Below are positions 1-40,141 of a stretch of DNA of 40,141 nt, in pieces (position 1 is the first letter of the stretch; each line of letters opens with the position of its first letter). The position numbers and the translations under genes are program-made. The stretch spans positions 1-40,141 of the forward strand of contig JAFGNB010000111.1 in NCBI GenBank assembly GCA_016927235.1, read 5' to 3'. Below the pieces are notes generated by a model that was not told where the DNA came from, did not search any database, and saw only the letters and a program-made list of their open reading frames with translations. This stretch comes from Chitinispirillaceae bacterium (GTDB lineage Bacteria; Fibrobacterota; Chitinivibrionia; Chitinivibrionales; Chitinispirillaceae).

Positions 1-107
1 CCCGCGCGACCGGCCAGTTCGACGATCCCGTCCGCCGAATCGAATCCCGGCAGCGTGCGTCTGCAGAAATCAATTTGCGCCGGCGTCAGGGTGACGGTTT
101 CACTCAT
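1..107 (-). CDS. partial CDS, N-terminus only; possibly a sugar kinase (APH-type) partner of the nucleotidyltransferase
   Basis: An ATG at 107 reads off the left edge of the window. It encodes about 35 residues beginning MSETVTLTPAQIDFC. The ATG overlaps the stop of the upstream nucleotidyltransferase by eight bases (ATGAGTGA), which implies translational coupling. No diagnostic motif falls inside the visible part. MurU-type nucleotidyltransferases are often paired with an aminoglycoside-phosphotransferase-fold sugar kinase such as AmgK, so that is my guess from context alone. The missing C-terminal sequence would decide it. Confidence 0.6.
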   Translation of the reverse strand, partial: MSETVTLTPAQIDFCRRTLPGFDSADGIVELAGRA

Positions 108-1041
108 TGAACGACATCTCTCCCCAAGGTGTCAGGACCATATTGCGCAATGGATGCGGGGGGCTGTGCGTCACCCCCGGAAATATCACGGTCCGTTCAA
201 TCGTTCCTCCTGGGTCAAACGCCTCATCACCGATCCAGCAATAACCGCCGAGCCGGTCGGCCTGTGCGGTGCCCCATGTAACCGGGTAGCAGCATCGACG
301 CTTATCATCAAGGCGGAATTGTGCAGGAGGATTGAGGCCCAACCGTCGGTCAATAATGTCGAAGTGAGCTTCCGCAAGGGACTTCGGGCTTCCGATATCC
401 CGCCAGTATCCTGAGTCGATCAAACCGATCGAAACCGGCATACCCCGCTCGATCGCCCTGTGCCATACCGGCAGTATGGAGAAATCGTCTGGCGTGAGCA
501 GGTTAAGAAACTCTTTTCGGTACATGGCAATGCCGATAAAATCAGCCGTTGCGAAACCGATTCGCCCCTCTCCTTCATTTGCCGCGCCAAGGTAATGGAA
601 ATCAGCCGGATCATAAACGACCGTACCGGTCCCGGTTTCATTCTTCCACGCAAGCAGCCGACAGCCGTCATTCGATGACTCGAACCGCCGCAGCTGTTCT
701 GCGATATCGAACCGGACAACGATATCCGCGTTGATTACAATAAACGAATCGTCGCCGCCCAGGAATGACCGCGCGAAGTGAAGCGCTCCGCCGGTACCAC
801 GGATATGGGGGGTCTCCCGGAACAGCTCGAAGGATGCCGATGCTACAGAACGGTAAGCGACTATATGCTCCGGAAGATAGTGTGCGTTCACGCCGACGGT
901 GTTCACTCCGCATCGGTGCAGGAAATCGAGCGTATGGCCTAAAAGCGGCTTTCCTGCAAGCGGTACCAGCGCTTTGGGCAGATGGTCGGTGATGGGCCGC
1001 AAACGGGTGCCGAACCCTGCGGCAAGAATAAACCCTCTCAC
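100..1041 (-). CDS. sugar-1-phosphate nucleotidyltransferase, MurU/ManC-like
   Basis: This protein of 313 aa belongs to the NTP_transferase family, which joins a nucleoside triphosphate to a sugar 1-phosphate in the cytoplasm. The N-terminus MRGFILAAGFGTRLRP is the family's glycine-rich nucleotide-binding loop, followed by a lysine in LPKALVPLAGKPLL. VINADIVV near residue 105 is the metal-binding Asp region, and GYWRDIGSPKSLAEAH near 215 is the typical end of the catalytic domain. About 90 residues follow it, longer than MurU (roughly 220 aa), and may form a short beta-helix-like tail. The start is a GTG overlapping the stop of a 39-codon ORF (GTGA). The sugar cannot be read from sequence; MurNAc-1-P, GlcNAc-1-P, mannose-1-P and heptose-1-P are all possible. 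Confidence 0.88.
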   Translation of the reverse strand: MRGFILAAGFGTRLRPITDHLPKALVPLAGKPLLGHTLDFLHRCGVNTVGVNAHYLPEHIVAYRSVASASFELFRETPHIRGTGGALHFARSFLGGDDSFIVINADIVVRFDIAEQLRRFESSNDGCRLLAWKNETGTGTVVYDPADFHYLGAANEGEGRIGFATADFIGIAMYRKEFLNLLTPDDFSILPVWHRAIERGMPVSIGLIDSGYWRDIGSPKSLAEAHFDIIDRRLGLNPPAQFRLDDKRRCCYPVTWGTAQADRLGGYCWIGDEAFDPGGTIERTVIFPGVTHSPPHPLRNMVLTPWGEMSFNE

Positions 1042-1157
1042 AGCCGTTCCTCGGGATAGCGGGCGATCAACGCAGTATAACAGAGGGCTCCCCGGCGTTT
1101 CTTTTCCAGCGCCGGCAGCGTCTCTTCCAACGCTACCTCCGACCCGACTCGTGTCAT
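1038..1157 (-). CDS. hypothetical 39-aa protein, coupled upstream of the nucleotidyltransferase
   Basis: ATG at 1157 opens a 39-codon frame whose TGA overlaps the GTG start of the nucleotidyltransferase by four bases. AGGA sits five bases upstream of the ATG, a usable Shine-Dalgarno site. The peptide is charged and probably helical (VALEETLPALEKKRRGA). I recognise no family. It could be a real small protein or a leader ORF that feeds ribosomes to the next gene. The exact GTGA overlap argues for translation; the short length keeps confidence low. Confidence 0.42.
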   Translation of the reverse strand: MTRVGSEVALEETLPALEKKRRGALCYTALIARYPEERL

Positions 1158-1268
1158 ATCGATCCTGTCCCGATATATATTTAATTACTTTTTATGAAAT
1201 CCACCTGTTCGTCCAATCTCAAACTTAAGACTCCCTCCATCATATTTTAAACGGAGCGGTATCCGGCT

Positions 1269-2633
1269 GTGAATATAGTAATTGTCGGTGCGGGAGTCGT
1301 AGGCTACAGCCTTGCCGAACATTTGAGCCAGCAGGGGCATAATACCTCGGTGGTCGAAAAATCCGCCCACCTCTGCAGTGAAATCAATTCGAAGCTCGAT
1401 GTTCTGACCATTAATGAAAACGGCGCAAATCCCCGCATACTCGAAATGGCGGGAATCAAAGAGGCGGAGATGGTCATTGCCGTTACACCGAACGACGATA
1501 CCAACCTTGTTGTCTGCAATTTCGCCATGCAGTACGGTGTTCCACGACGCATCGCACGGATACGGTCACTCAAAGTAAACGACCTGCAATCGCCCATAAG
1601 TTTCTCGTCGCTCGGCGTTACCCATGTTATTGAACCTGAGATGGAGGTGGTCGACAATATTCTGAAATATATTAAGCTTCCCGGAGTTACCGAGGCGGAA
1701 AACATCCAGATGGGAAACGCCTACCTACGCGGATATCGAATCACCGAAGATATGCCCATAGCGGGAAAAACCCTCATCGAAACGAATGAACTTACCAAGT
1801 CATCCCATATTCTCATTGTTCTTATCATCCGTAACGGAAAAGCGATCCTGCCCCGGGGAACTGAAACCATCCAACCGGGCGACGAAATCATCGCTATCAT
1901 GCGGGAGGACTCCCTCCCGGAATTCCGGGAATTGATCAATCAGCCTTCCGGTAAAATTAAAAAGCTGGTAATCGCCGGTGATACAATCGAAGCCGTCGAA
2001 CTTGCACACCGCATGGATGATTTCGCCGACCGGGTGATTCTGGTTGATCCCAAAGCAGAGCATGCGCAACAAGCCGCCGCAACCCTTTCCGGCGTCGAAG
2101 TACTCCTCGGCGACTGCACCGACGTCGAAATGCTGCAGGAGGTGCGTGTCCGCGATATACCGTTTTTCGTTGCCGCAGGCAGTGACCCGGAGGACAATAT
2201 AATGTCGTGCCTGCTCGCCAAAGCCGAGGGGGCGCAGCGGGTCATTGCGGTAAGCAACAATCGACGGCATAACAAATTGTTCGTCTCTCTCGGAATCGAC
2301 TATGTCATCAATCCCAACACCATTACCATTCAGACGATCATGCGCAATATCATCAAACTGCCCATCGCTTCCCTGATCAGTCTGAGGAGCGTCAATGTGC
2401 AGGTAACGCGGTTCGTTATCGGCCCGAAAAGCGCGGTCATCAACGTGCCAATTAAAAAAATCGGAAACCGGATCAAGCGTTCGATCATAATCGGAAGCTT
2501 GTTTCGAGGAGAAGAACTTATCATTCCCTCGGGTGAAACGGTATTAAGGGAAAATGATGAGGTACTGGTACTCTCACAGCCGGGCGATACGAAGGAAGTG
2601 GGAAAGCTCTTCGGTTCACAATCCACCCTCTGA
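1269..2633 (+). CDS. trkA: Trk potassium uptake system peripheral NAD-binding protein TrkA
   Basis: TrkA is the cytoplasmic regulatory subunit of Trk/Ktr potassium channels; it binds NAD(H) or nucleotides and gates TrkH. The 454 aa hold two tandem RCK units, the full bacterial TrkA architecture. The first begins MNIVIVGAGVVGYSLAEHL, a Rossmann GxGxxG at residues 7-12. The second begins near residue 230 (KKLVIAGDTIEAVELAHRM). Each is followed by a TrkA_C region, for example IAGKTLIETNEL and the C-terminal half ending GDTKEVGKLF. GTG at 1269 is chosen because it places the Rossmann strand at residue 1, as in homologues. TrkH follows after 38 bases, so the two are almost certainly co-transcribed. 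Confidence 0.95.
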   Translation: MNIVIVGAGVVGYSLAEHLSQQGHNTSVVEKSAHLCSEINSKLDVLTINENGANPRILEMAGIKEAEMVIAVTPNDDTNLVVCNFAMQYGVPRRIARIRSLKVNDLQSPISFSSLGVTHVIEPEMEVVDNILKYIKLPGVTEAENIQMGNAYLRGYRITEDMPIAGKTLIETNELTKSSHILIVLIIRNGKAILPRGTETIQPGDEIIAIMREDSLPEFRELINQPSGKIKKLVIAGDTIEAVELAHRMDDFADRVILVDPKAEHAQQAAATLSGVEVLLGDCTDVEMLQEVRVRDIPFFVAAGSDPEDNIMSCLLAKAEGAQRVIAVSNNRRHNKLFVSLGIDYVINPNTITIQTIMRNIIKLPIASLISLRSVNVQVTRFVIGPKSAVINVPIKKIGNRIKRSIIIGSLFRGEELIIPSGETVLRENDEVLVLSQPGDTKEVGKLFGSQSTL

Positions 2634-2671
2634 AAAAAAATCATCCATATGAAAGTCCCTGTGTATCTTCA

Positions 2672-4276
2672 GTGAATATTCATTTTATCAAATACTCTCT
2701 CGGAAAGCTTCTCCAGCTGCTGGCGTTCTCTATGGTGATCCCCGGAATCATCGCCGCGGTTGAGGCGAATCACACCTCCATCGCCGTCACGTTGCACGAC
2801 GTGCAGGTCGGAGGTTTTTGTATCGCGATTGTTCTGTCGCTCCTGACCGGCACCGTTCTTACGCTGCTGCCGCGAAAGGATACCGGTGAACGGACAATCA
2901 GGGAGGGGTTTGCCATCGTCACGTTCGGCTGGCTGCTGCTCACCCTGTTCGGCGGCATTCCGCTGTTTATTTACTTTGTAAAGTCATCCGATCGGCAAGG
3001 CGTTCTTTTCCTTTTGCGCTGCTTTACCGACGCCTGTTTCGAAGTCATGAGCGGCTTCACGACTACCGGCGCCACGATCCTTGCCGATATCGAAAAACTG
3101 CCCTCGGGCCTGCTCTTCTGGCGAAGCATGACCCACTGGCTCGGGGGCATGGGAATCGTCACCCTCGGCATCGCCATTTTTCCGGCATTCGGCGTCGCCG
3201 CCTATCAACTGTTCAGAGGGGAGGTTCCCGGCCCGACCGCCGAACGGTTCACGCCGAGTCTTGCTCAAACCGCTAAAATTCTCTGGGGGGTTTATGCGGC
3301 GCTTACTCTCGTCGAAACGGCGCTGCTTTTTGCCGGCGGGATGTCGCTCCTCGATGCTTTCTGCCATGCGTTCGGAACCATGGCCACCGGCGGTTTTTCC
3401 ACACGGAACGCATCGATCGGCGCCTATAAAAGCGCCTACATCGACTGGGTAACAGTACTTTTCATGTTTTTTGCGGGGATGAATTTCATTATACACTACA
3501 ACCTGATTTTTTTCCGTAAATGGAACATCCTTGCAGCCAACCACGAGTTCAGGTTTTACGGCATCGTCATTATTACGGCCATCGCCGTCACAACAACGGT
3601 CTTGATGGTGCAGGGACTTGGCGGAAGCGGCGACATCACCAGAAGTTACCGCCGCACACCTTTGACACAAGAGCGCTTCGAACAAAAAACCGCCGCCGAA
3701 GAAGCAAAAATCGCCTCGTTCGGTTCCACCCTCCGCCACGCAACCTTTCAAGTAGTCTCGATCATCACCACCACCGGATACTGTACCGCCGATTTCGATA
3801 TGTGGCCGGGGTTCACTCGTCTGTTGCTCGTCGTGATCATGTTTTTCGGCGGATGTGCAGGCTCGACCGGGGGCGGTATGAAAATGGTGCGTATCATGGT
3901 CGTCATAAAATCCTCCCTGCGCGAGGTACGGTCGATGATTCAACCGCGCCGGATTATCGCCGTCAGAATCGCCGACAAGGCGATCGACGAAAAACAGGTC
4001 CACGCCATCGTCGGCTTTTTCGTCATGTTCCTTGTATGTACCGCCGGGTTTTCACTGATCATGTCGCTCTTCATTCCCGATTTTACCACGGCAGTCAGTT
4101 CGGTGATCGCCACCATCTGTAATGTCGGTCCGGGGCTGTCGGGGATCGGGGCTACGGAGAATTACTCCTGGATTCCCTCACCCGGAAAATGGATGCTCAT
4201 TTTAAGTATGCTCCTTGGAAGGCTTGAACTTTATACGGTGCTGATCGCCTTCGCGCCCGCTTCCTGGCGAAAATAG
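2672..4276 (+). CDS. trkH: Trk potassium uptake transmembrane subunit TrkH
   Basis: TrkH is the inner-membrane pore subunit of the potassium transporter. The 534 aa are strongly hydrophobic, and all four selectivity-filter loops of the family are visible: SGFTTTGATIL, FGTMATGGFSTRN, ITTTGYCTADFD and CNVGPGLSGIG. The last transmembrane part keeps the usual SMLLGRLELYTVLIAF signature. GTG at 2672 gives a normal start. An insert of about 60 polar residues around 310-350 (GGSGDITRSYRRTPLTQERFEQ) is typical of TrkH proteins with a loop before the third filter. It is co-directional with trkA. No convincing terminator hairpin follows, and 165 bases separate it from the next gene. Confidence 0.95.
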   Translation: MNIHFIKYSLGKLLQLLAFSMVIPGIIAAVEANHTSIAVTLHDVQVGGFCIAIVLSLLTGTVLTLLPRKDTGERTIREGFAIVTFGWLLLTLFGGIPLFIYFVKSSDRQGVLFLLRCFTDACFEVMSGFTTTGATILADIEKLPSGLLFWRSMTHWLGGMGIVTLGIAIFPAFGVAAYQLFRGEVPGPTAERFTPSLAQTAKILWGVYAALTLVETALLFAGGMSLLDAFCHAFGTMATGGFSTRNASIGAYKSAYIDWVTVLFMFFAGMNFIIHYNLIFFRKWNILAANHEFRFYGIVIITAIAVTTTVLMVQGLGGSGDITRSYRRTPLTQERFEQKTAAEEAKIASFGSTLRHATFQVVSIITTTGYCTADFDMWPGFTRLLLVVIMFFGGCAGSTGGGMKMVRIMVVIKSSLREVRSMIQPRRIIAVRIADKAIDEKQVHAIVGFFVMFLVCTAGFSLIMSLFIPDFTTAVSSVIATICNVGPGLSGIGATENYSWIPSPGKWMLILSMLLGRLELYTVLIAFAPASWRK

Positions 4277-4441
4277 ACCTGAGTGGAACCGAACCTTTCT
4301 CCCTAAAAAATACAGGAACCCGCTCTCCGATCGTGTTTTAACGTCGTGATACCTTTATTTTCTCCACGTGCTTCCCTCCCGCGCCGAGATGCCAATTGGT
4401 ATATTTTACCATCAACCCCCTTATCAGGCAGGGAGGAATAC

Positions 4442-5584
4442 ATGACGTGCGAACGACTTTATAGTATCCATGGAACAGGACCCGATACCGTCGGTCTGGT
4501 CGGCAGGATCGCCCGGGAAATCGCCCGGCACAACGGGAATATCGTTGATCTTCGTCAGGATGTCCTCCATGGGCTATTTATCATGTACGCCGTCGTTGAC
4601 CTGTCGGAATCGCCTATGCGGATCGACGAGTTCGCAGGGATTATCAAACGGTTGAGCGAGGATACCGGTATCGCGCTTCGAGTTGATAATTATACTCCCA
4701 TCGCACGTACTCCCGAAAAGAAAAACATGCTTCTGATCCTTCTCGGAAACGACCGCATGGGAATCATTGCTTCGATCGCCCAACTGCTGGGCAACTATTC
4801 GATCAACATCGAATTCGCCCGCACTATCGGCCGGGAAGGCGTTTTTCTCATGGAGTTGATGACCGATATAAGCCTTTGCACCATTCCGCTTGATAATGTC
4901 AAATCAACCGTCGGCTCCTCCATGGCGCAGATGGGAATCAAGGCGCTCTTTCAAACCGATCAGGTATTCAATAAAAAGAAACGGGTCCTGCTGTTCGATA
5001 TCGAACTCAATCTCATGGATGATTCGCAGCGCTCGGAGATGGTACGGCAGGCCGGTCTGGACGGGGCGGACTTAAACCGGCTGCTCTCCGATAAAACCGG
5101 GACGTCGGTGGCAAAAAGGCTCGAAGGGTTACCGCGTGCGACCTATGATTCGATTGTCGCGGCCGTCCATGCCACCTCCGATACCGTGGAACTGCTGCAG
5201 ACGCTTAAAATCATGGGATACGTGCTCGGCCTCATCTCGTCGGCATCGTCGATTTTCGTCGAACGCCTCTCGTCAAAGCTCGGCATCGAGCATTGCTGCG
5301 GCATTCCCTACGGCGTCGACGACGATACGCAATGCTTTACCGGTTCCATCGAGAGCGATTTCAACGGGATCGACCGTCAACGAATCATCGCCGGCATCGT
5401 CGCACGGGAAGGCATCGCATACGAAGATGCGACGATCATCAATGCGGAAACGAGGAACTCCCTGCCCGGCATACATCCCGTTTTCAATATCGGCATGATG
5501 CTCGATCTTTACAACCGTCATAGCGTCTCGAAGCCTCTTCTCAATGCCCTGATCGCAAGTTTCGGTACGGGAAACGTTGAATGA
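4442..5584 (+). CDS. ACT-ACT-HAD protein, SerB-like with degenerate catalytic motifs
   Basis: The layout is that of long phosphoserine phosphatases: two ACT domains (about 5-85 and 95-170) and a C-terminal HAD domain (about 180-370). The HAD motifs are eroded. Motif I DxDxT reads D186-I-E-L-N190, motif II has LISSAS at 264-269 in place of VSGGF, the motif III lysine region reads IDRQRII, and motif IV GDGAND is replaced by INAETRN (333-339). Only the first Asp survives, so phosphatase activity is doubtful and a serine- or amino-acid-sensing role is more likely (inference). The frame is open back to 4346, but the GGGAGG site at about 4431 selects ATG 4442, giving 380 aa. fhs follows after 56 bases, which links it to serine/one-carbon metabolism. 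Confidence 0.88.
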   Translation: MTCERLYSIHGTGPDTVGLVGRIAREIARHNGNIVDLRQDVLHGLFIMYAVVDLSESPMRIDEFAGIIKRLSEDTGIALRVDNYTPIARTPEKKNMLLILLGNDRMGIIASIAQLLGNYSINIEFARTIGREGVFLMELMTDISLCTIPLDNVKSTVGSSMAQMGIKALFQTDQVFNKKKRVLLFDIELNLMDDSQRSEMVRQAGLDGADLNRLLSDKTGTSVAKRLEGLPRATYDSIVAAVHATSDTVELLQTLKIMGYVLGLISSASSIFVERLSSKLGIEHCCGIPYGVDDDTQCFTGSIESDFNGIDRQRIIAGIVAREGIAYEDATIINAETRNSLPGIHPVFNIGMMLDLYNRHSVSKPLLNALIASFGTGNVE

Positions 5585-5640
5585 TGCAATGCGCTTCCTT
5601 GGATAATCCCTAAAAATGATCCGTCAAAAGGGACCGAGCG

Positions 5641-7257
5641 GTGAAGACAGACCTTGATATAGCACGCGAAGCACAACCGATACCGATCAACGAAATAGCC
5701 TCCGGCATCGGTCTGACGTCCGACGACATCATCCCCTACGGCCGATTGATCGCCAAATTGCCGATCGGATTGCAAAAATCCATTGCCGACCGTCCCGACG
5801 GCAGACTCATTCTCGTTACCGCAATGACCCCGACGTCGAAAGGCGAGGGAAAGACGACGACCACCATCGGACTCGGCCAGGCGCTCGCCGCAATCGGGAA
5901 AAAGGTCATGATCGCCATCAGGGAGCCGTCGCTCGGACCCTGTTTCGGCTTCAAGGGCGGTGCGACCGGCGGAGGGTATTCGCAGGTACTTCCCATGGAA
6001 GCGATCAACTTCCATTTTACCGGCGATCTGCATGCGGTGACCATGGCACACAACCTGCTTGCGGCGGTCATCGACAATCACCTGCACCAGAAAAACGAGC
6101 CGCAACTCAGCCCGCGCAAAATAGTCTGGAAACGTGCGATCGACATGAACGACCGCTCGCTGCGCTCTATCATCGTCGGTCTGCAGGGACAGGGAACCAA
6201 CGGTGTCATGCGTGAAGAAGGGTTCGAGATCACCGCCGCATCGGAAGTGATGGCGGTTTTTTGTCTTGCCTCCGATCTGAACGATTTGAAGGAGCGCCTG
6301 GGCCGCATTATCGTCGGCTACAATGATCTGTCGCAACCGGTGACGGTTTCCGATCTCGGCGTCCACGGCGCCATGACGGCGCTGCTTAAAGACGCCGTCG
6401 CACCGAACCTCGTCCAGTCAATCGAGGGAACGCCGGTGCTGGTACACGGCGGTCCGTTCGCTAATATCTCCCACGGATGCAATACGCTTATCGCTACCCG
6501 CATGGCGCTCAAACTGGCCGACTATGTCGTGACCGAAGCGGGATTCGGCGCCGACCTCGGGGCGGAAAAATTTTTCGATATCAAGTGCCGCATCGGAAGG
6601 GTGACCCCTTCCGCGGCGGTGCTCGTGGTCACCCGGCGCGCCGTCGCGCTTCACGGAATCGAAAATGTAAAGAAGCATATCGAGAATATCGGTCGGTTCA
6701 ACGTTCCGGTCGTCGTATCGATCAACCGTTTCGTCGATGACGACCGTGACGACCTCGCCGATATCCAGCGTATGCTCAACGGCCTCGGCATTCCTTCGCT
6801 CATCACCGACTACCGTGAGAGCGGCGGCAGCGGCGGACTTGATCTTGCCGAAACGGTATGCCGGTACTGCGATGAACGCGCGCCGTTTACCTTCCTCTAC
6901 GATCTCGATCAACCGCTGGAACAGAAAGTCCGCACGATCGCCGAAAGAATGTATGGAGCGTCCGGGATCGAGTTGTCCTCCGCCGCCAAACGCGACTTTG
7001 AACGGCTCGAAACGCTCGGTTTCGGAAACCTCCCGGTCTGCATCGCCAAAACGCCCGCATCGCTGAGCGATAATCCGAAGCTTCCCGGCCGGCCGAGCGG
7101 TTTTACCCTTGCCGTTGCCGGCGCGCGGGTTTCCGCGGGAGCGGGGTTTGTCGTTGTTTACACAGGTGAAATTATGACCATGCCGGGCCTGCCGCGCAAA
7201 CCGGCGGCACTCTCGATCGATGTCGATGAGGGGGGGAACATCATCGGACTTTTCTAA
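5641..7257 (+). CDS. fhs: formate-tetrahydrofolate ligase
   Basis: This enzyme makes 10-formyl-THF from formate, THF and ATP in the cytoplasm, feeding purine and one-carbon pools or the methyl branch of acetogenesis. The protein is 538 aa, close to the usual 555-560. The ATP-binding loop TPTSKGEGKTTTTIGLGQAL lies near residue 61, and further family signatures are REPSLGPCFGFKGGATGGGYSQVLPMEAINFHFTGD (read in parts), EAGFGADLGAEKFFDIKCR and MPGLPRKPAA near the end. GTG at 5641 is the start. No other acetogenesis gene is in view, so biosynthetic use or formate assimilation is the safer reading. It converges on dut with only 14 bases between them. Confidence 0.96.
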   Translation: MKTDLDIAREAQPIPINEIASGIGLTSDDIIPYGRLIAKLPIGLQKSIADRPDGRLILVTAMTPTSKGEGKTTTTIGLGQALAAIGKKVMIAIREPSLGPCFGFKGGATGGGYSQVLPMEAINFHFTGDLHAVTMAHNLLAAVIDNHLHQKNEPQLSPRKIVWKRAIDMNDRSLRSIIVGLQGQGTNGVMREEGFEITAASEVMAVFCLASDLNDLKERLGRIIVGYNDLSQPVTVSDLGVHGAMTALLKDAVAPNLVQSIEGTPVLVHGGPFANISHGCNTLIATRMALKLADYVVTEAGFGADLGAEKFFDIKCRIGRVTPSAAVLVVTRRAVALHGIENVKKHIENIGRFNVPVVVSINRFVDDDRDDLADIQRMLNGLGIPSLITDYRESGGSGGLDLAETVCRYCDERAPFTFLYDLDQPLEQKVRTIAERMYGASGIELSSAAKRDFERLETLGFGNLPVCIAKTPASLSDNPKLPGRPSGFTLAVAGARVSAGAGFVVVYTGEIMTMPGLPRKPAALSIDVDEGGNIIGLF

Positions 7258-7271
7258 GGGACACCGACACT

Positions 7272-7733
7272 TTACGCCCCCGTATGTCCGAATCCCCCCT
7301 CGCCGCGATCCGACCCGTTGATCTCCTCTCGTTCCGTAAAAACAAGATGCGACGCTACCCGCATGGGAACGAGCTGGGCGATGCGGTCGCCGTGCCTTAT
7401 GATGAACGGTTGCGGACTCATATTCACAAGGATGACCTTTACTTCCCCGCGGTAATCCGCATCGATGGTTCCGGGGGCATTGAGCACGGTGATGCCGTTT
7501 TTAACCGCGAGCCCGCTGCGGGGACGGACCTGGATCTCGTACCCCGCGGGAATTTCGAAGCAGAAGCCGGTCGGTATGAGCGCGCGTGAACCGGGCAGCA
7601 GTTCCAGCGGCTCTTCAAGAGCCGCACACACGTCGCACCCGCTGGAGCCGGCGGTCATACGCTGCGGAATCGGTAATCCGGCGGCGTGGGGAAGCCGCTT
7701 GGCGATTATAGAAAGCGGGACACTCTCATTCAT
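7272..7733 (-). CDS. dut: dUTP diphosphatase
   Basis: Trimeric dUTPase hydrolyses dUTP to dUMP and PPi, keeping uracil out of DNA and supplying dTMP synthesis. The five motifs are present in order in 153 aa: AGSSGCDVCAAL (motif 1), RPRSGLAVKNG (motif 2, with the phosphate-binding RSG), VLNAPGTIDADYRGEV (motif 3, catalytic Asp), RHGDRIAQLV (motif 4) and DRGEGGFGHTG (motif 5, the flexible C-terminal arm). ATG 7733 gives a normal length. It is the last gene of the rimP-to-pnp block, 32 bases after pnp, and probably shares that transcript. Confidence 0.96.
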   Translation of the reverse strand: MNESVPLSIIAKRLPHAAGLPIPQRMTAGSSGCDVCAALEEPLELLPGSRALIPTGFCFEIPAGYEIQVRPRSGLAVKNGITVLNAPGTIDADYRGEVKVILVNMSPQPFIIRHGDRIAQLVPMRVASHLVFTEREEINGSDRGEGGFGHTGA

Positions 7734-7765
7734 CGGTCATCACCGGTTCTGTGGCTGCGCCATTC

Positions 7766-9838
7766 CTACAACAGTGCCTTCCGGCTTAACTTGACCTTTC
7801 CGAATCGGTCGAACCCGATCAGCTTGACCTGCAGTTTGTCGCCGACCTGGAGCACGTCCTCTACTTTTTCCACCCGACGCTTTTCCAGTTCGGAGATATG
7901 GACGAGCCCTTCCTTTCCGGGCAGGAATTCGACGAATGCGCCGAAATCGACGATCGTTTTCACCACCGCATCATACACCGCACCGAGTTCCGGCTCGGCG
8001 ACGATGCCCTGAATACGTTTGAGTGCGGCGTCGCGCTGTTCCTTGTTCGCTGCGGCGATCTGGACGGTACCGTCGTCTTCGACGAAAATGGTGGTCCCCG
8101 TGGTGTCCTGTATGTCGCGGATTACTTTACCGCTCGGACCGATAATCTCCCTTATTTTATCCTTGTCAATAACGATGGTGCTTATGCGCGGGGCAAATAC
8201 CGAAAGCTCCTTACGCGATTCGGGAATGGTCTTTTCCATAATCTCAAGAATCTGCAATCGTGCTATGCGCGCTTTTTCAAGCGCTTCCTGCATAATCTGC
8301 GGGGTAATACCCGCAATTTTGATATCCATCTGGATGGCGGTGACGCCGATTCTGGTACCGGCGACCTTGAAATCCATGTCGCCCACATGGTCTTCGGTCC
8401 CTAGAATATCGGTAAGGATCGCCACCCGTTCTTCCTCTTTGATAAGTCCCATGGCGATGCCGGCGACGTGGGTTTTGATCGGCACCCCGGCAGCCATGAG
8501 CGACAGGGAGGAACCGCATATCGATGCCATCGACGAAGACCCGTTCGATTCAAGGATCTCCGATACGACGCGAATGGTATACGGGAAGCTCTTTTCACTT
8601 GGAAGCACCGGCGCCAGAGACCGCTCGGCCAGATGACCGTGACCGATCTCGCGCCTGCTGACCGATCCCAAACGCTTCACTTCGCCGACCGCAAACGGCG
8701 GAAAGTTGTAATGGAGCATATACGATTTGTCGTATTTGGCCTGAATATTGTCGATATGCTGCAGGTCGAGTTTGGTGCCGAGCGTCGTCGCCACCAGCGC
8801 CTGGGTCTCTCCTCGTGTAAAGAGCGCCGCTCCATGGGCGCGGGGCAGCACATCAAGTTCACAAGTGATCGGACGAATGGCGTCGACCGGCCGGCCGCCG
8901 ATGCGTACTCCTTCGTCAAGAATACTGCGGCGTATGTCACGGCGTTCGATGTCGTAAAAGATTTGTGCGACGGCCGCCTCTTTCTCGGGGAACCGTTCCG
9001 CCAGGGAGGCCTGCACCTCCTTGAGCAGCTGGTCGATCCCGCTGTACCGTTCCTGTTTATTACCCCTGAAACTGATGTCGTGGATACGTCCGGCTACGGC
9101 TGATTCGACCGCCGAAACCAGTTCAGGATCGATCGCCGGAGCTTCAACGGCGCACTTTGCCTTTCCGGCCTTTGCGATGAGCTCTTTCTGAATTCCGACC
9201 AGTTTTATTATCTCCCGGTGTGCCAGCAGAAGCGCCTCGATCAACGTATCCTCACTGATCTCAAACGCTCCGCCTTCGACCATCATGATCGAACTCTCCG
9301 TTCCTGCGACCACCATATCGAGCGACCCTGTCTCCGTCTCCGCCAAAGAGGGAAATACCTTGAGTTCATTATTGACCATACCGATCCGCACCCCTGCCAC
9401 CGGGTCGGAAAACGGCATATCGGAGAGACAGAGCGCACATGAAGCTGCGGTAATCGCCATCACATCGGCATCATAGGTTTCATCCGCCGAAATCACCGTA
9501 CAGATAACCTGAACCTCGTTGCGGTAGAAATCCGGAAAAAGGGGCCGGATGGGCCGGTCGACCAATCGCGCAGCGATAACCTCCTTTTCACTCGGTCGCC
9601 CTTCGCGTTTGATGAAGCCTCCCGGAATGCGGCCCGCGGCATAGGTTTTTGCGATAAATTCCACCGTGAGCGGGAAAAAATCATTTTCAGTGCTTTCGGC
9701 ACCGTTACATGCGGTCGCCAGTACCATGGTATCGCCGATGCGGGCAATGGCGGCGCCGTTCGCTTGTTTCGCCATCCGGCCCGTTTCGATTGATACACTG
9801 GTTCCGCCGATGTCGGTTGCTACGGTAAAACAGGTCAT
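7766..9838 (-). CDS. pnp: polyribonucleotide nucleotidyltransferase (PNPase)
   Basis: PNPase degrades RNA 3' to 5' phosphorolytically and can add tails. The 690 aa show two RNase PH-like halves (first containing PGGFIKREGRPSEKE and RPIRPLFP; second with FTRGETQALVATTLGT and YNFPPFAVGEV), then a KH domain (IREIIGPSGKVIRDIQDTTG, about 555-615) and a C-terminal S1 domain (GAVYDAVVKTIVDFGAFVEFLPGKEGLVHISEL). GAGGAG nine bases before ATG 9838 sets the start. rpsO lies 186 bases upstream, the same order as in E. coli, where PNPase autoregulates through its leader. The leader here carries its own hairpin (separate entry). Confidence 0.97.
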   Translation of the reverse strand: MTCFTVATDIGGTSVSIETGRMAKQANGAAIARIGDTMVLATACNGAESTENDFFPLTVEFIAKTYAAGRIPGGFIKREGRPSEKEVIAARLVDRPIRPLFPDFYRNEVQVICTVISADETYDADVMAITAASCALCLSDMPFSDPVAGVRIGMVNNELKVFPSLAETETGSLDMVVAGTESSIMMVEGGAFEISEDTLIEALLLAHREIIKLVGIQKELIAKAGKAKCAVEAPAIDPELVSAVESAVAGRIHDISFRGNKQERYSGIDQLLKEVQASLAERFPEKEAAVAQIFYDIERRDIRRSILDEGVRIGGRPVDAIRPITCELDVLPRAHGAALFTRGETQALVATTLGTKLDLQHIDNIQAKYDKSYMLHYNFPPFAVGEVKRLGSVSRREIGHGHLAERSLAPVLPSEKSFPYTIRVVSEILESNGSSSMASICGSSLSLMAAGVPIKTHVAGIAMGLIKEEERVAILTDILGTEDHVGDMDFKVAGTRIGVTAIQMDIKIAGITPQIMQEALEKARIARLQILEIMEKTIPESRKELSVFAPRISTIVIDKDKIREIIGPSGKVIRDIQDTTGTTIFVEDDGTVQIAAANKEQRDAALKRIQGIVAEPELGAVYDAVVKTIVDFGAFVEFLPGKEGLVHISELEKRRVEKVEDVLQVGDKLQVKLIGFDRFGKVKLSRKALL

Positions 9839-9912
9839 GTACGTGCACTCCTCATGTTAATTGTAAAGTTATGCGGGATGTTTGTGCTTTGGCGCATGCC
9901 CAACGATGGCGA

Positions 9913-9972
9913 TGCCGACGGATGGGGAACGTGACGGTCGGCAGCGTCGCTCTTCATACGCTCGGCGCCGAC
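9913..9972 (-). promoter_or_regulatory. stem-loop region in the rpsO-pnp leader with alternative pairing
   Basis: Read on the minus strand, TGCCGAC (9943-9937) pairs perfectly with GTCGGCA (9919-9913) across a 17-base loop. A further GTCGGC copy upstream (9972-9967) can pair with the same GCCGAC, so two mutually exclusive stems are possible. The hairpin sits 75-130 bases before the pnp start. In enterobacteria the pnp leader hairpin is cut by RNase III and used for PNPase autocontrol; a similar role here is inference. It has no U-run, so it is not an intrinsic terminator. Confidence 0.4.
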
Positions 9973-10024
9973 TGCAGATGGTCAATGATCCACCCATGGT
10001 TGCGGGAAATAACTGTCGGATCCA

Positions 10025-10294
10025 CTATTTCCTGATATTCAATTTCTTAATGACGGTACGATACCGTTCGATGTCGGTTTTAATCAGGTAATCAAGCAGT
10101 GATCGGCGCTGCCCTACCAGTTTGAGAAGGCCGTATCGGGTATGATGATCTTTGGGGTGCGTTTTACAATGCTCGGTAAGTTGGTTGATCCGTTCCGTCA
10201 ATAAAGCGATTTGTACATCGGTTTTTCCGGTGTTTTTCTCATCGCTGCCGTATCCGACGGCGATTTCCCTTTTCCGTTCCTTGGTTAATGGCAT
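10025..10294 (-). CDS. rpsO: 30S ribosomal protein S15
   Basis: S15 is a primary 16S rRNA-binding protein of the 30S platform. The 89 aa match the family from end to end: LTKERKREI at the start, [21 protein letters not shown], then the rRNA-binding helix-loop [21 protein letters not shown] and the C-terminal [18 protein letters not shown] is placed eight bases before ATG 10294. The first 56 bases lie inside the 3' end of ribF in a different frame, an unusually long overlap for a ribosomal protein gene, and imply coupled translation. Confidence 0.97.
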
Positions 10295-11234
10295 GACTCT
10301 TCTCCTTCATGAAAAAATTCCGAACGGTTCTTACATCATCATGTATTTGAGCACTAAGCTCGTCCGCCGTGGAGAATGCACGATCTTTCCGAACAAACCC
10401 GTGAAGCCGCAACCGTGCACTTTCACCACAATCGGGGAATGGCTCTCCGCCGTCAAACGAATGGAATTCGAAATGCACCGATCGGTTTGTAAAGGTCGGA
10501 CACTCGCCGAAATAAAGTGCACCGGGCTTCAAAAAATTCTCGAATTCCAATTCGGCTGCATAAACTCCAGCAGGAGGTAACACTTTTTGCGAAGGCGGCC
10601 TTTTAAAATTGAGCGTCGGAAAACCAAGCCGGGAGCCTATGTTCAAACCCGGTATTCGCTCCGTCGAAATCAGATAGGGATGCCCCAGCATCTCAACCGC
10701 TTCGACTATGCGTCCGTTAATTATCTCAACCCTGATCCGGGTGGATGAAACAACCCTGCGCTGCTGTTCCAACAGATCTATAATAAATGGTATAATATGA
10801 TATTTGCACATAACATTGTGCAAAGAATTCTTTTCACCGGACCTGTCCCTTCCAACGCCATGATCTTCCCCCATAATCCATTCTATCGCATGAAGTTGCT
10901 GTACCATTACCGTTTCGACGAACTCTTCCGATGAAAGCCGGCTGAATACCGGTGTAAACGGCAGACAGAGCAGATAATCAATTTTCAAGGGTTCGATAAG
11001 ACGGACTTTTTCATCAAAGGTGGTCAATATCTCAAATGGCATCTCCGGATTAAGCACCAAACGAGGATGCGGATCGAAGGTAACAAGTGCGCTTTTACAA
11101 CCCCGTTTTGTCGCCTGTTGCACCACCTTGTCGATAAGGTATCGATGCCCTCGGTGCACCCCGTCAAAATTGCCGACAGATGCAACGGTCGCTGTACCAT
11201 CACTGAGACGTTCATCAGGTCCGAGAATCCGCAT
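10239..11234 (-). CDS. ribF: bifunctional riboflavin kinase / FAD synthetase
   Basis: RibF makes FMN and FAD from riboflavin. The N-terminal nucleotidyltransferase domain has [18 protein letters not shown] (the HxGH-like site) and, further on, [15 protein letters not shown]. The C-terminal kinase domain has [15 protein letters not shown] (the PTAN-like loop, here PTLN), [10 protein letters not shown] and a late FEFHSFDG segment in place of the usual VEVHLLDF. ATG 11234 is preferred over an in-frame ATG 24 bases upstream because GGAAGGAG stands seven bases before it. The start overlaps the end of truB by 20 bases, and the end runs 56 bases into rpsO. Confidence 0.94.
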
Positions 11235-12120
11235 GCAGCGCTCCTTCCGGTGAGACAAACACCCGTAAGGGGTGAAAAAGGTTTTCTTGAACCCTGACTA
11301 AAACCGCCGCAAGCTCCTCTCCCGCAAAAAGCATGACATTCCGGCCGGCTGTCGGAAATGATTGCGGGAGCATAATATCTCTGCCGTGCAGCACCTGCTG
11401 CACCGTCGCCTGATCGCCGTGCAGGCAGGGGAACTCGTTGAATGCTTGCCGGATCGATACGAGGGGCGTTGATGCGGTTATCGCTTCAAACCGGCATGCA
11501 TCTGCAAGGGTAAATTTTCCGCACGACCATCGTCGTATCGAAGAGGCGTACCCGAAGGTTCCGAGCTTCAATGCAATATCACGTGCAAGCGCTCTCACAT
11601 AGGTGCCCCCGGAGCATGCGACACGACATTGAGCCTGCCCTGCCGTTTGGTTATAGTGCAGCAGTGACAGGGAATGAATCGTGATCTCACGGGGCGAAAG
11701 TTGCGGGATTCTCCCCCGGCGGGCAAGCGCATAGGCACGTACCCCTCTTATTTTAAGTGCGGAAAACGCCGGGGGGGTCTGCATCTGAAGACCGATAAAC
11801 AGAGGGATAGCCGCAGCAACGGCATTATTGTCCGGAATCGGACCTTCGGAACGGACGACCGTGCCCGCCGCATCCAGCGAATCGGTCTCCGCCCCGAACT
11901 GGATGGTGAATTCATACACTTTAGGTTCGGTCGGCAGGAATGGGAGGAGACGTGTCGCCTTACCGAACGCGAGAATGAGCAACCCCTCCGCCTGCGGGTC
12001 AAGCGTTCCGGCATGACCGGCTTTTTTATCTGAAAAAAGTATCCGCACCCGGCGCACGATATCAAAAGAGGTTACTCCCCGCGGTTTATCGATAAGAAGG
12101 AAACCGCCGCTTGTATTCAA
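11215..12120 (-). CDS. truB: tRNA pseudouridine(55) synthase
   Basis: TruB converts U55 of the tRNA T-loop to pseudouridine. FLLIDKPRGVTSFDIV is motif I, and KAGHAGTLDPQAEGLLILAFGKATR is motif II with the catalytic Asp in GTLDP. QTPPAFSALKIRGVRAYALARRG and CSGGTYVRALARDI are the later family blocks. The 301 aa are a normal length, with a short C-terminal domain. The start is TTG at 12120, forming a TTGA overlap with the stop of the upstream DHH gene and preceded by GGGAG. It ends inside ribF. Confidence 0.96.
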   Translation of the reverse strand: MNTSGGFLLIDKPRGVTSFDIVRRVRILFSDKKAGHAGTLDPQAEGLLILAFGKATRLLPFLPTEPKVYEFTIQFGAETDSLDAAGTVVRSEGPIPDNNAVAAAIPLFIGLQMQTPPAFSALKIRGVRAYALARRGRIPQLSPREITIHSLSLLHYNQTAGQAQCRVACSGGTYVRALARDIALKLGTFGYASSIRRWSCGKFTLADACRFEAITASTPLVSIRQAFNEFPCLHGDQATVQQVLHGRDIMLPQSFPTAGRNVMLFAGEELAAVLVRVQENLFHPLRVFVSPEGALHADSRT

Positions 12121-13067
12121 CCCAACTCCCGTCTGAGAATATCGATCATAAAGGAAAAAGCCTCACCATACGGCCGGCTTATCGTACACCCCGCAGCGCT
12201 GAAATGACCGCCGCCGCCGGGTATCTTCTGGGCTATTTTCCCCACATCGACCTTGCCCTTGGAGCGAAGGCTGAAATGTGACTCTTTTTCGTCGTATTTG
12301 ATCAACATTCCCACCTCAACACCCTCGGCAATGATCGTATTGTCGGCCATCCCTTCGCTGTCGCTGTAATGTGCTTCAAGCTCATCAAGAACGGCAAGGG
12401 GCATATCCATGCAGCATACCTTTCCGTCAAGATGAAACCGCAGCGTCGACCAGATACGCGCCTGCAGAAGCAGCGCCTTCGGCGCGTGCGAGGCATATAC
12501 CTTTTCGTAAATACTCGAGCAATCGGCCCCATGCTCGACAAGTTCGGAACAGTATCTCAGAATAGCCCCTGTCGTATTTGAGAACCGGAAACCGCCGGTA
12601 TCGGTCATGATTGCGGTATAGAGCGCTTCAGCGACATACGGAGGAAAATCGATCGAACAATCGCAAAAAAACCGGTAAAGGATGGCTCCCGTCGCCGCAG
12701 CGTTACTATCGACGATATTAACAGCTCCGAAGCCCGTATTATCACGATGGTGGTCGATATTTACCATGACGGGCGCAATAGCCTCAACCTTCCAGCCGAG
12801 ACGGCTACAATTCGAGCAATCAAGCACGATCAGGACATCGAACGCCGAGTCCGGTTTGTCGTTGAGTATGGTGTCGTGAACGGTAAGAAATGCGAACTTT
12901 GCCGGGACGGGATCCTTGTTGTAAATGGTAACGTCTTTACCGAGTGACGTAAGATACCATCTCATCGCCACCTGCGATCCGACGGAATCTCCGTCGAGGC
13001 TCATATGGGAGGAAATCAGAAAACGGTGATTGGCATCAACAAGTGAACGGAAATCATCCCACCGCAT
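12117..13067 (-). CDS. nrnA: DHH/DHHA1 phosphoesterase, bifunctional oligoribonuclease/pAp phosphatase (NrnA-like)
   Basis: NrnA-type enzymes degrade 2-5 nt RNA and dephosphorylate pAp. The DHH motifs are intact: ISSHMSLDGDSVGSQVAM (motif I), LIVLDCSNCSRLG (motif II), MVNIDHHRDNTGFG (motif III, DHH), IMTDTGGFRFSNTT (motif IV), and the DHHA1 substrate loop GGGGHFSAAGC near the end. The length of 316 aa is typical. ATG 13067 lies inside the last 14 bases of rbfA, and its stop overlaps truB, so three genes are chained. A place between rbfA and truB is a known conserved context for this family. Confidence 0.93.
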   Translation of the reverse strand: MRWDDFRSLVDANHRFLISSHMSLDGDSVGSQVAMRWYLTSLGKDVTIYNKDPVPAKFAFLTVHDTILNDKPDSAFDVLIVLDCSNCSRLGWKVEAIAPVMVNIDHHRDNTGFGAVNIVDSNAAATGAILYRFFCDCSIDFPPYVAEALYTAIMTDTGGFRFSNTTGAILRYCSELVEHGADCSSIYEKVYASHAPKALLLQARIWSTLRFHLDGKVCCMDMPLAVLDELEAHYSDSEGMADNTIIAEGVEVGMLIKYDEKESHFSLRSKGKVDVGKIAQKIPGGGGHFSAAGCTISRPYGEAFSFMIDILRRELG

Positions 13068-13413
13068 CGTGAATTTCTTTAAGAAGCTGATGAATATGTT
13101 CTACGTGTTCCATGGTATCGTCGTATTTAAAGTAGAGGCGAGGGAAATGTTTCACGGTAATACGCGAGGCGACAAGACGCTGGATAAAAGGAGCGGCGTT
13201 GTTGAGCGCTTCGACGGCATCTGCGGCCTTTCTTTTATCGTCGAATATACTGACGAAAACCGTCGCGTTTCTTGTATCGGGAGCAAGGTTGATTCCGGTG
13301 ATAGTCACAATCGGCGGAACCCTCGGATCACGCAGCTCACGGGAGATTACCGCGACTATTTCACGTCGCAGCACTTCAGCCAATCGCTCTTTATGAAAAT
13401 GCGGAGAAGCCAT
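13054..13413 (-). CDS. rbfA: ribosome-binding factor A
   Basis: RbfA helps late 30S maturation and 16S 5'-end processing. In 119 aa it shows the KH-like fold signatures: RLAEVLRREIVAVISRELRDPRVPPIVTITGI (in parts), ATVFVSIFDD, and the late block PFIQRLVASRITVKHFPRLYFKYDDTMEHVEHIHQLL. GGTGGG precedes ATG 13413. It starts eight bases after the infB stop and overlaps the DHH gene at its end, giving the standard infB-rbfA-nrnA-truB order. Confidence 0.96.
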   Translation of the reverse strand: MASPHFHKERLAEVLRREIVAVISRELRDPRVPPIVTITGINLAPDTRNATVFVSIFDDKRKAADAVEALNNAAPFIQRLVASRITVKHFPRLYFKYDDTMEHVEHIHQLLKEIHDAVG

Positions 13414-13420
13414 TGCCCAC

Positions 13421-15886
13421 CTATGTTACGCTGGAAAGCTTGCGCGCAATTTCGACCTCTTCAAACGCCTCGACCCGGTCCGCTTCCCGGTAATCGGACC
13501 AATTCTCTATAGTCAGTCCACATTCATGCCCGTTTTGTACCTCGCGCACGTCTTCCTGCATGCGGCGCAGGCTGTAAATACGTCCTTCGGTCACGACGAT
13601 ATCATCGCGTATGAGTCGTACCCGGTCGCCGCGGCAAACCGTACCGGATTCGACAAATGAACCGGCGACGGTGCCGACCTTGGAAACCTTGAACACTTTT
13701 CTGACGACCGCGGATCCGATGATATTCTCTTTAATTTCAGGCTTGAGCATCCCTTCCATGGCACTGCGCACGTCGTTGAGCACTTCGTAAATGATCCGAT
13801 AGGTACGGATTTCGACGCCTTGTCGTTTCGCCAGTTCCCTTATTTTCGAATTCGGACTGAGATGGAACCCGATAATAAGCGCCGTTGATGCCATGGCCAG
13901 ATTTATATCGGTCTCTTTGATTGCTCCAACACTTTTGTGGATAACGCATACTTTTATTTCATCGGTGCTCAATTTCTCAAGCGAAGCCGCGAGCGCCTCA
14001 ACCGATCCGTCGACATCCCCCTTGATGATCAGGTTGAGGGTCTGCATGCTGCCGGCCTTGATCTGTTCGTAGAGATGGTCGAGTGAAATGGTTCCGATGG
14101 TGCGCAGCTCGCGCTCTTTCTGCGCAAGCCTGCGGCGTGCGCTGATTTCCCTCGCCTCCTTCTCGTCGTCAACGACCCTGAACGAATCTCCCGCCTGCGG
14201 CGTACCCGACAGCCCCAGAACCAGCACCGGGTGCGACGGGCCGGCGCTCTCCACCAGCCGACCGTGTTCGTCGAACAGTTCTCGGACGCGGCCCGAGTGA
14301 ATGCCGGTAATGAAGGGATCGCCTTTTCGCAAAGTACCCTTCCGTACGAGAATCGTCGCAATCGGACCCTTCCCTTTGTCTAGTTCTGATTCTATCACGA
14401 CGCCGTGTGCTTTACCAAGAGGTTTCGCTTTGAGTTCGAGGATTTCGGTTTCAAGCGCCAGCACTTCCAGAAGACGGTCGATGCCCTTCCCCGTTTTCGC
14501 GGAAATCTCCACGCATGACACCTGACCGCCGTAATCCTCGACCAGCACATTGTACTGGGCAAGCTCACCTTTCACACGGTCGACATTGGCGGTCGGCAAA
14601 TCTATTTTGTTAATCGCAACCACCAGAGGAACCCCGGCGGCGCGTGCATGGTCGATGGCTTCCCTGGTTTGCGGCATTACCCCTGATTCGGCGGCGACCA
14701 CCAGCACGATAACATCGGTGATCTGCGATCCGCGGGCGCGCATTGCGGTAAACGCCTCATGACCCGGCGTGTCGAGAAACGTCACCGGACCCTGTTTTGT
14801 CTGGACCTCATACGCCGCGATATGCTGGGTAATCCCCCCTGCTTCCCCCGAAACGATATTTGCTTTTCTGATGAAATCCAGAAGCGAGGTTTTTCCATGA
14901 TCAACGTGACCCATGACCGTCACGACCGGCGCACGTGGAACCGTCTGCCCTTCACCGGCCTCGGATTCACCCTCATCGGATTCCTGAGCGTATTCGGTCA
15001 TTAATTTCGCATTGTAGCCGAATTCGTCGGCAACCATTTCGATCGTTTCAAAGTCAAGCCGCTGGTTGATCGTTACAAACAGGCCGAATTCGAGACATTT
15101 CGCGATGACGTCGGCAATCGGCACACTCATCATGTTGGAAAGCTCGTTTACCGTAACGAACTCCGCGACATTAAGCACCTTTTTGCTCTCGCCGATCGCC
15201 TCTTCCGGTGAAGCGGCCTCTTTCTTGTATTTCTTTTTTGTAAATCCTGAACCGATTTTGGCAAGCGTTTTTTTTATGTTTGCTTTAAGCTGCAACTCGT
15301 CGATTTCGGGCCGTTCATTGCGTTTTTTCCCCTTTTTCTTATCTTTTTTGTCTTTACGCGTCGACGGCTTCCCCTCAGCCGACACCACCTCGGCCGTTGG
15401 CCTTTCCCCCGCCGCAGCCTTCTGTTGAGGAGGCATGTAGGTCTGTTCTCTTCCGAAAGCCGAAACCGTACCCGGCGCACCCCTGCCGCGTTCCCTGAAA
15501 GCGGTATGCCGTGTCTGCCGGTATCTGTCGGTCTGAAGAGTGTCCTGCGCCGACCTGACAGCAGACTCGGTGGTATAGGGACGGTCCGGCGACGAGGCTG
15601 CGGCTTCGATCGAACCGACGTCCTGCGCCGACGAAGCGTTCTCTTCATCGCCCCGCTTGATCAACTCTTCCCGGGCACGTGTGAGCATCTGCTTTTTCCG
15701 CTCATACTCTTTTTTAATTTCAGCACGTTCCTGTTCAAATTTCTTCCTAATATCGTCACGAAGACTCTCATCCACCGTACTCATATGGCTTTTAACGGGA
15801 ATGCCCATGGCGCGAAGCATCTGTACAAGCGCTTCACTTGACACTTTAAATTCTTGAGCTAATTTGTAGACCTTCTCTTTTGCCAT
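13421..15886 (-). CDS. infB: translation initiation factor IF-2
   Basis: IF-2 is the GTPase that brings fMet-tRNA to the 30S subunit and promotes subunit joining. The 821 aa start with an IF2_N domain ([20 protein letters not shown]), then about 180 charged, low-complexity residues including a lysine-rich run near 178-190. A second IF2_N-like domain lies near 235-300. The G domain follows: GHVDHGKT at 326-333, DTPGHEAF near 375 and NKIDLP near 430. C-terminal beta-barrel and fMet-tRNA-binding domains complete it ([30 protein letters not shown]). GGAGAGG precedes ATG 15886. The 104 bases between it and nusA, where ylxR usually sits, hold no gene. Confidence 0.97.
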
Positions 15887-15956
15887 TGGTTACCTCTCCG
15901 TATGACTGTCCCCGCTTGCAGGGTTGAAATGCGTTACGACTCTCGGCAGTATTGTT

Positions 15957-15972
15957 TTTCCGCAGACGGAAA
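15957..15972 (-). other. small perfect hairpin between nusA and infB
   Basis: TTTCCG and CGGAAA pair perfectly around a four-base loop, 70 bases before the infB start and just after the nusA stop. No U-run follows on the minus strand, so it is not an intrinsic terminator. It could be an RNA-processing or stabilising stem; function unknown. Confidence 0.35.
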
Positions 15973-15990
15973 CGTGGACGCATATCTGAT

Positions 15991-17358
15991 TTATTCCGAA
16001 GTCACGTCGGATACCCCTTGGTGCTGTTTTTCCTCTTTATCAACGTTATCTCCCGCATCCTCATCGGTTGCCGACAGGGGTTCGATCGCCTCACTGGACA
16101 TTTCGTCAAGCCCTGCATCTTCCCCTCCCGCTTCACTGCCGACGTTTCGGTCGGCCGCCGGAGCAGCCGTCTCGTCGGCGGCAGGATCGTCATTCGATTC
16201 ATCCGGTTTTTTTTCTTCAACCGCCTGGCCGTCCGCAACGTCGTCGGCCGCCTGACTTCGTTCCTGCAAGGCTGCAGTACGCTGCTCTTCAGTCATATTC
16301 GCATATTCCTGATCGCCGAACACATCGATATCCTTATCGAGCATCTTTGAGGCGAGACGGATATTCTGCCCTTCGCGCCCGATCGCCTGAGCAAGATCTT
16401 CTTCGCTTATCACCACGACGATCTTCCGATCCCCTGCCGGAATCACCCGCTTCACTTCCGCAGGTGAAAACACCCGTCGAACAAGCAGCGACAGCTCCTC
16501 GGTCCAGTTGATTATGTCAATACGCTCATTTGACAATTCACGGACGATGGCCTGAACGCGGTTTCCCCGCATCCCTACGCAAGCGCCGACCGGGTCGACC
16601 CTGCTGTCGTTGGTTGTGACGGCGATTTTCGACCGATGGCCGGGATCGCGGACAACCTTGACGATACGGACCGTCTTATCGAATATCTCGGGAACTTCCA
16701 GCTCGAAAAGACGCGCCAGAAATTCAGGGCACGTCCGCGAGATGATAACCTGTGGTCCCTTTGGATTATTCTTTACCTCGAGAATGCAGGCGCGGATATT
16801 GTCCCCCTGCCGCCAATGCTCTTTCCTGATCTGTTCCCGGTAAGGCAGAAGCGCCTCGGTACGGCCGAGATTGACAAGAATATTGCCTTTTTCAATCTGC
16901 TGAACCGTACCGGTCACCAGTTCGCCCACGCGGTTGCTGTAATCGGCGAAAATTTTTTCCCGCTCGGCCTCTCGAACGCGCTGGATAATGACCTGTTTCG
17001 CCGTCTGGATCGCCATACGACCGAACAGTTCGATATCGAGGTCCTGGATGAGCTCGTCGCCGATGGCGATATCCTCCTCGATTTCCTTCGCTTCCGCGAT
17101 GGATATCTGCATTTCCGGATCCTCGACCGTCTCAACGACGTTCTGCCGTATATAAACTTCAATCGTCCCTTTTTCCCGGTCGACCTTCGCTTCGACGTTT
17201 TTCGGTGTACCGAGATATTTCTTTGCGGCGGTCGTAAGAGCGTCTTTCAGGCTGTCGAGCACCAGATCGAGGCTGATGCTCTTCTCTTTGGTAACGGCGC
17301 TGATCGAGGCGGCGATATCCAGCGCTTTGAGCGCTTCGGCCTTTCCCTTCTTGTTCAT
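15991..17358 (-). CDS. nusA: transcription termination/antitermination factor NusA
   Basis: NusA binds RNA polymerase and controls pausing, termination and antitermination. Domains in order: the N-terminal RNAP-binding domain (about 1-130, with SISLDLVLDSLKDALTTAAKK), S1 (GELVTGTVQQIEKGNILVNLG), KH1 (SRVDPVGACVGMRGNRVQAIVREL) and KH2 (SEEDLAQAIGREGQNIRLASKML). From about residue 350 the chain is a low-complexity acidic tail rich in Glu, Asp and Ala, with no helix-hairpin-helix AR repeats. An in-frame ATG at 17364 overlaps the rimP stop, but AAGGA abuts it; the ATG at 17358 has that site at a proper six-base distance, so I chose it (455 aa). Confidence 0.95.
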   Translation of the reverse strand: MNKKGKAEALKALDIAASISAVTKEKSISLDLVLDSLKDALTTAAKKYLGTPKNVEAKVDREKGTIEVYIRQNVVETVEDPEMQISIAEAKEIEEDIAIGDELIQDLDIELFGRMAIQTAKQVIIQRVREAEREKIFADYSNRVGELVTGTVQQIEKGNILVNLGRTEALLPYREQIRKEHWRQGDNIRACILEVKNNPKGPQVIISRTCPEFLARLFELEVPEIFDKTVRIVKVVRDPGHRSKIAVTTNDSRVDPVGACVGMRGNRVQAIVRELSNERIDIINWTEELSLLVRRVFSPAEVKRVIPAGDRKIVVVISEEDLAQAIGREGQNIRLASKMLDKDIDVFGDQEYANMTEEQRTAALQERSQAADDVADGQAVEEKKPDESNDDPAADETAAPAADRNVGSEAGGEDAGLDEMSSEAIEPLSATDEDAGDNVDKEEKQHQGVSDVTSE

Positions 17359-17360
17359 CC

Positions 17361-17834
17361 TCATTCCTTCCCGTAGTGGTTAAATCGTATTTCCTCTTTG
17401 CCGCTATTAATTGCCGCAAGCGGCAGTTCCACCGCTCGTCCGTTGCAGCTAAGGCAAAGAACGTCCTGCTCACACCGCTCGATAATCCCCTTTACCTGCA
17501 TTTTTCCATTATAGGGTTTCCTTAGGTAAACAGTCACCTCTCTTCCGCATGCCCGACGAAAATCGCGTTCTTTTTTAAGCGGTCGGTCGATCCCCGGCGA
17601 AGAAACCTCCAGGGTATAGGAACGGCCATTGATGAAATTTTCCACATCCAGAAAAAGCGATAGTTCATTGCTGACCTGCTCGCAATCCGCGATCGTTACC
17701 CCTGTCGGCCGGTCGATAAAAATACGAAGTATCGATCGGGAACCCGCCCTGAAAAAACGCGCCTCGAAGAGTTCGAATCCCATCTCGGCACATTTCTCCG
17801 CGATCAGCGGTTCGAGGTGTTCCAGCGACGACAT
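17361..17834 (-). CDS. rimP: ribosome maturation factor RimP
   Basis: RimP assists 30S assembly. The 157 aa show both domains: an N-terminal alpha/beta domain (LFEARFFRAGSRSILRIFIDRPTGVTIADCEQVSNELSLFLD, in parts, and YTLEVSSPGIDRPLKKERDFRRACGREV) and a C-terminal SH3-like domain. EVSSPGIDRPL is the clearest family signature. GGGAG lies six bases before ATG 17834. It is the first gene of the rimP-nusA-infB operon, directly after the leader terminator described separately. Confidence 0.95.
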   Translation of the reverse strand: MSSLEHLEPLIAEKCAEMGFELFEARFFRAGSRSILRIFIDRPTGVTIADCEQVSNELSLFLDVENFINGRSYTLEVSSPGIDRPLKKERDFRRACGREVTVYLRKPYNGKMQVKGIIERCEQDVLCLSCNGRAVELPLAAINSGKEEIRFNHYGKE

Positions 17835-17861
17835 AGATCTCCCGGTTTGGTTGTTATATAG

Positions 17862-17883
17862 AAAAAACGGGCTTACCGCCCGT
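17862..17883 (-). terminator. intrinsic terminator/attenuator in the rimP leader
   Basis: On the minus strand ACGGGC-GGTAA-GCCCGT is followed at once by six Ts (17866-17861 side), a textbook intrinsic terminator. It lies 28 bases before the rimP ATG and about 25-40 bases downstream of a good promoter, so a transcript from that promoter meets it before the first gene. It may simply end the upstream CCA-polymerase transcript, or it may attenuate the operon; the position downstream of the promoter favours attenuation. Confidence 0.82.
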
Positions 17884-17910
17884 ATCTCCCCTCCCTTTAA
17901 ATTAAAGTAA

Positions 17911-17940
17911 AATATACTAGTTTGTAAGGAGCCGTGACAA
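17911..17940 (-). promoter_or_regulatory. sigma-70-type promoter for the rimP-nusA-infB operon
   Basis: Minus-strand TTGTCA (17940-17935) and TATATT (17916-17911) are each one base from consensus and 18 bases apart. The start site would fall near 17904, within a palindrome (CTTTAA-T-TTAAAG, about 17895-17907) that could be an operator. It lies in an AT-rich gap between the CCA-polymerase gene and rimP. Confidence 0.65.
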
Positions 17941-17992
17941 CAATATCTTATAAAAATGGATTATTACATTGTCTTCCACACTAGAAAAAGCA

Positions 17993-19345
17993 TTATTTGC
18001 GGGAGCCGTACCGCTTCTGTACCGCCATAATCGCCTCTTCACGGGTTGCGATCTCCTCTTCCAGCTGCATATCGTAGAGTACCGACAGTATCTCGCCGAA
18101 AAGCGGTCCCGGCCTGAATCCGAGTTCCACAAGATCCTTTCCTCCTAAGAGGGGTGGCGGCTTAAGCGTTTCCGATTGAAAGCGTCGCGATTTTTCCTTG
18201 AGGAAATCGATGTTTTCGCAATTGCCGTGACTTGCCAGACAATCGATACGGTGCAACTCCATTTCGGTTTCAATCGTCGGTCGTGAAAGAAATTTTTTAA
18301 GCGTCCCGAGCCTCATCTTCTTAACCTGCATGAAGTTCATGTGGTTTGCGATACATGCGGTTACACCCTCGATAAGCGCATTTGACGCATGAAAACGCTT
18401 CAAAACGGCACGCGCTTTCTGCATGCCGACCTGATCATGGTTATCAAACCGGATACGGTCGGCGACCCTCATTGTCTGAGGTTTCCCGATGTCGTGCAGG
18501 AGAACGCTCCAGGCAAGGGTCGATGAGGGATGCATGTCAAGCAGTGACAGCGCTTTTTTCGTGTGTTCAAAAACATCTCCTTCGGGATGAAATTGCGGCG
18601 GTTGATGCACCCCTTTAAGTCCCGCAATTTCCGGAAGAACGATCGCCAGAAGCCCTGATCGGTCAAGCAGATCGAGCGCCCGGTCCGGATGCGTCGAGCA
18701 GAGCATTTTATCCAGTTCGGTAAAAATCCTTTCCACCGAAATGGTCGTGATGTTGTCTGCCAGCAGCCTGATTGCATTCCATGTTGTCGTTTCAATTGTA
18801 AAATCGAACCGCGCTGCAAACCGGATTGCCCGTATCATACGCAGGTAATCCTCCCGGAAACGAAGCGACGGTTCTCCTATGGCCCGAACGGTTTTCAAAT
18901 TAATATCCGATTTCCCCCCCACATAATCGATAACCTCCTCCGTTTGCGGGTTGAAAAAGAGGCCGTTTATCGTAAAATCACGGCGCAATGCATCATTGCG
19001 GGCATTGGTGTACACTATATCCGCCGGATGGCGGCCGTCATGGATACCGCTGTCCGAACGAAACGAGGCCACTTCGAACGGCACACCGTCCATAACAACG
19101 ATAATGACGCCGAATTGTGCGCCGACCGGTATGGTATGGGAGAAAAGACGGCTGACCGCTTCAGGACGAGCACTGGTAGCGATATCGATATCGCCATCAT
19201 CAGTTCGCTCCATGATCATATCTCTTACCGCCCCGCCGGCAAAAAGCGCCTCATAGCCCGCTTCGGCAAGCCGGCTGATAATAGAAACTGCGGCTCGGTA
19301 TTTGCGTGTTTTTTTCAGTGGAGTCATCAGGTTAAAATACCTCAC
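17993..19345 (-). CDS. CCA-adding enzyme / poly(A) polymerase family protein
   Basis: Class II nucleotidyltransferases of this family add CCA to tRNA or poly(A) to RNA. The head domain has GGAVRDMIM and DGDIDIATSA (metal-binding DxD), followed by RRDFTINGLFF and the neck block EDYLRMIRAIRFAARFDF. An HD domain follows, with VLLHDIGKP and later ACIANHMNF. The length of 450 aa suits HD-containing CCA enzymes. The tRNA-Pro in this window lacks an encoded CCA, so CCA addition is needed in this cell, but sequence alone does not separate cca from pcnB. The annotated start is GTG 19345; ATG 19327 is an alternative and neither has a strong Shine-Dalgarno site. A seven-pair hairpin (19429-19447) lies in its leader. 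Confidence 0.9.
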   Translation of the reverse strand: MRYFNLMTPLKKTRKYRAAVSIISRLAEAGYEALFAGGAVRDMIMERTDDGDIDIATSARPEAVSRLFSHTIPVGAQFGVIIVVMDGVPFEVASFRSDSGIHDGRHPADIVYTNARNDALRRDFTINGLFFNPQTEEVIDYVGGKSDINLKTVRAIGEPSLRFREDYLRMIRAIRFAARFDFTIETTTWNAIRLLADNITTISVERIFTELDKMLCSTHPDRALDLLDRSGLLAIVLPEIAGLKGVHQPPQFHPEGDVFEHTKKALSLLDMHPSSTLAWSVLLHDIGKPQTMRVADRIRFDNHDQVGMQKARAVLKRFHASNALIEGVTACIANHMNFMQVKKMRLGTLKKFLSRPTIETEMELHRIDCLASHGNCENIDFLKEKSRRFQSETLKPPPLLGGKDLVELGFRPGPLFGEILSVLYDMQLEEEIATREEAIMAVQKRYGSRK

Positions 19346-19600
19346 CTGTTTATCAGGTGCAAGCGGAGCGCCTGCCGGCCGCAGACATTTCCATTAAAAG
19401 GTGAGGCTTCCCCAGAGAAAGCGGAGAACGGCGTTGAAAAAACACCGTTTTAAAGCCGTGACTCGTGCCTGCGCCAGCAACTTCAATCGTCAGCCCAAAA
19501 AACTCCCGGACCTATTGACAATACCTTATGGAGAAAAGCATCTTTATTCAAGTCTGAAGATATCCTGTTACTTTTATACCATATACGAATGGAGGAGTAC

Positions 19601-20629
19601 ATGAAGGTGGCCGGCAAACTTTGTGCAGCGTTAAGCGTTTTGGTGCTGATCATCTCCTGTTCATCGTCTTATGAACAGAAGGGAAACGCCGCCTATAATG
19701 CGGCGAAAAGAGTCTCCGGTGACGAAAAACGTCGTCAGTTGAAAACCGCATATCTGTTTTTCGACAAAGCGGTGAAAGAGAACCCCGGAAGAATCAATAA
19801 CCGACTGAGAAACCGTTACATTGAAATGACCCTCGAACGGGCGTTCATGGTGCTGAACGAAGGCGCGGCGCATATGGAGGCGATCCCTCTTTTTCTCGAC
19901 GACATCGAAAAGAATATGACCGCGGACGTCAATCCCGAATTCAAACAGCGACACGCGCTCATCTGGGCGCAGATGGCCGATTCAAGCCTCAAAAAAGGGC
20001 GCATTGCCGAAGCGCGGACCCGTCTCGACAAGGCGATCGCGGTGGCCAACGATCCGACCCCTTTCCGGACAAAGAAAAAAGAAGCCATCGATAATCTCGC
20101 TCAGCAGAACTATGATGAAGCGGAACTGTACTACACCAATGCGGTAACGAACAAAGACGTCAACGATTTCGTCGCCGCGGAGTTCTTCGCCAAATGCGCG
20201 CTCCTGTTCGATTCATCACGTGCAGACGCACAAGAGCTTCTCAAAAAACTGCTGAAGGAAAATCGCGGGACCTACTCGGCATATCTTTCCGTCATCGATC
20301 CCATTCCCGATTCGGCCATATTCAAGGTTATCAACAAATGGGACATTCTCCTGGCCATACCGGTGATGGAAAACCGCGGAAGCACCATTCGTGCGGTCAT
20401 CGACATTTACAACTACTCATGGAATCCGTTGCGTCTTAAAAGCGAACACTTTTTCCTGGTGGATGTCAACGGCAAACGCTATAAGGCGCTGCCGGCCCGT
20501 CTCGATCCGGAAATGCTCGACCAGGAGCATGAAGCGAAGCTGAAGATGAGCTTTCCTAAACCGTCGGCCGACATCAAGATGCTCCTCTACGAAAACGACG
20601 AGCACATTTCGGAAAAACCGTTCATATAA
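19601..20629 (+). CDS. lipoprotein of unknown function, helical repeats
   Basis: GGAGGAG six bases before ATG 19601 fixes the start (342 aa). The N-terminus MKVAGKLCAALSVLVLIISCSSS is a lipoprotein signal with the lipobox Cys in IISC followed by serines. Residues of about 25-240 are helical with TPR-like character: AYLFFDKAVKENPGRINNRLRNRY, EARTRLDKAIAVAN, and YDEAELYYTNAVTNKDVNDFVAAEFFAKCALLF. The last 100 residues are beta-rich (RAVIDIYNYSWNPLRLKSEHFFLVDVNGKRYKALPARLD, in parts) and recall DUF4352-like or immunoglobulin-like surface domains. I do not recognise the family. It is monocistronic, between divergent cca and a strong terminator. Confidence 0.85.
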   Translation: MKVAGKLCAALSVLVLIISCSSSYEQKGNAAYNAAKRVSGDEKRRQLKTAYLFFDKAVKENPGRINNRLRNRYIEMTLERAFMVLNEGAAHMEAIPLFLDDIEKNMTADVNPEFKQRHALIWAQMADSSLKKGRIAEARTRLDKAIAVANDPTPFRTKKKEAIDNLAQQNYDEAELYYTNAVTNKDVNDFVAAEFFAKCALLFDSSRADAQELLKKLLKENRGTYSAYLSVIDPIPDSAIFKVINKWDILLAIPVMENRGSTIRAVIDIYNYSWNPLRLKSEHFFLVDVNGKRYKALPARLDPEMLDQEHEAKLKMSFPKPSADIKMLLYENDEHISEKPFI

Positions 20630-20661
20630 TTTTTACCAATCCTTACAACGCCATTTCGTTG

Positions 20662-20696
20662 AAAAGGAGAGCTTGCGGGAAGCTCTCCTTTTTTTT
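20662..20696 (+). terminator. strong intrinsic terminator, probably bidirectional
   Basis: GGAGAGCTT-GCGGG-AAGCTCTCC is a perfect nine-pair stem followed by eight Ts on the plus strand; the flanking A and T runs extend the pairing. It ends the lipoprotein transcript 32 bases after its stop. On the minus strand the stem is followed by TTTTC, so it may also stop transcripts arriving from gmhB. Confidence 0.93.
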
Positions 20697-20725
20697 ATCG
20701 GCGGCAAGTGCGGCGGTGGGCGCGG

Positions 20726-21244
20726 TCAGAGCAGCGGTATCACTTCCCTGATCGAGGCGACATCGTACCCGAAGGTCGTATAAACGCTTTTAACGATGAT
20801 GCATCTCAGTTCCGGAAGAAGTATGCGGTCGGAGCTCTTATCGCCGACCATAAGCGATGCGGAGAGATCAATGTTATGATCGGCCGCCGCCGTAGTGAAC
20901 ATTCCCGGTTTCGGTTTGCGACAATCCGAATCTTTCCGGTAGTGCGGTATCGTACCGTTTTCATGGTAGGGGCAATAATAGAATGCAGTGAGGGTTATTC
21001 CCCTCGCCGCGAACTGTTCCGTTATCCATTGATGAAGAACACGGACATCCGCTTCGCTGAATTGTCCTTTGGCCACACCCGCCTGATTGGTGACGACGAC
21101 AAGGAGATACCCCTTCCCCACCGCCGCGCCGCACAGATCAAATACGCCGTCGCAGAAACGGATCTGTTCCGGTTTGTGCACGTAACGGAGATCCTCATTG
21201 ATTATTCCGTCACGGTCGAGAAAGAGCGCCCTGTTTTTTCGCAT
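20726..21244 (-). CDS. gmhB: D-glycero-D-manno-heptose-1,7-bisphosphate 7-phosphatase family protein (HAD-IIIA)
   Basis: GmhB removes the 7-phosphate during ADP-heptose synthesis for LPS core; related HisB-N enzymes act on histidinol phosphate. The HAD motifs are intact: LFLDRDGIINED (motif I), VVVTNQAGVAKGQF (motif II), DCRKPKPGM (motif III lysine) and MVGDKSSD (motif IV). The zinc loop is altered: the E. coli ligand order C-x-H...C-x-C appears here as C-P-Y-H ... S-D-C, so two ligands have changed although a neighbouring His could substitute. At 172 aa it is slightly short. No other heptose gene is nearby, although a nucleotidyltransferase at the left of the window could serve such a pathway. 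Confidence 0.86.
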   Translation of the reverse strand: MRKNRALFLDRDGIINEDLRYVHKPEQIRFCDGVFDLCGAAVGKGYLLVVVTNQAGVAKGQFSEADVRVLHQWITEQFAARGITLTAFYYCPYHENGTIPHYRKDSDCRKPKPGMFTTAAADHNIDLSASLMVGDKSSDRILLPELRCIIVKSVYTTFGYDVASIREVIPLL

Positions 21245-21298
21245 GATTATCCCACCGGGTTTATGGTCCCTTTATCGTACGAGCGGCAGCATTGACGT

Positions 21299-22591
21299 TC
21301 ACGGCAGAAACAGTACCACGTCGGCCGGATCGAGCGTAAAGGCGAGCGGCACCGGTTCCCTGACCGGTTCGTCACTGATAAGCGACAGCACGTGTGAACA
21401 GCTTTTTATCTCCTCCGGCACCATCCACTCGTCGACAACAGATTCTTCGGTCATTCGTCTATTGACACATACATATACCGACTTCCTGCCGTCATCGGAG
21501 GTTTTCTTCAGAAAAAGGTACGGCTCGCCGTACGACGTTATAACGCGCCATGAACCCTCTTCGCCAAGCGGCGGCAGTGTGCCTTTCAGCCGATTGATCT
21601 TTCCTATCCATGCGCAGAGGTTCCACTGCGGAGGATCGATATCGGCCGGCCTTCCCCTTACGACATCCATCCGGGTCACCGACCCGTACTCGTACCCCAT
21701 CGGCATGAGCAATCCTCTTGAAAAGACCGCCGCAAAAGCGTAATGGCTTTTCTGAACGAGCTCGGTTTTCGGAGCGACACTCGCCAGTCGTTCGGTATCG
21801 TGGGATTCCGGAAATGCAATCGAAGGGGCGACGACCTTGTTGGCGGCATGCTGTTCGATCGCCCACGTTTGATCGTAGTTCCACCATTTTACCGAGTTGA
21901 AGAGATAGTCGAATCCCGCAGGAGCGAGCGCCTCGATCTGTTCAAGACGGCAACCGAGGGTTTCCGCCAGAAAGGTCGCCCGTTGATCACGTCGTTTCGC
22001 GGAGGAAATCAGGTGCTCCCACAGGCCCACCGGTACCTGATAGGCCGCATCACACCGGAACCCGTTAATACCTTTTGCCTGGAAAAAAGCGACCAGATCA
22101 TCCCAGTACGCCCAGAGCGCAACGCGGTCGGAGCTATTTTCATTGTCAATTGAAGCGAGATCCCCCCATACCGTAACCTTTGTCGCATCCGTGGGGTCAA
22201 TGGCAAAGGGGTTCATCAGCTTTCCCTCGGCGGTATGCCTGTACCACTCCGGGTGCAGTTTCGTCAGCGTCGCATCGAATGCCGTGTGATTGATCACCAG
22301 GTCGATAAACAGATCGATCCCGTGCTTTCCACATGCATCATTGAAACGTTCGAGCGGTAAGAAATCCGAAGGGTCCGCTCCTTTTGTTAAAAACAGGGGA
22401 TTGAGCCGGTAATAGTCTTTGACGGCATAGAGACTTCCCGAAAAGCCGGTTTCAAAAAACGAATTGACAAAAACCGCATTGAATCCCATCCCGGCGATAC
22501 GGGGCAGCTCTGCACCCCAGTCATCGATGGTTGAAAAAAAGCGTGGAAAAAGATTGTAAATAATCAGCGCTTTTTCATCCGGTGGCTTCAA
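21299..22591 (-). CDS. GH13 alpha-amylase-family glycoside hydrolase, GlgE-like core
   Basis: The 430 aa form a TIM-barrel GH13 enzyme without signal peptide, so it is probably cytoplasmic. Catalytic residues are in place: nucleophile D181 in GFRCDAAYQVP, acid/base E210 in FLAETLGC, and the transition-state pair in ESHDTERL (H264-D265). FIDLVINHTAFDATLTKLHPEWY resembles the maltosyltransferase GlgE, but GlgE's N-terminal domains are absent and the C-terminal beta-domain is short. Substrate therefore remains open: storage glucan, maltose-1-phosphate or trehalose-type sugars. TTG at 22591 starts it in a TTGA overlap with the panC stop, so the two genes are translationally coupled despite unrelated functions. 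Confidence 0.86.
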   Translation of the reverse strand: MKPPDEKALIIYNLFPRFFSTIDDWGAELPRIAGMGFNAVFVNSFFETGFSGSLYAVKDYYRLNPLFLTKGADPSDFLPLERFNDACGKHGIDLFIDLVINHTAFDATLTKLHPEWYRHTAEGKLMNPFAIDPTDATKVTVWGDLASIDNENSSDRVALWAYWDDLVAFFQAKGINGFRCDAAYQVPVGLWEHLISSAKRRDQRATFLAETLGCRLEQIEALAPAGFDYLFNSVKWWNYDQTWAIEQHAANKVVAPSIAFPESHDTERLASVAPKTELVQKSHYAFAAVFSRGLLMPMGYEYGSVTRMDVVRGRPADIDPPQWNLCAWIGKINRLKGTLPPLGEEGSWRVITSYGEPYLFLKKTSDDGRKSVYVCVNRRMTEESVVDEWMVPEEIKSCSHVLSLISDEPVREPVPLAFTLDPADVVLFLP

Positions 22592-23445
22592 GGTACCGCT
22601 CCTAAAAGAGTATTGTCAATAAGCCTTGTCGCGCTCTCCTTCATGCGGCAGGCGATTGCCAACAGCGCGGATGAGGTGATAAGCGAGAGCGGTTCGAGGG
22701 TGAGTTGATCGACGATTTCGACATATTCGGGATCGATCAATTCCGATTGTGCGCATTCATTGCGCACTGCGTCACGAAGTACGTCGGCATGCCGTTCCCC
22801 CCCGGCAAAAAGCGCTTCGGCGTTACCGAGTCCGCGATGAATCAACGGCGCAACCGCCCGTTCGGCGGGAGTCAAATAGCCGTTTCGCGAGCTGAGCGCC
22901 AACCCGTCGTCTTCCCTGACAATCGGTCCCACGATCACCCGGGTCGGGCAGTGCAGATCAACGACCATCCGTTTGATCACCGTTGCCTGCTGTGCGTCCT
23001 TGGCGCCGAAAATGGCGACGTGCGGATTAACAATGTTGAATAATTTCAGAACGACGGTGGTCACCCCCCGGAAATGGGTCGGCCTGCTCGCACCGCAAAG
23101 CCGTTCGGTGATGCCGCTTACCGAAACCGACGTGCGATGCCCCGGCGGATACATCTCCTCGACCGGCGGCGCGAAAAGAATGTCGCAACCGGCCGATTCG
23201 GCCGCCCTGCAATCGGCATCAAACGTCCGGGGATATTTCAGATAATCCTCATCGGGTCCGAATTGTGTCGGATTGACGAAAACGGACATCACCGTGCAGT
23301 CGGCATGTTCCCCTGCGATCGAAAGCAGCGACAGATGTCCCCGGTGCAATGCGCCCATGGTCGGCACCAGCGCCAGTATGCTCCCCCCGGAGCGGCAAGT
23401 GCGCGCCAGATCGATCATCTCAACAACGGAAGTGACGATTTTCAT
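22588..23445 (-). CDS. panC: pantothenate synthetase
   Basis: PanC condenses pantoate and beta-alanine with ATP to make pantothenate, the CoA precursor. In 285 aa: LVPTMGALHRGHLSLL holds the adenylate-binding HxGH, VFVNPTQFGPDEDYLKYPR the pantoate site, RPTHFRGVTTVVLKLFNIV and FGAKDAQQATVIKRMV the active-site lid, and IVREDDGLALSSRNGYL the KMSKS-like loop. AAGGGAA precedes ATG 23445. It lies 81 bases after the deoxynucleoside kinase gene; panB and panD are not in the window. Confidence 0.96.
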   Translation of the reverse strand: MKIVTSVVEMIDLARTCRSGGSILALVPTMGALHRGHLSLLSIAGEHADCTVMSVFVNPTQFGPDEDYLKYPRTFDADCRAAESAGCDILFAPPVEEMYPPGHRTSVSVSGITERLCGASRPTHFRGVTTVVLKLFNIVNPHVAIFGAKDAQQATVIKRMVVDLHCPTRVIVGPIVREDDGLALSSRNGYLTPAERAVAPLIHRGLGNAEALFAGGERHADVLRDAVRNECAQSELIDPEYVEIVDQLTLEPLSLITSSALLAIACRMKESATRLIDNTLLGAVP

Positions 23446-23526
23446 GATTCCCTTGTGAAAAGTTTGACGCCGTTTCGCTCCATCGCCTTTTTTTTACCGT
23501 CGTCCCAGCGCCTCATCGCCACCCCC

Positions 23527-24267
23527 TTACGGTTCCTCGATCGCGGTATCATCCGACACATACTCCCGCAGGCAGCGCTCCCGCAGGCGTTCCTTGTCCT
23601 TCGCCGCCATCGGCTGATAAAAGGTGGTTCCCTTACCGGCATGCCCGATCTGCAGCAGGCATTCCTCAAAATCGGCGGGATTATTGACAAAGTCAATATC
23701 GTCGGTATTGATGATGAGCAGCGGAGTAAGGGTATAGTGGAAAAAAAAGTGGTTGTATGCCTCATTGAGCATATCGAGATAACGCGGGTCCATATTGAAT
23801 TCGTACGAACGCCCCCGCCGTTCGATCCGGTGCAGAAGCACCTTGGTTGACGCCTGAAGATAGACCACCAGATCGGGGGGAACGATGTTCCGCACCATTA
23901 CCGACGCCACCTGCTCGTAGAGCGCCAGTTCCTCTTCGTCAAGATTGACGCTGGCGAACAAACGATCCTTTTCGAAAATGTAATCGCTTATGGTCACCCG
24001 ATAAAACAGGTCCTGCTGGGCAATGGCTTCCGAGAGCTGTTTATACCGCGAAACCAGAAACCATAATTGCGTCTGAAAGGCATAGGACCGGCGCTCTCGA
24101 TAAAACTGCTCCAGAAAAGGATTTTCTTCAGCGGCTTCGAGCACGAGACGGGCAAAGCACCGCTGTGCAAAAAGGTTGCAGAACGATGTTTTTCCTGCGC
24201 CGATCGCCCCTTCAATGCAGAGGTAATTGATCCAGGAAGGAATAAGCGGCGCTTGTTCAGTTGTCAG
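23527..24267 (-). CDS. deoxynucleoside kinase (dAK/dGK family), probable CTG start
   Basis: These kinases phosphorylate deoxynucleosides for dNTP salvage. The P-loop is LCIEGAIGAGKTSF at about residues 16-29, and later blocks include RSYAFQTQLWFLVSRYKQ, TISDYIFEKDRLFA (the DRS-like substrate motif), PPDLVVYLQAS, and the arginine lid HRIERRGRSYE. The only conventional starts (for example GTG 24144) lie after the P-loop, and no ATG, GTG or TTG occurs in this frame between the preceding in-frame stop and the P-loop. GGGGAGG five bases before CTG at 24267, which overlaps the folK stop TGA, makes CTG the best start (246 aa); ATT at 24270 is an alternative. Confidence 0.85.
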   Translation of the reverse strand: MTTEQAPLIPSWINYLCIEGAIGAGKTSFCNLFAQRCFARLVLEAAEENPFLEQFYRERRSYAFQTQLWFLVSRYKQLSEAIAQQDLFYRVTISDYIFEKDRLFASVNLDEEELALYEQVASVMVRNIVPPDLVVYLQASTKVLLHRIERRGRSYEFNMDPRYLDMLNEAYNHFFFHYTLTPLLIINTDDIDFVNNPADFEECLLQIGHAGKGTTFYQPMAAKDKERLRERCLREYVSDDTAIEEP

Positions 24268-24776
24268 AATGACCTCCCCGCCGAACCAAATAATCGCAGC
24301 CCCTGGTTTCTTAGCTGTTGCGTCATAGCGGCGTACTGCTGCCCGACCGTTCCCGCCGCACTACCGATTACCGCATCGGGCATGACCTGATAAAGCCCCT
24401 CAAGATAGAATCGCCGTGACAGAATCGCCGAATGAGGTATTGTCAACTCTTCGGCGGCGATTGTTTCATTGCCGAAAAGCAGAATATCGATATCGGCCGT
24501 CCGGGCCCTTCCCGTCCCCTTTTCCGTCCGTCCGAGTGACCGTTCGATTGCAGTACATGCCGCCAGTAGTGTAAAAGCGCTGCGGTCGTAGCAGCCGCCG
24601 ATAACGCGGTTAAGATACCACGGCTGCTCATCGAATACCCCAACAGGTTCGGTTTCCATCAGCGCAGACATAACCACCGGTGGAAAAAGAACAGCATTGA
24701 GCATCTCCTCCATCCGCTTGATATACCAGCAGCGATCCCCCCTGTTTGAACCGATGCAGATTGCCACCTTCACCAT
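24264..24776 (-). CDS. folK: 2-amino-4-hydroxy-6-hydroxymethyldihydropteridine pyrophosphokinase
   Basis: HPPK transfers pyrophosphate from ATP to the pterin in folate synthesis. Signatures in the 170 aa: AICIGSNRGDR at the N-terminus, METEPVGVFDEQPWYLNRVI (substrate loop), and GTGRARTADIDILLFGN, which contains the RxxDxDIL metal site; PHSAILSRRFYLEGL follows as the usual PHP-R-FVL region (here PHS). No folP or folB is adjacent. Its stop overlaps the deoxynucleoside kinase start. Confidence 0.94.
   Translation of the reverse strand: MVKVAICIGSNRGDRCWYIKRMEEMLNAVLFPPVVMSALMETEPVGVFDEQPWYLNRVIGGCYDRSAFTLLAACTAIERSLGRTEKGTGRARTADIDILLFGNETIAAEELTIPHSAILSRRFYLEGLYQVMPDAVIGSAAGTVGQQYAAMTQQLRNQGLRLFGSAGRSF
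24265..24279 (-). promoter_or_regulatory. Shine-Dalgarno site and CTG start of the deoxynucleoside kinase
   Basis: Minus-strand GGGGAGG (24279-24273) stands five bases from CTG (24267-24265), whose TG belongs to the folK stop TGA. A full anti-SD match at this spacing supports initiation at the non-canonical codon, coupled to folK termination. Confidence 0.6.
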
Positions 24777-24879
24777 ATTGAAAATATAGTATTTCGGGCA
24801 TTATTCGTGTATCCGGGAGACGGATGCCGTCGGGAATAAAAAACCATTTTAAACATTCTCGTCACCGACAGCCCTTCGC

Positions 24880-26205
24880 TCACACCAGCCGTTCCTTATA
24901 ATGAAAACGCTTCGGCGTTCCGAACCGTGAAAGCTGGGAGAGAACCTCCGATCGCTTTCCCACACCGACAATGATCAATTTTTCGGGATCAAAGCAGCTC
25001 CGTATCGCGTCGTTGACCGATTCGATGGTTATCGCCCGGATCATTTCATCGAAGCGCTCGATATACTCGACGGTATGGCGGTAAAAACGAAGCCAGAGAA
25101 TTTTTTCGACCAGATTCGTGATTCCCTCGAGCTGGAATGCCATGTTGCCTATTGCAAATCTTTTCGCCTTTTCGAGTTCATCGGCGGTGATGCCGTCACT
25201 GTAAAACAGGCCGAACTCATGCAGTAGTGCTGAGAGGACCTCCTCAAGCTGCCGGTTCTGCGTCGAAGTTGCTATCGATAATGCACCGAAACGACGTTCC
25301 GCCGCGATATGCGACACAATGCCGTATGTTTTGCCGGCACCCGACCGGATCCGTGTCATCAGGCGGGAAGAAAAGTTTCCCGCGCCTAAAACATAATTTG
25401 CAAGTGCTATCCTGTTGCGCCGCTCATCGAATTCGCCGGGCGCCGATTGTCCGACTACCAGAGAGATCTGGGTAAGATCGTTCTTCTCAACAAATCGTAC
25501 CGCCTTGCCGGGATGTTCGGCCGGAGGTGCTTCACAGGGCAAACGCCGTGCGCAGGCCCGCCAATGGGCGGCCGTTTCCCGGCACTGTCGAGCGAACCAT
25601 TCCGGCTCGAAATCACCCGCGATAACAAGGGTGCAGTCTTCGGGAACAACATGCGCATCGTAAAAAGCGATAACCTGTTCACGCCTGATCCGTCGTATCG
25701 ACCGAACCGTATGGTGTCTCCCGGCGGGATGGCCGGGACCTGCCAGTTCGTTAAAAAAATGACGGTGTGCAATGGCGCCCGGATCGATTGTCTCAGCCCG
25801 GAGTGCGGTTGCCATTTCCTGCTGAACACGCGCAAGCTCCCGCTCATCAAATCGCGGCTCCGTCACCATCTCCCAAAAACAGGGGAACAGGACCTCCTTG
25901 AATCGCGAAAGCATTTTAACGCCGATCATCGTTTGTTCTTCGCCGATTTCAGCAAAAAGCGTCGCCCCACGCTGCTCAAATTCGTCGGAAAACTGCTCGA
26001 AACGCTTTGTTGCAGTCCCCTTCTGCATAACGCCGATACAAATATCCGCACAACCTTCCTGTCCCTGCGGATCGGCGAATCTTCCAAACGGCAGCTGCAA
26101 TGCAATCACCAAGCCTTCCTGCGCATGGTCGGGAATCAGAAGACAGTGTAATCCGTTCTCGAGTTCGTACTCCTCAAACGAAGGGAAAGAAAAAAGTTTC
26201 GCCAT
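24880..26205 (-). CDS. M16 peptidase family protein, catalytically inactive subunit
   Basis: The 441 aa have the two-halved M16 fold (ELENGLHCLLIPD at the N-terminus; GNFSSRLMTRIRSGAGKTYGIVSHI in the C-terminal half). The zinc motif HxxEH is missing: the corresponding stretch near residues 51-58 reads GCADICIG. The C-terminal part keeps the R...Y type residues that bind substrate in beta subunits of paired M16 proteases. The neighbour 14 bases upstream carries an intact HxxEH, so the two likely form a heterodimer like mitochondrial MPP or bacterial M16B pairs. There is no signal peptide, so a cytoplasmic site is likely. Confidence 0.88.
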   Translation of the reverse strand: MAKLFSFPSFEEYELENGLHCLLIPDHAQEGLVIALQLPFGRFADPQGQEGCADICIGVMQKGTATKRFEQFSDEFEQRGATLFAEIGEEQTMIGVKMLSRFKEVLFPCFWEMVTEPRFDERELARVQQEMATALRAETIDPGAIAHRHFFNELAGPGHPAGRHHTVRSIRRIRREQVIAFYDAHVVPEDCTLVIAGDFEPEWFARQCRETAAHWRACARRLPCEAPPAEHPGKAVRFVEKNDLTQISLVVGQSAPGEFDERRNRIALANYVLGAGNFSSRLMTRIRSGAGKTYGIVSHIAAERRFGALSIATSTQNRQLEEVLSALLHEFGLFYSDGITADELEKAKRFAIGNMAFQLEGITNLVEKILWLRFYRHTVEYIERFDEMIRAITIESVNDAIRSCFDPEKLIIVGVGKRSEVLSQLSRFGTPKRFHYKERLV

Positions 26206-26219
26206 AACCGGCCCGTCTC

Positions 26220-27536
26220 CTATCGCCGTTTTCTTTTCAAACGGCGTAAAAATCCGGCGGCGAAGAGCAGCGGATTGGTTCTTCGCGGCTTGAGATAAAG
26301 CACATGACGATGGGAATCGCTCCAGTACTTCCGGGCGACATCGACCAGCCTGCTGATGTCAAGCCATCGCAACGCCTCCAGCCGTTCCACCCATGCGCGG
26401 TAATCGCCCTCGACGCACTCGCTGTACCCGAGATGGTGGCAGATGTTTTCGGCGGCATACAGTTCATATGTCCTGTTTGTCAACGTTGCGTTTTTTACCT
26501 TTTCCATTTCACCGGTGCTGATGCCGTTTTCCCGCACCAGATCGATCTGCTCCTCAAGCGCCCGTTCCACGCGCGCCGCCGGCACATCCGGCGTGAATGC
26601 GGCAAAAAACATCGACATGCCTGCATGTTTGAGCAGATGGTTCATTCCACCCACCATGACCGCAGCCGATTGCCGGCGCACCACTTCCCTGTGCAAACGG
26701 CTGCTTTCACCGCCCGCGACGACCAGTTGAAGGATCTCAAGCGCCACCGCGTCCTCGTGTGAAGAGGCCGGCGCCGGATACCCGATGATCAGAAGCGGTA
26801 CGTCGAACTCGACCACCCGCTTCATCCGGTGTACCGACGGCACTATGCCGTCTGCGGCGATGCCGGGCAACGCCGGCGACTCGACCTCATTGCGCGCTTT
26901 TTTCCCCCCGAAGTACCGCTCCGCGCACCCGATTATTTTCTTTGCATCGATTTCTCCCACGATAACAAGCACGGCATTATCGGGCCGGTACCATCGTTCG
27001 TAATAGTCACGGCACTGCCGTACCGTCAGGCTCTCGAGATCGGTAATGGCACCCAGCGGGCTGTTCGAATAGGGATGATCGCGGAAAAATTCACCCCGGA
27101 ACTCCATAAAGGCCTTTGCCACCGGATTATTCATATACGTATGGTATTCCTCGATAATAACCTTCCGCTCGGTTTCAAAGAGAGAAGCATCTAAGGTCAA
27201 GCCATCCATGCGGTCCGCTTCGAGTTCGACGAGCATATCGCAAAATTCACGCGGAACGCTGCCGGTATAAACGGTCATGTCTTCGGCCGTAAAAGCATTG
27301 CAATGGCCGCCCACGTCGTTGATGATGCGGGCATGCTCTTCGCTTCCAACATTCGCTGAGCCGCGAAACATCATGTGCTCAAGAACGTGTGAGATGCCGC
27401 GTATTCCTTTATATTCACAAATGCTGCCGGTTTTGTACCAGAGCTGGGCCGAAACGATCGCAACACCCGGTTTACGCAACGCAATCACCTTCAGACCGTT
27501 TTCGAGCGTTTTTTCGGTGATGTTATCGAGAAGCAT
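26220..27536 (-). CDS. M16 family zinc metallopeptidase, active subunit
   Basis: The intact zinc site reads GISHVLEHMMF (HxxEH), with the distal glutamate in ETERKVIIEEYHTY. The N-terminal TLENGLKVIALRKPGVAIVSAQLWYKTGS and the C-terminal GGESSRLHREVVRR are standard M16B blocks. It likely digests peptides or processes proteins together with the inactive partner gene downstream. Two starts are possible: TTG 27548 or ATG 27536. I prefer the ATG; neither has a good Shine-Dalgarno site. The gene overlaps the end of the upstream creatininase-like gene, suggesting coupling. It ends with a basic tail (FLRRLKRKRR), which is unusual for the family. Confidence 0.92.
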   Translation of the reverse strand: MLLDNITEKTLENGLKVIALRKPGVAIVSAQLWYKTGSICEYKGIRGISHVLEHMMFRGSANVGSEEHARIINDVGGHCNAFTAEDMTVYTGSVPREFCDMLVELEADRMDGLTLDASLFETERKVIIEEYHTYMNNPVAKAFMEFRGEFFRDHPYSNSPLGAITDLESLTVRQCRDYYERWYRPDNAVLVIVGEIDAKKIIGCAERYFGGKKARNEVESPALPGIAADGIVPSVHRMKRVVEFDVPLLIIGYPAPASSHEDAVALEILQLVVAGGESSRLHREVVRRQSAAVMVGGMNHLLKHAGMSMFFAAFTPDVPAARVERALEEQIDLVRENGISTGEMEKVKNATLTNRTYELYAAENICHHLGYSECVEGDYRAWVERLEALRWLDISRLVDVARKYWSDSHRHVLYLKPRRTNPLLFAAGFLRRLKRKRR

Positions 27537-28308
27537 TGTCTTGAACAATTAAAAAAGATGAAAACTCTTCCGTTAAAAAATCGACGACATGGTCAAACAG
27601 TTCCTTGCCCGTTCCGGCGTCAATCCCTTCGATCAGGATGGAAAAGGAAGCCTCGGGAGCCATCTTCCTTAATTTATCGGGGTCCCTTCCCCGCCGGTGC
27701 CATTGCTTGAACGCTTCGGAATCCTGCAGGGCGCCTTGTCGATTTTCAACAACCAGATCCGGTCGACAAAAAACGGCAAGAGCGCTTACTCCCCATTCGC
27801 TCCGCCCATACTCGGTTCCCGAACAACGAGACATACAAAACGAACGGAACCGGTCATCATCCTGAAGAGAACAGTACCGTATCGCGACATCCTCGCCGCG
27901 ATCGCCGCCGAACCGCTTTACCGCCGAATCGATTCCCCGCCTGCCGTCCATGGCAAGGGTAAGTACCATGATACGTTTAATACCTTGAAAAAACCAGCAT
28001 TTACAGCATTCCGTCACCACATTCGCAAGCGTAGTATAATGAATGCCGGCGCTTCCGCCGAATGATTTGAACGGCGTACTGTTGCCGTATGCGATCAGCG
28101 GCGCTACAAGAACCTTCAAACGGTCGCTCAGAGTATCCGCAATTATCCCGCAGCAACTGTTTATTATACCCAATGGGAGGGTATCCCCCACCGGTTCAAG
28201 CCCGCCGACAGGCAGAATCAGCGACGGGCATAGCTTTATATGCCTTTCAATCTGCCTAAATGACAAGTCCCCCACTCTCAACGGAGAGCATGATTCTTTA
28301 AAAGGCAT
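27523..28308 (-). CDS. creatininase-fold protein with eroded metal site
   Basis: The 261 aa align by pattern with creatininase/creatinine amidohydrolase proteins: [35 protein letters not shown] at the start (in parts), [30 protein letters not shown] in the middle, then [17 protein letters not shown]. Active members show E-x-H-G, a GTD Asp, NGHGGN and a HxGExET segment. Here these read [19 protein letters not shown] and [12 protein letters not shown], so most metal ligands are gone. It may be a binding or structural protein rather than an amidohydrolase. It starts 30 bases after the tRNA-Pro 3' end and runs 14-26 bases into the M16 gene. No clear Shine-Dalgarno site precedes ATG 28308. Confidence 0.7.
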
Positions 28309-28338
28309 ACATTCTAAACCGGTTGAGAAAAAAAGTAA

Positions 28339-28412
28339 TCGGAGTGAGAGGATTTGAACCTCCGACTCCTTGGTCCCGAACCAAGTGCGCTACCAGGCTG
28401 CGCTACACTCCG
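28339..28412 (-). tRNA. tRNA-Pro, anticodon CGG
   Basis: A complete 74-base cloverleaf: acceptor CGGAGTG/CACTCCG with discriminator A, D-arm with AGCCTGGTAGCGC, anticodon stem CTTGG/CCAAG around loop TTCGGGA (anticodon CGG, reading CCG), a five-base variable loop, and the T-arm GGAGG-TTCAAAT-CCTCT. No CCA is encoded; the next bases are TTACTTTTTTT, a run that could end or process the transcript. It lies between lnt and the creatininase-like gene on the same strand. Confidence 0.97.
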
Positions 28413-28459
28413 ATAGTGAGGACCGACAGAATTGATGAAGCACTCTGTCGAGACATGGT

Positions 28460-28489
28460 AAAATACCATATTAACGGAAAGATTGGCAA
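28460..28489 (-). promoter_or_regulatory. possible promoter for tRNA-Pro
   Basis: Minus-strand TTGCCA (28489-28484) and TATTTT (28465-28460) are 18 bases apart and would start transcription about 40 bases before the tRNA. The -35 box has one mismatch and the -10 box two, so the call is tentative. Confidence 0.38.
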
Positions 28490-28518
28490 GGGGGGCAGGG
28501 GGAGATAGGGGAAAAAAG

Positions 28519-28656
28519 TATTCAGTAGTCAGGAATCAGAATAACGAAGTAAGACAGAAGTAAGATTGTAGTATAACTCCGCCGCATCTCATGAAAAATC
28601 GGATTCTCTATTCTTATTCTTTTCATTTTACACGGCTTTCTCACTGCTGACTACTG
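28519..28656. repeat. degenerate heptamer repeat with an inverted copy
   Basis: From 28522 the plus strand reads in sevens: TCAGTAG, TCAGGAA, TCAGAAT, then degenerate units with AAG and ACAG up to about 28567. The ten-base core CAGTAGTCAG (28523-28532) recurs inverted as CTGACTACTG at 28647-28656, inside the last codons of lnt. The sequence between is AT-rich without a gene. It looks like a decayed short tandem repeat or small palindromic element; it encodes part of the final residues of Lnt. Confidence 0.45.
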
Positions 28657-30262
28657 GCGCCTGCTCACGCCTCCTCGCCCTCACCCCCCGCGTTGCCGCC
28701 GCTGCCAAGACACCCACCACCGTTGCCCAGCACAGGACGACGAACCAATCCCCGTAGCGTGCATAAAACGTTTCGGCCTTCTGAAGCGGTAACGTTCCTT
28801 CGAGGACCCTCCGTTCCCCCAGTTTCGTTGCTCCCAGTACTCTTCCCTTCGGATCGACCAGCATGCTCACGCCGGTGATCGCGCAACGAGCCGTGGCAAC
28901 GCCGTTTTCAATCGACCGCATCCTCGCCATCATGGCGTGCTGATGGGGGCCGGTCGTCCTGCCGAACCATCCGTCGTTGGTGATATGGACGAGCAGGTTT
29001 ACTCCATACCGCAAACGCTGCCGTACGTACGCGGGATAAATCATTTCATAACAGATCACCGGTGCGGCGCGGATGGAATCACCGATCGCGTAAACGGTCA
29101 TCTCATGTCCCTTCTTGAAGTCGGCCTCCCCTAAATTGACACGTGAAAGAATGGGGAAAACCCCCTCCAGCGGAATATTCTCACTGAACGGAACCAGGAT
29201 GATTTTTCGGTATGGTACGATTTCATGTTCATACGGCCGGATCAGAAAGGCGGTATTGAATACAAGGTAGTCGTACGCCGAGTTTTCCGGCGCCGGATCC
29301 CAGTGCAGGGCTCCGAGAAGGATCGGCACGCCGGTCGAATCCGCCCAGCAGCAGACCCGTTTCCGCCAACTGTTCTTCCGCGACAGAAAGCAGAGCAGTG
29401 CGCTTTCCGGACCGACGATGAGATCGGGCTTCGCTTTCGCCGCTGAATATACCATGGAATCGGTCACCATGAAGGAGGTGTCGAGCAAACGCCGATTCCA
29501 GTTCAACTGATCAATCGCGGTCTGCAGCAGCGCAATTTTCACCGCTGGCCGTTTCGACGGTAGTGCAATCCTCATCCATCCCCAGAGCGCAATCAGCCCC
29601 ACCACCACGATGAATGCCGCACCCTTGACTGCATTGCCGCGGCAATCGTCCCCGCGATACCAAGCGATGCCGATCTCCCAAACGAGCAGGTTCCCGGCAA
29701 CAACCAGAAAGTTCAATCCCCATACGCCGGTAATCGAAGCAAGCTGGCTTACCGGCAGAATCGGCGTTAGGTTATAGCCAAGAAACCCCCACGGGAAAGA
29801 GATTTCACCGAGCGTCCTGAGGTAATCGATCACCACCCAGCAGGCGGGGAAAAAAAGAAGGTACAACCGCGGCAAAGAGCGGTAACACCACCTGAATGCC
29901 ATCCCGGCAATAAAGAAAAAAACCGCCACGATCGCCGCCATCACCACCATGCCGAGTATGATCAGCGCCCACAGTCCCTCAATTGTTACAAACACAAGCC
30001 AGAAATTCTGCACGAGGGCTGTTGAATAGGCAAAAAGGTAGGTATGGAGGAGCGCCCTGCCTCGCGGCTGCTGCACCGCAAAAAACAGCAGTGGGATGAC
30101 AACGAAAAAATTCAGAAATGGAAAAAACGTGAAGGACCAATGGAGCTCATGGTTGAACGGCGGCAGGCAGATAACAAACGGAAAACCGGCAATGAGCGGA
30201 AGCCACCACCGGTTTTTTTTTCTGTAAAAAAAGACGAGCCGTCGCGTTATTATTTGCAGCAT
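28628..30262 (-). CDS. lnt: apolipoprotein N-acyltransferase
   Basis: Lnt adds the third acyl chain to lipoproteins in the inner membrane. The 544 aa start with about six to seven transmembrane helices (residues 15-225) and carry a periplasmic nitrilase-like domain (about 240-500). A final transmembrane segment follows (WFVVLCWATVVGVLAAAA). The catalytic triad is visible: Glu in IVGPESALL, Lys in YRKIILVPFSE and Cys in PVICYEMIYP; NDGWFG follows as usual. The C-terminal 20 residues are basic and derive partly from the repeat noted there. ATG 30262 lies inside the end of the upstream PKD gene (13-base overlap), so the two are co-translated. It fits the presence of lipoproteins and an outer membrane. 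Confidence 0.95.
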   Translation of the reverse strand: MLQIITRRLVFFYRKKNRWWLPLIAGFPFVICLPPFNHELHWSFTFFPFLNFFVVIPLLFFAVQQPRGRALLHTYLFAYSTALVQNFWLVFVTIEGLWALIILGMVVMAAIVAVFFFIAGMAFRWCYRSLPRLYLLFFPACWVVIDYLRTLGEISFPWGFLGYNLTPILPVSQLASITGVWGLNFLVVAGNLLVWEIGIAWYRGDDCRGNAVKGAAFIVVVGLIALWGWMRIALPSKRPAVKIALLQTAIDQLNWNRRLLDTSFMVTDSMVYSAAKAKPDLIVGPESALLCFLSRKNSWRKRVCCWADSTGVPILLGALHWDPAPENSAYDYLVFNTAFLIRPYEHEIVPYRKIILVPFSENIPLEGVFPILSRVNLGEADFKKGHEMTVYAIGDSIRAAPVICYEMIYPAYVRQRLRYGVNLLVHITNDGWFGRTTGPHQHAMMARMRSIENGVATARCAITGVSMLVDPKGRVLGATKLGERRVLEGTLPLQKAETFYARYGDWFVVLCWATVVGVLAAAATRGVRARRREQAPVVSSEKAV

Positions 30263-33024
30263 CGAAACCCGGCATAAAAATACTTTCTGCCCTTCTTAAG
30301 CCGGATTCTCGATCCACAGCCGCTCCCCTCCCCGCCGTTTTGCCACGACCCGCCGTACACAAAGGGATCACCGTTGCCGCTTTCGACCCATTCGGCGGCA
30401 TTGCCGCTCATGTCGAACACCCCCGCGCTGTTTTTGCACTCAATAAAATCGCCGGAAACCGCGATGCTGTTCTGCACTCGCGGATTCCCGAGCGTGTTGC
30501 ATCGGTCGAGGTCGTAGCGGGTGCCGTACGGATATTCATATTTGAGATTAACATCGCGGCAAGCGGTCTCCCATTCCGCCGCAGTGCAAAGCCGTTTCCC
30601 GGCGTCCGCACAGAATCGGCGGGCTTCTTCGTAACTCACGTCGATTCGCGGTTTGACGCCGCGTCGATTCGGAAACTCATAGGCATCAATACAGAATCCG
30701 CTTCCCTCAATCGTCCGCATGCCGTCCGGACAAATGACAATACGGACGGTATCGGAAGCGCTGTCGCCGTCGGAATCGTAGACACGGAAGACCGCGTCAG
30801 TATACGCTTCGAACGCACGCTCGACGTTGCCGCTCTCTTTCGATGACCAGTCCATGACGTTGTCACTGTTGAAGTCCCACGCATACAGGGCAATCGTCCC
30901 GTCTTCGTCGGTAGCGGTGCCTGCGAGTCTGACTTTCCGTTTCTTCCGGGAGATGATATCATCTCCGGCGGAGGCGATCGGGGGCTTGTTGATCACCTCG
31001 ACGCATGCGCTGTCGGAAGCTTTTTGACCGTCATCAGTTGTTATATAAAAGTACGCCGAATACACTCCCGCCTTTTTGTAGGTATGCTCCGCTTTCGTTT
31101 CACGCTCCGAATGCCAGTCGATGTTTCCATCCCCGTCCGCATCCCAGGAGTACTCTACGATCCGACTGTCGAGATCACTCCCCGATCCCTCAAGAACGAC
31201 CGGTGTATTCACGCCGGCACGATACGGGCCGCCGGCATCGATTAACGCCGCACTGTTGATCACCGCAATCCCCTTTGATACCGTTTTCTGCCGGTCCTTT
31301 TCGTCGGTCATCCGGCAGAGAACGGTTACCTTCCCCGCTTTGCGGAACATCGTTCGCACTGCAGCCTGGGTACCTTTTTTCGGGTAAACGGAATCCCCCT
31401 TGAAACTCCATGCGAACTCCCTGACGGGGAATTCAGACGCATGCGGTAGGCAAGTGAATTTCACCGAATCGCCTACATGAACCGTATCGGGGCCGTCGAT
31501 CGAACCGCCCGTCATCTCTTTACAAACCACTATCTCGACGGAAGCCGTACTTGCTGCGCCGTCCCTGTCGGTGATTTCAGCGACAACGCGGTATGTTCCG
31601 GGGCGCTCCCAGGCATAGGCGGCCTTCGCTGCGGTAAGAAACCGATTGCCCTCGGGAAGGTCCCACGTCCCATTGTTGTCGATATCGTACCGCACCTTGA
31701 GCGGTGTCGAACCGTTTCGCGTATCGGTACTCGCCGAAACGTCCAGTTCCACCGGGGTCCCGACGGTCACCAGCACCGGAACCGCCTTGAGTATTGCGAC
31801 AGGAGGCGCATTCACGGTGATCGACCGTCGAACGGATGCGGTCTGCCCTTCATCCGAACGCGCTTCGGCGCGTATTCGAAACACTCCTTCCTTACTATAC
31901 CTGTGTATGAGTGTCGATGCTTTCCCGAAGGTGCCGTCGGACGGAACATCAGTTTTCCCGTCGCCGTTCAGATCAAAACGATACCGAACCTTTTTCTTAT
32001 CAACTCCCAACGGCAACAGGGAAATTGAAATCGGTTTGCCCGGCTCCGCCATCCGCGGCGACAGCAGACGCAGCGACAAGCCTGCTGAAACGCTCAAAAC
32101 AACGCTGGCGGTGCACGAATACGCATCGGCATCAATTGCCGCTATCGTAAGGGTATGATCACCAGCCTTTTGCGCGGTGTACGCGAGTATTCCGGAACGC
32201 TCATCAAGCGTCATTCCCTCCGGCGCTTCACAGAGCACATAAGTGATACCGGTCCGTTCGGGATCGACTGCCTCCACAGTGTCAATGAACGATTCTCCCT
32301 CCAAAGCGGTTTCGCTCGGCAGGCGCTGCCACTGAGGAGGCTCGTTAACCGCTGCCGCTTCGTTCACCGTACATCCCGACCGGTTCAGCGCTTCCTCTAC
32401 AATCGTCGAACCGACCCATCCCTTGATTGAAGCGATGTCGGAGGCGCGCAACGGTTCAAGCGTTCCCGGCCCGGTCTCGCCGTGCTGCAACCGGGTGCAT
32501 GCAGGAATAACGGTTTCAGTACCGCCGCTGAAAGTAAAGGTGGCGAAACCCGCCAGAAGCACCACTCCGCACATATCGGCACCGTGCCGCGCACGGATGG
32601 AAATATCCGCCCCGGTGACGCGGACCGTCCACGGCGGTGCGGTGATCAGATACTCCTCGTAGGATTCGTCGCGTTTTACAATGTAAATCTCTCCCGCCGC
32701 GAGGGACGCAACAAGGCGTTGCTTAACGCTTGATAATGGTACCGCTTTATCAACCGCCAGCTCAGAGCCCTCGTTCAGATACCATGCCGCCCCGCCGGCA
32801 CATTCGAATTTTACCTTCGAGTTTTCTCTTACGATTACGGTATCCCCCGGCCGCAGCAACCGGTTCGGTTCCAGCATGATACGCTCGCCCTTGCGCACCA
32901 ACTCCACCGTTCCGACAATAATCGCGGCATGGGGAAAACCGGATCGTCCATCGGTACCGCAGAAAGTGAAAATCGTTGCGCACACAAGGACAGCTAGGAT
33001 GCATTTCCGGTCCGTTCGATTCAT
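30250..33024 (-). CDS. surface protein with FecR-like, PKD-like and SUMF1/FGE-like domains
   Basis: The 924 aa begin with a hydrophobic export signal (KCILAVLVCATIFTF). Residues of about 34-200 resemble a FecR domain (VELVRKGERIMLEPNRLLRPGDTVIV; VRVTGADISIRARHG). A cadherin/Ig-like segment lies near 230-315, then four or five PKD-type modules to about 745. Several of these carry Ca-binding-like loops (DLNGDGKTD, DIDNNGTWD, DADGDGNID, DFNSDNVMD). The last 170 residues are a formylglycine-generating-enzyme fold: FCIDAYEFPNR, KRLCTAAEWETAC, GNAAEWVES, YGGSW, and the end YFYAGFRCCK. Only one of the two copper-binding cysteines of true FGE is in place, so enzyme activity is doubtful. A cell-surface binding or structural role is inferred. 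A near-consensus promoter precedes it. Confidence 0.88.
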   Translation of the reverse strand: MNRTDRKCILAVLVCATIFTFCGTDGRSGFPHAAIIVGTVELVRKGERIMLEPNRLLRPGDTVIVRENSKVKFECAGGAAWYLNEGSELAVDKAVPLSSVKQRLVASLAAGEIYIVKRDESYEEYLITAPPWTVRVTGADISIRARHGADMCGVVLLAGFATFTFSGGTETVIPACTRLQHGETGPGTLEPLRASDIASIKGWVGSTIVEEALNRSGCTVNEAAAVNEPPQWQRLPSETALEGESFIDTVEAVDPERTGITYVLCEAPEGMTLDERSGILAYTAQKAGDHTLTIAAIDADAYSCTASVVLSVSAGLSLRLLSPRMAEPGKPISISLLPLGVDKKKVRYRFDLNGDGKTDVPSDGTFGKASTLIHRYSKEGVFRIRAEARSDEGQTASVRRSITVNAPPVAILKAVPVLVTVGTPVELDVSASTDTRNGSTPLKVRYDIDNNGTWDLPEGNRFLTAAKAAYAWERPGTYRVVAEITDRDGAASTASVEIVVCKEMTGGSIDGPDTVHVGDSVKFTCLPHASEFPVREFAWSFKGDSVYPKKGTQAAVRTMFRKAGKVTVLCRMTDEKDRQKTVSKGIAVINSAALIDAGGPYRAGVNTPVVLEGSGSDLDSRIVEYSWDADGDGNIDWHSERETKAEHTYKKAGVYSAYFYITTDDGQKASDSACVEVINKPPIASAGDDIISRKKRKVRLAGTATDEDGTIALYAWDFNSDNVMDWSSKESGNVERAFEAYTDAVFRVYDSDGDSASDTVRIVICPDGMRTIEGSGFCIDAYEFPNRRGVKPRIDVSYEEARRFCADAGKRLCTAAEWETACRDVNLKYEYPYGTRYDLDRCNTLGNPRVQNSIAVSGDFIECKNSAGVFDMSGNAAEWVESGNGDPFVYGGSWQNGGEGSGCGSRIRLKKGRKYFYAGFRCCK

Positions 33025-33075
33025 TCTTTTCGCTCCGGTAGCCGTAAGAAATGACGGAACATATTGATTTTTTTT

Positions 33076-33104
33076 ATTGTATCGTCAGCGTCACTTGATG
33101 TCAA
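33076..33104 (-). promoter_or_regulatory. sigma-70-type promoter for the FecR-PKD-SUMF1 gene
   Basis: Minus-strand TTGACA (33104-33099, perfect) and TACAAT (33081-33076, one mismatch) are separated by 17 bases. Transcription would begin near 33069, about 45 bases before ATG 33024. Confidence 0.8.
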
Positions 33105-33105
33105 G

Positions 33106-33120
33106 CGGGATTATATCCCG
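33106..33120. promoter_or_regulatory. perfect inverted repeat next to the -35 box, candidate operator
   Basis: CGGGAT-TAT-ATCCCG is a six-pair palindrome with a three-base centre. It lies one base upstream of the -35 box of the preceding promoter, centred near -44. No U-run follows on the minus strand, so it does not look like a terminator for the FlgM-like gene; a transcription-factor site is likelier. Confidence 0.45.
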
Positions 33121-33152
33121 GAAAAACGAAATGGCAATGGAATATGGAGGAT

Positions 33153-33410
33153 TTACAGCGTCTGGTCCAGCGCCTGAGCAAAACCGTGCCCTAGATCGTC
33201 GATAACGGTTTCGCTGTTATAAAAACCCGCTTCAATACGGCGTTTTATCGAATCAAGAAGTTTTTTCCGTGACGGATCAGGTTGATACCGTGGTGAATCG
33301 GCGTCAAACGGCGACTGCGTCTCACTTTTTTTGGATCGATAGCCGGATTCCAGCCGGCATACGTTGCCCTTCGCCGAAGCGGCGTGTAATTCCCATCCCT
33401 GGATACGCAT
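33153..33410 (-). CDS. small protein, FlgM-like anti-sigma-28 candidate
   Basis: ATG 33410, with GAGGG about nine bases upstream, opens 85 codons. The C-terminal half (SRKKLLDSIKRRIEAGFYNSETVIDDLGHGFAQAL) has the pattern of the FlgM sigma-binding region, lysine-rich helix then IxxRIxxGxY and a second helix. The N-terminal half is polar and looks disordered, as in FlgM. The frame stays open upstream of the ATG without another good start. A perfect sigma-28 consensus promoter lies 155 bases upstream on the same strand, matching the usual sigma-28 control of flgM. Sequence similarity alone is weak; context raises the confidence. Confidence 0.6.
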   Translation of the reverse strand: MRIQGWELHAASAKGNVCRLESGYRSKKSETQSPFDADSPRYQPDPSRKKLLDSIKRRIEAGFYNSETVIDDLGHGFAQALDQTL

Positions 33411-33564
33411 CTCAAGTTCCCTCTCAAGATTTCCTGTACAGCGCCGATATTCACACGGAAATAAGTGCCGTTTCTCCCATTTTATTTTATTAAATAAAAA
33501 ACACTGCTTTTATCTTTTTTTCTATTTTATTCTCTGCCTTATTACCTACTTTCCCCTTCTAGGT

Positions 33565-33591
33565 TTATCGGCGTGAAATGTATAAACTTTA
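33565..33591 (-). promoter_or_regulatory. sigma-28 (FliA-type) promoter, perfect consensus
   Basis: Minus-strand TAAAGTTT (33591-33584), 11 bases, then GCCGATAA (33572-33565) matches the enterobacterial flagellar sigma-28 consensus TAAAGTTT-N11-GCCGATAA at every position. It points to the FlgM-like gene. Confidence 0.82.
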
Positions 33592-33645
33592 GATAAAAGC
33601 GTTGATGGAAAAATGCTTTTCGATGAAACGTTTTCAAACTACTTA

Positions 33646-33674
33646 TTGAACGCGAAAAGTGGGGCATGTATTTT
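33646..33674 (+). promoter_or_regulatory. possible promoter for the nfu cluster
   Basis: TTGAAC (33646-33651) and TATTTT (33669-33674) are 17 bases apart, about 125 bases before nfu. Each box has two mismatches, so this is a weak prediction. Confidence 0.32.
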
Positions 33675-33799
33675 GAAAGTGAAGCCATCCCTTCGTTGTT
33701 TCGACCTGTTCATTGAGAAGAGATACGATCAGCCATCATAAAAACAGGTTTTACCCGTAGTATGAAATGTAATTCGTAACAATAGCAGAGAGGATATTC

Positions 33800-34024
33800 A
33801 TGAAAGAGAAGGTACAGGAAGTTATTGACGAGATCCGTCCAGTGCTCCAGGCGGACGGAGGTGATATCGATCTGATCGACGTTACCGCCGACGGCCTCGT
33901 AAAAGTGAAGCTGCGCGGAGCCTGTCACGGTTGTCCGGGAGCGGCAATGACCCTTAAAATGGGAGTCGAACGGATCTTGAAGGAGCGAATCCCGGAAGTA
34001 ACCGGGATCGAAAACGTGGTGTAA
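33800..34024 (+). CDS. Nfu-type iron-sulfur cluster scaffold/carrier (NifU C-terminal domain)
   Basis: The 74 aa are a stand-alone NifU-C domain: EVIDEIRPVLQADGGDIDLIDV, then LRGACHGCPGAAMTLKMGVERILKERIPEV. The CxxC at C42/C45 binds a [4Fe-4S] or [2Fe-2S] cluster that is handed to target proteins. GAGAGGATATTC before ATG 33800 provides the ribosome site. Its stop overlaps the DUF116 gene (TAATG), which itself carries Cys-rich motifs; cluster delivery to that protein or to the flavodiiron partner system is a reasonable inference. Confidence 0.95.
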   Translation: MKEKVQEVIDEIRPVLQADGGDIDLIDVTADGLVKVKLRGACHGCPGAAMTLKMGVERILKERIPEVTGIENVV

Positions 34025-34881
34025 TGGCCCCACTGGAACAGAGTGCCCCCGATTCCCGTCAAGAGACCGCAGGTCCAGTCCGGTTCATTTCCGAATCGGC
34101 CTGGCGTTCGGCCTGGACGAAATTCCCCTTTCTCGCGTTCTGCTGGGTGAGCCTCTCTATCGTCGGCGCCGTCGAGGCACTGCTCTATTATTTTATTTAT
34201 CCGCGAATGGTATCGCTCAGCCCCGCTGCCCACACCATTATCGGCATCGGGTTGCTGCTTTTCTTTGCCGTGCTCGCCGGCGGCCTCCTTCTGATAACCC
34301 TCACCGCGCTTACCGGTATCGACCTGCTCTATCCCCACAAAAAACAATCAATTACGGTCAAGCTGCTCTTCCCGATCGCCGCCACCATGAGCCAGGTCCT
34401 TCGGTTCGACCGCAACCGCCTGAGGACATCCTTTGTCAAGGTTAACAACTCGCTTACCAAGGCGCAATCAAAACGAATAAAAGGCGACCGCATTCTCATT
34501 CTCCTCCCCCACTGCCTGCAGATCGACATCTGCAACCGCAAGATCACCAACGATATCAACAACTGTGTCCGCTGCGGGCGGTGCCCTGTGGGCAGCCTTG
34601 TAACCCTCGGCGAGAAGTACGGCCTCAAAATAGAGGTGGTCAACGGCGGAACGCTCGCCCGCAGACGGGTCGGCATGTTCAGGCCCGACGGTATCGTTGC
34701 CGTCGCCTGCGAGCGGGATCTCACCCTGGGCATTCAGGATGTACACCCAATTCCAGTCTACGGCGTCATCAACGACCGGCCGCAGGGGCCCTGCGTCAAT
34801 ACCTGCGTGGACATGGATCTGGTTGAAAAGGCGATACGGTTTTTCAAGAATAAAGAGGGAGCGGCCTCAGCAGCGGTGTAG
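34024..34881 (+). CDS. DUF116 membrane protein with cysteine-rich domain
   Basis: The 285 aa have two transmembrane segments (about 35-60 and 70-100) and a cytoplasmic DUF116 domain (about 150-270). The domain holds eight cysteines: 164, 170, 181, 184, 187, 229, 257 and 261, including NCVRCGRCPVG, a likely Fe-S ligand set. LLPHCLQIDICNRKI and PVYGVINDRPQGPCVNTCVD are typical of the family. Its function is unknown; other members are seen in anaerobes, often near oxygen-sensitive metabolism or formyltransferase genes. It overlaps nfu by one base and precedes the flavodiiron gene by about 50 bases, so the three are probably one operon. Confidence 0.9.
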   Translation: MAPLEQSAPDSRQETAGPVRFISESAWRSAWTKFPFLAFCWVSLSIVGAVEALLYYFIYPRMVSLSPAAHTIIGIGLLLFFAVLAGGLLLITLTALTGIDLLYPHKKQSITVKLLFPIAATMSQVLRFDRNRLRTSFVKVNNSLTKAQSKRIKGDRILILLPHCLQIDICNRKITNDINNCVRCGRCPVGSLVTLGEKYGLKIEVVNGGTLARRRVGMFRPDGIVAVACERDLTLGIQDVHPIPVYGVINDRPQGPCVNTCVDMDLVEKAIRFFKNKEGAASAAV

Positions 34882-34933
34882 GCGCCCGCAACCTGCACGA
34901 GCGTTGTTCAATCGTTCGAAGAAAGGCTTATGT

Positions 34934-36130
34934 ATGAGAGAAATAAAAATTACCGATGATACCTTCTGGGTCGGCGTCAACGACCGGACCACCGATCTTT
35001 TCGAAGGGCTGTGGCCTATTGACACTACGGGAATATCCTACAACTCCTATGCCATAAAAGACCGAAAGAACGTTCTGATCGATCTGGCAAAGGCTTTCAA
35101 GACGGATGACTTTTTCGATCAGATTTCGAACATTGTTCCGTTTTCCGACATCAACTACATCATCCTCAATCATATGGAGCCCGACCACACCGGGGTCATA
35201 AAAACACTGAGGATGCTCTCTCCCCAGGCTGAAATCATCTGCACGCCAAAGGCTGTCCGGATGCTTAATGAATATTACGGCATCACTGAGCGCATAAGAA
35301 CGGTCAACGACGGCGACACGCTTGATATCGGGAGCAGAACGATTTCATTTCATCACGTTCCGTTCGTGCACTGGCCCGAAACCATGGTTACCTACGATCA
35401 AAAAACGAATGTCCTGTTTTCCTGCGACGCATTCGGCGGATACGGCGCACTGCAGGGAGCACTGTTCGATGACGAGTATTCCGACATGGCTTTCTACGAA
35501 AAGGAATCCCTGCGCTATTACGCCAATATCGTAGCGAAATTCGCCCTGCCGGTCCTCAATGCCATAAAGAAACTCTCCCCCCTCGAAATAAAATGCATCG
35601 CTCCATCGCACGGTCTCGTCTGGAGAAAGTCACCCGCACAAATAGTTGAGCTCTACCGCAGATGGGCGGAGTACGGGACAAACGGCGGAGAAAAAGGGGT
35701 GACGCTTCTTTACGGCTCAATGTACGGCAATACCGAAATCATGATGAATGCGATCGCGGAAGGCATCGCATCCGGCGGCATATGTCCCGAAATATTCGAC
35801 GTCTCCCGCAACCACCCCTCCTACATGCTTCCCGCACTGCTTGTCAATAAAGGGGTCGCCGCGGGAGCGCCCACCTACGAAGCGGCGCTGTTCCCCTATA
35901 TGCAGAATATCCTTGAGAAAGCGGCGCTTAAAAGCATCAGAAATAAAAAAGCGGTCTACTTCGGGAGTTACGGCTGGAGCAAAGGCGCCCTTAAAAAAAC
36001 ACGCGAACTCACCGAACCGCTGGGCTGGCACTACATAGGAGATCTGGAATTCGCCGGAGGGCCGAAACCGCACGACATTAAAAAAGGATTCGAACTCGGC
36101 AGGCTCATCGCCGAAGCGGCGTCGGAGTGA
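34934..36130 (+). CDS. flavodiiron protein, FprA/ROO type
   Basis: Flavodiiron proteins reduce O2 to water or NO to N2O in anaerobes. The beta-lactamase-like domain (1-250) has the diiron ligands in LNHMEPDHTG (H80, E82, D84), then H146 in FVHWPET, D165 in FSCDAFGG and H226 in APSHGLVW. The flavodoxin domain (about 255-398) has the FMN loop LLYGSMYGNTE. At 398 aa it is the two-domain form without rubredoxin. The frame runs upstream into the DUF116 gene, but homologues start at MREIKITDDTFWVGVNDR, so ATG 34934 with AAAGG eight bases before it is chosen. Its electron donor, perhaps a rubredoxin, is not in the window. Confidence 0.96.
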   Translation: MREIKITDDTFWVGVNDRTTDLFEGLWPIDTTGISYNSYAIKDRKNVLIDLAKAFKTDDFFDQISNIVPFSDINYIILNHMEPDHTGVIKTLRMLSPQAEIICTPKAVRMLNEYYGITERIRTVNDGDTLDIGSRTISFHHVPFVHWPETMVTYDQKTNVLFSCDAFGGYGALQGALFDDEYSDMAFYEKESLRYYANIVAKFALPVLNAIKKLSPLEIKCIAPSHGLVWRKSPAQIVELYRRWAEYGTNGGEKGVTLLYGSMYGNTEIMMNAIAEGIASGGICPEIFDVSRNHPSYMLPALLVNKGVAAGAPTYEAALFPYMQNILEKAALKSIRNKKAVYFGSYGWSKGALKKTRELTEPLGWHYIGDLEFAGGPKPHDIKKGFELGRLIAEAASE

Positions 36131-36269
36131 GGGGCCGAATCGCCGGCCATCGCAAGGCGTGCAGGGGCAAAGATCCCGCGAGGAACGGTAGTAAGGACGG
36201 CCCGAGACGACGGGCAGTCCAGCGTCGCATCAGAAAAGTTTATGAATAATCCCGGTTCACGGAGGACTT

Positions 36270-38039
36270 CTATCTGACAATGACCGTTGTCACTGCCGAC
36301 GGTGACGAAGCCCTTTTGACCCTGAGCAGATACATCCCTCCCGCAAAGAAGTGCAGATCGAACCGGTACGTTCCCGCCCCGAGCGGTTCGTTGCTCAGTT
36401 CCGCGATGCGGGTCCCCCTGACGGTATACAGTTCCGCTGTCCGGCCGCCGTCACCTGTAAGGTTCAGTTCCAGAAAACCGTTACCGCAGCGGGCTGAGAC
36501 GTTTTCAGTTGACACGTATGTCTGTTTCACACGAACGGGGACAGTGTAGTTGCTCCAACCGGGCATCTCGTCGAGCGTGATCGTGTAGTCGCTGTTGAGG
36601 ATTTTCTTCCAGTCTGCAGCGGTGTTGTCGTGAGCCCAGCCGTCCATGGTGTAATCGCCGTACCAGGGCATGAAATACGACCATCCCGCTCCGTCGTTCT
36701 TCATATCGTCGGGAAAAGGAACCGATCCGTTTTCACTCAGGGTGACGATCTTTTTACCGCCGTAGATATCCTTGATCTTTTCGAACGACGCCACCAGCGA
36801 ACCGTGATTTGCTTCGCGCGGATAGTAATAGTAATCACGCCCGATGATATCCACGTACTCGTCGCCGGGATACCAGTCGAGCGCATCCGACGCCTCGTCG
36901 CTGGTCCAGACCCAGATCAGGTTGTTCAGACCGTGCTCTCCGGTATAGCGGTCGAACATGAGCCGGTAGAGTGCTTTACAGGCTTTTGATCCCTTGTAGC
37001 CCCACCAGAACCATCTGCCCGAGGCTTCGTGGAGTGGCCGCCACAGAACCGCAACCCCCTTGTCGGCGAGGGTCTTCAGATACCCGGCAACGATATCCAG
37101 ATCCCTGATAATACCTTTGTACTCAGCGCTGCCGGTATTGAATTGCATACACGTTGCGGGATCAATAAATGCTTTGGTGAGGTCGAAATTCGTGGGGGTC
37201 TGGCCTGAGGCCGAAGGCGAGTAAAATGACTCGGTGGCATGACTCGGATCCCTCCAGTGCCAGCAGTAGGCGGGAAACCCGCCTTTTTTATAGATGTCCT
37301 CCGCGAGGGCAAGGGTCGCATTCGTGTACCCCTTGAACCATTCGTCCCCGGCGCTCGTGCCCGCCGCGTGCATGAAGTCGAGCCCCAGGAGCGCCGGTGT
37401 CTTCCCCGCTGCTTTGATGATCCAGGCAACCTCCTCCTGGTTTTCAACGGTATTGGGCGTGTAATGACCATCGTTGAGCATGACGGTATTGGTCATAACT
37501 CCGCTGATGACCTGTTTCTGAAAATGTTCCCTGATGAAACCGAACATTTTCACTGCATTTTCCGAGGGGTTCGGGGTAACGAGCAGTGAAGAAATGGTGA
37601 AGGGCACTGGTTCATAAGGCGTAACCTCAATATAATCAATATTCACCCACCCCCACGATTTCAGGATTTCGATGGTATTGCCGCCCGCCGATAGTTTGAT
37701 CTTCGAGGATGCTTTTATATATACGAACGAATCGACCTCGGGAAACGAGATCTGACCAATGGAAACTCCGTTGACCGACAGATTCTGGATTTTTCCGTTC
37801 GTATCGTAGGGCTGGGAGTACCCGGCCCAGAGCGTATAAAAACCTGAAGCTGTGACGTTCACCTTAAAAAAGAGAGTGCCCTCCTTCATGTTGACGTAAT
37901 ACCCGCCCGACGCTCCGGCATCGGACACTTTCTGAACGGAGTTCTCGTCGACTATCGCGTCTTCAGCCTCATAGCGCTCCACTGCCGCAGCAGCAGCGAG
38001 ATACCCCGCCAGTAAAAGCGCTCCGTACAACCGCTTCAT
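36270..38039 (-). CDS. secreted GH26 beta-mannanase with CBM35/6-like domain and T9SS-like tail
   Basis: The 589 aa start with a signal peptide (MKRLYGALLLAGYLAAAAA). Residues of about 20-142 are a carbohydrate-binding beta-sandwich of CBM35/CBM6 type (ERYEAEDAIV, ASGGYYVNMKEG, WGWVNIDYIEV). Residues of about 155-490 are GH26, with acid/base E338 in LWRPLHEASGRWFWWG and nucleophile E436 in VTLSENGSVP; this is the endo-mannanase pattern. The C-terminal 75 residues (LYTVRGTRIAEL, LGAGTYRFDL, GGMYLLRV) look like a type IX secretion A-type sorting domain. It probably cuts mannan or glucomannan outside the cell or at the surface. AAGGGAG precedes ATG 38039. It is divergent from the small secreted gene at 38307. 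Confidence 0.93.
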   Translation of the reverse strand: MKRLYGALLLAGYLAAAAAVERYEAEDAIVDENSVQKVSDAGASGGYYVNMKEGTLFFKVNVTASGFYTLWAGYSQPYDTNGKIQNLSVNGVSIGQISFPEVDSFVYIKASSKIKLSAGGNTIEILKSWGWVNIDYIEVTPYEPVPFTISSLLVTPNPSENAVKMFGFIREHFQKQVISGVMTNTVMLNDGHYTPNTVENQEEVAWIIKAAGKTPALLGLDFMHAAGTSAGDEWFKGYTNATLALAEDIYKKGGFPAYCWHWRDPSHATESFYSPSASGQTPTNFDLTKAFIDPATCMQFNTGSAEYKGIIRDLDIVAGYLKTLADKGVAVLWRPLHEASGRWFWWGYKGSKACKALYRLMFDRYTGEHGLNNLIWVWTSDEASDALDWYPGDEYVDIIGRDYYYYPREANHGSLVASFEKIKDIYGGKKIVTLSENGSVPFPDDMKNDGAGWSYFMPWYGDYTMDGWAHDNTAADWKKILNSDYTITLDEMPGWSNYTVPVRVKQTYVSTENVSARCGNGFLELNLTGDGGRTAELYTVRGTRIAELSNEPLGAGTYRFDLHFFAGGMYLLRVKRASSPSAVTTVIVR

Positions 38040-38306
38040 TCACGCTCCCTTTGAATCCTGATCTGAATCCACCCCCGCAACAATTCCCGGCAACATTCAC
38101 CATTCAGGAAAATCGGTTTCGTTTCAGTCGATGATGCCGGGAGCGGGCGACACCTATTAATATAGTGCCATACCCGGAATATTTCCGCCACATAGTAATG
38201 CGTGCGCAGTGTACCGCCGCCTGCGCCGTAAAAGGAATCACCAGACAGTAAATTTCATTGGCACACTAATCGAATTCTTGATAGAAGAGAAAGGAAGGAG
38301 GGCATT

Positions 38307-38648
38307 ATGAAAAGCATGATGCTTGCTGCGGCGATCTCCTGCATGATAAGCGCGGGAGCGGTCATGGCGTCGGTCTCCAATCATCCCTTTCAGAATAACT
38401 GGGCGATGAAAGGGTATATGACCGTGGGAAGAAGCGTGGTGGTTCTTCCGGAACGGTTGCTTGCCGGAGACCGTATTGAGCTGTTTAATGGCAGCGGTGT
38501 GAAGGTACGCGGGCTGACGGTCGGAACGGGTTACATTACGATGAATGTGTCGACACTGCCCAAAGGGGTGTACAGTCTGGTCGTGTACAGAACCGGGCAG
38601 ATGATCACATCCCGGAAGATCGCGCTGGTCGGTAACGGAAAGAGGTAA
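38307..38648 (+). CDS. small secreted protein resembling a free-standing sorting domain
   Basis: ATG 38307 has a strong AAGGAGG site seven bases upstream. The 113 aa open with a signal peptide (MKSMMLAAAISCMISAGAVMA). The mature part has the run-up of type-A C-terminal sorting domains: DRIELFNGSGVKVRGLTV, then MNVSTLPKGVYSLVVYRTGQMITSRKIALV. In other proteins this module is the tail of a large enzyme; here it makes up almost the whole protein. Comparison with the tail of the adjacent GH26 gene shows the same order (turn with G-x-x-V/I, L-x-x-G-x-Y, terminal hydrophobic strand). Function unknown; it could be a surface, fibre or decoy protein. Confidence 0.8.
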   Translation: MKSMMLAAAISCMISAGAVMASVSNHPFQNNWAMKGYMTVGRSVVVLPERLLAGDRIELFNGSGVKVRGLTVGTGYITMNVSTLPKGVYSLVVYRTGQMITSRKIALVGNGKR

Positions 38649-38832
38649 ACCGGACCATCGCATGAGCGCCGCCCCCCGGCAGCGGCTGGTTGGCCGGCCG
38701 GCTTTGAAGTGGTTGACGGCGATCCGGAGGCCATGGAGGGCCGGAGACGATCCCGGCTTGTCGGATGGAGCACTTTGCGATCATACATTGAACCCATATG
38801 CTTCAGCCGCTTCCCGCTTTTTCACTTTTTCC

Positions 38833-40141
38833 TTATAAAGAAAGGACATACAGTAATAGATCTTCCATCTCTTCCGATGACAGTGTTGAGGATGCATTGT
38901 TGTGCCCCGGCAATTTCACCATCGCTTCGATCTCCCGAAAACTTCCCAGGTGGCCGTATGGACCGGTACGCCACGCCTCGATAAGTGACGGAGTATCCCA
39001 TTCGGTATTCGCATCGTAAGGATCGGGAACGCCTATATTGTGAAAGAGCAGGTCGCAATAAAGCGGTGCCTTGTGGCAGTTGAAGCATCCTGCCTTTTCG
39101 CCGGAAAAAAGCGCCTTGCCGCGAAGGGCCGCTTCGGAAAGCCTGCCCTTTATCAGGTAAGGGCTTGGTGTCGGCTTCAAATACATGATAAATGTGTCAA
39201 GGGGAAGCACCAGAGAATCGGCGGGAATCCTGAACTGCTCCAGCTCGACTGCAGCGGGAATCGACTTTTCCGCATGCCCTCTTCTGCCCGTCCACATCGT
39301 CGGCGGCGTCCACCAGGAGTAAAGCATGCTCTTGGCGTTCTTGGGCGCAACCACTGCGCCGCCGCCCAGGATCCAGTTGAGCGCGCATGGACGGGTAAAC
39401 GGATGGCATGAGTGGCACGACTGCCACTTCTGAAAGCACAGCGACGCATCATAAAAATTGTTTTCGCCGTTGCGCTCCCCGTTCCATGGCTGCGGTTCTC
39501 CGATCACATATGTCCCGATCGGACGCGACCTGGTGGTATCGAGCAGAAACTCCTCCATCGTAGCCCCTGCATCGTCGAAATATCCCGCTGTATAAACACT
39601 CGTTCCCGCGATCGCCAGCGCCCGCGGACCCTTGGTAACTACCTCCAACCGCTTGCGACACTCCTTCAGCACAGTGAATTCCCGCTGCAAATCTTCACCC
39701 TTGGCACTGCGCGCAAGTACCGTATCGATCATCCTCGGCAGATTGATAAGCGACAGCTCGTTGGCGCCCGCATGCGCTATCACCATGTACTCACCGTCCT
39801 TGGTGCACTTGACGCCCCACGGATTAGCCAGACCCGTAATCGGAAGATCAAGACACACATCATTGATGAACTTCCGCTCCTGAATGTCGATCATCGCGAG
39901 GTTGTTCGTATGCAGGTGCCCCTTTTCAGGGGTCGATGCCACCAGATTGAACATCCCGATCAGATGCGTCACAAACGCGTATCGGCCCGTCGGCTCCACC
40001 GTAAGCCCGTACACCGAATGGCTCCCGCGCGTCAGACGGATCGTATCCTGTGTTCCGCTCGCCACATCAATGATCGACACCTTGCACGACACGAACATCG
40101 TATCGGTCGAACGGTCGTCCGGGAGCGAATTCCCCACAACA
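38833..40141 (-). CDS. partial di-haem cytochrome c peroxidase/MauG-like protein with beta-propeller repeats
   Basis: The frame is open through the right edge, so the true start is outside the window; the GTG at 40137 is probably internal. The visible N-terminal half has YVTN-type propeller blades (VSIIDVASGTQDTIRL, GLTVEPTGRYAFVTH, MIDIQERKFINDVCLDLPITG). The C-terminal half has two haem-c sites, CHSCH and CFNCH, and the family block FHNIGVPDPY, DTPSLIEAW and GPYGHLGSF, ending near LSSEEMEDLLLYVLSL. Such proteins act in the periplasm, with electron-transfer or peroxidase roles. It converges on the small secreted gene, 184 bases away, and no terminator hairpin is obvious between them. Confidence 0.88.
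   Translation of the reverse strand, partial: VVGNSLPDDRSTDTMFVSCKVSIIDVASGTQDTIRLTRGSHSVYGLTVEPTGRYAFVTHLIGMFNLVASTPEKGHLHTNNLAMIDIQERKFINDVCLDLPITGLANPWGVKCTKDGEYMVIAHAGANELSLINLPRMIDTVLARSAKGEDLQREFTVLKECRKRLEVVTKGPRALAIAGTSVYTAGYFDDAGATMEEFLLDTTRSRPIGTYVIGEPQPWNGERNGENNFYDASLCFQKWQSCHSCHPFTRPCALNWILGGGAVVAPKNAKSMLYSWWTPPTMWTGRRGHAEKSIPAAVELEQFRIPADSLVLPLDTFIMYLKPTPSPYLIKGRLSEAALRGKALFSGEKAGCFNCHKAPLYCDLLFHNIGVPDPYDANTEWDTPSLIEAWRTGPYGHLGSFREIEAMVKLPGHNNASSTLSSEEMEDLLLYVLSL

Follow-up and report, generated by a model that had tools for sequence, protein, structure and literature searches.

A small RNA (sRNA) gene, predicted from sequence and previously undescribed, is located on the strand opposite the 5' leader of a flgM-like gene in a Chitinispirillaceae bacterium (Fibrobacterota), and carries a sigma-28-type promoter of its own. 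We consider it likely that this sigma-28-dependent sRNA pairs in trans with a flagellin mRNA, and that the anti-sigma mRNA is its antisense partner. The basis of this two-RNA reading is the presence of two promoters, a terminator, the conservation of the sRNA and covariation in trans, as seen by sequence analysis and comparison. The sRNA probably controls the amount of flagellin made, and the duplicated Shine-Dalgarno sequence in the flagellin hairpin suggests a switch. Repression by such a structural switch, and with it the sign of the regulation, is modelled by folding and uncertain.

Genomic context of the flgM-like gene

The window, that is, the whole stretch of 40,141 nt analysed here, belongs to an assembly of 4.15 Mb in 396 contigs that is 86.75% complete. 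The initial annotation had described a perfect sigma-28 promoter upstream of a small FlgM-like gene, and this promoter (P1, TAAAGTTT-N11-GCCGATAA, full sequence TAAAGTTTATACATTTCACGCCGATAA) sits exactly as claimed at 33591..33565 on the minus strand (33565-33591). None of 100 dinucleotide-shuffled versions of the window contains the P1 pattern, and P1 is conserved upstream of the homologues, where relatives retain P1 plus a leader of about 100-180 nt. The genome scan for the same promoter, which had been proposed as a check, found two exact copies in the whole 4.15-Mb genome, the other being directly upstream of a canonical flgM, while the degenerate sigma-28 pattern occurs at only 11 sites. 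The conserved neighbours of the locus are a NifU-like gene (33800..34024, plus strand; PF01106, tblastn on related loci), which is divergent and marks the ancestral locus, and downstream a gene for a PKD/FGE-sulfatase-domain protein (30250..33024, minus strand; family search, related loci). Elsewhere in the window, 7766-17364 on the minus strand is an ordinary conserved cluster of pnp, ribF, truB, a DHH phosphoesterase gene, infB and nusA, with no motility genes.

The flgM-like ORF (33410..33153, minus strand) encodes a protein of 85 aa with the C-terminal end RKKLLDSIKRRIEAGFYNSETVIDDLGHGFAQALDQTL. Of 61 relatives, 36 have a homologue; these come from all seven sampled families of the order, and families f8 and f11 of the phylum have none. 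The suggested FlgM-type relation was borne out by hhalign, in which the C-terminal 37 columns of the family profile matched canonical FlgM from the same order (probability 97.8, E 1.1e-12), with RKKLLDSIKRRIEAGFYNSETVIDDL of the flgM-like family aligned to RTEKISEVQEKLKTGYYDSPEFLDKL of canonical FlgM. Used as a query, the window protein reaches canonical FlgM loci with E values from 2.6e-4 to 3.7e-3. The window protein alone has no Pfam or NCBIfam match (PF04316, TIGR03824) at E<=10; among 29 members of its family, eight match PF04316 (best E 7e-4, 20.2 bits against a cut-off of 25) and three match TIGR03824. No FlgM match was found when solved structures were searched with the family profile. 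An AlphaFold2 model built from two sequences, of low confidence (pLDDT 56), has a disordered N-terminus and helices at 46-60 and 67-84. The protein thus resembles FlgM (PF04316/TIGR03824) in the C-terminal pattern R..ll..IK.kI..GfYnS..v.ddL and in the sigma-28-type promoter, but is shorter, falls under the Pfam cut-off and ends in DLSHgFAkal, where FlgM has DKLAdKLl.eFG. Two more FlgM proteins come from genes on other contigs of the genome, C345 and C336, and the window protein is thus, by homology and profile comparison, a third and divergent FlgM paralogue, specific to the order and below the Pfam cut-off.

In agreement with the initial annotation, the window ORFs with an assignable family include no further motility gene; the genome as a whole has a full flagellar setting. 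The gene fliA, whose presence had been named as the thing to look for, was found with 266.9 bits, above the curated cut-off, in the order flhA-flhF-flhG-fliA (flhA, flhF and flhG were named by reading ORF sequences). Flagellin-type genes with sigma-28-type promoters are also present, and such promoters are found at the C345 flgM gene, the C380 flagellin and others. With fliA, flagellins and two further FlgM proteins in the genome, the proposed isolated sigma-28/anti-sigma switch does not hold. Within the same family, Chitinispirillum alkaliphilum ACht6-1 has been cultured and is flagellated (PMC4814513). Among other observations on this regulon, the FlgM protein on contig C336 (L061:6791-7081) is above the Pfam cut-off, with an upstream sigma-28-like promoter TAAAGTTC-N11-ACCGATAA and a leader of about 150 nt. 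On contig C301 (L067, about 3397-3600), a sigma-28-like promoter precedes a small ORF beginning MPVNGINNSEAARVEPVRVEQPAEDTRIEER, whose protein is a putative member of the flagellar regulon. Tandem arrays of about five flagellin genes occur in two related genomes (G039, contig C259; G037, contig C162).

The predicted small RNA gene

The 5' leader of the flgM-like mRNA covers 33411..33557 on the minus strand, its start being estimated about 7 nt past the -10 element, and holds GGAGAAACGGCA on the sense strand at 33466-33477. The leader length noted earlier, about 150 bases, stands (about 155 nt from promoter to ATG); the leader is not plain, however, for its opposite strand holds a small RNA gene conserved in the order. 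Inside the leader, at 33424..33450 on the plus strand, lies a convergent sigma-28-type promoter that the initial annotation had missed (P2, TCAAGATT-N11-GCCGATAT, sequence TCAAGATTTCCTGTACAGCGCCGATAT), one of the 11 sites of the genome scan, so that P1 and P2 face each other across the leader. The predicted sRNA is about 65 nt long (33457..33521, plus strand), with the 5' end estimated from the -10 element and the 3' end from the U-run of the terminator. Downstream of P2, a short sRNA hairpin bears the conserved loop UGCCGUUUCUCC; in the window, this anti-Shine-Dalgarno-like loop TGCCGTTTCTCC is located at 33466..33477 (plus strand), and alignment and pairing comparison reveal that it is complementary to the flagellin leaders of relatives. 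The intrinsic terminator at 33494..33521 (plus strand) has a run of seven T, which is confined to the sRNA strand.

The sRNA alignment comprises the window locus and 16 further leaders with the same arrangement, and forms the basis of a covariance model. Across these 17 genomes, the terminator helix has 11 pairs, nine of which have changes on both sides, while the loop core TGCCG.TT is invariant as the stems vary. The model scores 53.4 bits at the window sRNA (E 3.2e-10), the single strong copy in its own genome. In the order, 18 strong matches (46-76 bits) were found in 40 genomes, one per genome, and all 18 are on the strand opposite the leader of a flgM-like gene. The copy of G030, found by the model outside the training set, carries its own P2, and a recognisable P2 is present at 18 of 18 sRNA loci, with an average of two mismatches in 15 positions. 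Across 168 genomes of the phylum, the maximum score outside the order was 38.8 bits; seven of these weak matches in other families, considered as distant sRNAs, were inspected and turned out to be ordinary gene terminators without the loop. Second matches within the order, considered as extra sRNA genes, were also discarded, several being the complement of flagellin leaders. A search of Rfam with the window region and 11 related loci gave no family above the gathering score, and no upstream reading frame is conserved that might cause the conservation of the leader, as judged by eye from the printed leaders. It should be noted that the terminator and most of the stem of the sRNA in the window's own genome consist of A-U pairs only, and this copy may be weakening.

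Probable pairing with flagellin leaders

A cis-antisense RNA is complementary to its overlapping transcript whatever its sequence, and the loop core is nevertheless invariant; therefore, the order was searched for the complement GGAGAAACGGCA. Besides the flgM-like leaders, one kind of site recurred among the matches, the 5' leader of a particular flagellin gene. Leaders that contain the complementary hairpin sit directly upstream of PF00669 genes. Fourteen such leaders have in common a sigma-28-type promoter, an early TAGGAGA-like sequence and a hairpin of the type CAGGGAGGAGAAACGGCAA...CUCCCUG, followed after about 50-110 nt by the Shine-Dalgarno sequence CAGGGAGG before MRIN. The 5' arm of the hairpin, also CAGGGAGG, repeats the Shine-Dalgarno sequence identically, and CUCCCUG is complementary to both of them. 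The TAGGAGA(A)-like start, about 8-15 nt past the promoter, is common to the flgM-like leaders and these flagellin leaders, termed class A here, and is complementary to UUUCUCCUA of the sRNA; it may offer the sRNA a second site for pairing, or the ribosome a standby site.

In the window's own assembly (86.75% complete, 396 contigs), a class-A flagellin leader was not found with two patterns. The GGAGAAACGGCA sites of this genome other than the leader itself (L136-L138 and L120) are not upstream of flagellin and were rejected as targets. G010 is without the sRNA, and its orthologous flagellin keeps the Shine-Dalgarno CAGGGAGG before the start codon with the hairpin and loop lost. G024 has a related flagellin-leader hairpin, yet no sRNA was found at its flgM-like gene. 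The order also has a second type of flagellin leader (L186, L191, L194, L195, L200 and L204, as well as L064, which belongs to the C380 flagellin) in which the start is preceded by a CAAGGAGG-like Shine-Dalgarno and by small hairpins that look like CsrA sites, for instance GGCAAGGATGCC or CCAACAAGGATGTTGG.

Both the sRNA and the flagellin leader are known in 13 genomes. In all of them, the predicted duplexes have energies from -35 to -44 kcal/mol and 12-20 nt of perfect complementarity, the 20-nt run being that of G032, which has its own variant sequence on both sides: its divergent loop UUGCCGUUUUCCUUCCC is matched by the flagellin leader GGGAAGGAAAACGGCAA on another contig. The mean duplex energy is -38.9 kcal/mol for cognate and -32.2 kcal/mol for non-cognate combinations (P 1e-5, the floor of the test, by permutations that do not model genome relatedness). 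Similarly, 214 Watson-Crick cells were counted for the cognate pairs against 188.9 +/- 4.3 after permutations that likewise do not model relatedness (0/5000). The core is paired in 13 of 13 genomes, and at offset -3 the pair is A-U in seven, U-A in five and C-G in one. These compensatory changes are between different contigs. On such comparative evidence, the sRNA appears to base-pair with an mRNA encoded elsewhere.

However, the sRNA is encoded antisense to the flgM-like leader. To say that it is complementary to the flagellin leader is therefore to say that the two sense leaders are identical, and part of the covariation could come from a sense element common to both. Differences between the two leaders were therefore tested for a bias to those tolerated as G-U pairs. 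Tolerated transitions outnumber the others by 19 to 5 overall and, within the core, by 9 to 0; when each distinct event is counted once, the ratio is 10 to 3 (P 0.046). The numbers are modest, and the asymmetry favours RNA pairing over a shared sense element.

A putative mechanism and its alternatives

In the mechanism that we propose, RNA polymerase with sigma-28 (FliA) would transcribe the flgM-like mRNA from P1, and P2 inside the leader would give the terminated sRNA of about 65 nt. The 5' hairpin of the sRNA would expose UUGCCGUUUCUCC. One flagellin mRNA, whose 5' leader contains the hairpin GGAGAAACGGCAA, is the predicted pairing partner in trans and is putatively transcribed from a sigma-28-type promoter as well. 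With such promoters at each of the three RNAs, the circuit would operate during the late flagellar stage. In the course of transcription, the upstream flagellin hairpin would be expected to form first; pairing with the sRNA may then open this hairpin (5' arm CAGGGAGG) and free the 3' arm CUCCCUG, which would cover the identical CAGGGAGG of the Shine-Dalgarno and lower flagellin translation. Since the flgM-like mRNA includes the entire antisense sequence of the sRNA, it should titrate the sRNA or be degraded with it, and the FlgM-like protein would presumably restrain FliA. The full switch of three RNAs, in which the sRNA flips a flagellin leader with a duplicated Shine-Dalgarno so that the anti-Shine-Dalgarno strand covers the real site, and the flgM-like leader is an antisense decoy, is put forward tentatively, at somewhat less than even chances. 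If it is true, RNA couples the transcription of the anti-sigma gene to the translation of flagellin.

Folding bears on the proposed covering of the Shine-Dalgarno in different ways. With the sRNA site blocked, pairing of CUCCCUG with the Shine-Dalgarno is gained in G002, G003, G015, G025 and G027. In G001, G006, G008, G009, G012, G028 and G032, the Shine-Dalgarno is already covered in the equilibrium fold of the free flagellin leader. With the site blocked, G005 and G008 show a low probability of pairing between the 3' arm and the Shine-Dalgarno. The same sRNA-flagellin pairing might thus activate or stabilise the flagellin mRNA instead of repressing it, since a repressor would add little to leaders in which the site is already covered, and pairing close to the 5' end can protect an mRNA. 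We think this unlikely, though it deserves more credence than the other alternatives below, for CUCCCUG becomes free to pair with the Shine-Dalgarno in the five genomes named above once the pairing region is blocked.

The other alternatives dispense with a trans target. The P2 transcript might act on the overlapping flgM-like mRNA alone, by convergent transcription, duplex formation or RNase III; its overlap with the flgM-like leader is complete and the sRNA is always linked to the flgM-like gene. Complementarity in cis needs no fixed sequence, yet the loop core is the part that stays fixed as the stems change, and there is covariation with the complementary flagellin leaders on other contigs, which makes a purely cis-acting antisense improbable. 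About equally doubtful is the idea that GGAGAAACGGCAA is a protein site in both leaders, with the opposite-strand promoter and terminator of minor importance. An example would be CsrA, which recognises GGA in loops; the flagellin leaders contain repeated GGA motifs, some of them in hairpins that look like CsrA sites, such as GGCAAGGATGCC. A protein site is at odds, however, with the lineage-specific variants that match in both leaders, with the bias of leader differences to those tolerated by pairing with an antisense RNA, and with a P2 and a directional terminator kept in 18 genomes. The least probable by far is the initial view that a plain sigma-28 promoter, a 150-nt leader and a FlgM-type anti-sigma gene make up an isolated switch: the promoter and the FlgM homology are sound, but the full flagellar setting with two further FlgM proteins refutes the view in that form, and the conserved sRNA gene within the leader speaks against it as well. 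Pairing in trans with the flagellin leader is the reading that we prefer.

Comparison with known systems

In the open-licence literature, we found no report of an sRNA opposite an anti-sigma-28 leader that pairs with a flagellin leader. Among the papers considered here, those that describe trans-acting sRNAs in the flagellar cascade do so only for Enterobacteriaceae and Campylobacter, whereas the present one is from Fibrobacterota and was predicted purely from sequence. As comparative evidence for an sRNA-mRNA pair, compensatory changes in trans between an sRNA and its target are unusually strong.

The sigma-28-dependent sRNAs UhpU, MotR, FliX and FlgO of E. coli (PMC10578931) are likewise controlled by FliA and originate from UTR regions, and UhpU, MotR and FliX modulate flagellin levels. 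They differ in being UTR-derived, Hfq-bound and kept in some Enterobacteriaceae, and MotR and FliX pair within coding sequences, while the sRNA here is antisense to a flgM-like leader, has its own promoter and terminator, and has a flagellin 5' leader hairpin as its predicted target. In Campylobacter jejuni, CJnc170/FlmR (PMC11187230) and CjNC1/CjNC4 (PMC4626219) are also FliA-dependent sRNAs; the predicted targets of CjNC1/CjNC4 are flagellar 5' UTRs (PMC4626219). CJnc230/FlmE resembles our case in bringing the anti-sigma factor FlgM and an sRNA into one circuit, with FlmE repressing flgM (PMC11187230). In the parts of these papers considered here, no antisense overlap of an sRNA gene with flgM is reported for FlmR/FlmE or CjNC1/CjNC4, and the targets differ (PMC11187230, PMC4626219). 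The pair CJnc190/CJnc180 of C. jejuni (PMC8687705) is similar in that a trans-acting sRNA is antagonised by an RNA encoded opposite to it; there, each of the two partners is an sRNA, with ptmG as the trans target, whereas here the partner is the leader of an anti-sigma mRNA. Finally, OmrA/OmrB of E. coli act on flgM mRNA (PMC7549644), so that the FlgM-FliA step is under sRNA control there too. They pair with the early flgM coding sequence and depend on Hfq, whereas the sRNA predicted here is encoded opposite the leader, a position that would link the restraint of sigma-28 and the translation of flagellin in one locus and that predicts a testable wiring.
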